Positions 1 through 64,000 of a stretch of 64,000 nucleotides of DNA are shown here, in pieces. The translations under genes and the position numbers were made by a program. Below the pieces are notes generated by a model. The model saw only the letters and a list, made by a program, of their open reading frames with translations, did no database searches and was not told the DNA's origin. How positions within the stretch are numbered: the first letter of the stretch is position 1; each line of letters opens with the position of its first letter. Source of the DNA: Bacteroidia bacterium. Its GTDB lineage: Bacteria; Bacteroidota; Bacteroidia; AKYH767-A; OLB10. The stretch spans positions 1 to 64,000 of the forward strand of contig JAEUTI010000017.1 of NCBI GenBank assembly GCA_016788065.1, written 5' to 3'.

Positions 1-1973
1 CTGTAGCAGGAAATAAATCCTGATGAAAGATAGTTGCAACGGTTGGATACAAAAGTTCTCAGTTGCATAGCATTATTGTACCACTCCGTATACGTCCCGC
101 CCCAGCGGTTAGCCTGTGCGGTCATTTCAGGTGATAATAAATTAATGATGCTATCTAATTGGAACAACATATTATCGCAACTAAAAACAGTGTTCCATAA
201 ATCGATCTGACGATTCATGTAATACTGATCAAAATCCGGATTCGTACGTAGTTTATTGAGTAATTCAATGTGGCCTTCAGGATCGGATGAACCGGAAAGC
301 CCATCTACATCACAAGGCTCAGCATTGTAGGCAGTACTTGGTATACCTGTGTAATTAATATAATGATCGAAGGTGGCATCATTATCCCAAAGGATATAAC
401 CCCATTTTTGATGTGTTCCTGCAGGATTCAATCCTCTCCACCATCCCGTATTATAATTTAACCAGTCGGAACAAACCGTAAAAGCATTTACAATAACATA
501 ATCAGCCAGACTTGTAACATCGAGTCTATCGGACACATACTGGAAATTCGCTGGATTGGTCATGCTGTTGTTCATTGTATAATTATACAAAGTATTCCAG
601 TCAGTCAATGCCTGCTGTCCTCCATATTCAGCCCAGGTATTACCCCATGTTTCGATATACTGCAGATCATATTTTCCCTGACCATAATAGTAATCCGTAA
701 AATCGTGCTCATCCGGATTCTCTCTCAAGTCATACACACCCCAATAAGCACCATTCAGATAGATGATATATTTCACAGCTCTTCTGACATCGAGATTAAG
801 TCCACCTTGATCGGCAAGCATGTGAATATATGCATCACGGATATGTGCAGATCCTGCATTTGCAGGAGCATGATCGGCAGGATAGTTGTCGTCGCCGGCA
901 GCTCTCATTATAATGCGTTGGAAATTATCACGAAGTGATGTTGGGAAAATCTGCTCCTCGATAGAATGGTTATAACCCATTTCATCGCGAGAAACGAAAT
1001 CGAGACTTCGGTGGCTGTTTGCCCATGAATCTTGTCCGTGGCGATTAAATTCACCATAAGTTTTGGCTACACGTACACCAGCCATATCGAATAATTCAAA
1101 AGATCCTTTTGGTTCCAGATTACCGCTACCGTTAGCCAGTGTGGTTAATTGAGTTCCGGAAATAGATAAAACCGGGATAGTGTGTGAAACATTGATGAAA
1201 TAAGTTTCAAATTCAATGAAGCTTGGCAAGATTGCAGGATCAGAGCTTATGGTTATTGCTTTTACTACTTTAGTAGATGAAATTGTAAGCGGTGTAGTAT
1301 AAATTGGTGAAGCAGTTGTTGGTAATGAACCATCGATTGTATAATGAATATCAGCGCTTGGTTCATTGGTTGTAATGGCAACTGTAATTGAAGAGGGATA
1401 AAATCCGGCACCCAGACTAAAATCAGGGCGATCAGCATAATCATCATACGGAGCAGCAGCGTTGTTACTGGCATTGGGAGTAGGATTGGTGAAAATACTC
1501 CAGGAAGCAACACCGTTTAATGTTCTTCCATAAGAATGTCCCAATTGTGTTTTCTGGCTGATTGAAATATAGTCAACTATTACACCGGAGGGATTCGACA
1601 AAACGATAAACTCAGGATTGTTTTTAGTTTGAGTCATTTTGAAGTTGGTGTGCATATTCAAACCTGAAACTTCATCACGACCATCGGCCCAAAATCTCAA
1701 AAATCCATTAGCCCCTATGCTCACTGTTGCAGGAATCTGCCACTTCATATTGTTTAGGGAATCATCACTCAGATAATAACCTCCCAGATTCACTGCGGAA
1801 CCCCCGGCATTGTAAAGCTCTATCCAGTCACCATAATCGCCGTAATTGTCGGCAAATTGTGTTAAGTTAGAACATGAGTATTCGTTAATGACCACTTGAG
1901 CACCTGCATTGACTGAAATTAGCATAGCAGCTGATGCTAACCAGATTTTAAATGAGTAACAGATTTTAGGCAT
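1..1973 (-). CDS. Secreted LTD / CotH-kinase domain protein, 3' end outside the window
   Basis: The frame is open from an ATG at 1973 to the window edge, 657 codons without a stop. Residues 1-25 form a signal peptide ending in NAGAQ. A lamin-tail-like domain follows (NEYSC, DWIELYN, GGYYLSDD). Around residues 185-240 there is a chitobiase/hexosaminidase C-terminal-like segment (IHYTIDGSLPT). From about residue 250 comes a CotH domain, with RHGQDSW near 313, LNGAYWGVYDLREN near 430 and WDNDATF near 530. CotH proteins are atypical protein kinases first known from spore coats. In Bacteroidota this LTD-CotH layout belongs to large secreted proteins that usually end in a T9SS sorting domain, which here would lie outside the window. 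The substrate is unknown. Confidence 0.88.
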   Translation of the reverse strand, partial: MPKICYSFKIWLASAAMLISVNAGAQVVINEYSCSNLTQFADNYGDYGDWIELYNAGGSAVNLGGYYLSDDSLNNMKWQIPATVSIGANGFLRFWADGRDEVSGLNMHTNFKMTQTKNNPEFIVLSNPSGVIVDYISISQKTQLGHSYGRTLNGVASWSIFTNPTPNASNNAAAPYDDYADRPDFSLGAGFYPSSITVAITTNEPSADIHYTIDGSLPTTASPIYTTPLTISSTKVVKAITISSDPAILPSFIEFETYFINVSHTIPVLSISGTQLTTLANGSGNLEPKGSFELFDMAGVRVAKTYGEFNRHGQDSWANSHRSLDFVSRDEMGYNHSIEEQIFPTSLRDNFQRIIMRAAGDDNYPADHAPANAGSAHIRDAYIHMLADQGGLNLDVRRAVKYIIYLNGAYWGVYDLRENPDEHDFTDYYYGQGKYDLQYIETWGNTWAEYGGQQALTDWNTLYNYTMNNSMTNPANFQYVSDRLDVTSLADYVIVNAFTVCSDWLNYNTGWWRGLNPAGTHQKWGYILWDNDATFDHYINYTGIPSTAYNAEPCDVDGLSGSSDPEGHIELLNKLRTNPDFDQYYMNRQIDLWNTVFSCDNMLFQLDSIINLLSPEMTAQANRWGGTYTEWYNNAMQLRTFVSNRCNYLSSGFISCY

Positions 1974-2189
1974 GGGTTTATTTTTAGTTGGTTTAATGTT
2001 CAGGTAACAATTTATTAATGCAAAGTAAACAATTTTTTAAGACGGTATAAGTACACCATAGATGAACAATTAACATTTTTAGTAACGACCTCCTTTAATT
2101 ATCATAAATAGTTGATTATGAGTAACTTTACGTGATGTCACTAATTTGTATTATTTTTATAGCCAGTTTAAATACCTACTTGCCGACCT

Positions 2190-2624
2190 ATGAAAATCGA
2201 AGTTTTGCACACCTTGTATGACCCCAAAGGAGCTTGCCAGCCAATTTTTGACATCAGAACCAAAGTTTTTGTTGATGAACAGCAGGTTGACAGGTCGGAA
2301 GAATTTGATGGATTTGAATCAGGGAGTTTACATTATCTCGGCACCCTGGATGGAAAACCTGCAGGAACTGCTCGCTGGCGATTTACTGAAAAAGGAATTA
2401 AACTTGAAAGATTTGCAGTTTTAAAAGAATTCCGGAATAAGGGGGTTGCTGCAGCTGTTCTGCAACAGGTGCTTGCAGATGTTATACCATTTAAAAAACG
2501 CATTTACCTGAATGCGCAGGTCACTGCAATTGGCTTTTATGAGCGATATGGCTTTAAAAAAGAAGGGCCGATGTTTGTTGAAGCAAACATCGACCACTTT
2601 GTTATGACTTATAATCCGGAGTAG
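2190..2624 (+). CDS. GNAT family N-acetyltransferase (YjcF/ElaA-like)
   Basis: This is a 144-residue single-domain GNAT protein, the usual length. The acetyl-CoA loop is RNKGVA at 82-87, after the beta-strand LERFAVL at 72-78. FYERYGF at 117-122 is the typical C-terminal GNAT motif. The N-terminal segment with KVFVDEQ resembles YjcF/ElaA proteins. It would transfer an acetyl group from acetyl-CoA to an amine in the cytoplasm; the acceptor cannot be told from sequence. It stands alone and ends 3 bases before the converging gene at 2628. A weak -7-like TAACTTTA lies near 2120. Confidence 0.85.
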   Translation: MKIEVLHTLYDPKGACQPIFDIRTKVFVDEQQVDRSEEFDGFESGSLHYLGTLDGKPAGTARWRFTEKGIKLERFAVLKEFRNKGVAAAVLQQVLADVIPFKKRIYLNAQVTAIGFYERYGFKKEGPMFVEANIDHFVMTYNPE

Positions 2625-2627
2625 GAA

Positions 2628-3542
2628 TTACTTCAGCACTACCCGTTTTTCCTTAATCATTGAACCATTGGTTACTCTGAGTACATAATTTCCTTTTGAG
2701 ATTGAGCTGGAGCTGATAACAAACTCATTGCTTCCTGCTTTTGCTTCGAAATTATCAGTTACCAATTCGTTATCATCAATATCAGACAAAGACACTTTAA
2801 ATTCTGATTCCGAACCAGTATTAATTAATATCCTGAATGAACCATAACCATTTGGGAATACGTCAACTTCAGTATTTGCGCTCATAGCTGATTCGCATTT
2901 CACCTGAACAGGGTCTGAATATTCATATTTCCCTTTTCCAATTACTTTACGGAGGCGATAATATGCTGTTTCATCTTTCTCAGTTGCTTCCTCTATTGAA
3001 TAGAAGTTTTTACCTTCTTTTTTCTGAGGTTGCGGAGCTCTTGAAAACACTTCATAATGTACTTTATCGTAGGTCTTTTCAACCTCATAAGCGTATTTGG
3101 CGCCACCTTCAGTTACCCAGTTGAATAAAATAGATCCATTGTCACAACTTGCCTCAAAACTATGGAGTTCTTCTGCAATAGTTTTGGAGCCAAAAGAGCG
3201 TTCCATCATTTCAGCTTCAGTTGCCTTTTCATCAGGTTGTGCTTGTTTTGCAACCTGCTCCGGTGCATCATCAATGACGGGTTGTGCAGGCTCTTCAATA
3301 CGGTTTTCACTCAACAAGTTACTCACCTTGTCAGAAGATGCAGGTTCATCAAATGCTGACGGAGATGCCGCAGAAGCTTCTAATCGAACTTCCTGAACAA
3401 TAGGCTGTTCAGCAGTCGGACTTTTGGTTAACATCAGATATCCGGCCACAGCCAAAGCTGTGATAGCAATTCCTCCGGTGATATTCAGAACCTTGATGTG
3501 TTCCTTTATCTGTGTAATTTCGTTTTTGTCGTTTTTGTTCAT
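2628..3542 (-). CDS. Membrane-anchored protein with degenerate T9SS-like C-terminal domain
   Basis: This 304-residue protein has a short charged N-terminus, one transmembrane helix at about 22-40 (ITGGIAITALAVAGYLML), and a low-complexity Pro/Glu/Ala-rich linker to about 110. A fibronectin-III-like domain follows at about 120-215 (ILFNWVTEGG, YYRLRKVIGKG). The last 80 residues look like a T9SS type A sorting domain but begin FPNGYG instead of YPNPA, and end KRVVLK. The helix has no obvious cleavage site, so the protein may stay anchored in the inner membrane with its C-terminus in the periplasm. The family and function are not recognised. It is a single gene, convergent with the GNAT gene. 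Confidence 0.72.
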   Translation of the reverse strand: MNKNDKNEITQIKEHIKVLNITGGIAITALAVAGYLMLTKSPTAEQPIVQEVRLEASAASPSAFDEPASSDKVSNLLSENRIEEPAQPVIDDAPEQVAKQAQPDEKATEAEMMERSFGSKTIAEELHSFEASCDNGSILFNWVTEGGAKYAYEVEKTYDKVHYEVFSRAPQPQKKEGKNFYSIEEATEKDETAYYRLRKVIGKGKYEYSDPVQVKCESAMSANTEVDVFPNGYGSFRILINTGSESEFKVSLSDIDDNELVTDNFEAKAGSNEFVISSSSISKGNYVLRVTNGSMIKEKRVVLK

Positions 3543-3646
3543 AAAAATCTGGTAGAAGTGGATGAACTCGGTTTACGCCACCTACTTTGCAAAGGTTGCT
3601 CTGAATCAATCTTTAAATAGGGTGAAATAGCGCTCATACTTACATA

Positions 3647-3676
3647 TTGATTACAGGTCGGAAATCACGATCTTTG
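3647..3676 (+). promoter_or_regulatory. Predicted promoter of the MATE gene
   Basis: A -33 TTG at 3647-3649, a 19-base spacer and GATCTTTG at 3669-3676 match the Bacteroidota promoter with one mismatch. The box ends 13 bases before the ATG at 3690. Confidence 0.5.
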
Positions 3677-3689
3677 CCGACTCTTTTAC

Positions 3690-5021
3690 ATGAAAGTCAA
3701 TAATTCATACAGTCAGATATGGCAAATAGCCTACCCAATCATATTGGGAAGTCTGGCTACAACGGTACTAAATCTTACAGATACCGCTTTTCTGGCCAGG
3801 GTCGGGGAAGTGGAATTGGGTGCAATGGCAATCGCAGGAGTTGCCTATTTTGTCCTGGTTATGACCGGTATCGCATTGGGTACCGGAGCTCAAATCCTGA
3901 TGGCCCGTCGTGCCGGGGAAGGCAATTCACCGGAAATTGGTAGATTGTTTGATCATACCTTATTGCTGCTGTCAGTTATAGCCACTGGTATGTTTCTGAT
4001 TTTGAAGTTTGCTTCCCCCCCACTTTTAGAGGCCATTTTGAAATCAGCTAATGTTACGCAAGCATGCAATGACTATATTGGAATAAGAAGTTATGGGATC
4101 ATTTTTACACTGATCGCAATCGCTTTCCGTTCCTTTTATATTGGTATAAGCGTAACCAGAATTATAACTTATTCTGCCTTTATCATGATGGCAGTAAATG
4201 TGATTTTGGACTATGTCCTCATTTTCGGACATTATGGCTTCCCGGAAATGGGGATTAAAGGTGCTGCCCTGGCTTCTGTAATCGCAGAATTTACAGGTGC
4301 CGCTTACCTTATCATTTATTCATTTTTCAAAAAAGAATTCAGACAATTTAATCTGTTCCGTTTTCAAAACATGGGGATGGAGCGAATCAATGCAATTTTT
4401 AACATTTCTGCTCCTTTGGTTTTGCAAAATGGACTCTCTATGGGTGCCTGGTTCTTATTTTTCGTTTTCATTGAGAGAATGGGAGAACATGAGCTTGCAA
4501 TTTCGAATGTTATCCGGGCGACTTACATGATTCTAATGACTCCAATTTGGGGGTTTGCATCTGCTACCAACAGTATGGTAAGCAATATTGTTGGCCAGGG
4601 GAAACAACATGAAGTTAGAAGTTTGGTGCTGAAAATTGTCCAGCTGAGTATGATCACAACGGTGATTTTGTTTCTGGCAAGCCTCATTTCACCTCAATGG
4701 TTATTAAGAATCACCACCAACGATCAGCAATTAATTACAGATGCTTTGGGATGTTATTATATCATTGTCGGGGCCATGTTTTTATTTTCGGCAAGTGTAA
4801 TTTTGCTGAATGTCGTTTCAGGACTGGGTAATACCAAAGCTGCCATGTACATTGAATTGGTAAATATTTTCATATACATGACATACGTGTACATTTGTGC
4901 CGTAATCTTACAATCATCCATAGAATGGGTATGGTTTTCGGAGATTTTATATTGGGTTTTAATGGGATTATTTTCTTACTGGTATTTAACTTCAAAAAAA
5001 TGGAAACACGTAGAGTTATAA
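3690..5021 (+). CDS. MATE family efflux transporter
   Basis: The protein has 443 residues, the usual MATE length, with about twelve hydrophobic helices. The two halves of six helices each carry MatE features: QIWQIAYPIILGSLATT and TDTAFLARVGEVELGAMAIAG at the start of the first half, and ISAPLVLQNGLSMG and NVIRATYMILMTPIWGFASA in the second. MATE proteins are inner-membrane antiporters that export cationic drugs or metabolites using Na+ or H+ gradients. The substrate here is unknown. It heads a probable operon: the next lipoprotein gene overlaps its 3' end by 22 bases, and fmt follows. Confidence 0.92.
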   Translation: MKVNNSYSQIWQIAYPIILGSLATTVLNLTDTAFLARVGEVELGAMAIAGVAYFVLVMTGIALGTGAQILMARRAGEGNSPEIGRLFDHTLLLLSVIATGMFLILKFASPPLLEAILKSANVTQACNDYIGIRSYGIIFTLIAIAFRSFYIGISVTRIITYSAFIMMAVNVILDYVLIFGHYGFPEMGIKGAALASVIAEFTGAAYLIIYSFFKKEFRQFNLFRFQNMGMERINAIFNISAPLVLQNGLSMGAWFLFFVFIERMGEHELAISNVIRATYMILMTPIWGFASATNSMVSNIVGQGKQHEVRSLVLKIVQLSMITTVILFLASLISPQWLLRITTNDQQLITDALGCYYIIVGAMFLFSASVILLNVVSGLGNTKAAMYIELVNIFIYMTYVYICAVILQSSIEWVWFSEILYWVLMGLFSYWYLTSKKWKHVEL

Positions 5022-5329
5022 ATTCAATTATTACCCTGATTTGCTTAACTGCCACACTTGCCATTGGATGTAAATCCCCTGAAAAAACAGCGCATTCCCC
5101 AACCGAACCCGGCTCTGTTTCAGCGACGGTAATTGACATGCGTGAATTGGATGGCTGTACTTATTTGCTCGAATTGCAGGATGGCATGAAACTACAACCA
5201 ACTGCAATACCCGTGGAATATCAGCAAGCCGGCTTAAAAGTGAGGGTTAAGTATAAAAAAGTAGAAATTATGAGCATTTGCATGTCTGGTAACCCAGTGG
5301 AACTGACTTACATTAAAGCCGAAAAATAA
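5000..5329 (+). CDS. Small lipoprotein of unknown function
   Basis: From the ATG at 5000 the product is 109 residues. It starts with a charged METRR, then a hydrophobic stretch, and has a lipobox-like LAIGC at about 20-24, so it should be a lipid-anchored periplasmic or outer-membrane protein. The mature part has DGCTYLLELQDG near 53-64 and a KVRVKYKKVE strand. Small lipoproteins of this shape recur in Bacteroidota, but I cannot name a role. A reading from 4895 is possible but would add an unrelated segment overlapping the MATE frame and bury the signal peptide, so 5000 is preferred. It overlaps the MATE gene by 22 bases and lies 7 bases before fmt. Confidence 0.75.
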   Translation: METRRVINSIITLICLTATLAIGCKSPEKTAHSPTEPGSVSATVIDMRELDGCTYLLELQDGMKLQPTAIPVEYQQAGLKVRVKYKKVEIMSICMSGNPVELTYIKAEK

Positions 5330-5336
5330 ATCAGGT

Positions 5337-6290
5337 ATGAGAATCATTTTCTTAGGAACCCCGGCATTTGCAGTGCCATCACTCGATATCTTAGTTCAAA
5401 ATGGATATGATATTGCTGCAGTTATAACTGCTCCCGGAAAACAGGCTGGCAGAGGTTTGCAGGTGAAACAATCTGCGATTAAGGAATATGCCGATTCAAA
5501 AGGAATCAAAACCCTTCAACCCATTAAACTGAACGATCCTGAATTCCTTGAAGAGGTAAGATCCTTAAAGGCCGATTTACAAATAGTTGTCGCCTTCCGC
5601 ATGATGCCTGAAGCGCTCTGGAATATGCCACCCCATGGGACGGTTAACCTGCATGGCTCTCTGCTTCCAAATTATCGGGGTGCTGCTCCAATAAACAGGG
5701 CGATTATGAATGGTGAAAAAATGACCGGAGTAACTACCTTTTTTCTGAAGCATGAAATTGATACGGGAAATATTCTGTTCCGAACCGAAATTCCAATTGG
5801 ACCCGATACTACAGCCGGCGAATTACATGATGAAATGATGCATGTGGGGGCTGAACTAATACTAAAAACAGTGCAAGCAATTGAAAATGGCACAGCAGTT
5901 GAAACACCCCAGCAGAATTTTGTTAAAGATGGTGAAATATTAAAACCCGCTCCAAAACTGTTTCCTGAAGATTTCAAAATCAATTGGAATCATACTGCCG
6001 GTACCATTCATAATCAGATCAGAGGATTAAGTCCGTTCCCCGGAGCATTTACAGGGTTAACAGATCAGGCCGGAAACCGGATTCAACTTAAAATTTATCG
6101 GTCGCATTTATCAGGAATACCTTCATCTGATTTGCCTGGAACATTAAGTATCGATAAAGGTAAATTTTTCATTTCCTGCAATGGATCATTTCTTGAGGTT
6201 TTGGAATTGCAACAAGAAGGTAAAAAACGGATGGATGTTAAAAGTTTTTTATTGGGATTCAGAAAAGACAAAGGCTGGAAGGCAGAATAA
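5337..6290 (+). CDS. fmt: Methionyl-tRNA formyltransferase
   Basis: The enzyme formylates the amino group of Met-tRNA(fMet) with 10-formyltetrahydrofolate, which is needed for normal translation initiation. The 317 residues are the standard length. RIIFLGTPAFAVPSL opens the Rossmann-like domain. The catalytic set is visible: N104 and H106 in NLHGSLLPNYRGAAP, and D142 in HEIDTGNIL. The C-terminal domain from about 205 binds tRNA. It is the third gene of the MATE - lipoprotein - fmt group; the usual partner def is not next to it. Confidence 0.97.
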   Translation: MRIIFLGTPAFAVPSLDILVQNGYDIAAVITAPGKQAGRGLQVKQSAIKEYADSKGIKTLQPIKLNDPEFLEEVRSLKADLQIVVAFRMMPEALWNMPPHGTVNLHGSLLPNYRGAAPINRAIMNGEKMTGVTTFFLKHEIDTGNILFRTEIPIGPDTTAGELHDEMMHVGAELILKTVQAIENGTAVETPQQNFVKDGEILKPAPKLFPEDFKINWNHTAGTIHNQIRGLSPFPGAFTGLTDQAGNRIQLKIYRSHLSGIPSSDLPGTLSIDKGKFFISCNGSFLEVLELQQEGKKRMDVKSFLLGFRKDKGWKAE

Positions 6291-6413
6291 CAGTATTGAC
6301 AGGAAATTGTTAATAACACACACTTAACACTCCCCTTTTGCCGTTTTAAAAATCTCAATTTTGCAACATCAGTTATAAGGTTAGTTCCGATTGGACTAAA
6401 AGCATATAGTGAG

Positions 6414-7097
6414 TTGAAAAAAATAGTTGTTTTTACGGGGTCTGGAGTGAGCGCAGAAAGTGGAATACGTACTTTCAGGGATTCCGGTGGGTTGTGGGAA
6501 AACTACAATGTGATGGAAGTTGCAACACCACAGGCTTGGGAGGCAAATCCCGCTAAAGTACAGCAATTTTACAATGAGAGGAGAAAACAAGTTCTCCAGG
6601 CAAGTCCCAATGATGCACATCATGCGTTGAAATTACTGGAGGGCAAGTATGAAGTTACCATCATAACCCAAAATATTGATGACTTACATGAACGCGCCGG
6701 GTCGTCTAATGTAATGCATCTGCATGGTGAAATTACCAAAGCCCGTAGCAGCCGGTATCCTGAACTGATTTATCCTGTGGATGGGGACGAAATAAGCATG
6801 GATGCCCGTTGTGAAAAAGGTTTCCCGCTTCGGCCATTCATTGTTTGGTTTGGCGAACCGGTTCCTATGATGGACAAAGCCATCATGAAAGTGGCTCAGG
6901 CTGATATCTTTATTATCATAGGTACTTCACTGGAAGTTTATCCTGCTGCCAGCTTAATTGATTTTGCCAAGGAACAGGCAGAAAAATATTTTATTGATCC
7001 GGGTGCTTCTGAAAAAGGACATCTGCCAAATATGACTATCATAGCCAGTACTGCAGGAAAAGCAGTTCCGGCTTTGGTTAAAAAATTATTAGCATAA
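6414..7097 (+). CDS. cobB: SIR2-family NAD-dependent protein deacylase (class III-like)
   Basis: The 227-residue sirtuin starts at a TTG; no better start exists upstream in frame. NAD-binding motifs are GSGVSAESGIRTFRDSGG at 9-26 and TQNIDDLHERAG at 85-96. H104 in HLHGE is the catalytic base, followed by RPFIVWFGE at 140-148. Y53 and R56 (FYNERRKQ) are the residues that in SIRT5 and CobB recognise acidic acyl groups, so desuccinylase activity is plausible. The zinc-binding cysteines of most sirtuins are absent: the 107-139 segment has only C133. I believe this Zn-less form is common in Bacteroidota (recollection). It is followed 2 bases later by the DUF2179 gene. Confidence 0.92.
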   Translation: MKKIVVFTGSGVSAESGIRTFRDSGGLWENYNVMEVATPQAWEANPAKVQQFYNERRKQVLQASPNDAHHALKLLEGKYEVTIITQNIDDLHERAGSSNVMHLHGEITKARSSRYPELIYPVDGDEISMDARCEKGFPLRPFIVWFGEPVPMMDKAIMKVAQADIFIIIGTSLEVYPAASLIDFAKEQAEKYFIDPGASEKGHLPNMTIIASTAGKAVPALVKKLLA

Positions 7098-7099
7098 CA

Positions 7100-7702
7100 A
7101 TGACAATAAGTGCCGAATTTCTTCAATCCGATTTATTCAACTGGGTAATTTTACCCTTGTTAATTTTTATTGCCCGTACCTGCGATGTAACCCTGGCAAC
7201 TTTGAGAAATATATTTATTGCCAGAAATATCAAGAAAATTGTTCCACTATTGGGATTTTTTGAAGTGCTGATATGGCTTGTCGCAGTCAGTCAAACCATC
7301 AACAACCTGCACAATATTGCCTGCTATATTGGCTTTGCCGGGGGGTATTCCATGGGAATATTTGTTGGGATTACCATTGAAGGTAAACTTGCCCTTGGAA
7401 AGCAGGTGGTCAGGATTATCACCAACCAGGATACCACTTCCTTAATTGCTGCCATGTCAGAGGCAAATATGGGTGTCACCATTTTGGATGGCAATGGGGC
7501 AAAAGGACCCGTAAAAGTGATTTTCACGACTTTAAAAAGGCGTGATGTGCAGCTAGTTGACCAATTAATCAACAAGCACACGCCGAATGCTTTTTACACG
7601 ATCGAAGACATCCGGAATTCCAATCAGGGGGTATTCCGGGAAAAGCAGGAGAGCAAATTTTCCTTCCTCAAAATGCTGTTACCCGGAGGTTCTGCAGCAT
7701 AA
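7100..7702 (+). CDS. DUF2179 / UPF0316 membrane protein
   Basis: The product has 200 residues. Three hydrophobic helices fill residues 1-85, with the family motif ARTCDVTLATLRNIFIARN at 24-42. A cytoplasmic DUF2179-like domain follows at about 105-170, with GVTILDGNGAKGPVKVIFTT and the acidic tail of the domain, TIEDIRN. Members of the family are integral membrane proteins of unknown function. The gene starts 2 bases after the sirtuin gene, so they are probably cotranscribed, but a functional link is unproven. Confidence 0.85.
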   Translation: MTISAEFLQSDLFNWVILPLLIFIARTCDVTLATLRNIFIARNIKKIVPLLGFFEVLIWLVAVSQTINNLHNIACYIGFAGGYSMGIFVGITIEGKLALGKQVVRIITNQDTTSLIAAMSEANMGVTILDGNGAKGPVKVIFTTLKRRDVQLVDQLINKHTPNAFYTIEDIRNSNQGVFREKQESKFSFLKMLLPGGSAA

Positions 7703-7721
7703 AAGTGATTTTTTTGAGTTA

Positions 7722-7752
7722 TTGCATTTTATTCAATATTTTGATAACTTTG
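7722..7752 (+). promoter_or_regulatory. Strong predicted promoter for the subunit III gene
   Basis: TTG at 7722-7724, a 20-base spacer and a perfect TAACTTTG at 7745-7752 form one of the two best promoters seen here. The box ends 29 bases before the ATG at 7782. Confidence 0.65.
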
Positions 7753-7781
7753 GTTGTGGATTTTCTGTTATCAGCTATTGA

Positions 7782-8414
7782 ATGAGCACCAATCGTAAAA
7801 CACATACCGACGCCAAAAGCATCACCGACTTTTCAAGGTTGGAGAAGATGCATCCCTACAAAACGCTGGTGTTTTTCGGACTTGTTGGCAGCACGATCCT
7901 CTTTCTTTCAATGACGTTTCTTTATTTTGTTACACTTTCTCGAACGCAATTTCTCCCCGAATTCCATTTACCTAAAGCATTTTCTGTAAGTACAGTATTT
8001 TTATTGTTAAGCAGTTTTTCAATTTCAGGAATTCTGAGAGCATATAAAAATGATGGCATTACTGAAATCCGAAACCGTTTAGCGGGTACACTGGCATTAG
8101 GAGTTATTTTTTGCTTTACACAAGTTTATGGATGGCTTAAACTTTATGAATCCGGAATTTTCCTAAGCTCTAATGTGGGAGTTGCTTATTTATATGTTAT
8201 CACCGGGATGCACTTTCTGCATGTTGTTGCCGGACTGGTATATATTGCCCTGCTTACACACCGCGTTGCCACGAAAAAAAATGATGTTGTGAAATCGCTG
8301 TTGTATTTCACAGATGGCTTTCAATATACACGCCTTCAATTGATTTCAGTCTATTGGCATTTTGTAGATGTTCTTTGGGTTGTTTTATTTTTTGTATTCC
8401 TTTTCAGCTTTTAA
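7782..8414 (+). CDS. Haem-copper oxidase subunit III family protein (orphan)
   Basis: The product has 210 residues and five predicted membrane helices, as in short bacterial subunit III. Diagnostic motifs are TGMHFLHVVAGL near 147-158 and YWHFVDVLWVVLFFVFLF at the C-terminus. Subunit III is the non-catalytic core subunit of cytochrome c oxidase that stabilises the proton-uptake path. No subunit I, II or IV gene is near, so this is either a second copy or a split locus. It has its own promoter. Its stop codon directly abuts the start of the next gene (8414/8415), so translation of the two is probably coupled. Confidence 0.85.
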   Translation: MSTNRKTHTDAKSITDFSRLEKMHPYKTLVFFGLVGSTILFLSMTFLYFVTLSRTQFLPEFHLPKAFSVSTVFLLLSSFSISGILRAYKNDGITEIRNRLAGTLALGVIFCFTQVYGWLKLYESGIFLSSNVGVAYLYVITGMHFLHVVAGLVYIALLTHRVATKKNDVVKSLLYFTDGFQYTRLQLISVYWHFVDVLWVVLFFVFLFSF

Positions 8415-9380
8415 ATGAAAAGAATTATTCTCTGTTTTATTCTTTTGATATTTTTTTATTCCTGCAAAAAGGATGTGCCTTCCACTCCTTCTGTTCGTAT
8501 TCCGCTACCGGCAGGTACAACTATGAGAGACATTTCCATTCCTCAGAAAAATCATTGGGTTGTTTGCGGTAAACATCAGGATAAAGGAATTGTGCTTGTA
8601 AGCAAGGATGGCGGGGTTACCTGGTCGACTACCTATTTTTTGAATGAAATAAATACCATACAAATGCAGGATTCTTTGAATGGTGTTGCCGGAGATTCAG
8701 ATATTTTGCTTTATACTACTGCCAATGGTGGAATAAATTGGGAACAGTTCTACCCGGATATTTTTCCACTTTCAGTCAACCGCATATTAAGAAGTTCATG
8801 TTATGCTAATGCAACTACCGGTTTTGTTTGTGGTGGGAAAAATTTTGAAAATGGTGTCCTTTACCGGACAGATGACGGGGGCGAAAATTGGAACTTCACA
8901 GAATATAATCACGAATTACGAAGTATTGCTTTTGCAGATGAACTAAATGGAGTTATGGTTGGATACGGTGTTGTTTACAGAACAAGTGACAGCGGTCTAA
9001 ACTGGAATCTAACTCCGAATACCGGACTTTTTTATACCGGGATTGCATACAACATCAATTCTGGCTACTGGGCTTCAGCATTTGATGGCTCCATATTATA
9101 TTCTTCAAATAATGGCTTAAACTGGACTATAAAGAAAAAGGGCTCTACCTGGGATTCAGCTAACCGGGCTCTTAACTGTATCGCTGTTTCCTCCTCGGGA
9201 ACCATTGCCGCTGCGGGTCCAAATGGATATATTATCTGGTCTGATAATGAAGGAAATTCGTGGACAGAACGTTTGTGCTGTGAGCACAATGATATCCTTA
9301 GTCTGGAATGGATCAATGAGCAGCAATTGCTGGCAACCGCAAAAAATGGCGGACTTTATCTTATTGATATCAACAATTGA
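8415..9380 (+). CDS. Ycf48-like / BNR-repeat lipoprotein
   Basis: The 321-residue product has a lipoprotein signal ending in FYSC at 14-17. At least six Asp-box repeats of the form S/T-x-D-x-G-x-x-W are spaced around the chain: SKDGGVTW, TTANGGINW, TDDGGENW, TSDSGLNW, SSNNGLNW and SDNEGNSW. These turns belong to a six- or seven-bladed beta-propeller like that of the photosystem II assembly factor Ycf48 and of sialidases. No sialidase catalytic residues were recognised. It follows the subunit III gene with no gap, so it may act in oxidase assembly or simply be a surface propeller; the first is inference. Confidence 0.82.
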   Translation: MKRIILCFILLIFFYSCKKDVPSTPSVRIPLPAGTTMRDISIPQKNHWVVCGKHQDKGIVLVSKDGGVTWSTTYFLNEINTIQMQDSLNGVAGDSDILLYTTANGGINWEQFYPDIFPLSVNRILRSSCYANATTGFVCGGKNFENGVLYRTDDGGENWNFTEYNHELRSIAFADELNGVMVGYGVVYRTSDSGLNWNLTPNTGLFYTGIAYNINSGYWASAFDGSILYSSNNGLNWTIKKKGSTWDSANRALNCIAVSSSGTIAAAGPNGYIIWSDNEGNSWTERLCCEHNDILSLEWINEQQLLATAKNGGLYLIDINN

Positions 9381-9621
9381 AAATAATTTTCTGAATGCTT
9401 GATTTCCTTTGGGGAATTTTCAACTTTAATTACAGTCCCTAAATTTTTTCTTTTCTAAAAATTGAAATTGTTTCAAATTTCAACTCTATTAATACTAGCT
9501 ACTGATTTCAACTGCATCTACCCACTAAAGCTGTTCACTTACCAAATTTTTTACATCGGCTCTTTTTTTCATTTACGTTTACATTCAATTCTGCTTTTGT
9601 TGAACTTAAAACCATTTTTGC

Positions 9622-11211
9622 ATGAGAACTATTCTTCTGGCAATTTCTCTGTTGCAAATTTTGTGCACCAGTGCCACACTTGGTCAATCAACATGTAACA
9701 ATCCTACGAACCTTGATGTTTGCCCGAGTGTACTATTAACAAACGAAACAAACGCCGGCAAAGGCGATGATGCATTTGCTCCTTGCAATTTATTAGGTGA
9801 GGATGTAGTATACAAATTAAATGCACCGAATGGCGCACAAAGTATTTTCATTTCAATTCAAAATGCCAGTGGACCTTATTTTTTATTCTTAAGAGAATCG
9901 GATTGCATTACCGGTGTATGCCATGCAAGAAATAGCAATGCAGGAAATGGATCTTATGCTATTAATTTAACTAATCCTACAACCATCACAACATTATTCC
10001 TAACTATTGATGCAGCAACTTCTATCACATACGATCTATCCGTAGGAGCTGATACCGGTTCGGTATGGATAAGTCAACCAAATTTGTTAGGGAATTTACA
10101 ACTTGATTCCAGTGGTTGTGCTTCGCCGTTATTTAGTCCAGCAAAACCATTTTTCCAGGTTACTTACAATGGAGTACCGCAAGTAAATCCTATGACACTA
10201 GCACCTCTCGGAGTTCCTGGCAATTTGTGTGTCACTACATTTTTCAAAAACACTACTGGACTTCAAGGCGTAAAAGAATTTCAGTTTAAATTTAATCCTG
10301 CCGGATTTTCTTCGGTAACTGGACAACCATCATTTCCTGGCTATTACAATTTAGGAAGCTGGATCAGGTTTGGAGGTGGTGTTAACTGGAACTATATGTT
10401 CAGCGATATCGCACCTCTAAACAGGGGTGATTTTACAGGATTTCCAAACACATGCTTAGCTTATCAATTTTGCTTCACTATAATTCCCATCTCAAATGAT
10501 CCGCAACTTACCAATGTGGATGTGAAGATTTATAGCGATGGTTTTGGGGCTCCTGTAAATGGTTATTTAGCACTGGGTTGTTGCCCCGTACCGTTTACCA
10601 ATTGCATAGGCTCGGGGTTAGGTGCCACTTCCGCATCAGGTTCATTTGGTTTCGGCTTTGCAGATCCCGGTGGTTCACTTCCAATTGAGTTGTTAGATTT
10701 TACAGCTACAAATCTTGATGATGATGTAAAGGTTAACTGGTCTACAGCAACCGAAATAAACAACGATTATTTTCTGCTCCAAAGATCTCAGAACGGTTCA
10801 GATTGGGAAGAATTACAATTCATGGATGGTGCAGGAAATTCTACCTCCATTATCAATTATGAATTCATCGATACCAATCCATTGATAGGCACTTCGTTTT
10901 ATCGTTTGAAACAGGTTGACTACGACGGCAAGTGGTCGTTATCAGAAGTTGTTAAGATTAAAACCGGTAATGATCCGGAGGTTCTGATTTATCCTAATCC
11001 TGCAAAAGACTATATCATAGTTGAAAAGTATAATGCGGGCGATATCGTAATTTCTTTGCGTGACCTTACGGGACGTTTTTACCGGCTTTCTTCCAAAACC
11101 GAAGGGAACACTGAGAAGTTGCAATTGAATAACATGGCCTCAGGAATGTACTTTATAGTTATAGAATCGGATGGCGTTATCTTGAAAAATGAGAAAATAA
11201 TTATTCAATAA
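9622..11211 (+). CDS. Secreted protein with T9SS type A sorting domain
   Basis: The product has 529 residues with a signal peptide (about 1-22, ending TLGQS). The N-terminal 150 residues are Cys-containing and resemble pre-peptidase or adhesion-like beta domains. The middle is unrecognised and rich in Gly/Phe/Asn. At about 352-450 is the common module starting LPIELLDFTATNLDDDVKV and including YRLKQVDYDGKWSLS. The last 80 residues are a T9SS type A domain (VLIYPNPAKDYI to KNEKIIIQ), which directs export across the outer membrane and surface attachment. No catalytic domain is recognised. It is flanked by intergenic DNA on the left and converges with the gene at 11258. Confidence 0.82.
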   Translation: MRTILLAISLLQILCTSATLGQSTCNNPTNLDVCPSVLLTNETNAGKGDDAFAPCNLLGEDVVYKLNAPNGAQSIFISIQNASGPYFLFLRESDCITGVCHARNSNAGNGSYAINLTNPTTITTLFLTIDAATSITYDLSVGADTGSVWISQPNLLGNLQLDSSGCASPLFSPAKPFFQVTYNGVPQVNPMTLAPLGVPGNLCVTTFFKNTTGLQGVKEFQFKFNPAGFSSVTGQPSFPGYYNLGSWIRFGGGVNWNYMFSDIAPLNRGDFTGFPNTCLAYQFCFTIIPISNDPQLTNVDVKIYSDGFGAPVNGYLALGCCPVPFTNCIGSGLGATSASGSFGFGFADPGGSLPIELLDFTATNLDDDVKVNWSTATEINNDYFLLQRSQNGSDWEELQFMDGAGNSTSIINYEFIDTNPLIGTSFYRLKQVDYDGKWSLSEVVKIKTGNDPEVLIYPNPAKDYIIVEKYNAGDIVISLRDLTGRFYRLSSKTEGNTEKLQLNNMASGMYFIVIESDGVILKNEKIIIQ

Positions 11212-11257
11212 CTATTGCTAAGCTGTACAATCATTTACCGATGCAATTCTAACACAA

Positions 11258-12439
11258 TCAAAACTGATAACCGATTCCGGATTCCAGAAAATCGGCTTGA
11301 CCTAAGTTTGTCTTTATGTAAATTCCAGCAAACCAATTATTTTTTGGTGACAAAAAAGCATCTTTAGCATAATACTGAAATCCTAACCTGGCCGGTATCC
11401 ACACTTTCAATTTATCTTTAGTACCAGTGAGTTCATTACGTTCCAATCGATCCCTGTAAAAAGGATTGTACAGGTATATCCCTCCGTTAGTAACAATTGA
11501 AAAATGTCCCATAATAAATTCATGACCTAATACCATAGCTACAGCATAAGATTTACCGGCAGCATTGGATTCATAAAACTCCTGACTAACAATAAAATCA
11601 TAGACTCCTTTATTGTACCACCCTTCAATACCCAATGTAACTTTGTTAATGGGTGAAACCATCTTTGATAAAAATGCAGAAGTCAGAAATATAGGATACT
11701 TAGGCCCGTTGACCGGAGCAGTAGAGCTACCTTGCTCATTAACCCCTAATGCAACACGCACATTAAACTGAATCTTTTTGTTCAATGAATGAGATACCGA
11801 ATCTACCTGATTATTTTGTTGTTCAGATAATTTGAAACGGATTCCACCGCTAAGCACCGGCATATTCATCCCAACATTAGGCAGTTGAAAATGAGAATTG
11901 GAAGCATGTAAAATCGATATCCTGCCGATTAGATCAGTCTTTGGGTTTAAATTATAACCAATCATTACTTCTGCTGCAGCAAGGAATGTAAAACTGCTTC
12001 CAATTGCCACATTGGTATTGTTGGTTTGTTCATTATAAGGATTCGTAAAATAGGCACTGCCAAGCGATAACCTTGGACCCCAGAACAATTTTTTCAAGGG
12101 CTTATGCTTTTCAAATGAAAGCTCTGCCATCAATCCTGTAAAGTAACCCAGTTCATTATTATTACCCATCGAACCACCTGTGGCATACAAACTAAAAACC
12201 GGATTATTATAATATTTATGCCAGGGCTTATTGCCGAAAAACTTTTGAGAATACCTGAGCGAACCAACCAATGCCTGTTCATTTATCTCCGGAAAGTCAG
12301 GATAGTTCCGAATCATTCGCCCTCCTCCTGCTCCAACTTCTAATGCATTTTTAAACGTCTGTCCATACAGCTCCGCATTAGCCAGAAAAAATAAACTCAA
12401 TATTAAAAATATCCTCAGGCCGTTTTTGTGGATCAGCAT
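11258..12439 (-). CDS. PagL-like lipid A deacylase / acyloxyacyl hydrolase family barrel protein
   Basis: From the ATG at 12439 the product is 393 residues, beginning with a signal peptide (IFLILSLFFLANAELYGQ). A start at 12505 would add 22 residues before the signal, so the later ATG is preferred. The first half holds the PagL signature ILHASNSHFQLPNVGMN, with H178 and S180 as the probable catalytic pair, followed by a GG-containing beta strand. PagL is an outer-membrane barrel that removes a fatty acid from lipid A. This protein is about twice PagL length, with a second set of beta strands in the C-terminal half, as in other Bacteroidota members. It is the last gene of the DUF1599-tpiA unit, 97 bases after tpiA. 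Confidence 0.78.
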   Translation of the reverse strand: MLIHKNGLRIFLILSLFFLANAELYGQTFKNALEVGAGGGRMIRNYPDFPEINEQALVGSLRYSQKFFGNKPWHKYYNNPVFSLYATGGSMGNNNELGYFTGLMAELSFEKHKPLKKLFWGPRLSLGSAYFTNPYNEQTNNTNVAIGSSFTFLAAAEVMIGYNLNPKTDLIGRISILHASNSHFQLPNVGMNMPVLSGGIRFKLSEQQNNQVDSVSHSLNKKIQFNVRVALGVNEQGSSTAPVNGPKYPIFLTSAFLSKMVSPINKVTLGIEGWYNKGVYDFIVSQEFYESNAAGKSYAVAMVLGHEFIMGHFSIVTNGGIYLYNPFYRDRLERNELTGTKDKLKVWIPARLGFQYYAKDAFLSPKNNWFAGIYIKTNLGQADFLESGIGYQF

Positions 12440-12536
12440 TTTCACATAGCTATAACACCCATCGGAAATTAACTTTTCTGAATTCACGTGGCTGTATTCT
12501 ATCATCAGCTGATATGCTATTTTATTGGGACAGAGC

Positions 12537-13298
12537 TTAGCTAAAACTCTTAATAATATTCACAAAACTTCTTGACTTTAAAGAAGCACCTCCTATGAGT
12601 CCTCCATCAACATCCGGTAGTGCAAACAATTCCGTTGCATTATTTTCATTGCAGCTGCCACCATACAAAATTGAAACAGCTTGTGCAATTGCATCACCGT
12701 AACGGTTACTTATTTTGCCACGAATGAATGCATGCATTTCCTGAGCTTGTGCGGGAGAGGCAGTCTTGCCTGTACCAATCGCCCAAACCGGTTCATAGGC
12801 AATAATCACTTTTGAAAATAAGGTGTCTGGAAGAATAAACAGACCTTCCTCCAGTTGACTGAATACCGTCTCTTCATGTTTTCCGGATTCTCTTTCAGGT
12901 AATGTTTCCCCGACACAAAAAATAGGTGTCAGGTGGTGATCGAGTGCCAGTTGAGTTTTTTTGGCAAGAAGCGCATTATCTTCATTAAAATAAGCTCTTC
13001 GTTCAGAGTGACCTATGAGAACAAAGTTTGCTCCAACAGAATGAATCATAGGCGCTGAAACTTCACCAGTATATGCTCCTGAAACTTCTGATGCACAATT
13101 TTGAGCAGCCACACCTATACCGGTTCCATTCAACAATTGTGCAACAGCGCCAATATGTACAAAGGGCGGAGCTAAAATAACTTTGACAGCAGAAATCTGC
13201 TCGTTTTTCAACATTCCGGAAACTTCAGTAGCAAGACTGAATGCTTCTTCCCTGTTCGTATTCATTTTCCAGTTACCGGCAACAATTTTAGTTCTCAT
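12537..13298 (-). CDS. tpiA: Triosephosphate isomerase
   Basis: The enzyme interconverts dihydroxyacetone phosphate and glyceraldehyde 3-phosphate in glycolysis and gluconeogenesis. The 253 residues are standard. Catalytic residues are visible: K11 in GNWKMN, H97 in IGHSERR and E169 in AYEPVWAIGTGK. The mobile loop and the phosphate-binding ILYGGS and GGLIGGASL follow. It sits between the OppB-type permease and the PagL-like gene in a leftward operon, an arrangement near DUF1599 and DoxX that recurs in Bacteroidota. Confidence 0.98.
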   Translation of the reverse strand: MRTKIVAGNWKMNTNREEAFSLATEVSGMLKNEQISAVKVILAPPFVHIGAVAQLLNGTGIGVAAQNCASEVSGAYTGEVSAPMIHSVGANFVLIGHSERRAYFNEDNALLAKKTQLALDHHLTPIFCVGETLPERESGKHEETVFSQLEEGLFILPDTLFSKVIIAYEPVWAIGTGKTASPAQAQEMHAFIRGKISNRYGDAIAQAVSILYGGSCNENNATELFALPDVDGGLIGGASLKSRSFVNIIKSFS

Positions 13299-13330
13299 TC
13301 AAAAGAAATTTAAATATCAATTAAAATAAA

Positions 13331-14407
13331 TCATGAAACCCTGATTCTTGGGTCAAGCACTCCATAGAGCAAATCTACTATAAGATTTATAATTACAAAA
13401 AACACGGACACAATCAAAACTGCACCCATCACAACCGGAAAATCATAAGTTTCCAAACTATCAACAGTGACTTTTCCAATTCCTTTCCATCCAAAAATAT
13501 ATTCTATAAAGACTGCTCCGGCCAGCAATGATCCAAACCATCCGGAAACGGCGGTCAGTACCGGATTTAGTGCATTCCGAAGGGCATGACGCAGGATTAC
13601 AACCTGTTTCGATAGTCCTTTAGCTTTTGCAGTTCGAATATAGTCCTGTGATAACACATCCAACATAGAGCTTCTGGTAAGCTGAACGATCACAGATAAT
13701 GGTCTAATTCCTAGTGTAAAAGCAGGCAGCAATAAATTTTTCACTTCCAGCACCATCCCATCAAAAGGGTCAATGCGATAAAGACTTCCGGTCATATTGA
13801 GTCCGGTTATATCAGCCCAAACAAATCCGAATAGCCAGGCAATAATAATTCCGGCAAAAAACGATGGAACTGCCATTCCGAAGACTGCAAGTACATTTAT
13901 CAGATGATCAATAATACGGTTTTTATATAAAGCAGCAAGTATACCCAGTGCAATTCCTGCTACAGCAGCAAAAAGTAAAGCTGCAATTGCAAGTATTACA
14001 GTTCCCGGCAAAGCATCTTTTATTATTTCTGAAACTTCTTGTCTGGTTTGATACGACCGTCTCAGATAGGGACTTTTAACCATCAAAGCTTTACTGCCAA
14101 GAGGTAAAATGGTAAACATACTTCCATAACGGGATTCATCGGCAAACCAAACCGATGCCTTATTTTCAGTATCGTGAAAAGAAAGTGGCGACAAATCATT
14201 TACATACATGGCAAACTGCACTACCATGGGTTTATCGCGCCCCAGTTCCCGATTGATGTTTTCAATGCTGGATATATCAGCCCGCTGACCTAACATCATT
14301 CGGGCAGGATCACCCGGCAAAATATTGAATAGAAAAAATACAACAGTAACAACACCGGCAATTACCAGCAGGCCATACCAAAACTTCCTAGCCAGAAAAC
14401 CGATCAT
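13331..14407 (-). CDS. ABC transporter permease, DppB/OppB type
   Basis: The product has 358 residues. It has an N-terminal helix, a periplasmic insert of about 100 residues, and a five-helix permease domain from about 130. The ATPase-contacting EAA-like loop contains YIRTAKAKGLSKQVVILRHA and ALNPVLT. GDPARMMLGQRAD at about 32-44 is the usual DppB/OppB N-terminal motif. Such permeases import peptides or nickel together with a DppC partner, two ATPases and a binding protein. None of these is adjacent; an OppA-type lipoprotein lies 11 kb away at 25314. It is part of the DUF1599 - DoxX - permease - tpiA operon. Confidence 0.9.
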   Translation of the reverse strand: MIGFLARKFWYGLLVIAGVVTVVFFLFNILPGDPARMMLGQRADISSIENINRELGRDKPMVVQFAMYVNDLSPLSFHDTENKASVWFADESRYGSMFTILPLGSKALMVKSPYLRRSYQTRQEVSEIIKDALPGTVILAIAALLFAAVAGIALGILAALYKNRIIDHLINVLAVFGMAVPSFFAGIIIAWLFGFVWADITGLNMTGSLYRIDPFDGMVLEVKNLLLPAFTLGIRPLSVIVQLTRSSMLDVLSQDYIRTAKAKGLSKQVVILRHALRNALNPVLTAVSGWFGSLLAGAVFIEYIFGWKGIGKVTVDSLETYDFPVVMGAVLIVSVFFVIINLIVDLLYGVLDPRIRVS

Positions 14408-14426
14408 CGTGATGGTATGATTAGGC

Positions 14427-15686
14427 TCACTTGAGTTTGTGTTTGCTGTTCACTTCGTCCCATGTAGGCCAATCGTGATGATGCCACATATCAACTACAG
14501 TTCCTTTTTTTAACAATACCAGACCTGGATTTGACCTGATGATTGTCTTCAAAGTTGTTGCATCGCAGTAATAGTAATCAAACATCGATTGATATTCATG
14601 TCTGATTTTATCCGTTTCTTCAGGTGCCGTTGAAGTGAGTCCGAAAAACGGAATTTTATTTTCATCACACTTTGCAACCAAAGCATTCACTTCATTCTGC
14701 ACTTTATCACAGGTCTTAGTTAAGTCATAAGCTACCAGCATGAACGAATAGCCTTCCCGAACCAAAAAGTCTTCGGTATACTCAGAACCATTGGCATCGG
14801 TTATGGTGAAATCATGAATTGGCGGGACATATCCTTTTTTAATAACCTTATCGATCCGGTCTACAAACTCATATTTATCTAAATCCTCAGGTAGTTGCTC
14901 AGGAGTAAATTCGAAGTCCTTGCCATCTTTTTTATACTGAAACACCATCAGTATGCTGTCTTTAGGAGCTCCTTCCGGAATCGTCATTCCATCCAGAATA
15001 TTTTTACCAATAGCATAAGGTCTGAAATCTTTGATTGGAAGGTGATTCAAGCAATGATAAGTAAAATAGGAAGTAATTATACCTGATAATCCCAAAACAA
15101 TCGTGTTCGGAATGGAAGGCAATACTTGCTTAAGCATCACAGTTGCAAAAAGGAGACCTGCCGAAAACCAGAATGGAAATGACCAGTTGATTACCACGAA
15201 ACTGAAGAAGGCTATAAGCACAAGTGAAAGTCCGGCATTCACCATATCAGATTTCATATCGCCATGCTTAATATTTTTTCTTTCGAAGAATATAAAGAGT
15301 GTTAGTACCAGCAATACCAGATCTTTGGTAAACGATTCCCAGGGTGTAAGTTTCAAAGCATCTCCGAAGCATCCGCAATCGGTTACCTTATTGAAATAAG
15401 CGGAATAGAATGTCAGGAATGTGAAAAACACGATCATTAATAAGAGCAGCCACGACACGGTTACCATTCTGGTTCCAAATATTACGGCAACCCCTAAAAT
15501 AACTTCTAAAATGCAGACAAAAGCAGCAAGCAAGAGAGCATATTCGCTCATCCAGGGAGTGTTGAATACGGTAAAATATTCTTCGAGTTTATAAGAAAAA
15601 CCCAGGGTGTCGTTTGCTTTAATGAGGCCGGAAACGATGAACAGTGCTCCTACCAGAATTCTGGAAATCCAGCTTAATTGTTTCAT
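14427..15686 (-). CDS. BT_3928-type DoxX/MauE membrane protein with thioredoxin-like C-terminus
   Basis: The 419-residue protein starts with a four-helix DoxX/MauE-like unit (residues 1-135; FIVSGLIKANDTLGFSYKLEE and DCGCFGDALKLTPWESFTKD). Three more helices follow to about 210. The C-terminal 200 residues are soluble and probably thioredoxin-fold-like (FMLVAYDLTKTCDKV, NPGLVLLKKGTVVDMWHH) but show no CxxC. The DCGCFG cysteines could handle thiol electrons as in MauE and VKOR-like proteins; this is inference. It lies directly after DUF1599 (13-base gap) and before the permease, the order commonly seen in Bacteroidota. Confidence 0.85.
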   Translation of the reverse strand: MKQLSWISRILVGALFIVSGLIKANDTLGFSYKLEEYFTVFNTPWMSEYALLLAAFVCILEVILGVAVIFGTRMVTVSWLLLLMIVFFTFLTFYSAYFNKVTDCGCFGDALKLTPWESFTKDLVLLVLTLFIFFERKNIKHGDMKSDMVNAGLSLVLIAFFSFVVINWSFPFWFSAGLLFATVMLKQVLPSIPNTIVLGLSGIITSYFTYHCLNHLPIKDFRPYAIGKNILDGMTIPEGAPKDSILMVFQYKKDGKDFEFTPEQLPEDLDKYEFVDRIDKVIKKGYVPPIHDFTITDANGSEYTEDFLVREGYSFMLVAYDLTKTCDKVQNEVNALVAKCDENKIPFFGLTSTAPEETDKIRHEYQSMFDYYYCDATTLKTIIRSNPGLVLLKKGTVVDMWHHHDWPTWDEVNSKHKLK

Positions 15687-15699
15687 ATCTGAATCAGTT

Positions 15700-16254
15700 T
15701 TATTTTGGTTCTTGTAACTTGATTAATGCAAATACCGAGTAGTTTATAATATCGTAATAGTTGGCATCTATGCCTTCCGAAATAAGGGTTGCCCCATTAT
15801 TGTCTTCAATCTGTTTAACGCGAAGTAGTTTCATCAGAATCAAATCTGTGATAGAACTGACACGCATTTTTCGCCAGGCTTCACCATAATCATGGTTTTT
15901 GTCTTCCATGAGTGACCTTGCGGCTTTAATATGCTTCTCAAACAAATCTGCAGCCTCCTGGTTTCCTAAATCCGGTTTATCTGATATTCCAAGCTCATTT
16001 TGAATGAGAGCTATGATCGCATAATTGATAATTCCCTTGTATTCAGAGGCAATCCCCTCCTCAATTTTTTGGGTACCTTTTTCTTCTATACTTCTGATTC
16101 TTTGCGCTTTAATGAACATTTGATCCGTAATGGAGCTCAGCCGAAGGATTCTCCAGGCGCTGCCATAGTCTTTCATCTTGGCAGTAAATATATATTTGCA
16201 CTCCGAAACGGCCTGATCAAATTGAGCAACTGTTAGTGCAGGTTTGTTCTCCAT
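15700..16254 (-). CDS. DUF1599 protein with internal duplication
   Basis: From the ATG at 16254 the product is 184 residues and starts MENKPALT, the family's usual length. Starts at 16272 or 16308 are possible, but a -7-like element overlaps 16308. The chain contains two copies of one unit. Each copy has K-x-x-DYG-x-AWR-x-x-R-x-SSITD, then R-x-x-x-IE, EGI, Y-x-x-IINY and ALI, near residues 25-90 and 110-180. The repeated acidic and His/Tyr-rich pattern resembles all-alpha nucleotide hydrolases such as MazG, though that link is only a suspicion. It is divergent from folP and heads the leftward operon with DoxX and tpiA. Confidence 0.85.
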   Translation of the reverse strand: MENKPALTVAQFDQAVSECKYIFTAKMKDYGSAWRILRLSSITDQMFIKAQRIRSIEEKGTQKIEEGIASEYKGIINYAIIALIQNELGISDKPDLGNQEAADLFEKHIKAARSLMEDKNHDYGEAWRKMRVSSITDLILMKLLRVKQIEDNNGATLISEGIDANYYDIINYSVFALIKLQEPK

Positions 16255-16334
16255 GGTTAATGTTGTGTTCATTGGCTGTAAATGAATTCGCCCTGTTTCA
16301 GAGCGCAAAATAGTTTAAACTAAATGTATTTCAG

Positions 16335-17207
16335 ATGAATAATTTTCAGGAATCCCTGCCTCCGATCATCAATGGCCCAATTATGTTGAATTGTAAAGGC
16401 CAATTGATCAATCTCGACGAACCTAAAATAATGGGAATCCTGAATGTAACACCCGATTCTTTCTATGATGGTGGCAAATTTACCGAAGAAAAGGCAATTA
16501 TTGAAAGGGTTCAGCAAATGGTTTTCCACGGTGCTACGTTCATTGATATTGGTGCTCAATCAACTCGTCAGGGAGCAGTAATTATTGAAGAAAAAGAAGA
16601 AATTGCCCGATTAATACCAGCTATTAAACTGATTATCAAAAACTTCCCGGAAATTCTCATTTCTGCCGATACTCTGAGATGTGAGGTTGCTAAACAAGCT
16701 GTTGATGCCGGCGCTTCGTTAATAAATGATGTTTCAGGTGGTGATCATGACCCGGCTATGTTCGACTTTATTGCCCAGTCACGAATTCCTTATATTTTGA
16801 TGCACATGCAAGGCACACCGGAAACCATGCAAACGAATCCGGAATATGATGATGTCGTTCCCGATATTTATTCAATATTGCTGCAAAAAGTCACAGCGTT
16901 GAGACGAAAAGGTGTGAAAGATATTATCCTTGACCCCGGATTTGGATTCGGTAAAACAGTGGCTCATAATTTCAAATTGCTAAAAATGCTCGGCTTTTTT
17001 AGGAACTCCGGCTGTCCGGTACTTGCAGGAATTTCAAGGAAATCGATGATTTGTAAAACCTTGCAGGTAAACCCGGTTAATGCACTCAATGGCACTACTG
17101 CGCTTCATATGGCAGCTTTAATGAATGGCGCTTCCATTCTAAGGGTACACGATGTAAAAGAAGCTGCTGAAGTAGTGAAGCTGTATCTTGCCTACCAAAA
17201 CAGTTAA
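16335..17207 (+). CDS. folP: Dihydropteroate synthase
   Basis: The enzyme joins 6-hydroxymethyl-dihydropterin pyrophosphate with p-aminobenzoate in folate synthesis and is the sulfonamide target. The 290 residues include the pyrophosphate loop MGILNVTPDSFYDGG, DIGAQSTRQGA, DPGFGFGKT, AGISRKSM and the C-terminal LRVHDVKEA. An internal ATG at 16383 would trim 16 residues and is an alternative start. It diverges from the DUF1599 operon, and its stop is directly followed by the end of xseB on the other strand. Confidence 0.97.
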   Translation: MNNFQESLPPIINGPIMLNCKGQLINLDEPKIMGILNVTPDSFYDGGKFTEEKAIIERVQQMVFHGATFIDIGAQSTRQGAVIIEEKEEIARLIPAIKLIIKNFPEILISADTLRCEVAKQAVDAGASLINDVSGGDHDPAMFDFIAQSRIPYILMHMQGTPETMQTNPEYDDVVPDIYSILLQKVTALRRKGVKDIILDPGFGFGKTVAHNFKLLKMLGFFRNSGCPVLAGISRKSMICKTLQVNPVNALNGTTALHMAALMNGASILRVHDVKEAAEVVKLYLAYQNS

Positions 17208-17450
17208 TTATTTCTCCTCTTCGTTATCCTCTAAACCGGAAAGCAGCTTCTTCACTTCTTCATCAGTTTGTCGCAATTTTGTCTTGCACAAATTGATAAG
17301 AAACAGAGCTCTCTTAACTCTTTCAGAAAGCACATCAATATCTGTATTGCCCTCTTCTATTTCTTCGAGAATGGCTTCCAGTTCATTCACTGCATCCTGA
17401 TAGCTTATATCTTCACTTCCCTTTGACTTCGCTTTCGATGGTTCCTTCAT
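17208..17450 (-). CDS. xseB: Exodeoxyribonuclease VII small subunit
   Basis: The 80-residue protein has the XseB core YQDAVNELEAILEEIEEGNTD near 22-42, followed by a second helix ending in CKTKLRQTDEEV. Several small subunits bind each XseA, and the complex degrades single-stranded DNA. The gene overlaps the 3' end of xseA by 38 bases and ends one base from the folP stop on the opposite strand. Confidence 0.95.
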   Translation of the reverse strand: MKEPSKAKSKGSEDISYQDAVNELEAILEEIEEGNTDIDVLSERVKRALFLINLCKTKLRQTDEEVKKLLSGLEDNEEEK

Positions 17451-18807
17451 ATAAAATTGTTTTTAAAACTGCTCCGGGTTGAACCGATTCAGCACTCTTT
17501 ATTGCTTTTCCGTTGTGCAGAGTAATTGAAAACCCTCTTTTAAGCACATTCACCGGATCTAATGTTTGAATAATTCCCTCTTGCCTGGATAATTTTAGAC
17601 CAGCCATTTTTAACAAACCCTGAGGTAAGGAATGCAGTACCTTAAACTTTTCTTGCAGAAGCATTTCACCTCTAATAATTTTTTGTTGAGTTTTATAAGT
17701 TAACTCTCTCACGGCTACACCTAAATTGGAACGGGCCTGATTCAGGGTATTCATGGAAAAATTCCTGATTTGGGCTGCTGAACCTTCCACATAATAATTT
17801 TCATGCTGCAACCGCTGTTCAACACTGCTTCGGATTTCAGATGAAAGTTCATTCAGCCGGAGAGCTTCTGCTGCCATACCCGATTCAAATGCATCCTTGA
17901 TACCTACCATCATCTGATCTAACCCCAATTCAAAATTGGCTGTTTTTTCTAAGATAAAATCAGCAGCATCTGTGGGTGTAATAGCATCGGCATGTGCTAC
18001 TTCATCAATTACACTTTTGTTTGTGGTGTGTCCGATACCGGTTAAAACCGGAATAGGAAAACGCGCAACGGCTCTCGAAAGCCTGTAGTCATTGAAGCAA
18101 TTCAAATCAATTGCACCACCACCACCTCTCACAATCACCACCAAATCATATTTTTCTTTATTATTAAAAATACGAATCAGCCTATCAACCATTTCACCTG
18201 CGGCCTTCTCCCCCTGCAATAAGGATGGATACAAATCGACCTGAAATTTGTAGCCTTTGCTGTTAGTTTCAAGCTTATTTATAAAATCTTCATACCCTCT
18301 CGAATCACGGGCAGAAATGGCTGCAATGCGCTGTGGCACCAATGGGAAAGGTAATAATCTGTTGTTGTTAAAAATTCCTTCTTCCCGCAGAGCGGCAATG
18401 GTTTTATCGCGTTCCTGCTGAAGCAGTCCAATAGTATATTTGGGCTCAATATCCTCTACAATGAGACTTAATCCCCATTTTACATCAAATCGTACCCAAG
18501 CCTGAAATAAAATTACCGATCCCGACCGGAGTTCATTTCCTGTTGCCTTTTGAAAAATGGTATGGATACGCTCAAATTTAGTCGCCCATACTATGCCCTT
18601 CATCTCACAAACGGGAGCCGAATTTCCAGGTAATTTTTCTACCAGTGACAGGTAACAATGTCCTTTCCTCACACTCATTTCTGAAATCTCAGCAACAATC
18701 CAAAGCAACTGATCTCCAAATTTTGATTGGATAGCAGTTCTTATACCCTGGCTGATTGCCGAGAGACTGAGGAACTTTTCTTTGGTTGAAGTAATTGGTT
18801 CTGACAT
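17413..18807 (-). CDS. xseA: Exodeoxyribonuclease VII large subunit
   Basis: The catalytic subunit of exonuclease VII has 464 residues. An N-terminal OB-fold (about 1-110, VRKGHCYLSLVEK) is followed by the nuclease domain, with ISARDSRGYEDF near 170, VVIVRGGGGAIDLNCFNDY near 225 and TGIGHTTNKSVIDEVAHADAI-type motifs near 256-275. A long coiled region at 300-400 carries the small subunits. It forms an operon with xseB and diverges from the RlmI-like gene at 18904. Confidence 0.97.
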   Translation of the reverse strand: MSEPITSTKEKFLSLSAISQGIRTAIQSKFGDQLLWIVAEISEMSVRKGHCYLSLVEKLPGNSAPVCEMKGIVWATKFERIHTIFQKATGNELRSGSVILFQAWVRFDVKWGLSLIVEDIEPKYTIGLLQQERDKTIAALREEGIFNNNRLLPFPLVPQRIAAISARDSRGYEDFINKLETNSKGYKFQVDLYPSLLQGEKAAGEMVDRLIRIFNNKEKYDLVVIVRGGGGAIDLNCFNDYRLSRAVARFPIPVLTGIGHTTNKSVIDEVAHADAITPTDAADFILEKTANFELGLDQMMVGIKDAFESGMAAEALRLNELSSEIRSSVEQRLQHENYYVEGSAAQIRNFSMNTLNQARSNLGVAVRELTYKTQQKIIRGEMLLQEKFKVLHSLPQGLLKMAGLKLSRQEGIIQTLDPVNVLKRGFSITLHNGKAIKSAESVQPGAVLKTILYEGTIESEVKGK

Positions 18808-18853
18808 TGGAAAACGGTAAAAAGTACCGTAAAAATAGCTATTTCAGTGTTGA

Positions 18854-18886
18854 TTGGTTCAGGAATAGTATCAAAACCTATCTTTG
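18854..18886 (+). promoter_or_regulatory. Predicted promoter of the RlmI-like gene
   Basis: TTG at 18854-18856 and a perfect TATCTTTG at 18879-18886 are separated by 22 bases. The box lies 17 bases before the ATG at 18904. It overlaps the coding region that an alternative start at 18847 would create, so it supports the later start. Just upstream, ACGGTA-AAAAG-TACCGT at 18814-18830 is a short inverted repeat. Confidence 0.55.
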
Positions 18887-18903
18887 CGTTGATTAATGAA
18901 CAA

Positions 18904-20085
18904 ATGTACCGAAAAATAATCCTCAAACCGCAAAAAGATCGTTCTGTTTTGAATTTTCACCCCTGGATCTTTTCAGGAGCTATTCAAACCGATGTAAAGT
19001 CATTTACTGATGGTGAATTGGTGGAAGTTTATAACCATGCCGGCAATTATCTTGCAACCGGCCATTTCCGACATGGTACTATCATGGTTCGTATTATCAG
19101 TTTCAAAAAACAGACTATCGATGCCACTTTCTGGAAAGAAAAATTTCAAAAAGCCCTGGCATTAAGGAAAGTTCTGGGATTATTAAACAATCCTGAAATC
19201 AATACCTTCCGATTAATACATGGTGAAGGAGACGGACTGCCCGGATTAATCATTGATATTTATGATGATGTTGCCGTTGTGCAAACTCATTCAGAAGGGA
19301 TGCACCAGGCAATTGATACTATTTCATCTGAACTACAACAGCTGGAAGGTTTGAATATAACTACAGTTTACGATAAAAGTTCTGAAACACTATCCAAAAA
19401 AGGGATGCCTCCTATTCCTAATTCATTCCTTGCGGGAAGCAAAACCAATCAGGTTGTGACTGAAAATGGTGTGAAGTTTTACGTGAATTGGGAAGAAGGT
19501 CAGAAGACCGGATTTTTCCTCGATCAGCGTATGAACCGTCAGCTACTTGCAACTTATGCAAAAGGAAAGCGGGTATTAAACACCTTCTGTTATTCCGGAG
19601 GCTTTTCGATGTATGCATTGCAAGCAGGTGCTGCTCATGTTGATTCAGTTGATAGTTCTAAAAAAGCCATTGAATGGATCAGCCAAAATGTAGAGCTGAA
19701 TGGTTTTGATGCCGGAAAACATGCTGCATGGTGTGAAGATGTATTTGATTTCTTAGGAAAGAATGATGCCGTTCATGATATTATTGTATTGGATCCACCT
19801 GCCTTTGCCAAACATCTCAGCTCTGTGGATCGGGCAACTATCGGATACCGAAATCTGAACCAGGAAGCTATAAGGCGCATTAAGCCGGGTGGTTTGATTT
19901 TTACCTTTTCCTGTTCCCAGGCTATCGATAAAACCTTATTCCGAAAAATAGTGTTCATGGCCGCAGCTAAAACCGGACGAAATGTAACAATCCTGCATCA
20001 AATGACGCAAGGCCCCGATCATCCTGTGAGCCTCTATCATCCTGAGGGTGAATACCTGAAAGGCCTGGTTTTGAGAGTTGATTAG
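18904..20085 (+). CDS. rlmI: RlmI-like 23S rRNA (cytosine-5) methyltransferase
   Basis: From the ATG at 18904 the product is 393 residues. It has an N-terminal PUA RNA-binding domain (MYRKIILKPQKDRSVLNFHPW), then an intermediate domain, then a Rossmann methyltransferase domain from about 185. This carries VLNTFCYSGGFSMYALQAGA for SAM binding and LDPPAFAKH near 295. RlmI-type enzymes make m5C in 23S rRNA; paralogues exist, so the exact site is uncertain. The start fits the PUA domain and the promoter. kdsA follows after 42 bases. Confidence 0.9.
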   Translation: MYRKIILKPQKDRSVLNFHPWIFSGAIQTDVKSFTDGELVEVYNHAGNYLATGHFRHGTIMVRIISFKKQTIDATFWKEKFQKALALRKVLGLLNNPEINTFRLIHGEGDGLPGLIIDIYDDVAVVQTHSEGMHQAIDTISSELQQLEGLNITTVYDKSSETLSKKGMPPIPNSFLAGSKTNQVVTENGVKFYVNWEEGQKTGFFLDQRMNRQLLATYAKGKRVLNTFCYSGGFSMYALQAGAAHVDSVDSSKKAIEWISQNVELNGFDAGKHAAWCEDVFDFLGKNDAVHDIIVLDPPAFAKHLSSVDRATIGYRNLNQEAIRRIKPGGLIFTFSCSQAIDKTLFRKIVFMAAAKTGRNVTILHQMTQGPDHPVSLYHPEGEYLKGLVLRVD

Positions 20086-20103
20086 ACAATGGCTGCTATT
20101 GCT

Positions 20104-20111
20104 TAACTTTG
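20104..20111 (+). promoter_or_regulatory. -7 promoter box of kdsA
   Basis: A perfect TAACTTTG lies 16 bases before the kdsA ATG. A TTG at 20078-20080, 23 bases upstream, may be the -33 element. Confidence 0.5.
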
Positions 20112-20127
20112 CAAAAAAATCTCATTC

Positions 20128-20946
20128 ATGTTAGCTAATATCCCCAACATAAAACACCTTGAAACAGGTAATTTTTTCATGATGGCAGGACCATGTGTGG
20201 TCGAAAGTGAAGAAATGACAAGAGGCATTGCTGCTTCTCTCAAAGAACTAACAGACAAGTTAAAAATACCATTTATTTTTAAAGCATCTTACCGGAAAGC
20301 AAATCGCACCCGGCTCGATTCATTTACAGGAATCGGTGATCAGAAAGCTTTGGAAATCTTAGGACGCATCCGCAATGACTTTCAGGTTCCTGTGGTTACT
20401 GATATTCATGAAAGTCACGAAGCTGCCGAAGCAGCACCTTTTGTGGATGTACTCCAAATTCCTGCATTCCTTTGCAGGCAAACCGATTTATTGGTTGCAG
20501 CTGCAAAAACCGGCAAAATGGTTAATGTGAAAAAAGGACAGTTTCTGGCTGCTTCATCCATGAAGTTCGCTGTAAATAAAATCAGAGAATCCGGAAACCA
20601 GAATATTTGCCTTACTGAACGTGGAACCATGCTTGGTTATACCGACCTGGTAGTCGATTTCAGAGGCATCTCTGTTATGAAAGAAATGGGCACGCCGGTA
20701 ATTCTGGATATTACACACTCACTTCAACAACCGAATCAGGGTTCAGGTGTAACGGGTGGACAACCTCATTTAATCAGTACCATTGCCAGTGCGGGCATTG
20801 CAGTTGGTGTAGATGGCATTTTCGTTGAAACACATCCCGACCCTGCTAATGCGCTATCTGATGGAGCCAATATGCTTCCATTAAATCAAATGGAAAATAT
20901 GCTGAATAAGTTGCTTGCTATTCATGCAGCAGTGCGTAAATTTTAA
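20128..20946 (+). CDS. kdsA: 3-deoxy-8-phosphooctulonate synthase (KDO8P synthase)
   Basis: The enzyme condenses phosphoenolpyruvate and arabinose 5-phosphate to KDO-8-phosphate for the inner core of lipopolysaccharide. The 272 residues carry MAGPCVVESEE at 14-24, FKASYRKANRTR, the PFVDVLQIPAFLCRQTDLL segment, and the C-terminal GVDGIFVETHPDP with its conserved His. It shows that the organism makes KDO-containing LPS, in keeping with lpxB at 51435. It is followed after 18 bases by the YD-repeat gene. Confidence 0.97.
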   Translation: MLANIPNIKHLETGNFFMMAGPCVVESEEMTRGIAASLKELTDKLKIPFIFKASYRKANRTRLDSFTGIGDQKALEILGRIRNDFQVPVVTDIHESHEAAEAAPFVDVLQIPAFLCRQTDLLVAAAKTGKMVNVKKGQFLAASSMKFAVNKIRESGNQNICLTERGTMLGYTDLVVDFRGISVMKEMGTPVILDITHSLQQPNQGSGVTGGQPHLISTIASAGIAVGVDGIFVETHPDPANALSDGANMLPLNQMENMLNKLLAIHAAVRKF

Positions 20947-20964
20947 CACATCATTTCTGATATT

Positions 20965-21858
20965 ATGAAAGTAAAAGTGTCACGTGAATATGTTTTGCGT
21001 TTTCAGAGAATGGCTTTTGGCGGTGAACCAGATGGCGAAACATTAGCTGTTGAATCGTTCTACGACCAAAATGGAAATTTGATTGAGCAAATAAAAAATG
21101 AAGTAGAGGGCATCAATGAAAAGAATTATTTCGAATATGATAAAGATGGCCGTATCATCAAGCATATCATGCAACTTCCTAATGAAGAAGTTGAAGAAAC
21201 CATGATTTATGAACGTGATGACAAAGGTCGCGTCGTATGCGAAACCAAACTATATGGTGATGATCCGGGAGAAAGAATCGTAAATTCTTATCATGAGCAT
21301 GAAAGTCCTGTGCATATTGAAAGATATGATGCTGATGGTGAACTGGAGACTACCGAAGACCTCACTTTTAATGCTAACGGCTTCCCTGTTACCCATAAAA
21401 AAATGGATCCTGCCGGAAAAGTTATGGAACGAAGTGAAGTCTCTTACAATGAAAATAATAAGCCGGTGGAGAGGAATGTTTATGATGGAAATGATAAACT
21501 GATCAAAAATATAGTCCTGCGGTACAATGAAAAAGGTCTGTTATCACGAGTCACTGAAACTAATGGAGAAGGGAAAGTAACCTCTGACATAACTACAAGT
21601 TATGATGAACGCGACAATGTTATAGAACGTCGGATCCGGGATTTTCATTCCAGAACATTACGTTTCACTTTTGATGACCGTAACAATTGTATAGTGGAAG
21701 AAATGTTGGATGAAAATGGTAATCTGACCATGAAATCAGAGTTTGAATTTGATGAAAATAACCTGCTGATTTCTGAATCAGGATTTTATACCGACATGAA
21801 CAGAAGTACTTCAATGGCTAATACACACAGCCGTTATGAGTACGAATTCTATTCGTGA
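20965..21858 (+). CDS. YD/RHS-like repeat protein without a signal peptide
   Basis: The 297-residue, very acidic protein consists of about twelve imperfect units of roughly 20 residues of the YD/RHS type, such as ESFYDQNGNLIEQIKNE, FEYDKDGRIIKHIM, VRYNEKGLLSRVTE and FEFDENNLLISES. Each unit is a beta hairpin with a D/N-G turn, as in the shells of RHS toxins. Neither a toxin core nor a signal peptide is present, so it is probably cytoplasmic or a stand-alone repeat protein. Its role is unknown. It is likely cotranscribed with kdsA, and its stop is adjacent to the 3' end of suhB. Confidence 0.8.
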   Translation: MKVKVSREYVLRFQRMAFGGEPDGETLAVESFYDQNGNLIEQIKNEVEGINEKNYFEYDKDGRIIKHIMQLPNEEVEETMIYERDDKGRVVCETKLYGDDPGERIVNSYHEHESPVHIERYDADGELETTEDLTFNANGFPVTHKKMDPAGKVMERSEVSYNENNKPVERNVYDGNDKLIKNIVLRYNEKGLLSRVTETNGEGKVTSDITTSYDERDNVIERRIRDFHSRTLRFTFDDRNNCIVEEMLDENGNLTMKSEFEFDENNLLISESGFYTDMNRSTSMANTHSRYEYEFYS

Positions 21859-22659
21859 TCAGGAATTCATTTTCGATTTTACGACATCCAGAAATTCCTG
21901 ATGTACTCCACCGTTGGTGGCGATTATTTCTTTTCCAAAAACAAAATTGGAGTGCCCTGAAAAATCGCTGACCTTCCCTCCTGCCTGTTGCACAATGAAT
22001 GCTCCGGCAGCAACATCCCATGCGTTTAAGCCATATTCGTAAAATGCTTCAAAACGGCCACAGGCAACGTAAGCAAGATCGACGGCTGCCGATCCGGGTC
22101 TTCTGATACCGTGTGTATTTCGCATGCAGTAATCGAAAATTTTCATGTAATCATCCAATCGCGAAAAATTGGTATAAGGAAAACCGGTAACAATCAAAGA
22201 ATCGGCAAGCAACTTTCTGTCAGATACACGTATTTCAGTATTGTTCTTAAATGCTTTTGCACCTTTCCAACTATAAAAACATTCATCCAGATTAACTTCA
22301 TGAATGATTCCCATAATCAGCTCTTCACCATCTAAAAGTGCCACACTTACACAATAGCAAGGAACTCCATGCACAAAATTAGTAGTGCCATCCAGGGGAT
22401 CAATCACCCATCGGAATTGTTCACCACTTGCTCCGGCAGTATTTTCTTCTGTAATAAATCCACATCCCGGAATCAAAGGTCGCAAACCATTCACCAGCAT
22501 CTCTTCTGCTGTTTTGTCGACATAAGATACCAGATCATTAAATCCTTTGTGCTCAACAACCGTATGGTCAAAGTTTTTCGCCTGCTCGCGGATAAATGTT
22601 ACCGTTTCAGCAATAACTTTCCTGGCCTCCAGGCAAACGTTTTCCCATTGATGGCTCAT
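21859..22659 (-). CDS. suhB: Inositol monophosphatase family protein (SuhB type)
   Basis: The 266-residue enzyme belongs to the Mg2+-dependent, Li+-sensitive phosphatases. The metal site is visible as EEN, then WVIDPLDGTTNFVHG near 82-96, and the C-terminal NAWDVAAGAFIVQQAGG near 208-224. It would hydrolyse myo-inositol monophosphate or a related sugar phosphate in the cytoplasm. Its start overlaps the end of the lgt-like gene by 4 bases (ATGA), so it is translationally coupled in the mtaB - lgt - suhB operon. Confidence 0.94.
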   Translation of the reverse strand: MSHQWENVCLEARKVIAETVTFIREQAKNFDHTVVEHKGFNDLVSYVDKTAEEMLVNGLRPLIPGCGFITEENTAGASGEQFRWVIDPLDGTTNFVHGVPCYCVSVALLDGEELIMGIIHEVNLDECFYSWKGAKAFKNNTEIRVSDRKLLADSLIVTGFPYTNFSRLDDYMKIFDYCMRNTHGIRRPGSAAVDLAYVACGRFEAFYEYGLNAWDVAAGAFIVQQAGGKVSDFSGHSNFVFGKEIIATNGGVHQEFLDVVKSKMNS

Positions 22660-23816
22660 GGTTTATTTTTTGCTTGCGATTTTTTATAAAAGAAGTAACA
22701 TCCTGCAGTACCAAGAATTATTAATACTACAGAAATAATTTCAGCCTGTGTAATTTCATGTCCCGAAATATGATACTTGGTATTAACTCTTATTTTTTCA
22801 ATAAAAAATCTTTCAACCCCATTTAAAATAAGGTAAATACTGAATAGCATTCCTGCAATGTTAATTCTGGTGCGTAACGACCATAACACAAAGAACAAAC
22901 CGATACAAACAATGGCTTCGTATAACGGTGTGGGATAAACCGGCTCGGGTAACATCATACAATGCGGACCGGTACAGCCTGGAATTGGAATTCCTTCACT
23001 CAGCACATTGTGTGGATAATTATACGACCAGAACCAATCAGGTAAAAACTCCATCCAGGATGGCTTTGGATTATTGTTCACAATTCCCCAATCTCCATCA
23101 CCTGAAATCTGACATCCCAAACGACCTGTTCCATATGCAAGCATTAATCCCGGCGCTGCGGAATCAGCAAAATGAAACGGATTCATTCCCTGTTTCATCG
23201 AATACCAGATAACGCCTGCCCCTCCAACAATTAAACCACCATACATGGTTAGTCCACTGAATGAAATTAATGATCCCCAAGGGTCAGCCGCAAAATCATC
23301 GAGATTTTCCAGGTTATGAAATATCTTAGCACCAATTAATCCCGAAAAGGCTGCCACCATGGTGATGTTACCAACCATTTCATAAGGTCTGATGGTGATT
23401 TCTTTCCACTCAGGTTTATCGAGCTGTTGCTTTTTATTGTCGCTGTATTTGAGCCAGGCGCCAATTGCTGCTCCAATAATTCCTCCCCATACAGATCCCT
23501 GAGCTGAAAGCAAAATACCTTGCGTATCACTCACAAAATCAGAATAATTCAAGGCGGCATAAAGTAATTTGTACCCGAGTAAAAAGCCAATAATACCTGA
23601 TGTTATCAATTCAACTGTAGTAACCTTTTCGCCTACAAGAACTTTAGTTTGCAGCGGTTTGAAAATTCCAAGCTTTTCTTTTCTCTTTAACTCCAGTGAC
23701 AAAGTATAAGCAGCGCAGATGAAAGAAATCGCCAGTAAAAAGCCAAAACTTTGAATCGGCAAAGGAATATTTAATCCGGTGAGATCAAATATAAGATCGG
23801 AGATTGTTGGATACAT
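22656..23816 (-). CDS. lgt: Divergent prolipoprotein diacylglyceryl transferase (Lgt family)
   Basis: The 386-residue polytopic protein has Lgt organisation: seven or so helices, GRLGCQISGDGDWG at 231-244, PTPLYE at 295-300 and ERFFIEKIRVN at 335-345. Lgt adds diacylglycerol to the lipobox cysteine of prelipoproteins. Compared with the E. coli enzyme, the essential His103 region reads GLTMYGGL (His to Tyr192). The signature Asn146 is Cys and Glu151 is Asp, while Arg143, Arg239 and Glu243 appear kept. It is about 100 residues longer than E. coli Lgt. I think similar forms occur in other Bacteroidota, so it may be a lineage-specific Lgt. It is in an operon with mtaB and suhB. Confidence 0.82.
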   Translation of the reverse strand: MYPTISDLIFDLTGLNIPLPIQSFGFLLAISFICAAYTLSLELKRKEKLGIFKPLQTKVLVGEKVTTVELITSGIIGFLLGYKLLYAALNYSDFVSDTQGILLSAQGSVWGGIIGAAIGAWLKYSDNKKQQLDKPEWKEITIRPYEMVGNITMVAAFSGLIGAKIFHNLENLDDFAADPWGSLISFSGLTMYGGLIVGGAGVIWYSMKQGMNPFHFADSAAPGLMLAYGTGRLGCQISGDGDWGIVNNNPKPSWMEFLPDWFWSYNYPHNVLSEGIPIPGCTGPHCMMLPEPVYPTPLYEAIVCIGLFFVLWSLRTRINIAGMLFSIYLILNGVERFFIEKIRVNTKYHISGHEITQAEIISVVLIILGTAGCYFFYKKSQAKNKP

Positions 23817-23836
23817 ATATTTTTATTTCGCAGTAT

Positions 23837-25171
23837 TTACACCGCAAAAACAGTTTCATTGTGAGTTACGTTTACATCACCACTCTCATCAATAGAATCG
23901 AGTCTGCAAATAATAATCCGGTTAATTAATTCCGGATTGTATGGGGTTCTAACTTTAACATAGTTTTCTGTAAAACCATGCATCCATCCCTGCTTATTAT
24001 CTGCTTCAAATAATACTTTTCTGTCAGTTCCCAAATTTTGCTCGTAGAATGCTCTTTGTTTCTTGGCTGATAAAATCCGAAGCATTTTAGTGCGTTCTTT
24101 TCGTATCGCCATTGGAACAACATCCTGCATGGAATCAGCAAGAGTGTTGTCGCGTTCCGAATAAGTGAATACATGCAGATATGAAACATTCAATTGGTTA
24201 AGAAAATTGTAGGTCTCTAAGAATTCAGTTTCCGATTCTCCCGGGAAACCAGTTATTACATCCACTCCTATACAGCAATCCGGAATAAGTGTCTTGATTG
24301 TACTAATCCTTTCTGCATACAATGCGGTGAGATATCTTCTTCGCATTTTCCTCAAGATGGTATCTGAGCCACTTTGCAGTGGGATGTGAAAATGAGGGAC
24401 AAACTTATTGGAATTGGCGACCAGACTAATTAGTTCCGGTTCCAACAAATTAGGTTCAATAGATGATATCCGAATTCGTTCAGGCGAATTGTTTTGTTCA
24501 ATTAATTGTGCCAGTTCAGTGAATGAGGATTCCCTGACTCCCAGGCGCGAATCGAAAATACCATAATCACCAAGATTGATTCCGGTGAGCACTACTTCAC
24601 GGGCTCCTGCTATTTCAAGTTCATTCAGTTCATGCAAAACATTTTGTATCGAATTGCTTCGACTGTTTCCTCGTGCAGCAGGAATCGTGCAGAAGGTACA
24701 ACTGTAATCGCATCCATCCTGAACTTTTAAAAATACCCGAGTGCGGTCACCTGCCGACCAGGAACTGTTGAATTCATGCACATCATTGATATCGCATGCT
24801 TTGATCAGCGGCACAGATTTCACATGAAGGTCATCCAGATATTTGGGTGCATTAAATTTTTCTGAGGCACCTAAAACTAAATCTACTCCTGGAATACCGG
24901 CAATAAATTCCGGTTTCAATTGAGCAAAACAACCAGTAACGGCTATAATAGCATCCGGATTAATGGCAAGTGCTTTATTGACAATGGAGCGACATTCCCT
25001 GTCTGCATTTTCAGTTACAGAACATGTGTTGATTAAGAAAACATCAGGATTTTCTTCAAAACCAACTTTCCGGTAGCCTGATTCAGTCAACTGTCTTCCA
25101 ATTGCTGAAGTTTCGGCAAAATTGAGTTTGCAGCCTAAAGTATGAAATGCTATGGTCCGGTTGGAATTCAC
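23837..25171 (-). CDS. mtaB: tRNA t6A37 methylthiotransferase
   Basis: The radical-SAM enzyme adds a methylthio group to N6-threonylcarbamoyladenosine at tRNA position 37. The 444 residues hold the UPF0004 domain with cysteines in HTLGCKLNFAE, LINTCSVTENADREC and VTGCFAQ. The radical-SAM cluster follows at DGCDYSCTFCTIPAARG near 150-166, and a C-terminal TRAM-like part near 365-430. The start is a GTG; no ATG fits upstream, and a perfect -7 box ends only 4 bases before it. It heads the mtaB - lgt - suhB operon and is divergent from the OppA-type gene. Confidence 0.95.
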   Translation of the reverse strand: MNSNRTIAFHTLGCKLNFAETSAIGRQLTESGYRKVGFEENPDVFLINTCSVTENADRECRSIVNKALAINPDAIIAVTGCFAQLKPEFIAGIPGVDLVLGASEKFNAPKYLDDLHVKSVPLIKACDINDVHEFNSSWSAGDRTRVFLKVQDGCDYSCTFCTIPAARGNSRSNSIQNVLHELNELEIAGAREVVLTGINLGDYGIFDSRLGVRESSFTELAQLIEQNNSPERIRISSIEPNLLEPELISLVANSNKFVPHFHIPLQSGSDTILRKMRRRYLTALYAERISTIKTLIPDCCIGVDVITGFPGESETEFLETYNFLNQLNVSYLHVFTYSERDNTLADSMQDVVPMAIRKERTKMLRILSAKKQRAFYEQNLGTDRKVLFEADNKQGWMHGFTENYVKVRTPYNPELINRIIICRLDSIDESGDVNVTHNETVFAV

Positions 25172-25175
25172 TCTG

Positions 25176-25183
25176 CAAAGTTA
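25176..25183 (-). promoter_or_regulatory. -7 box immediately before mtaB
   Basis: A perfect TAACTTTG on the minus strand is followed by CAGA and then the GTG start. Such placement predicts a leaderless or nearly leaderless mRNA. No clear -33 TTG was seen. Confidence 0.5.
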
Positions 25184-25301
25184 GGCATTTTCACGTAGTC
25201 AGGAAAGTACTTAATAATGAGTTAATTGATACATTTTGAAATAGTTAACTGAGTTGTTAATATTTTGATTCCGCATACGGCACACGTTCAACATCTTAAG
25301 G

Positions 25302-25309
25302 TAACTTTG
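25302..25309 (+). promoter_or_regulatory. -7 box immediately before the OppA-type gene
   Basis: A perfect TAACTTTG is followed by AGCC and the ATG at 25314, the same 4-base spacing as for mtaB. Confidence 0.5.
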
Positions 25310-25313
25310 AGCC

Positions 25314-26945
25314 ATGAGGAATCCGGTACTAATCCTGCTTATTATAATCAACCTTTTAGGCGGATGTAAACGTCAGCAATCTGCGAGTACAGGCAAGCAG
25401 GTTTTCAGGTACAATGAAGCATCAGGAATCCGTACACTTGATCCGGCATTTGCAAAAGGGCAAGCTGATATTTGGGCTTGTAATCAAATTTTCAATGGTC
25501 TGGTGCAAATGAACGACAAACTGGAAACTACACCAGCAATTGCCTATCGTTGGGAGATCAGTGAGGATGGAAAAATTTACACCTTTTTCTTAAGAAAAGA
25601 TGTACATTTTCATGATGACCCGTTATTTCCAAATGGTAAAGGAAGGGTTGTTACAGCATCCGATTTTGTATTCAGCTTTAAAAGGATTCTGGATCCAAAA
25701 CTTGCTTCTCCCGGAGCCTGGGTTTTTAATCAGGTAGATACTCAAAATGGCGGCTTTGTGGCATTGTCTGATTCCGTTCTACAAATACTATTAAAACAAC
25801 CCTTCCCTCCTTTTTCAGGTTTACTTTCTACCACATTCTGTTCAGTTGTTCCTCACGAAATTGTAAATCATTATGGCAACGATTTTCGTACTCATCCAGT
25901 GGGCACTGGACCGTTCCGGTTTCACCTGTGGGTAGAACGAACCAATCTTATTTTTCATAAGAATGAAAAATATTTTGAGTTTGAAAATGATAAAAGATTG
26001 CCCTTTGTGGATGCTGTAGTGATATCTTTTATCAACGACAGGCAATCGGCATTTATGGAGTTTGTAAAAGGCAATCTCGATTTCCTTTCTGGAATAGATG
26101 CCAGCTATAAAGATGAACTCATTTCCCGTCAAGGTTCCTTAAAACCTAAATATGAGAATAAGTTTAAGATGGAAAAATGCGCATATCTGAATACAGAATA
26201 TTTGGGATTTATAATGGATTCGACTCAGGGAGTAATGAAAAATAATCCACTGAATAATATCCTGATCCGGCAGGCAATCAATTATGGCTTTGACAGGAAG
26301 AAGATGATTACTTTTTTGAGAAATGGAATCGGTACTCCCGGTGAGTTTGGAATTGTACCACCCGGATTGCCTTCCTTCGACTCAACTAACTTTCGGGGAT
26401 ATCATTATAACCCCGGTAAAACTGCTGAATTGCTGGCTCAGGCAGGTTTTCCCGGCGGACGTGGTCTTCCTGTAATTACTATGTCGACTACCCGCGAATA
26501 TCAGGATATATGTGAATTTATGCAGGGACAGCTTGCTGAATCAGGAATACGGATTAAGCTCGAAGTAAATCAGGGTGCAGCTCATCGTGAAATGGTTGCT
26601 AAGCAAGAATTATCGTTCTTCAGAGCTTCGTGGATTGCAGATTATCCCGATGCAGAAAATTATCTCTCTCTTTTTTATGGTGATAACTTGTCGCCACGTG
26701 GCCCTAACTATACTCATTTTAACAGTGAAAAGTTCAATGAGGGTTATCGTAATGCATCTGCAACCACAAACGATTCTTTAAGATTCTCCATCTATAAAGA
26801 TCTCGATCAGCAATTGATGAATGAATCTCCGGTTGTGGTTTTATACTATGATCAGGTAGTGCGATTGTATCAAAACAATGTGCATGGTTTGGGGAACAAT
26901 GCCATGAACCTGTTAAGCATAAAAAAAGTCAGCATCTCTGAATGA
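25314..26945 (+). CDS. ABC transporter substrate-binding lipoprotein (OppA/DppA family)
   Basis: The 543-residue protein begins with a lipoprotein signal (lipobox LLGGC, Cys about 18). It has the SBP family 5 fold: GIRTLDPAFAKGQADIW near 38-54, IYTFFLRKDVHFHDD near 88-102, VTASDFVFSFKRI near 115-127, the GTGPFRF strand near 195, and DFRTHP/YPDAENYLSLFY motifs. Such proteins bind peptides or small oligomers outside the inner membrane and deliver them to OppBC permeases. No permease is adjacent; the orphan OppB-type permease at 13331 is a possible partner. Its stop codon lies inside a hairpin that terminates the opposing gene. Confidence 0.9.
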   Translation: MRNPVLILLIIINLLGGCKRQQSASTGKQVFRYNEASGIRTLDPAFAKGQADIWACNQIFNGLVQMNDKLETTPAIAYRWEISEDGKIYTFFLRKDVHFHDDPLFPNGKGRVVTASDFVFSFKRILDPKLASPGAWVFNQVDTQNGGFVALSDSVLQILLKQPFPPFSGLLSTTFCSVVPHEIVNHYGNDFRTHPVGTGPFRFHLWVERTNLIFHKNEKYFEFENDKRLPFVDAVVISFINDRQSAFMEFVKGNLDFLSGIDASYKDELISRQGSLKPKYENKFKMEKCAYLNTEYLGFIMDSTQGVMKNNPLNNILIRQAINYGFDRKKMITFLRNGIGTPGEFGIVPPGLPSFDSTNFRGYHYNPGKTAELLAQAGFPGGRGLPVITMSTTREYQDICEFMQGQLAESGIRIKLEVNQGAAHREMVAKQELSFFRASWIADYPDAENYLSLFYGDNLSPRGPNYTHFNSEKFNEGYRNASATTNDSLRFSIYKDLDQQLMNESPVVVLYYDQVVRLYQNNVHGLGNNAMNLLSIKKVSISE

Positions 26946-26952
26946 TGCTGAC
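26921..26952 (-). terminator. Rho-independent terminator of the TolB-like gene, overlapping the opposing stop codon
   Basis: GTCAGCATC at 26928-26936 pairs with GATGCTGAC at 26944-26952 around a 7-base loop. On the minus strand it is followed by a run of seven U (26921-26927). The stem's right arm carries the stop codon of the OppA-type gene. Confidence 0.75.
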
Positions 26953-26978
26953 TTAATTCTTTCGAATTTTATCTTTTA

Positions 26979-28079
26979 TTAATCAACCCAATCGGCAATA
27001 AACAGATTGGTATCTCGTGTACCATTGTTATTACGGTTCGATGAAAAAATTAATTTCTTTCCATCAAAACTAAACATCGGAAAGGCATCAAAGAATCCAT
27101 CATAAGTAATTTGCTCCAGGTTGGTTCCGTCAATATCAATCATAAAAAGGTTAAACGGTAAACCTCTGCTGGTTGATTTATGGTTGGAAGCAAAAATTAT
27201 TTTTTTACCGGATGGGTGGAAGAATGGAGCCCAATTAGCCTGTCCTAAATTTGTCACCTGACGAAGGTCTGATCCATCTGCATTGCAAACATAAAGCTCC
27301 ATGTTAGTTGGCATTACCAATCCTTCAGCTAGCAGCTCTTTATAGACTTTAATTTCTTCTTCTGTTTTTGGACGGGATGCTCTGAAAACAATTTTGGAAC
27401 CATCCGGAGAAAAGAAAGCTCCACCATCGTAGCCAAGACCGAATGTAATTTGTTTAACATCACTACCATCAATATTCATGGTATATAATTCCAGATCACC
27501 TGAACGAAGACTGGTGAATACAATTTTATCTCCTTTCGGGGATACCGTTGGTTCAGCATCATAACCGGGTGTATTGGTTAACTGCTTCATAATTTTACCA
27601 TTCATATCGGCAACAAAAATGTCGAATGAATCATAAATACTCCATACATATTTACCATCAGGGCGCTTTGCGGGAACATGTGGACAAGATGCAGATGTTA
27701 AATGTGTAGATGCATAAACTACAGATTTATTATCAGGCATAAAATAGGAACAGGTAGTACGGCCTTGACCGGTTGAAATCAAAGACGGTTTCCTGGCACC
27801 CATATCTGCCGTAGCCAAATCTGTGAAATAGATCTGATCACATTGATCGCCCCATTTTGGATTGGTAGCCTGAAAAGTGATTTTGGTATTATCGAAACTA
27901 AAATAGGCCTCTGCATTATCGCCTCCAAAAGTGAGTTGTTTGATATTTGCCAGATGCTTTTCCTGAGGATAATGTACAATGGTGGATGGAGCTTTGGTCT
28001 TCACCGAATCGGGATTTTCACCCGCAATCGTATTTAAAGCACTCAAAACCAACAGACCACATAAAGGGATAATTCGCAT
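26979..28079 (-). CDS. Exported TolB-like beta-propeller protein (PD40 repeats)
   Basis: The 366-residue product has a signal peptide (about 1-20, NTIAG). It has a six-bladed propeller with PD40 repeats such as AYFSFDNTKITFQA, PTVSPKGDKIVFTS, AFFSPDGSKIVFRA, PFFHPSGKKIIFAS and PMFSFDGKKLIFSS. Each is paired with D-x-D-G-[ST]-x-[LV]-x-Q-[IL]-T strands. TolB-like propellers bind partner proteins in the periplasm, but tol/pal genes are not nearby, so the role is not assigned. It is a single gene with its own promoter and terminator. Confidence 0.85.
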   Translation of the reverse strand: MRIIPLCGLLVLSALNTIAGENPDSVKTKAPSTIVHYPQEKHLANIKQLTFGGDNAEAYFSFDNTKITFQATNPKWGDQCDQIYFTDLATADMGARKPSLISTGQGRTTCSYFMPDNKSVVYASTHLTSASCPHVPAKRPDGKYVWSIYDSFDIFVADMNGKIMKQLTNTPGYDAEPTVSPKGDKIVFTSLRSGDLELYTMNIDGSDVKQITFGLGYDGGAFFSPDGSKIVFRASRPKTEEEIKVYKELLAEGLVMPTNMELYVCNADGSDLRQVTNLGQANWAPFFHPSGKKIIFASNHKSTSRGLPFNLFMIDIDGTNLEQITYDGFFDAFPMFSFDGKKLIFSSNRNNNGTRDTNLFIADWVD

Positions 28080-28099
28080 AAATGTTTATTTAGAAGGCA

Positions 28100-28107
28100 C
28101 AAAGGTA
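28100..28107 (-). promoter_or_regulatory. -7 box of the TolB-like gene
   Basis: A perfect TACCTTTG on the minus strand lies 20 bases before the ATG at 28079. A possible -33 (TTTG on the minus strand, 28132-28135) is 24 bases further upstream, slightly long. Confidence 0.5.
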
Positions 28108-28343
28108 CCTTGTTCCATCTTATTTTTATGTCAAATCCATGTAAAATTGAACTATATGACCTTGTAAAACGTTACAATACTTGCATTCTCGTTTCAAATG
28201 CACTAAATTTGAATAAATATTTAAGGGCTGGCACAATTTCTTTAAAATACCGCCGTTAAAGAGCATTAATTACAATTCTGTTTTAACTAAACTGGGAGGA
28301 CATACATAGGATAAATTTTACTCTGAACCGATTTACGAAAGTG

Positions 28344-28357
28344 TTACAAACTTGTAA
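28344..28357 (+). promoter_or_regulatory. Inverted repeat upstream of the ECF sigma factor gene
   Basis: TTACAA-AC-TTGTAA is a 6-base inverted repeat ending 12 bases before the ATG at 28370. It could be an operator or an autoregulatory site. The 290-base gap 28080-28369 has no perfect TAnnTTTG box on the plus strand and nothing else I can name. Confidence 0.3.
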
Positions 28358-28369
28358 ACCAGAGATCCT

Positions 28370-28954
28370 ATGCGCCAGACAGATGTATCTGACAATGAAT
28401 TAATTGAACAATATTTATCCGGTTCCGAATCCGGGTTGCAAACTCTTATTGTTCGTCATCAAAAGAAAGTTTATACTTCCATTTTATTGCTTGTTAAAGA
28501 CAAAGAACTGGCTGAAGATATATTTCAGGAAACTTTCATAAAAGTTATAAACACCTTACGATCAGGAAATTATAAAGAAGAAGGCAAGTTTCTTCCCTGG
28601 GTAATCCGAATCGGGCACAATTTGGTCATCGACCATTTCCGCAAGCAAAAAAGGATGCCCATGGTCAGGGATACCGAGGATTACAGCGTAATGGATAGTC
28701 TGAAGTTAACCGATGAGAACATTGAAGACCGTATAATTACCTCGCAAATTCACGATACAATTCGACAACTTGTTGATTTTCTACCACTTGACCAACGAGA
28801 AGTGGTTATCATGCGCCACTTTGCTGACATGAGTTTCAAGGAAATTGCAGAGTGTACTAATGTCAGCATTAACACAAGTTTAGGTCGGATGCGCTATGCT
28901 TTGATCAACCTGCGAAAGTTGATTAAGGAGAAACAATTGGTCCTTGCAAAATAA
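28370..28954 (+). CDS. ECF-type RNA polymerase sigma factor
   Basis: The 194-residue protein has sigma region 2 at about 25-95 (DKELAEDIFQETFIKV for core binding, FLPWVIRIGHNLVIDHFRKQ for -10 recognition). Region 4 is at about 125-185 (LPLDQREVVIMRHF, SFKEIAECTNVSINTSLGRMRYAL). It lacks region 3, as ECF factors do. No anti-sigma factor of the usual FecR or zinc type follows. Instead a small acidic protein gene begins 63 bases downstream, so the pair may act together. Its regulon is unknown. Confidence 0.92.
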   Translation: MRQTDVSDNELIEQYLSGSESGLQTLIVRHQKKVYTSILLLVKDKELAEDIFQETFIKVINTLRSGNYKEEGKFLPWVIRIGHNLVIDHFRKQKRMPMVRDTEDYSVMDSLKLTDENIEDRIITSQIHDTIRQLVDFLPLDQREVVIMRHFADMSFKEIAECTNVSINTSLGRMRYALINLRKLIKEKQLVLAK

Positions 28955-29017
28955 TTTTCAGGTAATGAAATAAACGGGATGCAGTTCCGTTATTACCGTG
29001 AACCAATAAATTCGCGG

Positions 29018-29239
29018 ATGATCAAAACTTCTACAACTGAAAATTTAGTTCTTTATCTCTTCAATGAAACCGGAATGTCTGATTCAGTGCTGATACAGCG
29101 CGACATCGATGAAGATCCGGAAGTGGAACACGAGTTTGAAACTATAAAAAGTGCTATGGATTTTGTTGACAAAGCACTTATCGCTCCGGCTCCACACTGT
29201 CTCACGAAGATACTTGCTTATTCGGCTGCTACAGCCTGA
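29018..29239 (+). CDS. Small acidic protein downstream of the sigma factor
   Basis: From the ATG at 29018 the product is 73 residues (a start at 28979 would add 13). It is acidic in the middle (DIDEDPEVEHEFETIKSAM) with an N-terminal helix LVLYLFNETGMSD and a C-terminal PAPHCLTKILAYSA. It has no signal peptide or membrane helix. I do not know the family. By position it may be a regulator of, or coexpressed with, the sigma factor. It is followed by a strong terminator. Confidence 0.6.
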   Translation: MIKTSTTENLVLYLFNETGMSDSVLIQRDIDEDPEVEHEFETIKSAMDFVDKALIAPAPHCLTKILAYSAATA

Positions 29240-29259
29240 TCAAAGCTTAAGAATTATTA

Positions 29260-29285
29260 AAGGCTCCGCTAAAACGGAGCCTTTT
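29260..29285 (+). terminator. Rho-independent terminator after the sigma factor pair
   Basis: AAGGCTCCG at 29260-29268 pairs with CGGAGCCTT at 29275-29283 around CTAAAA, followed by TTG and a T-rich stretch. It separates the sigma-factor unit from nth. Confidence 0.85.
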
Positions 29286-29287
29286 GT

Positions 29288-29295
29288 TATTTTTG
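29288..29295 (+). promoter_or_regulatory. -7 box immediately before nth
   Basis: A perfect TATTTTTG is followed by CAC and the nth ATG at 29299. It lies just after the terminator. A -33 element would have to fall inside the terminator stem. Confidence 0.4.
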
Positions 29296-29298
29296 CAC

Positions 29299-29946
29299 AT
29301 GACCAGAAAAGAACGCTTTGATAGTTTTGTGAATTATTTCAGTGAACACATGCCAGTAGCTGAAACGGAATTGGCCTATGATTCACCTTATGAACTTCTG
29401 GTAGCAGTTATATTATCCGCTCAATGCACCGATAAACGGGTAAACATGGTTATGCCGGGCCTCATGAAAGCTTTTCCTGTACCTGAAATTATGGCAGCTG
29501 CTTCAGCAGAAGAAATTTTTCCTCACATAAAAAGTATCAGTTACCCAAACAATAAAGCAAAAAACCTTGCGGGGATGGCTAAAAAGCTGGTCTCCGAATT
29601 TAATTCCATAGTTCCATCCGAAATCGAGCAGCTTATTCAACTTCCGGGTGTGGGACGTAAAACAGCCAATGTAATTGCTTCAGTTATTTATGAAAAACCC
29701 GCAATGGCAGTCGACACCCATGTGTTTCGCGTTGCAGCAAGAATTGGACTTACAGTTAATGCCAAAACACCATTGGCCGCTGAAAAACAATTGATAAAAT
29801 ATTTACCGGAAAACATCGTCCACAAAGCTCATCACTGGTTGATTTTACATGGACGGTATATCTGTATAGCCAGAAAACCTAAGTGTGAAGTCTGCGGAAT
29901 TACCGGGATTTGCAAATTTTTCAACAAATCAAAAGTTGCTTCCTAG
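29299..29946 (+). CDS. nth: Endonuclease III
   Basis: The DNA glycosylase/AP lyase removes oxidised pyrimidines in base-excision repair. From the ATG at 29299 it has 215 residues. The helix-hairpin-helix LPGVGRKTANVIA holds catalytic K121, and D139 lies in AVDTHVFR. The C-terminal [4Fe-4S] cluster cysteines are spaced C-x6-C-x2-C-x5-C in CIARKPKCEVCGITGIC. A TTG at 29284 would add five residues but overlaps the terminator and the -7 box, so it is rejected. The next gene begins 84 bases later. Confidence 0.97.
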   Translation: MTRKERFDSFVNYFSEHMPVAETELAYDSPYELLVAVILSAQCTDKRVNMVMPGLMKAFPVPEIMAAASAEEIFPHIKSISYPNNKAKNLAGMAKKLVSEFNSIVPSEIEQLIQLPGVGRKTANVIASVIYEKPAMAVDTHVFRVAARIGLTVNAKTPLAAEKQLIKYLPENIVHKAHHWLILHGRYICIARKPKCEVCGITGICKFFNKSKVAS

Positions 29947-29976
29947 GCAGATTTTTTTTATGTGATAATAATCACC

Positions 29977-30005
29977 TTGCAATTCCTGAATTTTCACCAC
30001 ATTTG
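29977..30005 (+). promoter_or_regulatory. Probable promoter of the haem-lipoprotein operon
   Basis: TTG at 29977-29979 and CACATTTG (one mismatch to TAnnTTTG) at 29998-30005 are separated by 18 bases. They lie 25 bases before the ATG at 30031. Confidence 0.4.
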
Positions 30006-30030
30006 TACGCTCAAAGGCATAAAATGTAGT

Positions 30031-30402
30031 ATGAAACAACTTAAATTGCCATTAATAATACCAGCAGGAATAGTGGCACTGCTTTTTTTTCAATCTTGTA
30101 CCCGTGAAAGCGATTTAACTAATTACCCGGTTGTAAGCTTCACGAATGAAGTACAGCCAATCATTGTAGGAAATTGTACCCAGTCTGGTTGTCATGGTCA
30201 GAATGATTTAGAGTTTCCATTAACCAATTACGATGAAATAAGTGGTCGTGTAGAACCAGGTAATGGACGAAAGAGTCAAATCTATCGGGTAATAACAGGC
30301 AGGGCATTCGAATTCATGCCTCCCTCCCCTTCAGACCCTTTAACAGAAGATCAAATCCGTTCCATTTTTGTGTGGATTGAACAAGGTGCTCAAAACAATT
30401 AA
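30031..30402 (+). CDS. Small c-type-cytochrome-like lipoprotein, CX4CH
   Basis: From the ATG at 30031 the product is 123 residues with a lipoprotein signal (LLFFQSC). The mature part contains VQPIIVGNCTQSGCHG, a haem-c motif with four residues between the cysteines instead of two. FMPPSPSDPLT near the end could supply the axial Met ligand, and a final helix is IRSIFVWIEQGAQ. Domains of this type occur in Bacteroidota surface cytochromes. Haem attachment cannot be proved from sequence, because the spacing is unusual. It is the first gene of a three-gene operon with 30407 and 30781. A start at 29962 would precede the promoter, so it is unlikely. Confidence 0.78.
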   Translation: MKQLKLPLIIPAGIVALLFFQSCTRESDLTNYPVVSFTNEVQPIIVGNCTQSGCHGQNDLEFPLTNYDEISGRVEPGNGRKSQIYRVITGRAFEFMPPSPSDPLTEDQIRSIFVWIEQGAQNN

Positions 30403-30406
30403 TCAG

Positions 30407-30778
30407 ATGAAAAAATTAATATACATACTTCCATTTATGGCGGTAATAAGTGCTTGTTATTACGATAACACTTCGGAATTATATCCGGCAGCCGGCCTCG
30501 ATTTAAACTGTGACACTACCAATGTTACGTTTTCAGGCAAGATAGCGCCAATAATGACTTCTTATTGCGGCACAAATAATTCCTGCCACAGTTCATCAAT
30601 TGGTGAAGGTGGAGTGATTCTCGATGATTATTCATTGGCGATACTTGTTGATGATGCTACTTTAATCGGATCAGTTGAACATGCTTCCGGATATGTAGCC
30701 ATGCCTCCAACCGGAAAAATCAGTGACTGTAATATAAACCTTATTAAAATCTGGATTCAGAACGGAAAACCTCAATAA
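30407..30778 (+). CDS. Small c-type-cytochrome-like lipoprotein, CX5CH
   Basis: From the ATG at 30407 the product is 123 residues with lipobox VISAC. The mature protein has APIMTSYCGTNNSCHSS, a haem-like motif with five residues between the cysteines. VAMPPTGKISD supplies a candidate Met ligand, and IKIWIQNGKPQ forms a C-terminal helix. It is a paralogue of the preceding gene with the same domain plan. The gene begins 4 bases after the previous stop and ends 2 bases before the DUF5777 gene. A longer reading from 30368 overlaps the previous gene and lacks a lipoprotein start. Confidence 0.78.
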   Translation: MKKLIYILPFMAVISACYYDNTSELYPAAGLDLNCDTTNVTFSGKIAPIMTSYCGTNNSCHSSSIGEGGVILDDYSLAILVDDATLIGSVEHASGYVAMPPTGKISDCNINLIKIWIQNGKPQ

Positions 30779-30780
30779 TT

Positions 30781-31695
30781 ATGAAAACTACTCTTTTAAA
30801 GAAAATATTTGCAAGTTGTTTCCTGCTATCACTTTTGAATGTGCCGTTTTCCGCAATGGCACAGGATGATCTACTTGGTACTATTCAGGAAGATGAATCT
30901 GAAGCAAAAAAAGATTTTGTTCAGGCTACTTTTAAGGGAACAAGAGTGATCAATTTTCAAACAAGTGAAGTGCTGGGAAAACGCACTCTGGATTTCCGTA
31001 TTTCACACCGCTTTGGAGAATTTAATTCCGGTTCTGAAAATGCATACGGTCTTGATGGTCCCGCAAGTATTCGCTTGGGACTTGAATACAGTTATGATGG
31101 CAGATTAATGGCTGGTTTTGGACGTTCATCTTACCAAAAGCAATTGGATGGATTTATAAAGTTTCGCTGGTTACGGCAAACTGAAAATAACAGTATGCCA
31201 ATTAGTCTTACGCTCTTCACTTCTGCATATGCTACGATGCAAAAAGATCCTAATAAAGCATCGACAGGTTTCGATAAATATGAGAATTTCAGCAGCCGAA
31301 TGTCATTTGTACATCAGGTAATTGTTGCACGTAAATTCAGCCCGTCCATCTCTGCACAAATTGCACCTGTAATGGTTCATTACAATTTGGTTGATGAATT
31401 CACTGATTTGAACGACATGTTCTTTATTGCAGCTGCAGGAAGGGTAAAAATTACCAAGCGTCTGGCAATAACAGCTGAATATGCATACAATTTACGTGAC
31501 TATACGAAAACTAAAGATTACTTTAATCCTTTAGGGATCGGAATTGACATTGAAACAGGTGGTCACGTATTTCAAATGCATGTAACGAATGCTTTTGGAA
31601 TTGCCGATAACCAGTTCTATCCTTATAACACGACGTCCTGGAAAGATAATGGTATTCGCTTAGGATTTAATGTCTCCCGGGTTTTCACTCTGTGA
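30781..31695 (+). CDS. DUF5777 outer-membrane beta-barrel protein
   Basis: The 304-residue product has a signal peptide (about 1-26, SAMAQ) and alternating amphipathic strands throughout: GTRVINFQTSEVLGKRTLDFRI-like starts, FGRSSYQKQLDGFIKFRWLR, ITAEYAYNLRDY and a terminal LGFNVSRVFTL. DUF5777 proteins of Bacteroidota are often encoded with small cytochrome-like lipoproteins, as here, and may form the outer-membrane part of such a system. Function is not established. Its last 36 bases overlap the end of phoU on the other strand. Confidence 0.85.
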   Translation: MKTTLLKKIFASCFLLSLLNVPFSAMAQDDLLGTIQEDESEAKKDFVQATFKGTRVINFQTSEVLGKRTLDFRISHRFGEFNSGSENAYGLDGPASIRLGLEYSYDGRLMAGFGRSSYQKQLDGFIKFRWLRQTENNSMPISLTLFTSAYATMQKDPNKASTGFDKYENFSSRMSFVHQVIVARKFSPSISAQIAPVMVHYNLVDEFTDLNDMFFIAAAGRVKITKRLAITAEYAYNLRDYTKTKDYFNPLGIGIDIETGGHVFQMHVTNAFGIADNQFYPYNTTSWKDNGIRLGFNVSRVFTL

Positions 31696-32379
31696 TGAAT
31701 CGGTAGTACTGATTTTTTCAGAGATCTTTTTGTGTTTGATGACTTTTGCTTCCACATAAAAAATAATCTCTTCAGCAATATTTTTGCTTTGATCACCTAC
31801 CCGCTCCAGTTTGCGGATGGTAGATAGCATGTACAAGCTCTGATTTATCTTATCAGGGTTATTTTTGATAAATTCTGCAACTGCACTGGTTGAGGCAATA
31901 TTGATCTCATCCAGCAATTCATCTTTCATAAAAACATTTCTGGCTAATCGGGTATCTTCATTTTCAAATGAAGTCCGTACATCTGCTACAATAGAATTCG
32001 CAGTAGCAAACATTTCCATCACCCGTGTAGCTTTCAAAAGATTTTGATCAGGTGCATTTTTTATGCTTAAAACAAATTGCGCAATTCCTTCAGCAATATC
32101 TCCAATTCTTTCAAGATTTGAGTTCATTTTCAAGCTTGCCAAAACAAAACGAAGATCCACTGCTACCGGATTAAAAAGTGCAATGATATTTTCGCAATCG
32201 CGGTCGAGTTTCAATTCAAATGAATTAACCCGCTTTTCATTTACCCTGACTTCTCTTGCAAGATCTTTGTCAAATTCAGAAAGTGCTTGTTGCGATTTTT
32301 CCAGCTGAGATAAAACCAGGTTGAACATCTCAACCATGTCTAACCTAAGTTTCTTTAATTCAATATCGAGATGTGTCAT
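31660..32379 (-). CDS. phoU: Phosphate signalling protein PhoU
   Basis: The 239-residue all-helical protein has the two PhoU half-repeats, with the metal-binding E/D clusters in the pattern DLRFVLASLKMNSNLERIGDIAE near 75-97 and YMLSTIRKLERVGDQSKNIAEE near 183-204. PhoU damps the PhoR kinase and the Pst transporter when phosphate is ample. It is the downstream gene of pstB (13 bases). pstS, pstC and pstA are not in the window. The 3' end overlaps the converging DUF5777 gene by 36 bases. Confidence 0.95.
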   Translation of the reverse strand: MTHLDIELKKLRLDMVEMFNLVLSQLEKSQQALSEFDKDLAREVRVNEKRVNSFELKLDRDCENIIALFNPVAVDLRFVLASLKMNSNLERIGDIAEGIAQFVLSIKNAPDQNLLKATRVMEMFATANSIVADVRTSFENEDTRLARNVFMKDELLDEINIASTSAVAEFIKNNPDKINQSLYMLSTIRKLERVGDQSKNIAEEIIFYVEAKVIKHKKISEKISTTDSSQSENPGDIKS

Positions 32380-32392
32380 GTTTTAATTTTTA

Positions 32393-33145
32393 TCAACCAA
32401 ATCGGCCTGTAATGTAATTCTGGGTCCTGATATCTTTGGGATTGGTAAATATTTTTTTTGTGTCGTCGTACTCAACCAATTCACCCAGATAAAAGAAGGC
32501 AGTATTATCACTAACCCTTCCTGCCTGCTGCATATTGTGTGTTACGATCACAATTGTATAATCTCTTTTCAGTTCATAAATCAACTCCTCAATTTTGGCT
32601 GTCGAAATAGGATCCAATGCAGAAGCAGGTTCATCCATCAGCAAAACGGAAGGTTCAATAGCCAATGCCCGTGCAATGCACAACCTTTGTTGCTGACCAC
32701 CGGAAAGCGCAAATGCCGATTTTTTTAACTTATCCTTTACTTCTTCCCACAAGGCAGCCTGTTTCAAGGAACGTTCAACCCTCTCTTCAATAAACGTTTT
32801 ATGTGTAATTCCGTTAACCCGTAACCCATATGCCACATTTTCAAAAATGGATTTCGGAAATGGATTTGGCTTTTGAAAAACCATGCCTACCTTTTTCCTC
32901 AATTCATCAGGAATGGTATCCTTGGAGTAAATGTTCTTGTCGTCGAGTAATACTTCCCCTTCAATTCTGACATTATCGATAAGATCATTCATGCGGTTAA
33001 ACAACCGCAGGTATGTCGATTTTCCACATCCTGAGGGGCCAATCAACGCAGTAACCGTGTTCTTTTTCATCCCCATGGAAATTCCTTTAAGGGCATGAAA
33101 ATCACCATAATAAAGCTGAAGATTGCGGGATTCCAGTTTTTGCAT
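32393..33145 (-). CDS. pstB: Phosphate ABC transporter ATP-binding protein PstB
   Basis: The 250-residue ATPase energises phosphate uptake. Walker A is GPSGCGKST near 36-44, the Q-loop VFQKPNPFP identifies PstB, the signature is [16 protein letters not shown], and Walker B is [13 protein letters not shown]. The start ATG at 33145 has a perfect -7 box 34 bases upstream. phoU follows in the same direction. The permease genes must lie elsewhere or upstream outside this view; here the upstream neighbour is an unrelated T9SS gene with its own terminator. Confidence 0.97.
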
Positions 33146-33179
33146 TTCCGGATGTATTTGTGCTGATATAATATTTTTG

Positions 33180-33187
33180 CAAAATTA
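33180..33187 (-). promoter_or_regulatory. -7 box of pstB-phoU
   Basis: A perfect TAATTTTG on the minus strand lies 34 bases before the pstB ATG. It separates pstB-phoU from the upstream T9SS gene. No inverted repeat resembling a Pho box was recognised. Confidence 0.45.
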
Positions 33188-33235
33188 GCTATTCCCTTAA
33201 TTCTAATGTTAAGCGAATATTAAGTATTGAATAAT

Positions 33236-33264
33236 AAAAGGGAGGCTTTTGGAGCCTCCCTTTT
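33236..33264 (-). terminator. Rho-independent terminator of the T9SS gene at 33286
   Basis: AAAAGGGAGGCT at 33236-33247 pairs perfectly with AGCCTCCCTTTT at 33253-33264 around TTTGG. The arms supply an A/T tract on both strands, so it could stop transcription both ways. Confidence 0.85.
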
Positions 33265-33285
33265 AACATTAAGTTTAGTTGTAAA

Positions 33286-35163
33286 TCAACGTATTACTGT
33301 AACTTTCTTGTTGTAGAATTCGGTACCATTCGACATGGAGAGCACATAAACACCTGCAGGAACAGTAGAAATATCAATTTGAAGTGTTCCGGAAGAAACA
33401 GGAGATCCGGTATTTCCTGCAATCACGTTTTTACCCGTAACGTCTAAAATTGACCAGCTTAAATCGGTAGCTTCTGTGAAATTGTAGTTTACCTGAATAT
33501 TATTTGTAGCCGGATTCGGATAAATATTGCTTAACTGGTTGGTGAAGTTGTTTTCGTTTAACCCAATTGAGATAGGCTGAATAACAGCATTAATCATTAC
33601 ATCTTCAATTTCACGGTAACGGTAGGCAGCCCATGAATTTGGATTCGAAGCTTGTCCCAGAATTTCATATGTTCTGTTTGATATTGGCGCAATTTGATTC
33701 TGGCCAATACTCACACCATCACCACCCATCACCCAGGCAACATAGAAACTTCCAGATGTAACCAATACCGGAGTTGGCAGGGTCACGTTATTCCATCCAC
33801 CTACAATAACGATGGAAGGTCCAACATATACTGAATCAAGGACAGTTCCAGGTGTTCCATTTGGACCATCATCATCGAGAATCATCATAGCGAAACCTAC
33901 AGCATTTGCATCCGCTGCAATGAAAGCACTAAGTTGAGTAACATTACATGGGTAAAATGGTGGAATAAATTCAATTCCTGCACCACCACCTCCACCTTGC
34001 CATCCTAGTCCACCAAGACCAGCATCAACGCCATTGTCAAATGATAAATTAATGTTTGTAAGATTGGTATCTACAACCACTAACTCAACTGTTTTCAAGT
34101 TATTCGTTGGTGTAGCATCGCCCGCCAATTGAGTTTCTGTTATGAAACGATAGGTTCCAACATTAACCGCAGGATTAAATGTGTTTTGGAAAATGATATC
34201 TTCCACCTGGCCAGGTGTTGAAGGAGCTGTAGAAAATGTATTGGTCACCTGATTCACATTTAATGCATTCACTACCCTGCCTGAAACATTGTATGAAGCT
34301 AATGGCTGATTTCCTGTGTTTCTAACCTGACCGGTCAACGTAAATGGTCCTCCATCTTTAGCAAGAAATAATCCTCCTGAATCTTCATTGTCGGCAAACA
34401 CTGTGGATGCATCGTTCACACTGAAAGATGTAGTTGCAGGATAGTAAAATTTGATAGCATAAACAGAAGGAGGGAAAACATCATGACTATGTTGCAAACC
34501 TATATTTCCGGAATTGTTTTCAATTCCTATGGTGCAAAAGTTTGCAGGATTATTGTAAACCCCACTCTGCAATTGATATTGATAGGTGATGGAGCTATCA
34601 ACATTGCTCAATATTACCTGGAAAGTGTTAGATCCGGTGTAGCCGGGCGCCAAAGGATCCCAGAACGGAACATTCAAATACGATACAACAAGCGAATCGT
34701 TACCCGGGCTGGTCCAGTACCAACATTCAACTCCTGGAAGTGTAGCACCTGCAGGATCTGTAAATGTTAAATCTGATGCCATTATGGCCAGGTAATTTTG
34801 AATGCCTGCTGCAGTTGGAATAACCGGAAATGGATGTGCTACAGGTGTATTTGAAAACCCAACATATCCGTTTGATCCAACTCTGAAAGTTGTCACATCA
34901 TACCAGTAGTAATGGAATGGGAAACCCACAGCAAATGGCCCTTTGATGTTATCATCAGCCAAACCGGTAACCTGAATAGCTCCTGGAGCTGTGGTAAGGT
35001 CGATCCAATTATAGGCCGGCCCTGCAGGATCATTGCTGTCGCGCCAAACATAACCGTATGTATCAGGACCTCCTGATGTTTGTGCCTGAACAGCGGAGTT
35101 TAATGCAAAACATGCCGTAAATAACGACATACATTTTGCGAGTTTAGTAATTGTTTTGCTCAT
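33286..35163 (-). CDS. Large secreted protein with T9SS type A sorting domain
   Basis: The 625-residue product has a signal peptide (about 1-28, AVQAQ). The N-terminal part (about 40-250) resembles beta-sandwich modules of T9SS proteins, with GSNGYVGFSN and WDPLAPGYTGSNTFQVIL motifs. A CARDB-like region at about 255-370 (FTLTGQVRNTGNQPLASY) and another beta domain follow. The last 80 residues are a T9SS type A domain beginning NIYPNPATNNIQV and ending YNKKVTVIR. No catalytic motif is recognised, so it is probably a surface or adhesion protein. It lies after the M36 gene in the same direction, but a terminator separates them. Confidence 0.85.
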   Translation of the reverse strand: MSKTITKLAKCMSLFTACFALNSAVQAQTSGGPDTYGYVWRDSNDPAGPAYNWIDLTTAPGAIQVTGLADDNIKGPFAVGFPFHYYWYDVTTFRVGSNGYVGFSNTPVAHPFPVIPTAAGIQNYLAIMASDLTFTDPAGATLPGVECWYWTSPGNDSLVVSYLNVPFWDPLAPGYTGSNTFQVILSNVDSSITYQYQLQSGVYNNPANFCTIGIENNSGNIGLQHSHDVFPPSVYAIKFYYPATTSFSVNDASTVFADNEDSGGLFLAKDGGPFTLTGQVRNTGNQPLASYNVSGRVVNALNVNQVTNTFSTAPSTPGQVEDIIFQNTFNPAVNVGTYRFITETQLAGDATPTNNLKTVELVVVDTNLTNINLSFDNGVDAGLGGLGWQGGGGGAGIEFIPPFYPCNVTQLSAFIAADANAVGFAMMILDDDGPNGTPGTVLDSVYVGPSIVIVGGWNNVTLPTPVLVTSGSFYVAWVMGGDGVSIGQNQIAPISNRTYEILGQASNPNSWAAYRYREIEDVMINAVIQPISIGLNENNFTNQLSNIYPNPATNNIQVNYNFTEATDLSWSILDVTGKNVIAGNTGSPVSSGTLQIDISTVPAGVYVLSMSNGTEFYNKKVTVIR

Positions 35164-35230
35164 AGTTTTGGGTTTTAGATAAGTCTCAAATGAATGTAAA
35201 CAAATATGGCAATTATTTTCTGTAAAAACA

Positions 35231-35257
35231 AAAAGCCCGGAAAATTCCCGGGCTTTT
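35231..35257 (-). terminator. Rho-independent terminator of the M36 metalloprotease gene
   Basis: AAAAGCCCGG at 35231-35240 pairs with CCGGGCTTTT at 35248-35257 around a 7-base loop. The stem is flanked by A on one side and T on the other and lies 19 bases after the stop of the M36 gene. Confidence 0.85.
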
Positions 35258-35275
35258 AAGTTGTATGCAATATTC

Positions 35276-38170
35276 TTATCGGATAATACTTATCTTTTCA
35301 GTTTTCATACTATCACCTGTAATCACCTGAACCTGATAGACTCCGGTTGCAAATTCCAGAGCATCTATCGTAATAATATTATTTCCGGCAGGCAGATTAT
35401 TTTTATAGCTGTGAACAACCTGACCCAGGCTATTAACTACAGAAATGCTGACATCACTGTTTCTGACCAGTCCTACATTTAAGTTGATGGCAGTTGCAGC
35501 AGGATTCGGGAAAACATGCACAGTTGCCAGTGATGCTGTTTCTGAAGTTCCGGTCGGAATCTCATCCCAGATTTTAAAGTCATCGATAGCAGCTTCAACT
35601 AAACTTCCGGCATTGGCATCTTCTGCAATAAAACGCAAAGAAACAGTTGATGTTGGAGTAATATAATCGAGAACCTTGAAAGCAAAACGTCTCCAGCTAT
35701 GATCAGCCACATTGGTATTTTCTACAGGCACCCAATTTGTTCCGTCGCCGGAAATAGCCACCTGCCAGAAATCAGTTCCCGGAGTTGCTCCCTGATCATT
35801 CGTATACCATCTGTAGAATGTAATTGCTGGGTTAGTGTATCCTGTAAGATCATGTTCCGATGAAATCAAAGTAGTCTTTCCTCCATCCACATCATTATCA
35901 CCAGCACCTGAAGAAGCGTTTGCTGCATTACCGGTGAATGCACAGAAAGTTCCTCCGGGTGTTACCTGTAAATCGGGTTGAACCATTCCTGTTCCTACAA
36001 AAGAAGGAATGAGCACATCAACTGTCCAAATTCCTGTGGTAGCATCATCAGATGGTAATCCTGTTTGCCAGATTCCGAAATTGCTGTCAAATTCTTCATA
36101 AACCAATTCATTAAATCCTACCAAAATGTAATATGGAATATTTGGATTCGCATCAGCTGCACCACCAGGTAGAACATTCAGGAATGTTCCGCAATTGTCT
36201 TCAACACCTAAATAATATTCAATGATTGTTCCGTTTGGTTGTGCCGGAATTGTACCCTGGAAATTGTTTCCTCCTGTGTTGGAAAGTGTGAATTGTGTGT
36301 AAGCTCCTGTGTTAGTAGTACGGTAATAGCCCTGTACGGTACTTCCTGCACCAAGACTCTGAACTACTGCATCAACAGTAACAGGTGCAAACGCTGCTGC
36401 TCCCAATACTTCGTTATGATCGAGACCAGATAATGCACTTGTTGTGATACCATGAATGGCAAATCCGGAAGTGATTGCGCAAAAATTAGGAGTACCATTA
36501 GTTATATCACCATCATTATCGTCAATTGTAAGCGTCTCAACCAGGATCAATGGGAATAAGGTTCCTTCGGTACCATCAGCACCAGTGATTCCAGCATAAA
36601 ATGTTTCTTTAAACAGATCCATCATTTGCTGAAGGTTGCCTAAATTCAAATACGTATCCCAGAATGCACCTGCTATTATTTCTCCATCAGCATGAACTTC
36701 TCCAACTAAATCCTGAGGATAAACTTTTTTATCGATATCATAACGACGCACAAAACCATTCGGATCGTTATTGAAAAATCCTATTCCTAAAATCGGAGAT
36801 GTGGTAATGCCCAGTGCCCAAAGATCTGCGTAACCTTCTCCCATGGCACCATTTTGAAAACTAGAACCAATTGACTGATAAAATTTATCATTTATTCCAT
36901 GACCGTATTCGTGATAACAAACATCAGCTACTAATGAAGTTGCATTGCATCCACCACCGGCAGCAAAGAAATTAACTGAATTACCATCATAAAATGCATT
37001 GCAGCTTCCTGCAACATCCACATTCGCTGTTAATGCAAAATCAAGACCCGTAAAAGCAGGATACTTGGATTTCATATAATCATGAACGGTGACAATAGCA
37101 TTATAGGTTGTGCGTTGTTTGATATCAGTGTTACCATCAATATTCACAGCATTTGCACCCGGTGTCAGATTTACTGTCCATGAAGGAGTAACATTATTGG
37201 TTCTTACTCTTACCCATTGGCCTTCCAGTGACATAGTTGCTGTAGTAGCAGCAGTATTGGTTAACCCCAGAAAACCTGTGTTATCCGTATAATATGTTGT
37301 CCCACCTTCAACAACTTTCATATTTTTAAGTGGCTCCACAGTTGAAGGATCATATGGATGCGTGAGGTGAAGTGTACCGGTAACATTCACATCGGTATTT
37401 GCAGCCACATGATGCACCTGATTGGCTCTGTATAATACTTCGCCATTATTTGCATCTATCAAGGTGTAATATTTTCCCGGAATTCCCTGTGCATCGAGAT
37501 TGTTTACCGTAACTTCATAAACCAGTCGGTAATTATAGTTGCGGTAAACAGGAATAGGAAGAATTTTTATATCCGGATTCACAGAAATGCCGGTTATACC
37601 CGCCACTCCGTTTGTTGCAAACTGAATAGCAGCAGATTCGGTTAGCGCAGGTTGAGTGCTGATATTTATGTTGGGGTGGCACCCTAAACCAAATTGCATC
37701 ACTCTGTAATCCATAGTCATTTTTACCTGAACTTTAGAAAACAACAATTCTATACCTTGATAAAACTGTTTGTAGTTTACATATCGGTATTTAGAAGAAG
37801 TCGCTTCAGATTGAAATTCAAGTGATGAAACAGGAATATTAAAATTACTCAAATTGTTATTTAGAAAATTATCCGCCACAGCCTTTGCTGATGAACCGGC
37901 TACTGCCAAAGGCTTTCCTATCGCCAGTCGGGGAAGTCCATTTGACTCATTAAACATAGCTGTCCAGTTACCCGATTCCGAAGCAAACTGCTTCCAGAAT
38001 GGCTTATTCCGCAACTGATTCTGATAGGCATAATCAGGAAGCTGACGTGGATTTTCAATAAAAATTTTACGGAGCGGATCAGCATAGTACTTTACATCTC
38101 CGCTGGCATTGGCACCCATACTGAGCATGGCCCCCAATGTAGTGGTAAGGAGTAGGCTTTTAAGATTCAT
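35276..38170 (-). CDS. Secreted fungalysin-type metalloprotease (M36) with T9SS domain
   Basis: From the ATG at 38170 the product is 964 residues with a signal peptide (MNLKSLLLTTTLGAMLSMGA). A start at 38224 would lie upstream of the -7 box, so it is unlikely. An FTP-like propeptide spans about 60-270. The catalytic domain contains VCYHEYGHGINDKFYQ, with HExxH as zinc ligands, and GAMGEGYADLWAL carrying the third ligand Glu. A beta-sandwich region follows, and the C-terminus (HVFPNPAATAINLNV to KTEKISIIR) is a T9SS type A domain. M36 enzymes are extracellular proteases activated by removal of the propeptide. It probably digests proteins outside the cell. Confidence 0.92.
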   Translation of the reverse strand: MNLKSLLLTTTLGAMLSMGANASGDVKYYADPLRKIFIENPRQLPDYAYQNQLRNKPFWKQFASESGNWTAMFNESNGLPRLAIGKPLAVAGSSAKAVADNFLNNNLSNFNIPVSSLEFQSEATSSKYRYVNYKQFYQGIELLFSKVQVKMTMDYRVMQFGLGCHPNINISTQPALTESAAIQFATNGVAGITGISVNPDIKILPIPVYRNYNYRLVYEVTVNNLDAQGIPGKYYTLIDANNGEVLYRANQVHHVAANTDVNVTGTLHLTHPYDPSTVEPLKNMKVVEGGTTYYTDNTGFLGLTNTAATTATMSLEGQWVRVRTNNVTPSWTVNLTPGANAVNIDGNTDIKQRTTYNAIVTVHDYMKSKYPAFTGLDFALTANVDVAGSCNAFYDGNSVNFFAAGGGCNATSLVADVCYHEYGHGINDKFYQSIGSSFQNGAMGEGYADLWALGITTSPILGIGFFNNDPNGFVRRYDIDKKVYPQDLVGEVHADGEIIAGAFWDTYLNLGNLQQMMDLFKETFYAGITGADGTEGTLFPLILVETLTIDDNDGDITNGTPNFCAITSGFAIHGITTSALSGLDHNEVLGAAAFAPVTVDAVVQSLGAGSTVQGYYRTTNTGAYTQFTLSNTGGNNFQGTIPAQPNGTIIEYYLGVEDNCGTFLNVLPGGAADANPNIPYYILVGFNELVYEEFDSNFGIWQTGLPSDDATTGIWTVDVLIPSFVGTGMVQPDLQVTPGGTFCAFTGNAANASSGAGDNDVDGGKTTLISSEHDLTGYTNPAITFYRWYTNDQGATPGTDFWQVAISGDGTNWVPVENTNVADHSWRRFAFKVLDYITPTSTVSLRFIAEDANAGSLVEAAIDDFKIWDEIPTGTSETASLATVHVFPNPAATAINLNVGLVRNSDVSISVVNSLGQVVHSYKNNLPAGNNIITIDALEFATGVYQVQVITGDSMKTEKISIIR

Positions 38171-38190
38171 GTTGAATTTTTGTTGAAGAA

Positions 38191-38198
38191 CAAATCTA
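38191..38198 (-). promoter_or_regulatory. -7 box of the M36 gene
   Basis: A perfect TAGATTTG on the minus strand lies 20 bases before the preferred ATG at 38170 and downstream of the alternative ATG at 38224. Confidence 0.5.
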
Positions 38199-38345
38199 AT
38201 GTTTTTTCTAAACTGTTGTTTCATTCCTGTATTTAAACTGTTTAAATAGGCTATATTCTTCGTAAAGTCCTAAAAATCAAGTTTTAAATTTATTCATTAA
38301 AAACTCCTTTAGTGTATGTTTTAGCAGCTATAAAAATTTGATTAT

Positions 38346-38353
38346 TACCTTTG
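38346..38353 (+). promoter_or_regulatory. -7 box immediately before the gene at 38358
   Basis: A perfect TACCTTTG is followed by TGGG and the ATG at 38358, another 4-base spacing. Confidence 0.5.
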
Positions 38354-38357
38354 TGGG

Positions 38358-38831
38358 ATGGAAAACAAATCTTCGTTAAATGCTCCTTTTAAGCTGCCTG
38401 TAAATTTAATGGTGCAGAATCTGCTGCTCTCTTCGTTAGGAATGTGCAAATTCGCTATGCTGCATGAAAAACATCCGCTTTCTAATGCTATCCGTCAGTT
38501 TAAATTGTTCGATATCAAGCACATGGATGAGTTTATTGAAAAAATTAGAGCTTCCCGTACCGGACAAACCCTGCAACTGACTTTAAAAGATGAAATTCTG
38601 ATATATACGGCTATGGATATTACCTGCAAGGCTTATCTTACAGAATTAGGAGATGAATTGCAACAAATGAACAGCGACTCTTTAAAGCAAGGATCAGCAT
38701 CATTTGCTGAAATCAGAAGCACTTTACTCAAAGGTTGCCAGTTTGTAATGGAAGGTATGAAAGAAACTCTTATGGCATATCCTGAGTTTGAGGACCGTGT
38801 AGATATTCTGGAAAATTACATTTTAGAGTAG
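38358..38831 (+). CDS. Small soluble helical protein of unknown function
   Basis: The 157-residue product has no signal peptide or membrane helix. Visible features are a hydrophobic N-terminal helix (NLMVQNLLLSSLGMCKFAML), a charged segment MDEFIEKIRASRTGQTLQLTLKD and an acidic C-terminal PEFEDRVDILENYILE. I do not recognise a family, and no catalytic pattern stands out. It ends 1 base before the 3' end of the YdcF-like gene and converges with it. The -7 box four bases before its start suggests it is transcribed on its own. Confidence 0.7.
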   Translation: MENKSSLNAPFKLPVNLMVQNLLLSSLGMCKFAMLHEKHPLSNAIRQFKLFDIKHMDEFIEKIRASRTGQTLQLTLKDEILIYTAMDITCKAYLTELGDELQQMNSDSLKQGSASFAEIRSTLLKGCQFVMEGMKETLMAYPEFEDRVDILENYILE

Positions 38832-38832
38832 A

Positions 38833-39561
38833 TCAGATCCAGCCATTCAGTTTATAATAGCAAATGGCCACATACTCCCTGATGCAGGTAATTTCGTACT
38901 TCAAATAATTCCAGAAGTTATACCGTAAATCCATATTTTCTGAAACATCCGGTGCAATCACTGCCCCTCCTACTTTCTTATGATTATAGGATAAATTAAT
39001 ATACATATCATACTCAAAAGCTGATATTCCACCGACATGTTCAAACCCACTTTTTTTGAAAGTTTTTAATGTACGATACATATTTTCAGGGCTGGTTACA
39101 ATGACATTTTTATCTTTTATTAAAGATGGAAATGTTTGCTTTAATTGTAATGACTGTTCTCTGGTGTTGGTCCCTTTCATACAAAAATGAATTTGAAGAG
39201 AATCAACTCCAAGATTCATTAAATGATGCCTCATACTTTCAAATACGGAAGAATCTTCAGGATGAGCTATCACAATACTTGCCTTTGGGTAAACTTTAGC
39301 CAAGGAAGCAGCATAGTACAATCTGATTAAATTCGATTCGGAAGGCATACCACTTCCTCCTAAAACAATAATATTCGAAGGTATAAATGTAAAATCACTC
39401 CCATGTTCCCCTAACCAACGGTGTAAGTCATAGGGCACTCGAGTAAATGCAAACACACTCATAATCAAGGCAATAACACCTAACCCCAACAAAATCCGGC
39501 GAATGACCTTTCGGATTATTATGACACTATTCCTCAATATTTTCCAAAAATTAATTTTCAT
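38833..39561 (-). CDS. YdcF/SanA-like DUF218 membrane-anchored protein
   Basis: From the ATG at 39561 the product is 242 residues. It has one N-terminal helix (about 17-38, LLGLGVIALIMSVFAFT) and a periplasmic DUF218 Rossmann-like domain: IIVLGGSGMPSESNLIRLYYA near 63-83, KASIVIAHPEDSSVFESM, and REQSLQLKQ. The ElyC/SanA/YdcF family is linked to envelope polysaccharide and vancomycin tolerance, but the reaction is unknown. A start at 39666 would include 35 residues without a signal-anchor purpose and would overlap the divergent deacetylase gene, so 39561 is preferred. Confidence 0.82.
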   Translation of the reverse strand: MKINFWKILRNSVIIIRKVIRRILLGLGVIALIMSVFAFTRVPYDLHRWLGEHGSDFTFIPSNIIVLGGSGMPSESNLIRLYYAASLAKVYPKASIVIAHPEDSSVFESMRHHLMNLGVDSLQIHFCMKGTNTREQSLQLKQTFPSLIKDKNVIVTSPENMYRTLKTFKKSGFEHVGGISAFEYDMYINLSYNHKKVGGAVIAPDVSENMDLRYNFWNYLKYEITCIREYVAICYYKLNGWI

Positions 39562-39630
39562 TGTTGCAATGTTACAAAAATGAATTTGTATTGTTGTGGT
39601 AATTGGAATCCCTTTATCATCCGAGTTCCT

Positions 39631-39638
39631 TACTTTTG
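39631..39638 (+). promoter_or_regulatory. -7 box of the PIG-L gene
   Basis: A perfect TACTTTTG lies 22 bases before the ATG at 39661. The nearest TTG (39603-39605) is 25 bases upstream, so the -33 element is uncertain. Confidence 0.45.
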
Positions 39639-39660
39639 TCCATATACCACGTACTAAAAT

Positions 39661-42150
39661 ATGCAACTAAAAAAACTACTATTTCTGCTTCTTGGCTATA
39701 CACTTTCTTTAACTGTTTCTTATGCCCAGGATCCTGTCCCAAAATCCTCTTCAGATATCCGCATCGATTTGCAAAAATTGAACACCGTTGGTACAGTTCT
39801 TTATGTAGCAGCCCATCCCGATGATGAAAACACACGACTTCTTTCTTACATGGCAAGGGAATTGAGCTTACAGACAGTCTACCTTTCACTAACACGTGGT
39901 GATGGCGGACAAAATCTGATCGGCAAAGAACAGGGGAGTGAGCTGGGAATGATCAGAACACAGGAACTTTTAGCTGCTCGCAGAATAGATGGTGCTGAAC
40001 AGTTGTTTACAAGAGCAAATGACTTTGGATATTCTAAAAATCCGGAAGAAACTTTTTCAATCTGGAAGGAAGAAGAAATATTAGCTGATGTTGTTTGGGC
40101 AATCAGGTTGACCAAACCAGATGTGATCATAAACAGATTCCCAACTACCGGCGAAGGTGGTCATGGACATCATACTGCATCAGCAATGCTGGCAGTTAAA
40201 GCTTTTCGCGATGCAGCCAATCCGTTGCGGTTTCCTGAACAATTAAAATTTGTGGATGTCTGGCAAGCCAAAAGAATCTTTCATAACAGTTTTACACCAA
40301 GAGGGCAAACCCCTACTGTTGTTCCCGGACAAATTACAATGGATGTTGGCACTTATAATCCTTTAACCGGCGAATCGTATGGCGAGATTGCGGCTAACAG
40401 CAGAAGCATGCATAAAAGCCAGGGATTCGGTGTTGCAAGAGCACGGGGACCAATAAAGGAAAACTTCCGAAAACTTGATGGTGATACGAACGTTACCGGA
40501 ATATTTGAAAATATTGATTTGACCTGGAACCGGATTGAAGGCGGCTCCAAAATAGGAACGATGATAGCACAAATCATTAAAGACTTCGATGACTATCATC
40601 CGGAGAAATCGGTTCAACCTTTAACACTGGTGCTCCAGGAAATAAGAAAGTTAAAGAATGGTCACTATAAATCGTTAAAAGAAAAGGAAGTAACCGAGTT
40701 AATTCTTGCATGCTCCGGTATGTGGATAGAAGCCAATACAGATGTCTTTCAGGCTACGCCGGGAGATTCGGTGCAACTCACAATAACTGCGATTGCCCGA
40801 CTGTCTGATCAAATTAAAATAAATTCTATTTCAATACCTGGAAAAGTAATTACTCATTCCAAATCTGCTCTCAAAAATGAACCTGTCACTGTTGTAGAAA
40901 AAATCCACATTCCCGGCGACACTCCGGTTTCTCAGCCATATTGGTTAACCAAACCTCATGGAATTTCATCTTTTAATGTTTCCGACCAGCAAATGATTGG
41001 AAAACCATGGAATGATGCTGCTTTTAATGCAACTTTTGATATGGAAGTTTATGGCGTAAATATTAAAACACAAAAACCTGTAAACTACAAGTTCACCGAT
41101 CCTGTTAAGGGCGAAAAATACAGGAACTTTGATATTATTCCTGCTATTTCCATTGCTCCTCTTGACAGAAATCTTTTGGTTACCAATTCGAATCCTCAAA
41201 AATTTAAGGTTCAGGTAAATTTATCCGGAAAAAGTTTCAATGGCAAACTGGTTTGCAAAGCGCCAGCAGGATATAAAATAAACCCAACTGAAATACCGAT
41301 TCAACTTAGTGCTACGAATGCTATGATAACTTCAGAATTCACCTTGATTCCTGATAACAGTAAAAGCAATTCTGCAACAGATAAAATTATTTCAATTGAA
41401 GCAATTGAAAACGGTAAAGTATTTCAGCATCAGGTTAACAAAATTGATTATGATCATATTCCACCACTTTTCAGTTTGGAAGAAAGTAAAATTAAAATTG
41501 TCTCCTTCGATCTTAAAACCACTGTTAAAAAAATCGGATACATCGAAGGTCCCGGGGATGATGTTGCTGCTTCTTTAAAACAAGCCGGACTTGAAGTAGT
41601 AATTCTGGATGACGAAAAATTACTCACCGCAAATCTGAATGAATTTGGAGCAATTATTACCGGAATCAGGGTTTATAATACGAACGAAAAAATGGATGGG
41701 TATTATGAGAGACTGATGAATTATGTGGAACAGGGAGGAACATTAATCGTTCAGTATAATACCAATAATTTCATTAGTAAAGTTGGCGAGCAAATAGGCC
41801 CCTACCCTTTTAAGGTTGGAAGAGAAAGAGTAACAGATGAAAAGGCAGCAGTTACTTTTCTTAAACCGGAACATAAACTGTTAAATACACCTAATGCAAT
41901 TACAAAAAATGATTTCGACAATTGGGTTCAGGAGCGGGGTCTGTATTTTGCAAGTGAACCTGCGAAAGAATATGAAACCATTTTAAGCTGGAGTGATCCG
42001 GGTGAAAAACCTTTGGAGGGGGGATTAATTGTTGCATCAAAAGGTAAAGGACATTTTATATATACCGGCATCTCATTCTTCCGCCAATTACCTGCCGGAG
42101 TTCCCGGAGCATACCGGTTAATGTTTAATTTAATTAATGCTTCAAAATAA
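39661..42150 (+). CDS. Exported PIG-L family deacetylase with extra C-terminal domains
   Basis: The 829-residue product has a signal peptide (about 1-21, TVSYAQ). The N-terminal 280 residues are a PIG-L deacetylase with the zinc motif AAHPDDEN near 48-55 and the distal GEGGHGHHTASAM near 161-173. PIG-L enzymes remove N-acetyl groups from GlcNAc-type sugars or thiol precursors. The middle is an unassigned beta-rich region. Residues about 630-825 resemble a ThuA/GATase-like fold (GPGDDVAASLKQAGLEVVILDD, YYERLMNYVEQGGTLIVQYN). Export suggests work on extracellular or periplasmic glycans. A small peptide gene and an SSS symporter follow in the same direction. Confidence 0.88.
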   Translation: MQLKKLLFLLLGYTLSLTVSYAQDPVPKSSSDIRIDLQKLNTVGTVLYVAAHPDDENTRLLSYMARELSLQTVYLSLTRGDGGQNLIGKEQGSELGMIRTQELLAARRIDGAEQLFTRANDFGYSKNPEETFSIWKEEEILADVVWAIRLTKPDVIINRFPTTGEGGHGHHTASAMLAVKAFRDAANPLRFPEQLKFVDVWQAKRIFHNSFTPRGQTPTVVPGQITMDVGTYNPLTGESYGEIAANSRSMHKSQGFGVARARGPIKENFRKLDGDTNVTGIFENIDLTWNRIEGGSKIGTMIAQIIKDFDDYHPEKSVQPLTLVLQEIRKLKNGHYKSLKEKEVTELILACSGMWIEANTDVFQATPGDSVQLTITAIARLSDQIKINSISIPGKVITHSKSALKNEPVTVVEKIHIPGDTPVSQPYWLTKPHGISSFNVSDQQMIGKPWNDAAFNATFDMEVYGVNIKTQKPVNYKFTDPVKGEKYRNFDIIPAISIAPLDRNLLVTNSNPQKFKVQVNLSGKSFNGKLVCKAPAGYKINPTEIPIQLSATNAMITSEFTLIPDNSKSNSATDKIISIEAIENGKVFQHQVNKIDYDHIPPLFSLEESKIKIVSFDLKTTVKKIGYIEGPGDDVAASLKQAGLEVVILDDEKLLTANLNEFGAIITGIRVYNTNEKMDGYYERLMNYVEQGGTLIVQYNTNNFISKVGEQIGPYPFKVGRERVTDEKAAVTFLKPEHKLLNTPNAITKNDFDNWVQERGLYFASEPAKEYETILSWSDPGEKPLEGGLIVASKGKGHFIYTGISFFRQLPAGVPGAYRLMFNLINASK

Positions 42151-42156
42151 TCCAGC

Positions 42157-42279
42157 TTGGAAACACCTGAATCTAAACCACCTTTATTTAATTCCTGGCA
42201 AGGCTGGTATTCAACTGTCCTTTTAATATTGTTGGTGCAAATTATTATTTACCTTTTAATCACCCGTTCATTCCAATGA
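42157..42279 (+). CDS. 40-residue single-helix membrane peptide, likely symporter partner
   Basis: A TTG-initiated frame of 40 codons fills the space between the deacetylase and the symporter. It reads METPESKPPLFNSWQGWY, then a hydrophobic helix (STVLLILLVQIIIYLLITRSF), and ends in TGA, which overlaps the symporter ATG as ATGA. The N-terminal F-x-x-W-x-x-WY followed by one helix is a pattern I recall beside SSS symporters in Bacteroidota, like the small partner subunits of other SSS carriers (recollection, unverified). Translational coupling and the absence of any other open frame in the gap support it. It may be an accessory subunit of the symporter. Confidence 0.7.
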   Translation: METPESKPPLFNSWQGWYSTVLLILLVQIIIYLLITRSFQ

Positions 42280-43973
42280 GTATTATAGATTGGTTGGTTT
42301 TGATCGGAACATTGGTTTTTATTACCTGGTATGGTATTCGTAAAAGCCGTGGTAGCAAAAACATAGAAGGCTATTTATTAGGAAATAAAACTTTACCCTG
42401 GTACACAGTCGGATTAAGCATCATGGCCACTCAGGCAAGTGCCATCACATTTTTATCCGCTCCCGGACAAGCATTCACCGATGGCATGCGTTTTATTCAA
42501 TTCTACTTTGGACTGCCCCTTGCCATGGTTGTGCTCAGCATTACGGTAGTTCCAATTTTTCATCGATTAAAAGTGTTCACCGCTTATGAATATTTGGAGA
42601 ACAGATTCGATTTGAAAACGAGATCTCTAGGTGCATTTTTGTTTTTGATTCAAAGAAGTCTCGCTGCCGGTTTAACCATTTATGCTCCTGCCATTATTCT
42701 TTCTTCTTTGTTAGGATGGAATATTTACCTGACCAACATTTGCATTGGTGGAATTGTAATTATTTATACTGTTGCCGGAGGCACCAAAGCTGTGAGCTAT
42801 ACACAAACCGGACAAATGGTAATTATTTTATCTGGAATGGCTTTGGCAGGAATTATTTTGTTTCGGATGTTGCCGGATTCACTCTCATTTGGTGATGTAA
42901 TTACTATTGCTGGCCATAGCAACAAATTGAATTTGGTTGATACATCTCTTGAAATAAATAATCGGTATAATTTATGGTCGGGATTAATTGGAGGATTTTT
43001 TCTCGCCCTCTCCTATTTTGGCACTGACCAATCCCAGGTCGGGCGCTATTTGTCAGGCAGCTCCATAACGCAAAGCCGGCTTGGATTACTATTTAATGGA
43101 ATCGTTAAAATTCCAATGCAAATGGCGATTCTGTTTATTGGTGCTTTACTTTATGTGTTTTATATGTTCGTTCCGCAACCGGTATTTTTTAATTCGGTCG
43201 AGACCAACAAATTAAAGAATAGTGCTTATGCCTCCGAATATTATGCAATAGAATCTGAGTTCAATGCTTTGCAATCGGCTAAAAGAGAAACTACGCTTGA
43301 ACTGTTGGATGCTGTGAAGTCTGACAATTCAGAATTGATTGCACAGAAAAAGGAAATCATAAGATCTCAACAAAAAAGTCAGGAATCGATTCGAAATAAT
43401 TTAAAAGTAGTTATAAAGGAAAATGATAAACTGGCTGATACCAATGATGTCAATTATATCTTCCTTCGATTCGTAACAGACTATCTACCGGTAGGTATAA
43501 TCGGATTAATTATTGCTGTAATTTTCGCTGCCTCCATGTCGTCCACATCGTCTGAACTCAATGCCCTTGCTTCAACTTTTGTAGTAGACATATATAAACG
43601 AAGCCTTCACAAAGAAGGCGATTCAACACATTACCTGAATGCATCCCGCTGGGCAACTATTGGATGGGGAGTATTTGCAATTGGAATTGCTATGTTTGCC
43701 GGTAAATTGGGTAGCTTAATTGAAGCGGTCAATATTTTAGGCTCCATCTTTTATGGCACCATCCTGGGAATTTTTCTCACAGGTTTTTATCTGAAGCACG
43801 TAAAAGGAAATGCCGTTTTTATTGCTGCAGTTATTGCTGAATGCGTTGTAATTGTATGTTACAATTTTACCGAGATCTCTTTCCTTTGGTATAATGTAAT
43901 AGGCTGTTTGCTAGTCATGATTCTGGCAATGTTAATTCAAAGCATCTCCAAACCCAAAACTGCTAATCCGTAA
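42276..43973 (+). CDS. Sodium:solute symporter (SSS family)
   Basis: The 565-residue protein has about thirteen membrane helices of the LeuT fold. ATQASAITFLSAPGQAF near 51-67 and FAASMSSTSSELNALAST near 417-434 are the SSS sodium-site motifs. Unlike most members it carries a charged, probably coiled-coil insert of about 90 residues (304-395) in a loop after a mid-protein helix, rich in Glu, Lys and Gln. The substrate is not predictable, but the neighbouring deacetylase suggests a sugar, amino sugar or acetate. The start codon overlaps the stop of the 40-residue peptide gene. Confidence 0.92.
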   Translation: MSIIDWLVLIGTLVFITWYGIRKSRGSKNIEGYLLGNKTLPWYTVGLSIMATQASAITFLSAPGQAFTDGMRFIQFYFGLPLAMVVLSITVVPIFHRLKVFTAYEYLENRFDLKTRSLGAFLFLIQRSLAAGLTIYAPAIILSSLLGWNIYLTNICIGGIVIIYTVAGGTKAVSYTQTGQMVIILSGMALAGIILFRMLPDSLSFGDVITIAGHSNKLNLVDTSLEINNRYNLWSGLIGGFFLALSYFGTDQSQVGRYLSGSSITQSRLGLLFNGIVKIPMQMAILFIGALLYVFYMFVPQPVFFNSVETNKLKNSAYASEYYAIESEFNALQSAKRETTLELLDAVKSDNSELIAQKKEIIRSQQKSQESIRNNLKVVIKENDKLADTNDVNYIFLRFVTDYLPVGIIGLIIAVIFAASMSSTSSELNALASTFVVDIYKRSLHKEGDSTHYLNASRWATIGWGVFAIGIAMFAGKLGSLIEAVNILGSIFYGTILGIFLTGFYLKHVKGNAVFIAAVIAECVVIVCYNFTEISFLWYNVIGCLLVMILAMLIQSISKPKTANP

Positions 43974-44119
43974 TCAACTAAAGTTATTTTATCAATCAAA
44001 TGATCAAAATTTAGAGCTTGTTTGAACCGTACCTTCTGCTCCTCGACTCGTATTTTTTTCTTAAAAGACAGTATTGTTTAATCAAACCATACTCTGGTTA
44101 TATCATGTTACATACAATT

Positions 44120-44150
44120 CATCTATCATTTATCATCTATCATTTATCAT
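44120..44150 (+). repeat. 14-base tandem duplication
   Basis: CATCTATCATTTAT occurs at 44120-44133 and again at 44134-44147, followed by CAT. The surrounding gap 43974-44228 otherwise shows only a terminator. Confidence 0.8.
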
Positions 44151-44195
44151 AATAACGAAATTCTCTTCTGAGCAGAAAAACATTAATCTTTAATC

Positions 44196-44230
44196 AAAAA
44201 AAAAGCCGGCTCTCAGCCGGCTTTTTTTTT
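44196..44230 (-). terminator. Bidirectional rho-independent terminator
   Basis: GCCGGC at 44205-44210 pairs with GCCGGC at 44216-44221 around TCTCA. It is flanked by nine A on the left and nine T on the right, so it can stop both the symporter and the DUF2911 transcripts. Confidence 0.88.
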
Positions 44231-45092
44231 ACTTCTTTCCTTTTTTATCCGTTGTTGGTTTCCAGTCAACAATCGCTTTTTCTACATTATCCTTGTAAAA
44301 GAAATTACCGGATTTATCACCAAGTTCTTTTGCTTTCAAAGCCCACTTGTGAGCATCTGCATTCTTTCCCATTGCTGCAAATAATTGAGCTTTGGTCCAT
44401 ACATTAAACCAATCTTCTTTCAGACTGATTGAAATATCGGCATATTTCATACCACCTTCAAGATCCTTTTTATTATCAAGGTGGTAACGTGCAGCACTAT
44501 TATATGTTCTCCAGGTGCGACCAAGTTCTTTGTCGATATTTTCTTTAGCTTGTGCATCAGTATCAACTATAACATTGAAAGACACTCTAACTTTGTCCCA
44601 TTCCATGTCAACAGTTGTTTGTGTATCAGAAGTGTTGCTGAAAAGGAAGGTAAGTCTTTCTCTTGACTCAATTGCTTTTACTTTTGCCATGAAACGGGCA
44701 ACATCTTCTTCCTTTTTATAGGAATCAACTGAAGCTGTTAAGTCTTTGTTCAGAATTACTGTAAATTCAGTTGCTCCCGGAATAGTAAACAAAGAGTATT
44801 TTCCTTTTGGGATTTTGTTTCCCTCAATGGTAACATCTTTCGAGAAGTTAATTTTTGTTGCTGAATTAGCGCCGGTTCTCCATAATTCATTGTATGGAAC
44901 CAATGATCCAAATACAGAACGTCCTTTTACACCTGGGCTGCTGTATTCAACGGTGATTTCAGTTAAACCTGCAGTTTGCATTACCATTGCTGCTGGACTT
45001 GGAGCTGGAAGTTGTAATTGAGCCATTGCAGCTACTCCAGATCCTAAAGTGATCGCTGCAGCCATTAAAATTGATTGGATTTTTTTCTTCAT
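44229..45092 (-). CDS. Exported DUF2911 protein
   Basis: From the ATG at 45092 the product is 287 residues with a signal peptide (MKKKIQSILMAAAITLGSGV, cleaved near AMAQ). The DUF2911 domain at about 30-170 contains ITVEYSSPGVKGRSVFGSLVPY and NELWRTGANSATKI motifs. The last 100 residues are helical and TPR-like (WFNVWTKAQLFAAMGKNADA). DUF2911 proteins are periplasmic with unknown function. A start at 45146 would precede the signal peptide by 18 residues, so it is rejected. The protein ends in a Lys-rich KKGKK tail. Confidence 0.85.
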   Translation of the reverse strand: MKKKIQSILMAAAITLGSGVAAMAQLQLPAPSPAAMVMQTAGLTEITVEYSSPGVKGRSVFGSLVPYNELWRTGANSATKINFSKDVTIEGNKIPKGKYSLFTIPGATEFTVILNKDLTASVDSYKKEEDVARFMAKVKAIESRERLTFLFSNTSDTQTTVDMEWDKVRVSFNVIVDTDAQAKENIDKELGRTWRTYNSAARYHLDNKKDLEGGMKYADISISLKEDWFNVWTKAQLFAAMGKNADAHKWALKAKELGDKSGNFFYKDNVEKAIVDWKPTTDKKGKK

Positions 45093-45300
45093 TTCTTGAA
45101 ATTTAAAGGGTTTAGGTATGTTTGGTTTAAGATTGTAAAAAAACAAACAATTTTTGGAACATATGGTTTGTTTTTAAAGGCATTATATTGAATTGAATAT
45201 CAATAAATTGTAATTTATTTAATATTATTTGTAACTATTACTGGTCATCAATGGTAGAAAGAACTGTTTTTAGGGTTTATGATTTAGGTTATTTTTCCAG

Positions 45301-45326
45301 CAATGGCGTCCTGTAAGACGCCATTG
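45301..45326 (-). other. 10-base-pair hairpin after the DnaJ-like gene
   Basis: CAATGGCGTC at 45301-45310 pairs with GACGCCATTG at 45317-45326 around CTGTAA. It lies 9 bases after the stop of the gene at 45336 and may end that operon, but no U-run follows on the minus strand. The rest of the gap 45147-45335 is featureless. Confidence 0.5.
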
Positions 45327-45335
45327 TTGTTATTA

Positions 45336-46232
45336 CTACTTTTTGAGTTGCTGCAATTGTTTGAACAGCTCTATTTCTTTTGGTGACAAATTTTTAGGAA
45401 TTTCAGCATGTACAATAACATACAAATCACCTTTCACTGTTGAATGTGCCACTGGCATGCCCATTCCCTTAAGTCTGAGTTTCGCCCCATTTTCCGTTCC
45501 GGCTTTAATATCAAGAAGAATTTTCCCTTTTAAAGTATTAACTTCCGTTTTGCCTCCCAGAACAAGTGTATATAAATCAACATTCAACTGACAGGTAAGG
45601 TCATTGTTGTTTCGTTGAAACACAGGATGAGCAGGAATTTCAATAGTAACCAACAAATCACCGGCTTGTCCGGTACCTCTTGGCGCAGACCCTTTTCCCT
45701 TGAGCCTCAGGATATCTCCATCTTTCACTCCGGGATGTATTTTTACATCAAGGGTCTGACCTCCGGTAATGATTCTTCTGGTTACACCATTGAATGCCTC
45801 TTCCAGTGTTACTGATAATTTACCTTCCACATCACGTCCTTTTTGATTTTCACGAGTGGAAGATCTACCCTGTCCCCCGAAAATATCACCAAATCCACCA
45901 CCAAAAATTGATTCAAAAAAATCATGAAAATCACTTTCCTGCTGACGACCACCGCCTGAAGGACGCGGTCTTTGCCCACCGTTATGTTGGCGATGCATTT
46001 GCTGGTAATACTTCCAGTTCTCTCCTACTTCATCATATTTTCGACGACGTTCAGGATCACTCAGCACATCATTTGCTTCGGTTACTGACTTAAACATATC
46101 CTCAGCCGATTTATCGCCCGGATTTTTATCGGGATGATACTTAACAGCTAATTTGCGAAAAGCTTTTTTTATTTCATCAGCTGTAGCAGTTCGGGGAACA
46201 CCCAGAATTTTATAATAATCCTTGTATTCCAT
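45336..46232 (-). CDS. CbpA-like DnaJ co-chaperone
   Basis: The 298-residue protein has a J domain at 1-70 with the HPD motif (VKYHPDKNPG). A Gly/Gln-rich linker follows (DIFGGQGRSS), then two C-terminal substrate-binding beta domains (LSVTLEEAFNGV, VKIHPGVKDGD, LRLKGKG). The four-repeat zinc-finger region of classic DnaJ is absent, so it is of the CbpA type. It would stimulate a DnaK ATPase. It begins 8 bases after the GH57 gene ends and is the third gene of the GT4 - GH57 - CbpA unit. Confidence 0.92.
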   Translation of the reverse strand: MEYKDYYKILGVPRTATADEIKKAFRKLAVKYHPDKNPGDKSAEDMFKSVTEANDVLSDPERRRKYDEVGENWKYYQQMHRQHNGGQRPRPSGGGRQQESDFHDFFESIFGGGFGDIFGGQGRSSTRENQKGRDVEGKLSVTLEEAFNGVTRRIITGGQTLDVKIHPGVKDGDILRLKGKGSAPRGTGQAGDLLVTIEIPAHPVFQRNNNDLTCQLNVDLYTLVLGGKTEVNTLKGKILLDIKAGTENGAKLRLKGMGMPVAHSTVKGDLYVIVHAEIPKNLSPKEIELFKQLQQLKK

Positions 46233-46240
46233 GGGTGGAG

Positions 46241-47509
46241 TTATTTCTTTCTTTTAACAGGTGCAACAGGTTCAATGGCTGCTACCAGTTTCTTTGAATT
46301 CTTTTTGGCAGGTACTTTCTTTGGCTTAAAATCATTGATAGATGCTTCGAAATCGGAAAAGGCATTCATGTAGTATATGTAAGCATCATATGGAGAATCA
46401 TATGGGCTGAAATATTTATGTACATCGCCATCACTCCAGAATTTAGTACACATGTAATAAAAATGATCCGAGGTCTGGAATTTCCCCCAGGTGGATATCA
46501 TATCTGCATCTCCGGTTGCCAGAACCTTTTCTTCCAATGAATAAATTCTTTGAATAGCTTCCTGTTCCATAGAATTACTCAGCCAGGCAGAAAGATCTCT
46601 TTCAGCATCAGCCCATGAAGTGAAATCTTTAACATCATATGTATCGCGAACAGGATACTTATCAATTACCTCAGATGGAGTCAAGAAATTAAAATCTTTA
46701 TGTTTCATGATCTCTGCCGGCAAGTGCTCCAGAAAATCAAAGATCCCGGTACTTTCCCATTGATGTTCTCCAAATGTTTCATAATCCATAAACAAATTAA
46801 GAACCTCTCCATTACCGGCAATTTTGTGTACCCAGGAAGCATATTTATCCGCTGTCAATGGAAACTCTGTCCAGTTTACATCTGAAAAACGGAAAGCAAT
46901 ATCATCCGATAACCGGTAGTTTTTCAGCAATGCTTTAATTTTAGAAGTTCCCTTCGGCTGATAAACATGATTCGGTGAACGCCCATTCAATATACGATCA
47001 ACTCCCTCACATAAAATACCTTTGTAACCCATCTTTTCAATGAAAGAAGCAAGTTCATTATTGAAAATTAATTCGGTATTCCGGAAAACTTTAGGCTTTT
47101 GTTTGAAGTATTTTTGAATTTTCTCGGCATGCATTTTCACCTGCCTTGTAAATTCTTCTTTGGAATAAATATATGAAAGCGAATGGTAATAGGTTTCTGC
47201 CAGAAATTCCACACATCCGGTTTCTGCCAGATCAACAAACGACTGCAATACGTCGGGACGATAAATTTCCAGTTGTTCAATTACAGTACCGCTTAGTGAA
47301 TAACTAATTCTGAATTTACCTTTGTGCTTCCGGATCAGACTCAACATCTTCTGATTCGTTTTCAAATAGCATTTTTCAGAAACCTTATTCAAAACAACCC
47401 GGTTCTTTTCATCATCTTCATAGAAATGATCATTACCGATATCGAAGAATGAATAATTTTTTATTCTGAATGGTTGGTGTACCTGAAAGTAAAAACAAAT
47501 TGAGGGCAT
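46241..47509 (-). CDS. Glycoside hydrolase family 57 alpha-amylase-like protein
   Basis: The 422-residue protein opens with ICFYFQVHQPFRI, the GH57 start. It has VEFLAETYYHSLSYIY near 115-130 and NTELIFNNEL near 163. FMDYETFGEHQW near 231-242 fits the catalytic acid region. GH57 enzymes cleave or transfer alpha-1,4-glucan chains and are usually cytoplasmic; no signal peptide is seen. It lies between the GT4 gene (49-base gap) and the CbpA-like gene, so it probably works with GT4 in glycogen or maltodextrin metabolism. Confidence 0.9.
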   Translation of the reverse strand: MPSICFYFQVHQPFRIKNYSFFDIGNDHFYEDDEKNRVVLNKVSEKCYLKTNQKMLSLIRKHKGKFRISYSLSGTVIEQLEIYRPDVLQSFVDLAETGCVEFLAETYYHSLSYIYSKEEFTRQVKMHAEKIQKYFKQKPKVFRNTELIFNNELASFIEKMGYKGILCEGVDRILNGRSPNHVYQPKGTSKIKALLKNYRLSDDIAFRFSDVNWTEFPLTADKYASWVHKIAGNGEVLNLFMDYETFGEHQWESTGIFDFLEHLPAEIMKHKDFNFLTPSEVIDKYPVRDTYDVKDFTSWADAERDLSAWLSNSMEQEAIQRIYSLEEKVLATGDADMISTWGKFQTSDHFYYMCTKFWSDGDVHKYFSPYDSPYDAYIYYMNAFSDFEASINDFKPKKVPAKKNSKKLVAAIEPVAPVKRKK

Positions 47510-47558
47510 AAGCGATAACTTTAAAATGACAAAATCAAATTACATTATAATTTTCAAA

Positions 47559-48866
47559 CTATTCCATATATAATTTATACTTCCGATACCCATCCATAAC
47601 CTTATCAGCAGATAAATCCCAGCTGATGGATTCCAGATCTTTGTTGGCATCGGCAACTACTTTATCTCTCAATACATCATCATCCAATAAACGGATAATG
47701 TATTCTGAAGCACGATTGATATCCCAGAAATCAAAAGTCAGCGACCCTTTCATAACTTCGGCGGCACCCGATTGCTTTGAAAGCACTACAGGCACACCAA
47801 ATTGTGCCGCTTCCACAGCTGAGAGTCCAAAGGGCTCCGATACGGAAGGCATGCAATATACATCTGCAATAGAAAGCATTTCATGCACCTTTTCCAGATT
47901 AAGAAATCCGGTAAGATGAAACCTGTTGCCAATATGTTTGTACGAACTTTTTTCAAGTAAGCGATGAAAGGCATCTCCTGTTCCGGCCATTACAAATCTC
48001 ACATCCTGCCGGACTTCCAATACTCTGGATGCAATTTCCAGAAAAAATTCAGGTCCTTTCTGACGGGTTAAACGTCCCACAAAAAGAACTACTTTTTCTT
48101 TAAAACGCTTCTTACCTTTATATGCTTTAACCGGACGAATTCCATTGTGCACCGGAAATATTTTGTGCTTTCCGATTCCATAATGCTGATGAATCACATT
48201 AGCCGTAAAGTTACTCACCGGCATCAGCACATCCGCATACTCCATTCCTTTTTTCTCCATCTGGTACACCCACCCTTTGCTGGCTTCTCCTCCTCTGTCA
48301 ACTTCCAGTGAGTGAATGTGCATTACCAAAGGTTTGCCGGTGCGGGCTTTAATTTCCATCCCTGCAGCCATGGTCATCCAGTCATGGGCATGGATGATAT
48401 CGAAATCAAGTGTTAATGCCAGCTTAGCAGTAAGTTTGCCGAAAACAGTAACTTTTTCAATTACATCCCCTCCATAAAGATCATCAATGGTGAAAACTTC
48501 AGCAGTTTCATCACCCATTTCAACCGGAGTAAGGTATTTACTCTTGATTTCAGGTAAGTGCTCTACGGCATGGTGATCGCTGTAATATGGATTTAATCGT
48601 GAAGGCACATAATGAACCTCTTCCAGATTCTTATAATCATTGCGATAAGAGATGTTTCGGAGTGTCCTGGCGTCAATGGTGTTCAGTCCAATCAGATTCA
48701 GATTCTCAATAGTGAACTCAGGATAAGTCTTCGGAATAACCATGGTTACCTTGGCGTGCTTTGATAAAGCAATGCACAAGTCGTGGCAGGCTACTCCCAA
48801 TCCACCATTGATCACAGGAGGGAATTCCCATCCCAACATCAGTATTTTCGGTTCGTTTTTACTCAT
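47559..48866 (-). CDS. Glycosyltransferase family 4/5, glycogen-synthase-like
   Basis: From the ATG at 48866 the product is 435 residues, starting MSKNEPKILMLGWEFPPVI. The N-terminal NGGLGVACHDLCIALSK holds the glycine loop. FDIIHAHDWMT near 145 and the C-terminal LFVGRLTRQKGPEFFLE and EPFGLSAVEAAQFGVPV (the E-x7-E motif) are characteristic of GT-B retaining enzymes. It would extend an alpha-glucan from ADP- or UDP-glucose; the donor is not certain. The upstream reading to 48953 overlaps the GH31 promoter, so 48866 is chosen. GH57 and the CbpA-like gene follow. Confidence 0.92.
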   Translation of the reverse strand: MSKNEPKILMLGWEFPPVINGGLGVACHDLCIALSKHAKVTMVIPKTYPEFTIENLNLIGLNTIDARTLRNISYRNDYKNLEEVHYVPSRLNPYYSDHHAVEHLPEIKSKYLTPVEMGDETAEVFTIDDLYGGDVIEKVTVFGKLTAKLALTLDFDIIHAHDWMTMAAGMEIKARTGKPLVMHIHSLEVDRGGEASKGWVYQMEKKGMEYADVLMPVSNFTANVIHQHYGIGKHKIFPVHNGIRPVKAYKGKKRFKEKVVLFVGRLTRQKGPEFFLEIASRVLEVRQDVRFVMAGTGDAFHRLLEKSSYKHIGNRFHLTGFLNLEKVHEMLSIADVYCMPSVSEPFGLSAVEAAQFGVPVVLSKQSGAAEVMKGSLTFDFWDINRASEYIIRLLDDDVLRDKVVADANKDLESISWDLSADKVMDGYRKYKLYME

Positions 48867-48895
48867 AAAAGTCTGACTTTTAGCAAGTTCAGTTA

Positions 48896-48928
48896 TTTGC
48901 GAAATTAATAATAAAACCTGCATCTTTG
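48896..48928 (+). promoter_or_regulatory. Predicted promoter of the GH31 gene
   Basis: TTTG at 48896-48899, a 21-base spacer and CATCTTTG (one mismatch) at 48921-48928 form a good promoter. It lies 120 bases before the ATG at 49049, leaving an unusually long leader for this window. Confidence 0.5.
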
Positions 48929-49048
48929 TGAACTCACAAACACAACAGATCAATTGTGCTAAAGATAACTCTTAATTATAAAATATTACAAGAATCGTTT
49001 AAAACTATTTATGAAATTTAAAGTAAAAACGAGTTCACGAATTTAATT

Positions 49049-51451
49049 ATGGAAGTTGTAACAAACCCTATAGGCTTTAACCAGGGAAGTCCGGTACAGG
49101 GTAAGGATTTTCCCGGTACAATTAAGAAATTTCACAGAGAAGGCGGAAGACTTTATTTTGATGCCGATAATTCAAAACTCGAAGTACGGGTTATCAGTGA
49201 TGAGATCCTCCGTTTCCGGTTTAACCAGGACTACTTTGCCCGTGACTTTTCTTATGCTATTGACCCCGCAATTGTGGAGAAGGCTATTCGTGCTGAAGTT
49301 ACTGAAAATGAAATAAATTATATTCTTGAGACTGCATCTGTAAGAGTACTCATAAATAAAAATAATCTTCGAATCAGAATTGAAACCCTTACTGGAGAAG
49401 TTATCTGTGAAGATGAAAATGGATACCATTGGGAACCAAATGCAGGTTACGGTGGCAATTACGTTTATTGCAGTAAGCACATTCAAACCAATGAAGTTTT
49501 TTATGGACTGGGCGATAAACCTTGTGATTTAAATTTAAGAGGTAAGAGGTTTTTGAATTGGGGAACCGATACTTACGGGTTTGCCAAAGAGCAGGATCCT
49601 CTATATAGAAATATTCCTTTTTATTACGGTTTACACGACGGAATGGGCTACGGGCTATTTTTCGATAACTCGTATCAGACATTTTTCGATTTCGGCTTTG
49701 AAAACCCTTCCATTGCAAGCTTCTGGGCTGAGGGTGGCGAAATGTGTTACTATTTTATAGCTGGCCCTGAATTGCTGCATGTAGCTGAGAACTTCACACA
49801 GCTCACCGGACGACCAGAACTGCCACCTTTGTGGGCATTGGGATACCAACAAAGTAAATGGTCGTATTATCCCGAGAGTATGGTTCGGGAAATTGCTTCT
49901 GAATTCAGAACACGACAGATTCCTTGTGACGTAATCCATCTCGATATCGATTATATGGATGGATACCGGTGTTTTACATGGGATAAGGAACGCTTTCCCG
50001 ATCCACCGAAAATGATTGATGATCTGAAAAAGGATGGATTCGAAACTGTATTAATTCTAGACCCGGGAATCAAAATTGACCCCGAATATCTGGTGTTCCG
50101 CGATGCTCTTGAAAAAGGGTACTTCTGTCGCAGGCAAGATGGTGATCTCATGCGAGGAAAAGTCTGGCCGGGCGATTGTAATTTCCCTGATTTTACTAAC
50201 CCTGAAGTCCGCTCCTGGTGGTCCGATCTGGTAGCTCCATTGGTCAAACAAGATCGGGTTGGAGGTATCTGGAACGATATGAATGAACCTGCTGTTTTTG
50301 AAATAGCAACCTTCCCGGATGATGTCAGACATAATTACGATGGACTCGATGTGAGTCACCGGCGCGCGCACAATGTTTATGGTATGCAAATGGCTCGTTC
50401 CACTTATGAGGGAATGAAAAAACATAATCCGCAGGAACGACCTTTTGTACTTACACGATCAGGATTTGCCGGCGTGCAGCGTTATTCAGCGGTGTGGACA
50501 GGTGATAATGTTTCCAGTTGGGAACATCTCTGGATTGCAAACATCCAATGCCAGCGTATCAGCGTATCAGGAATTTCATTTTGTGGTACCGACATTGGCG
50601 GCTTCATAGGAAATCCTGATGGTGAACTGTTTGTTCGATACATTCAGATGGCCGTTTTCCATCCTTTTTTCCGGGGACATTCTTCCAAAGATCATGGAAA
50701 TAAAGAACCCTGGTCGTTTGGCCCTTCTTTTGAACCTTTGATCAGGAAAGCTATTGAATTGCGATATCAGCTTCTACCCTATATCTATACCACCTTTCAT
50801 CAGTATGTAAATAAGGGAACTCCGATGATTCGCCCATTGGCATTCATTGCTCAGCACGAGAAAGAGACTCTGTTGAGAATGGATGAATTCGGCTTCGGTG
50901 ATCAATTACTGATTTGTCCGATAAAGGAAGCTGCCACTTTCACCAGAAAAATGTTCTTACCTGCCGGAAACTGGTATAATTACTGGAATCACAAAATGAT
51001 CAAAGGCGGACATGAGATTTCAGTTGATGCTCCACTGGATCAATTCCCACTTTTTGTGAAGGCTGGTGCAGTTATTCCGCATTTTCCAATAATTCAACAT
51101 ACCAAAACAGTAATTAAAGAAGTCACTTTACATGTCTTTTACGGTACAAACCGAAATGTAAGCTATGCTTATTGGGATGGAAATGATGGTTATGAATACC
51201 GCGATGGAAAATATTGCTTACAGAAGTTCACCGTATTTGGTAACCGCAGGCAATTAAGAATTATTTGTGATACTTCAGGTTCGCTGGCTTTCCCTCATGA
51301 GTCCATCAATGTGGTGATTCATGGCTTACCATTTGTGCCCAAAATTTATGAGGTAGATGATCAGGTAACCAAGGTAACATCGCGTCACAAAACAAAGGAA
51401 CTCTCGATTTCCCTGAAAGGATCATTTCACAAAATCAAGATTCACCACTGA
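49049..51451 (+). CDS. Glycoside hydrolase family 31 alpha-glucosidase
   Basis: The 800-residue enzyme has the N-terminal beta-sandwich, then the (beta/alpha)8 barrel from about 245. The nucleophile Asp lies in GIWNDMNEPAVF near 408-419. GTDIGGFIGNPDG near 513 and FFRGHSSKDHGNKEPW near 536-551 complete the active site. GH31 enzymes release glucose from the non-reducing ends of alpha-glucans. No signal peptide is seen, which suggests cytoplasmic action next to the divergent GT4-GH57 unit. Its 3' end overlaps lpxB by 17 bases. Confidence 0.94.
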   Translation: MEVVTNPIGFNQGSPVQGKDFPGTIKKFHREGGRLYFDADNSKLEVRVISDEILRFRFNQDYFARDFSYAIDPAIVEKAIRAEVTENEINYILETASVRVLINKNNLRIRIETLTGEVICEDENGYHWEPNAGYGGNYVYCSKHIQTNEVFYGLGDKPCDLNLRGKRFLNWGTDTYGFAKEQDPLYRNIPFYYGLHDGMGYGLFFDNSYQTFFDFGFENPSIASFWAEGGEMCYYFIAGPELLHVAENFTQLTGRPELPPLWALGYQQSKWSYYPESMVREIASEFRTRQIPCDVIHLDIDYMDGYRCFTWDKERFPDPPKMIDDLKKDGFETVLILDPGIKIDPEYLVFRDALEKGYFCRRQDGDLMRGKVWPGDCNFPDFTNPEVRSWWSDLVAPLVKQDRVGGIWNDMNEPAVFEIATFPDDVRHNYDGLDVSHRRAHNVYGMQMARSTYEGMKKHNPQERPFVLTRSGFAGVQRYSAVWTGDNVSSWEHLWIANIQCQRISVSGISFCGTDIGGFIGNPDGELFVRYIQMAVFHPFFRGHSSKDHGNKEPWSFGPSFEPLIRKAIELRYQLLPYIYTTFHQYVNKGTPMIRPLAFIAQHEKETLLRMDEFGFGDQLLICPIKEAATFTRKMFLPAGNWYNYWNHKMIKGGHEISVDAPLDQFPLFVKAGAVIPHFPIIQHTKTVIKEVTLHVFYGTNRNVSYAYWDGNDGYEYRDGKYCLQKFTVFGNRRQLRIICDTSGSLAFPHESINVVIHGLPFVPKIYEVDDQVTKVTSRHKTKELSISLKGSFHKIKIHH

Positions 51452-52559
51452 TATCAGACCAAATCAGTTTAGCTGCTCTTTCTGAAGCCCCGGTTCCGCC
51501 AAGTTTGAGTTTCAGTGAATCGTAATCCTGCAACATTCGGCTCCTGCCGGATTCATCAAGTGTAATGCGTGTTAATTCTTCCTGTATTCTTTTAGGATTT
51601 AAATCATCCTGAATTAATTCAGTAACCACTTCCCTATCCATGATCAAATTTACCAGTGAAATATATTTGATCTTGATGAGTTGCCTGGCAATGTGATAGG
51701 AGATCAGGCTTCCTTTGTAGCAAACTACTTCAGGCACCCCAAATAATGCCGTTTCCAAGGTTGCAGTACCTGAAGTCACCAGGGCTGCAAAAGAATTTTC
51801 GAGTAATGGATAAGTTTGACCGAATACGATGGAGACAACGGAATCGCCTGTAATTTCCTTGTAAAAACTTTCTTCCAGTGAAGGAGCCGCACCAATTACA
51901 AACTGATAGTCAGGAAATTTATTTCTTACGGAAAGCATTAATGGAAGCATTGTTTTTATTTCTTGCCTCCTGCTTCCCGGTAATAAGGCGATAATTGGTT
52001 TTGATGCTAATTGATTTCGTGAAATAAAGGATGTTGTATTTTCATTATTGGCTCTGTTGGAGATGGCATCCAGCAATGGGTGACCTACGAAATCGACATT
52101 AAAATCATGCTTCCCATAAAACTCCTTTTCAAACGGCAGAATCACAATCATGCGATTCACATTTCGTTTGATCTGATGAATTCTGGATTGCTTCCATGCC
52201 CATATTTGCGGTGAAATATAATAGACTACATGAATTCCATTTTTAGCAGCAAAATCGGCAATCCTGAGATTAAATCCGGGATAATCGACTAATATCAACA
52301 CATCCGGTTTATAGGCAATTATATCCTTTTTACAAAAATCAATATTTCGCAGAATAGTCCGGAGATTGGCAACTACTTCAATGAAACCCATAAATGCCAG
52401 ATCGCGGTAATGTTTAACCAGATCCACACCTTGTTCCTTCATTAAATCACCACCCCACGCGCGGCAAGTGAATCCGGCATCTTTAAGTTTAAGATGCTTT
52501 ATCAGATTCGAGGCATGCAAGTCACCTGAAGCTTCACCGGCTATAATGTAGTATTTCAA
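51435..52559 (-). CDS. lpxB: Lipid-A-disaccharide synthase
   Basis: The enzyme joins UDP-2,3-diacylglucosamine and lipid X to form the lipid A disaccharide. The 374-residue GT-B protein has MKYYIIAGEASGDLHASNL at the start, VLILVDYPGFNLRIADFA near 90-107, YYISPQIWAWKQSR near 115-128, FVGHPLLDAI near 162 and LLPGSRRQEI near 195. It shows lipid A production, in keeping with kdsA. It is the last gene of the surE - small membrane protein - lpxB group and converges with the GH31 gene, overlapping by 17 bases. Confidence 0.96.
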   Translation of the reverse strand: MKYYIIAGEASGDLHASNLIKHLKLKDAGFTCRAWGGDLMKEQGVDLVKHYRDLAFMGFIEVVANLRTILRNIDFCKKDIIAYKPDVLILVDYPGFNLRIADFAAKNGIHVVYYISPQIWAWKQSRIHQIKRNVNRMIVILPFEKEFYGKHDFNVDFVGHPLLDAISNRANNENTTSFISRNQLASKPIIALLPGSRRQEIKTMLPLMLSVRNKFPDYQFVIGAAPSLEESFYKEITGDSVVSIVFGQTYPLLENSFAALVTSGTATLETALFGVPEVVCYKGSLISYHIARQLIKIKYISLVNLIMDREVVTELIQDDLNPKRIQEELTRITLDESGRSRMLQDYDSLKLKLGGTGASERAAKLIWSDISGES

Positions 52560-52570
52560 AGCTAGCCGAT

Positions 52571-52855
52571 TTATTGATTTAAGTAATAAAAGAAAAATGT
52601 TAAGCCAACCACAAAAGTCACCAGCAAAATACCTCTGCCAGTATATTCCTTTTCAGTTTTCAGCATAAAATAACGGAATGGAAACACATTCAGGAATATT
52701 GAAAGTACCTGAATGGTGCGTTCACGAAATACGGGTGCACGGTTAAAAAAATAATCTGATATCCAAACATTGAGAAAATGCAAGGTATAATAACCGGCAA
52801 TCAGCACAACTATGCCGATTCCGATGCCCAGCCACATGGAGTCTTTTTTAAACAT
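52571..52855 (-). CDS. Small membrane protein between surE and lpxB
   Basis: The 94-residue product has two or three membrane segments: WLGIGIGIVVLIAGYYTLHFL, TIQVLSIFLNVFPFRYF and GILLVTFVVGLTFFFYYL. The loop NRAPVFRERTIQ is basic. Its start overlaps the end of surE by 8 bases, and lpxB starts 11 bases after its stop, so it is cotranscribed and translationally coupled. I do not recognise a named family. A position beside lpxB hints at an envelope role, which is inference. Confidence 0.8.
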   Translation of the reverse strand: MFKKDSMWLGIGIGIVVLIAGYYTLHFLNVWISDYFFNRAPVFRERTIQVLSIFLNVFPFRYFMLKTEKEYTGRGILLVTFVVGLTFFFYYLNQ

Positions 52856-53654
52856 CCCACTTCATTTTATTGAGGAACTGAAATGCATGATGCGCAGTGA
52901 AATCGAAGGATACCGGCACAACCGATACATATCCGTTTTTCATTGCCCACTCATCCGTATCTTCTCCTTTATCATAATTACGGAACTTACCTGTTAACCA
53001 GAAGTATGGTCTCCCTCTCGGATCTTTTCTTTCATCAAATTCCTCTTCCCACTTGGCAAGTGCTTGACGACATAATTTCAGCCCTTTTATTTTTTTCAAA
53101 CTCAGATCCGGAAAATTTACATTCAGCAAAGTATTTACTGGAAGTCCTGAACTAAGAATATTTTTAGCTACGATTTTGGCGTAATGCTGACAAGCAGTAA
53201 AATCGGCTTCCATGCTGTAATTATTCAATGAAAAACCTACTGATGGAATTCCTTCAATTGCGCCTTCCATTGCAGCCGACATGGTGCCTGAATAAATCAC
53301 ATTGATAGATGAATTGGATCCGTGATTAATTCCGCTAACACATAAATCGGGCTTGCGATGCAATACTTTGTTCACGGCAAGCTTCACACAATCAACAGGC
53401 GTACCCGAACATTGGTAGCCCAAGAATTCACCATGAAAGGCAACCTTTTCCAGACGTAAAGGCTTTCCAATTGTAATTGCATGCCCCATTCCCGATTGGG
53501 GACTGTCGGGTGCTACCACCACAACCTCTCCTATTTCCTGCATGGCATCTACCAGCGCACGCAATCCGGGAGCAGTGATGCCATCATCATTGGTCACTAA
53601 GATTACAGGGCGTTTCTTTTTGGATGCCGGCCCTTTCTTTTTTGCTTTAATCAT
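52848..53654 (-). CDS. surE: 5'/3'-nucleotidase SurE
   Basis: The enzyme is a metal-dependent nucleoside monophosphate phosphatase linked to stationary-phase survival. The 268 residues contain VTNDDGITAPGLRAL near 20-34, with the two metal-binding Asp, PDSPQSGMGHAIT near 53-65 and GINHGSNSSINVIYSGTMSA near 108-127, with the metal-binding Asn. A Lys-rich N-terminal stretch (KAKKKGPASKKKR) of about 13 residues precedes the family start. A perfect -7 box ends 4 bases before the ATG. Downstream are the small membrane protein and lpxB. Confidence 0.96.
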   Translation of the reverse strand: MIKAKKKGPASKKKRPVILVTNDDGITAPGLRALVDAMQEIGEVVVVAPDSPQSGMGHAITIGKPLRLEKVAFHGEFLGYQCSGTPVDCVKLAVNKVLHRKPDLCVSGINHGSNSSINVIYSGTMSAAMEGAIEGIPSVGFSLNNYSMEADFTACQHYAKIVAKNILSSGLPVNTLLNVNFPDLSLKKIKGLKLCRQALAKWEEEFDERKDPRGRPYFWLTGKFRNYDKGEDTDEWAMKNGYVSVVPVSFDFTAHHAFQFLNKMKWDV

Positions 53655-53658
53655 ACTG

Positions 53659-53666
53659 CAAAAGTA
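53659..53666 (-). promoter_or_regulatory. -7 box immediately before surE
   Basis: A perfect TACTTTTG on the minus strand is followed by CAGT and the surE ATG, the same 4-base geometry seen at mtaB, 25314 and 38358. Confidence 0.5.
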
Positions 53667-53705
53667 GGCTTTTCTTCCTTTTATAAACTGATTAGCGGTC
53701 GGAAT

Positions 53706-53737
53706 AAAAAAGGCTCTCTCAATTTATTGAGAGAGCC
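53706..53737 (-). terminator. Rho-independent terminator of the hsp20 gene
   Basis: GGCTCTCTCAA at 53712-53722 pairs perfectly with TTGAGAGAGCC at 53727-53737 around TTTA. On the minus strand six U follow (53706-53711). Confidence 0.87.
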
Positions 53738-53787
53738 AAACACCCCTGCCTTATTTCATAGAAACTAAATCAATCCCAATTAACCCA

Positions 53788-54237
53788 TTATGAAATTTTA
53801 ATCTCGCGGGGTGCTTTAGGTTTTGCTTCTTCTTTTTTAGGAAGAACAACTACCAAAATACCATTTTCATAGGAAGCTCCGATATTCTCAACTGCAACCA
53901 TTTCAGGAAGGGTAAAGCTTCTGAAGAAAGAGCCATAATAAAATTCTTTTCTGGTGAATTTTTCTTTTGTCTCACTTGACTCAGACTTCTTCTCGGCACT
54001 GATGGTTAACACATCATTTTCTACGTTGATTTTAAAATCTTCTTTTGCCAGACCGGGAGCCGCTAATTGCAACTTGTAATTTTCGTCGGTCTCTACAATG
54101 TTCACTCCGGGTACAGTACTGCGTCTGAAATCTGGAGTAATCATGTTGTCAAACATATCATTGAAAATGTCTGAGATGTAAGGCATTCTTTCCATGCCCC
54201 TTACCGGCTTGTCGCTTTTTAATTTAATCAGTGTCAT
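53788..54237 (-). CDS. Hsp20/alpha-crystallin small heat-shock protein
   Basis: From the ATG at 54237 the product is 149 residues. The alpha-crystallin domain runs from about 42 to 135: VNIVETDENYKLQLAAPGLAKE at its start, and the FRSFTLPEMV and ASYENGILVVVLPKK strands near its end. The tail ends APREIKIS, with an I-x-I motif used for oligomer contacts. It holds unfolding proteins under stress. A start at 54300 would add 21 residues unlike the family. An inverted repeat lies about 95 bases upstream at 54332-54346. Confidence 0.93.
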   Translation of the reverse strand: MTLIKLKSDKPVRGMERMPYISDIFNDMFDNMITPDFRRSTVPGVNIVETDENYKLQLAAPGLAKEDFKINVENDVLTISAEKKSESSETKEKFTRKEFYYGSFFRSFTLPEMVAVENIGASYENGILVVVLPKKEEAKPKAPREIKIS

Positions 54238-54331
54238 TTTATTTAAGTTTTTTAAGTTAGAAATTGTTGGACGATCAACCCTTTTCAACTTCTGTTCCAT
54301 TCCAATTTTTAACTAAAATAAGTACTTTTCC

Positions 54332-54346
54332 ATGCCATAATGGCAT
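54332..54346 (-). promoter_or_regulatory. Inverted repeat upstream of hsp20
   Basis: ATGCCA-TAA-TGGCAT is a perfect 6-base inverted repeat about 95 bases before the hsp20 ATG. It might be an operator for stress regulation. It does not match the CIRCE element. Confidence 0.3.
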
Positions 54347-54513
54347 AAAGCATTATTTTAATGTGCCATATTGTCATTTACCAACAGAAAAATTGACATT
54401 TTCAACTGTAATTTCTTCAGGCTAATTCCGGTGGAATTCCGGAAATAGCAGAAAACGCCTCAGACAAGAGTAAATCTGATTGCCAGACTACTCGATTAAA
54501 AAAGCCATGAAAA

Positions 54514-55110
54514 TTATTTTTTGATGACTTGCAATTCACCTCTTTCAATGGCTTGTACAATGCCTTCAATCAACCGGTCTTCTCCGGCAGCATCGTATTC
54601 CGATTTAAGGTTAGTACCAAACAAGCGAGCAAAACTTTGCCAGAAAAAAGCCTGAAAGCTACCTCTTAGATCTTTCACCAGTTCATAGGAGGTATTACCG
54701 GTTTCCCGGTCAATTAATTTAATGAGGATTCTGCCCTGCGTATAGGTTAGGTTTTTGAGATCCTTTTCAAAACGAGCCTTCAACTCTTTCTCTTTCTCCT
54801 TAATATACTTTTTCTGTGCCCTTTCAGATTTTATTTTCAAGGTGCTGTCATTAATCAGTTTCAATTGCTGTGAAGCAAGCTTGGCATAAGGATAAGCGCG
54901 CAAAACATCACGACGAAGTTTCAGATAACGCTTAAGGTTTTCGGCATGCGCTGGATCAATAGCTGCATAAATATCGACAACCGGTAAGTTGACCATCGGT
55001 ATCGTATCATTTCCTACGGTGGTACCTAATGCTACTTTTCTGCCATCAGGCAATTGAGCTAAAGCACCTGTGGTCATAAACAGAAACAGAACGAAGATGA
55101 ACCTTTTCAT
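54514..55110 (-). CDS. Exported DUF4294 protein
   Basis: The 198-residue product has a signal peptide (about 1-18, TGALAQ). The DUF4294 region has LPVVDIYAAIDPAHAENLKRY, RRDVLRAYPYAKLA and KNLTYTQGRILIKLIDRETG, with a basic, helical KEKEKELKARFEKD in the middle. The family is Bacteroidota-specific and of unknown function, probably periplasmic. It lies 47 bases downstream of the biotin carboxylase gene on the same strand. Confidence 0.85.
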   Translation of the reverse strand: MKRFIFVLFLFMTTGALAQLPDGRKVALGTTVGNDTIPMVNLPVVDIYAAIDPAHAENLKRYLKLRRDVLRAYPYAKLASQQLKLINDSTLKIKSERAQKKYIKEKEKELKARFEKDLKNLTYTQGRILIKLIDRETGNTSYELVKDLRGSFQAFFWQSFARLFGTNLKSEYDAAGEDRLIEGIVQAIERGELQVIKK

Positions 55111-55157
55111 TTTGACTTTAATTGCCCGACAATTTCAACAATTGCGCCAAATTTTAA

Positions 55158-56660
55158 TCACAGGCGGTTTGCTTTCCAGGATGATCTTGTAGCAGGCTGA
55201 TCATCAACATTATGAACTGACTTGCCTGATGAAGAAACAAGGGCTGCCGTTAGAGCTGCAATTACTTCTTCGTCCTCAGAAGAATTATTCAAAACCTCCG
55301 GCGTGAAGTAACTTTTCACGAAATGGGTGTCAAACTTTCCGGATACAAATGCAGGGTGTTTCAATACAAAACTGCAGAAAGGCAAAGTAGTTGTCACTCC
55401 CGTGATGCGATAGTCGTCGATAGCCCGCAGCATCCTTGCTATTGCTTCTTCACGGGTTGCGCCATGAGTAACCAGTTTTGCAATCATGGGATCATAATAG
55501 ATTGGAATATCCATACCTTCTTCAAAGCCATCATCAACACGAACGCCGGGACCTTTCGGAGGAACATAAGTGGTCAGCTTTCCAATGTCAGGAAGGAAAT
55601 TATTTGCCGGATCTTCAGCATAAACACGAACCTCTACAGAATGTCCATTAATAGTAAGGTCATCCTGCGAAAAGCTTAGAGGATGTCCCATAGCAACTCG
55701 TATCTGTTCTTTAACAAGATCCTTTCCGGTGATCATTTCCGTAACCGGATGCTCAACCTGAAGCCGAGTGTTCATCTCCAAAAAGTAGAAATTGAGTTTC
55801 TCATCCATCAGAAATTCAACGGTACCGGCACCGATATAATTGCACGATTTTGCAACCTGCACCGCACATGCTCCCATTTGCTTGCGAAGTTCAGGGGTGA
55901 GCACAGATGATGGTGCTTCTTCAATCACTTTTTGATGGCGGCGCTGGACAGAACATTCACGTTCGAATAAATGCACAATATTACCGTGCATATCACCCAT
56001 AACCTGTACCTCTATGTGTCGTGGTGAACCAACATAGCGTTCAATAAAAACTGATCCATCTCCAAATGCAGATGTAGCTTCACTCACTGCCAGTTTCATC
56101 ATCTCTTCGAATTGAGAAGCGTCTTCAACAATTCGCATCCCTTTACCTCCACCCCCGGCCGAAGCTTTAATCAGAATTGGAAAGCCCACTTCACCCGCAA
56201 TGACTTTTGCTTTTTCAATATCAGTGATAGCATAATCTGTACCGGGGACTAAAGGAATATCGTATTTTTTTACTGCATCCTTGGCCGCAAGTTTGCTACC
56301 CATTATTTCCATGGATTCCGGAGAGGGGCCAATCAGGATTAAGCCTTCTTCTTTAACTTTTCGTGCAAATGCAGCATTCTCTGATAAAAAACCATAACCG
56401 GGATGGATTGCCTGTGCACCTGTGCTTTTTGCTGCGCCTATAATTTTGTCGAATACCAGGTATGATTGTGATGAAGGCGGGGGACCAATTAATACCGCTT
56501 CATCGGCATATTTTACAAAGGGCGCATTCCGATCGGCTTCTGAAAAAACTGCCACTGTAGCAATCCCCATTTCCCGGGCACTTCGCATCACTCGTAAAGC
56601 AATTTCGCCACGGTTTGCAATTAATATTTTAGTTATGGATCTGATTCCGGAAGAAGTCAT
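55158..56660 (-). CDS. accC: Biotin carboxylase subunit of an acyl-CoA carboxylase
   Basis: From the ATG at 56660 the product is 500 residues. The N-terminal domain has KILIANRGEIALRVMRSA near 9-26. The ATP-grasp domain has KASAGGGGKGMRIV, ERECSVQRRHQKVIEE and the catalytic FLEMNTRLQVEHPVTE. It carboxylates biotin with bicarbonate and ATP. The roughly 500-residue length is typical of the acyl/propionyl-CoA carboxylase type as well as AccC, and no biotin carrier or carboxyltransferase gene is adjacent, so acetyl- versus propionyl-CoA use is open. A -7 box overlaps the alternative ATG at 56681, so 56660 is preferred. Confidence 0.93.
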   Translation of the reverse strand: MTSSGIRSITKILIANRGEIALRVMRSAREMGIATVAVFSEADRNAPFVKYADEAVLIGPPPSSQSYLVFDKIIGAAKSTGAQAIHPGYGFLSENAAFARKVKEEGLILIGPSPESMEIMGSKLAAKDAVKKYDIPLVPGTDYAITDIEKAKVIAGEVGFPILIKASAGGGGKGMRIVEDASQFEEMMKLAVSEATSAFGDGSVFIERYVGSPRHIEVQVMGDMHGNIVHLFERECSVQRRHQKVIEEAPSSVLTPELRKQMGACAVQVAKSCNYIGAGTVEFLMDEKLNFYFLEMNTRLQVEHPVTEMITGKDLVKEQIRVAMGHPLSFSQDDLTINGHSVEVRVYAEDPANNFLPDIGKLTTYVPPKGPGVRVDDGFEEGMDIPIYYDPMIAKLVTHGATREEAIARMLRAIDDYRITGVTTTLPFCSFVLKHPAFVSGKFDTHFVKSYFTPEVLNNSSEDEEVIAALTAALVSSSGKSVHNVDDQPATRSSWKANRL

Positions 56661-56678
56661 ATGATAAGTTAATTGCCT

Positions 56679-56686
56679 CAAAAGTA
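56679..56686 (-). promoter_or_regulatory. -7 box of the biotin carboxylase gene
   Basis: A perfect TACTTTTG on the minus strand lies 18 bases before the ATG at 56660. A minus-strand TTTTG at about 56710 is 23 bases further upstream. Confidence 0.5.
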
Positions 56687-56729
56687 AGCAAACAATTGCG
56701 TTCCTAAAACAAAAGGATTGAGGAGTACT

Positions 56730-57386
56730 TTACCGGTCAGGAAGCATCCCTGATTCTTTCGATTGACCTTTTCCTTTAAGGGACGGCATGGTGCCAAAAA
56801 TCCAGTCCCATAACGGGAATGAAACACTAAAAGCCACATCATCAGAATAATAATGATGAAGGCTGTGATGACGCCATAAGATCTTCAGGAAATTACGAGG
56901 AGGCCGGTAGCGATGGACAGAATAATGAATAATCAGATAAGTGGAATATCCAGCCAGAAATCCACTGAACAAATACCATACAAATTCGCCGGTCAACGTG
57001 TAAAAAAATATCCAAAAAAGAAGGGCTACACCCACAGATATAATCGGTGGCATAACAAGTCGATCTTTGTCTTTTGGAAAAGCATGATGCACACCGTGAA
57101 TAGTATATTTTAGCTTTTGTTCCTTAGGCGTTTCTGCTCTGAAATGAAAGACAAACCGATGAAGGAGATATTCTACTAAAGTGAAAGTTAGCATCCCACA
57201 AGGCAATAAAATCCAGTTATACCAGGAATCGTGTTCCAATCGAAGAAGCGCATACAGCAGGCATCCCGCAGCAGCGGCATAATAAAAAATAACCGGGAAT
57301 AAAAAATTGGTGCGGGTAAGACTTTCGAGCAAACCACTTTTAAACAGTCTGCCTGTACCGGAATTTGAAATCCTGACGTCTTTCAT
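56730..57386 (-). CDS. Fatty-acid hydroxylase superfamily membrane enzyme
   Basis: The 218-residue di-iron enzyme has four membrane segments and the histidine boxes in order: HRFVFH near 70, HGVHHAFPKD near 92, HYSVHRYRPP near 152 and HHSLHHYYSDD near 172. This is the arrangement of fatty acid 2-hydroxylases and sterol desaturase-like proteins. In Bacteroidota a likely role is hydroxylation of fatty acids in sphingolipids, ornithine or glycine lipids; that is inference. It stands alone with a good promoter. Confidence 0.9.
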   Translation of the reverse strand: MKDVRISNSGTGRLFKSGLLESLTRTNFLFPVIFYYAAAAGCLLYALLRLEHDSWYNWILLPCGMLTFTLVEYLLHRFVFHFRAETPKEQKLKYTIHGVHHAFPKDKDRLVMPPIISVGVALLFWIFFYTLTGEFVWYLFSGFLAGYSTYLIIHYSVHRYRPPRNFLKILWRHHSLHHYYSDDVAFSVSFPLWDWIFGTMPSLKGKGQSKESGMLPDR

Positions 57387-57412
57387 AAGTTAGCTTTGTA
57401 GAATTTCAACTA

Positions 57413-57443
57413 CAAAACTAACAAGTGTTGATTAAAAAGACAA
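57413..57443 (-). promoter_or_regulatory. Strong predicted promoter of the hydroxylase gene
   Basis: On the minus strand, TTG (57443-57441), a 20-base spacer and a perfect TAGTTTTG (57420-57413) lie 26 bases before the ATG at 57386. Confidence 0.65.
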
Positions 57444-57455
57444 GTCTGTATGAAA

Positions 57456-58343
57456 TTATTTTTTCTGGGTAATAAACCCAATCATCCGGTACACCAATTT
57501 TGCCAGAGTAAATTCTGAAAGTATCTGACCTTCAGCCGGTGCCACTTCTACCACATCAAATCCAACAACATTTCGTTTTTGAATTACTTTTTGAAGAAAT
57601 TCAACAGTTTCATTCCAAAACAGACCATTTGGTTCAGCAGTCCCTACGCACGGAATAACGGCAGGATCGAAGCCATCAGCGTCAATAGTGATGTAGACAT
57701 CATCACCCAAAGCGGCAATAGCTTCTTCCATCCAATTGGGATCGCGACGGATCTGATGGGCATAGAAAGTGTGAATATTGGAAGATGATTTAATGAGATC
57801 TGATTCCTCTTTGCATTGCGCACGAATACCGATCTGAACGAGATTCAAATCAAGTTCATGTACCCGGGCCATTACGGAAGCATGTGAGTAGATATTATCG
57901 TGGTAAGAAAAACGTAAGTCGGAGTGTGCATCAATTTGCAGCACGGAGATATTGCCATATTTCTTAGCGTGCGATTTTACAAAACCAAGGGTAACGGTAT
58001 GTTCGGCTCCCAGAGAAATAACAAACTTCCCGTCATTGATTAGTCTGTCGGTAGCTTTTTCAATAGCAGCAATGGCATCGGCATCAAACTTACCGGTAAA
58101 ATCGATCGGTGGCATGGTGGCAATTCCGCCCATGCGAAAACTTTCCTGATCGAGTTCTTCATCGTAGAATTCCACAAAATGAGAAGCTTCAATAATTGCT
58201 CCCGGACCTTTTGCAGAACCTTGTAAATATGAAGAGGTATGTTCGTAGGGTGCAGATTGAATTACAAACCGTGCATTTTCATATTCATACAATGCAGGAT
58301 CTTCAATTCCTAAAAAATTGCTTTCCGTATCTAGAGCTTTCAT
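57456..58343 (-). CDS. speB: Agmatinase (ureohydrolase family)
   Basis: The 295-residue enzyme hydrolyses agmatine to putrescine and urea. Manganese ligands are visible in SLGAEHTVTLGF near 109-120, LQIDAHSDLRFSY near 134-146 and ITIDADGFDPAVIP near 217-230, and the C-terminal VVEVAPAEG motif is typical. GAEH replaces the more usual GGDH, and DADGFDP the DIDxxDP. The gene begins 2 bases after the sucC stop, so it is almost certainly in an operon with sucC. No arginine decarboxylase gene is near. Confidence 0.93.
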   Translation of the reverse strand: MKALDTESNFLGIEDPALYEYENARFVIQSAPYEHTSSYLQGSAKGPGAIIEASHFVEFYDEELDQESFRMGGIATMPPIDFTGKFDADAIAAIEKATDRLINDGKFVISLGAEHTVTLGFVKSHAKKYGNISVLQIDAHSDLRFSYHDNIYSHASVMARVHELDLNLVQIGIRAQCKEESDLIKSSSNIHTFYAHQIRRDPNWMEEAIAALGDDVYITIDADGFDPAVIPCVGTAEPNGLFWNETVEFLQKVIQKRNVVGFDVVEVAPAEGQILSEFTLAKLVYRMIGFITQKK

Positions 58344-58345
58344 AA

Positions 58346-59539
58346 TTACTTTTTAAGAACCTGTGCTACCAGGTCTGCTGCTTCTTTTAGTTGGATTGCA
58401 GAAAATACCTTCAATCCCGATTCATCAATAATTTTCTTTGCTTCCTGAGCATTGGTACCCTGAAGGCGAACAATGATAGGAACCGGAATTTCTCCAATGC
58501 TCTTGTAAGCATCTACGATACCTTGTGCAACCCTGTCGCAACGAACAATTCCGCCAAAAATGTTAACCAGAATTGCTTTCACATTCAGGTCTTTAAGAAT
58601 GATTCGGAAAGCTTGTTCCACTCTCGCAGCATTAGCAGTTCCACCAACATCCAGGAAGTTCGCCGGGTCACCTCCAGCAAGCTTAATGATATCCATAGTT
58701 GCCATTGCGAGACCGGCACCATTAACCATGCAACCAACATTACCGTCCAGTTTCACATAATTCAGATTATGTTCGCCGGCTTCAACTTCAGTTGGATCTT
58801 CTTCCGTGATGTCTCTCATAGCAGCATAATCAGGATGTCTGTAAAGAGCATTTTCATCAAAATTTACCTTAGCATCCACAGCAATTACTTTATCGTCGGA
58901 AGTCTTTAAGACAGGATTAATTTCGAACATCGACGCATCGATGGTATCATAGGCTTTATAAAGACTTGCAACGAATCGGGTCATTTCTTTAAATGCGTTC
59001 CCGCTGAGTCCCAGATTAAAAGCGATTTTACGGGTTTGAAATGGCTGTAAACCTACAGCAGGATCAATTTCCTCTTTGAAAATAAGATGAGGTGTTTTTG
59101 CTGCCACTTCTTCAATATCCATTCCTCCTTCTGTGGAATACATGATAATATTGCGGCCGGTTTGACGGTTCATCAAAACACTCATGTAAAATTCTGCAGT
59201 TTTGGATGGTCCGGGATAGTAAACATCCTGAGCAACCAATACTTTATTCACCTTTTTACCCTGAGGTCCGGTTTGAGGAGTAACCAGTTGCATACCAATG
59301 ATAGCGGATGCTTTCTCATGTACATCGTCGAGTGATTTTGCTAATTTAACGCCACCACCTTTACCGCGGCCACCGGCATGAATTTGCGCTTTAACCACCC
59401 ACCAGGAGGTGCCGGTTTGAGCTGTTAATTCTTTGGCGGCTGCAACAGCCTGCTCCGGGGTATCAGCAACGATTCCCTCCTGAATGGCAACACCGAAACT
59501 TTTCAGTATCGATTTACCCTGATATTCGTGAATATTCAT
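58346..59539 (-). CDS. sucC: Succinyl-CoA synthetase beta subunit
   Basis: The subunit binds nucleotide and CoA/succinate in the TCA cycle step that makes succinate and ATP. The 397 residues hold the ATP-grasp N-terminal part (MNIHEYQGKSILKSFGV, KAQIHAGGRGKGGGVKLAK) and the C-terminal domain with NGAGLAMATMDIIKLAGG, FLDVGGTA and LVNIFGGIVRCDRVAQG. The alpha subunit gene sucD is not adjacent. speB follows after 2 bases. An 11-base inverted repeat brackets its -7 box at 59551-59594. Confidence 0.97.
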   Translation of the reverse strand: MNIHEYQGKSILKSFGVAIQEGIVADTPEQAVAAAKELTAQTGTSWWVVKAQIHAGGRGKGGGVKLAKSLDDVHEKASAIIGMQLVTPQTGPQGKKVNKVLVAQDVYYPGPSKTAEFYMSVLMNRQTGRNIIMYSTEGGMDIEEVAAKTPHLIFKEEIDPAVGLQPFQTRKIAFNLGLSGNAFKEMTRFVASLYKAYDTIDASMFEINPVLKTSDDKVIAVDAKVNFDENALYRHPDYAAMRDITEEDPTEVEAGEHNLNYVKLDGNVGCMVNGAGLAMATMDIIKLAGGDPANFLDVGGTANAARVEQAFRIILKDLNVKAILVNIFGGIVRCDRVAQGIVDAYKSIGEIPVPIIVRLQGTNAQEAKKIIDESGLKVFSAIQLKEAADLVAQVLKK

Positions 59540-59550
59540 AAAATATAAAT

Positions 59551-59594
59551 GGCTTGCTTAAAACTGGCGCAAAAATATTGAAATTAAGCAAGCC
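59551..59594 (-). promoter_or_regulatory. sucC -7 box bracketed by an 11-base inverted repeat
   Basis: GGCTTGCTTAA at 59551-59561 and TTAAGCAAGCC at 59584-59594 are perfect complements. The minus-strand -7 box TATTTTTG (59577-59570) lies between them, 30 bases before the sucC ATG. It could be an operator or a terminator-like stem for the upstream M48 gene; no U-run follows it. Confidence 0.45.
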
Positions 59595-59622
59595 CGAGAC
59601 ATAAAAGTTGAAAAAACAGCAA

Positions 59623-60426
59623 TTACTTTTTCTTGTAATACTTCATAGCGGCAGGAACATACTTTCTGAGAGCTTCAATCCGGGTTTTATCACCTGGGTG
59701 GGTACTTAAAATCTCGGGTGGCTTAGGTCCCTTGTTGATTGCTATCATTCGTTCCCAAACTTTTGGAGCTTCAGACGGATCATATCCGGCCATAGCCATA
59801 AAAATCATCCCCAACTTATCGGCTTCCGTTTCATGCATTCTGGAGAATGGCAACATAACTCCTACCTGAGAACCAACACCATATGCGGTCATAAATAAAG
59901 CTTTCGTTTCAGCCGGCTTACTTGCCAATGCAACATCCAGTGCTATACCACCGGCTTGTGCCATCAGCATCTGACTCATGCGTTCATTTCCATGTCGTGC
60001 CACAGCATGAGCAATTTCATGCCCCATAACAAACGCAAGTCCTGCTTCATCCTTAGTAACCGGCAACAAACCTGAATAGACTACCACTTTTCCTCCGGGC
60101 ATACACCAAGCGTTTACCTCTTTTGAATCAACCAGATTAAAATCCCATTTAAATCCTTTGATCCGGTCGCCAAAACCATTTTGACCCATGTAGGTATTAA
60201 CGGAAGAGGAAATTCTGGTACCTATGTTTTTAACCATCCGGGAGTCAGCGTCTGAGGCAGCAACAGGAGGATTTTGAGATAAAAATTCATTGTAAGAAGT
60301 AAGACTCATTGCAATTAGCTGACTTTCAGGCAATAAATTCATTTGCTTTCGGTTTGTCAAGGGCACTTTAGCACATGCGACAAGTATCATTGCAACTATT
60401 ATTCCGGCAAATACATGGGTTTTCAT
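59623..60426 (-). CDS. M48 family metallopeptidase lipoprotein
   Basis: The 267-residue product has a lipobox LVAC near 15-18. The catalytic region is GHEIAHAVARHGNERMS near 135-150, with HExxH zinc ligands, and the third ligand lies in HETEADKLG near 203-211. M48 lipoproteins of the LoiP/BepA/Oma1-like group degrade or quality-control envelope proteins. It stands between sucC and the divergent small gene at 60598. The gap 60427-60597 holds no recognisable promoter. Confidence 0.92.
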   Translation of the reverse strand: MKTHVFAGIIVAMILVACAKVPLTNRKQMNLLPESQLIAMSLTSYNEFLSQNPPVAASDADSRMVKNIGTRISSSVNTYMGQNGFGDRIKGFKWDFNLVDSKEVNAWCMPGGKVVVYSGLLPVTKDEAGLAFVMGHEIAHAVARHGNERMSQMLMAQAGGIALDVALASKPAETKALFMTAYGVGSQVGVMLPFSRMHETEADKLGMIFMAMAGYDPSEAPKVWERMIAINKGPKPPEILSTHPGDKTRIEALRKYVPAAMKYYKKK

Positions 60427-60597
60427 ACGATAGGTTTTAAGTGTACAATTTCAAGAATCGTTCCGCAAATTGGCTCAGGCATTGGAATAATCCAAGTTTT
60501 TTGTCATTTTATAAGCTGATAACCTCTAATTTAATTAAATATGTTTTGAATATTAAAAAATTATGTTCAATTTTGAGATGGGCAAACACACACACAA

Positions 60598-60936
60598 ATG
60601 AATTTTAGAACTCTTAACAGGGAAGCGACCTTGCATCTGATGATAGTATCTTCGATGGTACTGGCATGGGGAGTAACTTCATTTTACTTCGATTCCAAAG
60701 TGAATAATGAAGTATTATCGATAATTTCAGGACTATTATTGAGTCCTGTTTACTTCTTCGATAACATATTCAGCATGTTATCAGATATTAAAATTATAGG
60801 CGACCCATTTAGAATGTTTCTGCTTCTATGGTTCATTTATCTTTTTCCGGCTATGAGATTACGTCCTTTACTCATTGTAAGGGATCACCCCTCTTCCGAG
60901 CTTAAAAACTGGTACAAATCCAGATACTCCAAATAA
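60598..60936 (+). CDS. Small membrane protein of unknown function
   Basis: The 112-residue product has two or three hydrophobic segments: LHLMIVSSMVLAWGVTSFYF, VLSIISGLLLSPVYFF and FRMFLLLWFIYLFPAM. It ends in a basic, soluble tail (VRDHPSSELKNWYKSRYSK). No family is recognised. It is a single gene that converges with 60943 (6-base gap). Coding status rests on its open frame and membrane-protein composition, so confidence is moderate. Confidence 0.6.
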   Translation: MNFRTLNREATLHLMIVSSMVLAWGVTSFYFDSKVNNEVLSIISGLLLSPVYFFDNIFSMLSDIKIIGDPFRMFLLLWFIYLFPAMRLRPLLIVRDHPSSELKNWYKSRYSK

Positions 60937-60942
60937 GTTATC

Positions 60943-61233
60943 TCATCCTTTTAGTTCAAAAGTACCTTCACAAACCAGGTACCAGATTGATATTTCTGCA
61001 ATTGTGAGTAAAATAAACAAGATCACATTTCTTTTCAGAAAATGCATGCCAATAGTGTAGGTTCCGCCAAACATTGCAGCCAGCATTGCTGCTCCCGCAC
61101 CTAACAAAATACTTATAAAATAAGATGTTTTTGTAGGTTCACTTTCCAAAGTGATAATAAGTAATAATTGCAATAAACAGCCATAAATAAACAGCACATA
61201 GCTTGCTAAGTTATTTCTGGTTGTCCTGCTCAT
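60943..61233 (-). CDS. Small membrane protein downstream of the M16 pair
   Basis: The 96-residue product has three hydrophobic helices: LASYVLFIYGCLLQLLLIITL, YFISILLGAGAAMLAAMFGG and NVILFILLTIAEISIWYLV. It begins MSRTTRNN. Its start lies 5 bases after the stop of the M16 gene at 61239, so it is probably cotranscribed with it. No family is recognised. Confidence 0.65.
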   Translation of the reverse strand: MSRTTRNNLASYVLFIYGCLLQLLLIITLESEPTKTSYFISILLGAGAAMLAAMFGGTYTIGMHFLKRNVILFILLTIAEISIWYLVCEGTFELKG

Positions 61234-61238
61234 ATTAT

Positions 61239-62780
61239 TTATTTAAACATTTGTTCTATTGGAATAATAGAAACCTGACCGATATTGAGTTTATATTTTG
61301 ATACAATGTCGTCTTCTTTCAATATTTCCTGAGGCAGAGTAGCTTTCAATGCATCGGAATATGACATTGGTGAAATTTCATTTTTCAACAAGCTTTCTTT
61401 GAGTGGCTCAGCTTCACTATCATCGGTAAGAATGGAAATATACATACTGTTGGTTTGCCAGTATTTTTTCATCACATTATTCACATCTTGTAAGGTAACT
61501 TTTTTAAGCAAGGTCGACATTTCACTGATATAATCAGCTCTGTTGTAGAACTTACTATCCATTAAATATCCCAGTTGCCGGGAAGGAGTTTGAATATAAA
61601 GTTTCATATAAGAGCGAAGAAAATCGCGTGTTAAATTAAAGTCTTCTTCTGTCATTCCATTGTCGATGAGCAACTGCATTTCACGAAGTGCCATTCGAAT
61701 GGCGAAGTGGGCATGGCCGATTTTGATATCTGCCAGTTCTTTGTATTGCTTTTTAAGTCCTTCTGCAGTCTGAACCGGACGAATCCAAATGCTGAAATAA
61801 TTGGATGAACGAGGCACTCCGGGAGGAGGTAACATATTTGATCCTCCGTTTTCGTACCATTCAATATAAGAATAATCACCATAATTCATTGATCTTGCTT
61901 CTCTGATTTTTTGATACAATCTGGAATAAGACTTACGGTGCTCACCTAGCCAGGAGTTAGCAATCATCAATGCAGCAAATTCATCCTTGCTTCTGTTTAT
62001 CGGCAAAGCAAATCCTGTGAATATTGCAGATCCAAGAGCGTTTTCCTTGGTTATAATTTCAACATTAATTCCGTTGGTTGGACGTGGTAATGCCGGAGGA
62101 GCCATTGTTGCATGTGTTGGAGGCAACTGATTCATGGCTGTTCTCATTTGCTCCAGATATTCTTTGGTGTAGTTTCCTGCAATTCCGAGCATTAAGTTGG
62201 CACTTGAAAAATAGCTTTTATAGTGAACCCTGACATCTGCAATAGTCAGTGCCTCAAGTCCTGTGGATGTACCACTAACCATGTGCTGGTAATTGGTTCC
62301 CCGGAACAACAAATCTTCCAGAGCCTTTTTGCTAAACTCTTCATCGGAAGATGCTTTGATTACCTGATTCACATAATTGGACTGATTAGATTTAACTCTT
62401 TTAAAATCTTCTTCAGCAAAAAGTGGATTAAGGATCAATCCGGTAATCACCGGAAACATTTTGGTTGCATGATCCTTATGAAATTCAAATGTGAAAATAG
62501 TTACTTCCTTATCTACTGAAGCTGACCAGCGGGCAGCCCAGGGGTAAGTAAGCTCTTTGATTTTGGAACTGGTATAGGTTCCGGTTCCGCCTTCCACTAT
62601 AGTTGAAGCTGTCAATTCTGTAAGTCCTTCCATTCCTTTTGGATCTGAAATGGAACCGTTACGGAACATAAACTTGACAACAATTTTATCTGAATTAGGT
62701 AATGGCAGTTGTACCAGCTCCATTGCTTGAGCAGTACAGGTAAAGAAGAATATGTAACTTGCAATCAGGAATTTTTTCAT
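61239..62780 (-). CDS. M16-family peptidase subunit lacking the zinc motif
   Basis: The 513-residue product has a signal peptide (about 1-19, TAQAM) and the M16 fold in two halves. In the position of the HxxEH motif it reads GLTELTASTIVEGG near 42-55, so the catalytic zinc site is missing. The C-terminal half keeps features such as NYGDYSYIEW and the substrate-binding R-x-x-Y-like region. In many bacteria one active and one inactive M16 protein form a pair; here the active partner is directly upstream (62800). Confidence 0.87.
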   Translation of the reverse strand: MKKFLIASYIFFFTCTAQAMELVQLPLPNSDKIVVKFMFRNGSISDPKGMEGLTELTASTIVEGGTGTYTSSKIKELTYPWAARWSASVDKEVTIFTFEFHKDHATKMFPVITGLILNPLFAEEDFKRVKSNQSNYVNQVIKASSDEEFSKKALEDLLFRGTNYQHMVSGTSTGLEALTIADVRVHYKSYFSSANLMLGIAGNYTKEYLEQMRTAMNQLPPTHATMAPPALPRPTNGINVEIITKENALGSAIFTGFALPINRSKDEFAALMIANSWLGEHRKSYSRLYQKIREARSMNYGDYSYIEWYENGGSNMLPPPGVPRSSNYFSIWIRPVQTAEGLKKQYKELADIKIGHAHFAIRMALREMQLLIDNGMTEEDFNLTRDFLRSYMKLYIQTPSRQLGYLMDSKFYNRADYISEMSTLLKKVTLQDVNNVMKKYWQTNSMYISILTDDSEAEPLKESLLKNEISPMSYSDALKATLPQEILKEDDIVSKYKLNIGQVSIIPIEQMFK

Positions 62781-62799
62781 TTCAGGTTTTTTATAAAAA

Positions 62800-64000
62800 T
62801 TATTCTAAAACTGGTTTTTCGTCGGGTGAAATAGTGGCAATTGTCAACACTTCTGTTCGAAGATATTTATTGGCTACCCGCATAATATCATCTGCTGTAA
62901 CTTTCTCAAACATTGCATATGACTTATTGATGGACTCAGGATCTCCGGTAACCCAGGTAAACATTGAAACTGCATTAGCAATAGCATCAGGTGTATCCAT
63001 CGACATGGCAAAAGAATAACGAATTCTTTCCTTCGTTTCCTGCAAAACCAGCGAATCAACCTTATTGTTTTTAGCACCTTCTATTGCTCTCATTATTTCC
63101 GATTTCACAAAGGCCATATCTGAAGCATTGAGAATAGAAGCGCTGACATTAAATAAATTCGGATCTCTGGTAGGATACATTCCACCCGATAAGGATCTTG
63201 CCTTTTGTTCATCAACCACCAGTTTCTTATATAAAGGTGAACGCTCTGAAAAAAGTATCTGTGACAAAATGCTCAATGCATGGTAATCGTTTCGTTCCAA
63301 TGAAAATGCCGGTGTTTTGTAATTGAGATCCAGATATGGCGGAAATTGAGGCACCTGTATGTTTACATATTTCGTGGCTGTTTGAGCAGGTTCTACCGGA
63401 ATAGAACTCTTAAAATCGCCACGTTTCCAGTTTCCGAAATACTTCTCTGCTAAAGCATTAACTTTTTCCTGAGTGGCATCACCAACAACAATGATCGTAC
63501 AATATTCAGGGCGGTAAAAGCGACGGAAAAATTCAAGTGAGTATTCATACTGGTTAGGCATATCAACAATGTCTTCAAAGAAACCCATGGTGGTATGCTT
63601 GTAAGTATGCTTATCGAAAGCGGTGTTGTTTTTTGCTTCATACAACCTGCTGTAGGGACTTGAGTTATTTTTAGTGTACTCACCCTTCACAGCTCCGGCC
63701 TCTGTTTTAAATGCCTGAACCGAATACTTCAGATTCTGAAAACGGTCAGCTTCCAGTTCAAACATCGTTTCCAGTTGCTCTGAATTACCGGTCATATGAT
63801 AAACAGTACGATCGAGGGAGGTATTTGCATTTGCAGATGCCCCCGTGGATTTCAGTACTTCTGAATACTTCTCTTTCGAGTATTTATCTGTTCCGCGAAA
63901 CATCATATGCTCAAAGAAATGAGCAAATCCGGTTTTGCCGGGCTCAACTTCATCACGGGAACCAACCCTGACAACTATATAAAAGGCAACTATTCCGGGA
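62800..64000 (-). CDS. M16-family zinc metallopeptidase, active subunit, 5' end outside the window
   Basis: The frame is open through the right edge, 400 codons in view. The catalytic motif HFFEH lies at about 63907-63921, preceded by GSRDEVEPGKTGFA. The third zinc ligand is in the EAGAVKGEY segment about 70 residues later. The remainder is the first-half fold and the linker to a second M16 domain, ending VLE. It probably degrades peptides in the periplasm together with the inactive partner, whose start is 19 bases downstream. The signal peptide is beyond the window. Confidence 0.92.
   Translation of the reverse strand, partial: PGIVAFYIVVRVGSRDEVEPGKTGFAHFFEHMMFRGTDKYSKEKYSEVLKSTGASANANTSLDRTVYHMTGNSEQLETMFELEADRFQNLKYSVQAFKTEAGAVKGEYTKNNSSPYSRLYEAKNNTAFDKHTYKHTTMGFFEDIVDMPNQYEYSLEFFRRFYRPEYCTIIVVGDATQEKVNALAEKYFGNWKRGDFKSSIPVEPAQTATKYVNIQVPQFPPYLDLNYKTPAFSLERNDYHALSILSQILFSERSPLYKKLVVDEQKARSLSGGMYPTRDPNLFNVSASILNASDMAFVKSEIMRAIEGAKNNKVDSLVLQETKERIRYSFAMSMDTPDAIANAVSMFTWVTGDPESINKSYAMFEKVTADDIMRVANKYLRTEVLTIATISPDEKPVLE

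Follow-up and report, generated by a model that had tools for sequence, protein, structure and literature searches.

A predicted single-helix membrane peptide encoded directly before an SSS symporter in Bacteroidota and other bacterial groups

The frame and its neighbors

The window analyzed here is a stretch of 64,000 nucleotides from a Bacteroidia bacterium (contig JAEUTI010000017.1). Between a gene for a PIG-L family protein (PF02585, E = 1.4e-14) and a gene for a sodium:solute symporter of the SSS family it holds a 40-codon frame at 42157-42279 on the forward strand, with a TTG start and a TGA stop at 42277-42279, whose translation after the initial (M) is ETPESKPPLFNSWQGWYSTVLLILLVQIIIYLLITRSFQ. 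A sequence-only reading had described this frame as a membrane peptide filling the gap between a PIG-L deacetylase and an SSS symporter and ending in an ATGA shared with the symporter start. The frame, the families of its neighbors (PF02585 and TIGR00813) and the junction, with the symporter ATG at 42276, are all confirmed. The frame begins 6 nt past the end of the PIG-L gene, and only TTG can serve as the start of a full-length frame, since the PIG-L TAA (42148-42150) closes the reading frame 6 nt upstream. The symporter exceeds the cut-offs of PF00474 (129.5 bits) and TIGR00813 (222.6 bits, E = 9.4e-66). All three genes are on the forward strand, as are the features below.

39661-42150, forward: PIG-L family protein, 829 aa, with an apparent signal peptide (PF02585); a frequent operon neighbor rather than the peptide's probable partner.
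42157-42279, forward: peptide gene (40 residues, one membrane helix; starts with TTG, stops with TGA), recognized by homology, selection and profile match.
42178-42183, forward: conserved Pro-Pro codons (residues 8-9, from the peptide alignment), probably on the cytoplasmic side.
42196-42210, forward: W-x3-Y motif codons (W14, Y18), the motif being present in 177 of 184 peptides.
42208-42264, forward: predicted transmembrane helix (residues 18-36) with its conserved positions on one face; a helix is also present in the model of the L197 orthologue.
42276-42279, forward: ATGA, overlap of peptide stop and symporter start; 64 of 106 loci in one set and 73 of 78 in another overlap by the same 4 nt.
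42276-43973, forward: SSS (SLC5-type) sodium:solute symporter, 565 aa, the likely partner (PF00474, TIGR00813; orthologue model).
44196-44230, forward: strong terminator-like hairpin 3' of the symporter (hairpin scan).

No terminator-like hairpin was found between the PIG-L, peptide and symporter genes and no Rfam match in the intervals between them, the only strong hairpin lying past the symporter; a single transcript is therefore likely. With a family profile built from 184 sequences, the window peptide itself among them, the frame scored E = 6e-14 and every other open stretch of the 64-kb window no better than E = 0.5, which puts the frame far beyond chance. The whole home genome has one copy of the peptide gene.

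Inheritance with the symporter

The symporter was traced in 61 related genomes and in 395 genomes of the phylum, 143 of which have a match at E<=1e-100, and the upstream DNA was read. The sequence-only reading had named a homologous frame upstream of orthologous symporters as a check on its proposal, and such a frame is present. In a first set of loci a homologous one-helix ORF stands directly upstream of 106 of 116 orthologous symporters; the overlap is exactly 4 nt in 64 of the 106, the remainder lying in other frames or at other distances. These candidates had been pre-selected on hydrophobicity and place, so their E-values are flattering, and a second, named set and a whole-genome search are free of such selection. 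In the named set, which shares at least one genome with the first (L009 = L125), the profile finds the ORF at 80 of 80 symporters: 78 adjoin the symporter, 73 of them through a 4-nt ATGA overlap, and two lie further upstream, by about 190 nt in L172 and by 3.7 kb in L133. Among the 16,256 open stretches of this set, on both strands, the profile matches nothing else except a partial repeat copy in L172. The named loci include Ignavibacteria (L164, L183, L189, L200), Calditrichia (L197), Thermoanaerobaculia (L155), Aminicenantes (L133) and Eisenbacteria (L186). The arrangement of a peptide gene directly before the symporter thus extends across Bacteroidota and to members of five or more further bacterial groups. 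Since the spacing varies, from the 4-nt overlap through 0-90 nt to about 190 nt and 3.7 kb, the peptide is more than a feature of the symporter start site.

About 5% of the orthologous symporters have no peptide (for example L014, L075, L079, L093, L094 and L121), so some lineages can dispense with it. In the alignment of symporters, those without a peptide showed no extra terminal helix as a substitute. Three loci of family f60 (L096, L097, L118) encode more distant symporters of about 42% identity with a one-helix ORF of 38-42 aa at the equivalent place; the profile fails to recognize this ORF (E 0.5-7), which is either a diverged homologue or a replacement. Plasmid records gave no match to the symporter.

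The search of the 61 whole genomes separates the two neighbors. Of the 30 genomes with an orthologue, 27 have a single peptide copy, next to the symporter (25 of these at E<1e-3), and none was found in the 31 genomes lacking one, though nearly all carry other SSS paralogues. In one of the three orthologue-bearing genomes without a peptide match (G040) the symporter is truncated at a contig end. PIG-L is just upstream in 77 of 116 first-set and 64 of 80 named loci, but 17 PIG-L genes situated away from the symporter, or in genomes lacking it, were all without a peptide. Where PIG-L lies in another place or is missing, the peptide remains with the symporter; many genomes with a peptide have no PIG-L at E<=1e-60. 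The linkage to the symporter proposed for the window holds: the peptide is inherited with one SSS subfamily and not with the PIG-L enzyme.

Several loci depart from the usual order. In L202 (G087:C19:30000-33500) PIG-L precedes a peptide that looks intact (1427-1543), after which no more than a short piece of the symporter's C-terminal end is left; this is a decaying locus, and the only symporter-less genome with a peptide still holds a fragment of the symporter. In the Aminicenantes locus L133 (Candidatus Aminicenantes CP070750, positions 1-5692) the peptide stays next to PIG-L, with the symporter 3.7 kb away, and the order on one strand is PIG-L tail, peptide, BshC/BshB1/BshA (assigned by eye) and symporter. 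This order is a hint that the PIG-L/symporter module may be connected with bacillithiol. No bsh genes lie within about 4 kb of the other 79 named loci, and co-occurrence with bacillithiol synthesis is uninformative, BshC being present in 384 of 395 genomes. A read-through tail of PIG-L is ruled out as the source of the peptide by a relative frame that differs among loci (L006 and L015 vs the window) and by the PIG-L genes without a peptide. Loci of Sphingobacteriaceae and Chitinophaga contain a second small ORF after PIG-L and before the peptide, of 55-70 aa in most cases and with two glycine-rich hydrophobic helices (L134, L135, L144, L151, L154, L158, L160, L162, L171, L174, L176, L179, L184, L187, L191 and L196).

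The peptide and its carrier

Conservation relative to synonymous sites, the other check named beforehand, was also found: pooling 29 independent close pairs of peptide genes gives a dN/dS of about 0.16, and we read the frame as a conserved protein-coding gene under purifying selection. The peptides are typically 32-55 aa long and have one hydrophobic helix. The helix had first been placed after an F-x-x-W-x-x-WY stretch; the single helix stands, and the motif is better given as W-x3-Y preceded by Pro-Pro, the second W of WY being common and not invariant. Of 184 peptides, 177 have W-x3-Y at the start of the helix, Pro-Pro lies 5-6 residues ahead of the W in most members, and the stop follows 27 residues after the W (W counted) in 139 of 160 non-redundant members with the motif. 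Information peaks at positions 0, 4, 7, 11, 15, 18, 22 and 25 from the W (W, Y, V, L, I, F, T and F), and the Fourier power across the helix is maximal at 100 degrees, the angle of an alpha-helix. The conserved spacing and this maximum show that one face of the helix is constrained, as in the packing of a helix on another protein. The N-terminal flank carries about 2.9 K/R per peptide, mostly near the membrane, and the C-terminal end has few; by the positive-inside rule the N terminus is thus probably cytoplasmic and the C terminus periplasmic.

The Calditrichia locus L197 offers a natural tether for a joint model, as its peptide and symporter are in one frame and the stop can be read as a Gly residue. 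The tethered AlphaFold2 model, made with a block alignment of 61 rows, has a mean pLDDT of 87.4 and a pTM of 0.83 overall, and its peptide part is one helix (residues 23-47). Structure comparisons aligned the symporter part alone (residues 50 onwards), which has the SSS fold (SiaT: Z 42.1, rmsd 2.6, 466 residues) and also aligns to NIS, SMCT1 and SGLT1/2. The SGLT match ends at about residue 551, so the modeled orthologue has 13 helices (TM0-TM12, counted by reading the helices) and no TM13. In the window symporter an insertion separates TM7 from TM8 (about residues 302-392, window 43177-43452); it is charged-rich, poorly conserved among orthologues and probably a periplasmic coiled coil. The symporter of L028 (G042:C56) is extended at its C terminus by about 234 residues that are absent from the other 191 aligned proteins.

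Covariation between peptide and symporter was scored by mutual information, by mean-field DCA and with clade-restricted shuffles, an underpowered analysis in which the overall maximum was within the null and the sole pair common to all three treatments joined peptide position 21 to the TM5-TM6 periplasmic loop (residue L218 of the window symporter); other pairs differed by method. A pairing of the periplasmic end of the peptide with this loop would agree with an N-in topology, as an exploratory result and not as proof.

Function and comparison with known systems

We consider the peptide most probably a single-helix accessory subunit of the adjoining SSS symporter subfamily, with a probability of roughly 0.75 on the sequence evidence. 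Translational coupling through ATGA would let the peptide be made just before, and near, the symporter. With its N terminus in the cytoplasm and its short C terminus in the periplasm, its conserved face could pack on the 13-helix bundle of the symporter as an extra helix, which, by analogy with the MAP17 helix of human SGLT2, may help to fold, stabilize or tune the carrier. A bolder version, which we hold only tentatively and rate below even odds, is that this widespread subfamily is an obligate two-component carrier. The microprotein of about 40 residues and a single pass would then supply the extra helix in trans, with its W/Y face packed on the bundle, and be required for stable or active transport; by analogy it would be an independently arisen bacterial counterpart of SGLT2-MAP17.

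Three other explanations rank below an accessory subunit. The first of them in probability, and still an unlikely one, is a conditional small regulator that inhibits or stabilizes the carrier as MgtS does PitA or AcrZ does AcrB. Small transporter regulators of 31-49 aa exist (PMC10710835) and some lineages have lost the peptide, but peptide and symporter apparently share one operon, the peptide coming immediately first, and are probably translated in a coupled manner, which fits a stoichiometric subunit better than a conditional regulator. Somewhat less probable is a leader whose translation unwinds the symporter start while the peptide itself has no job. The ATGA overlap is indeed the commonest arrangement, and Bacteroidota use few Shine-Dalgarno sites. 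However, such a leader sits poorly with amino acids conserved over synonymous sites, with a W and Y kept across several phyla and a helical periodicity, with a peptide that persists across the two widest gaps, and with the lack of a known RNA element at the site (Rfam).

Least probable, at a very low rating, is that the peptide anchors the secreted PIG-L enzyme in the membrane or works with it, rather than with the symporter. PIG-L is just upstream in most loci and the L133 peptide follows PIG-L rather than the distant symporter, but no peptide stands next to any of the 17 PIG-L genes located away from the symporter, peptide-symporter pairs occur in many genomes without PIG-L at E<=1e-60, and even the symporter-less L202 retains a symporter fragment.

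If the peptide is an accessory subunit, a microprotein family without a Pfam-A or NCBIfam entry would join the conserved proteome of Bacteroidota, and expressing this symporter subfamily alone may mean expressing half a complex. It would also offer a simple bacterial model for the question posed by SGLT2-MAP17, the role of one extra helix in a LeuT-fold symporter (SSS/SLC5).

No covering family for the peptide was found in Pfam-A, NCBIfam, PHROGs or PDB sequences, where scattered matches of single members were of a generic hydrophobic kind, and our literature search found no paper describing it. A review of prokaryotic SSS carriers leaves subunits and accessory proteins unmentioned (PMC7918813). 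Among small proteins that bind transporters, AcrZ and MgtS (31-49 aa; PMC10710835) resemble the peptide in size. They too are one-helix partners, and differ in serving other transporter families. Microproteins of this type are mostly encoded away from their transporter.

Closer in partner are the small membrane proteins encoded with SSS carriers. The YhdT gene overlaps the start of panF, the E. coli pantothenate symporter gene (SSS), by 10 nt (PMC5120140), and ActP is clustered with a 72-aa protein of the DUF485 family (PMC6692424). YhdT resembles the peptide in that its gene, too, codes for a small membrane protein and runs into the start of an SSS gene, and DUF485 (YjcH) with ActP and DUF4212 (VC_2706) with VC_2705-type SSS resemble it as small membrane proteins encoded with the carrier; the DUF485 and DUF4212 subunits have 72-100 aa, in contrast to about 40 residues here, and the SSS subfamily differs. 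YhdT is about twice as long as the peptide, and it and the DUF485 and DUF4212 subunits have two helices. The window peptide has no match to DUF485, DUF4212 or DUF997 (YhdT), and at E<=10 the family matches listed for 73 members include none of the three (for Pfam the best 25 of 43, in which the YhdT family does not appear). One helix and a typical 32-55 aa likewise depart from the two-helix build of about 70-100 aa of these three families, and the window symporter scores 55.5 bits, below the 320.75 cut-off of TIGR03648 for VC_2705-type SSS.

In eukaryotes, SGLT2 has an essential auxiliary subunit, MAP17, whose single helix lies against TM13 (PMC10803289). Like the peptide, MAP17 (PDZK1IP1) of human SGLT2/SGLT1 is a single transmembrane helix serving an SLC5/SSS carrier; no sequence relation was found when the peptide profile was run against solved chains (none above chance, the best an unrelated protein at E = 0.28). 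MAP17 is longer than the peptide, it is eukaryotic and its gene is not beside that of its carrier. It contacts TM13 of SGLT2, whereas the symporter orthologue modeled here lacks that helix. Small subunits of SSS carriers are already known in MAP17, YhdT and DUF485, and the peptide, half their size and with one helix, matches none of them.
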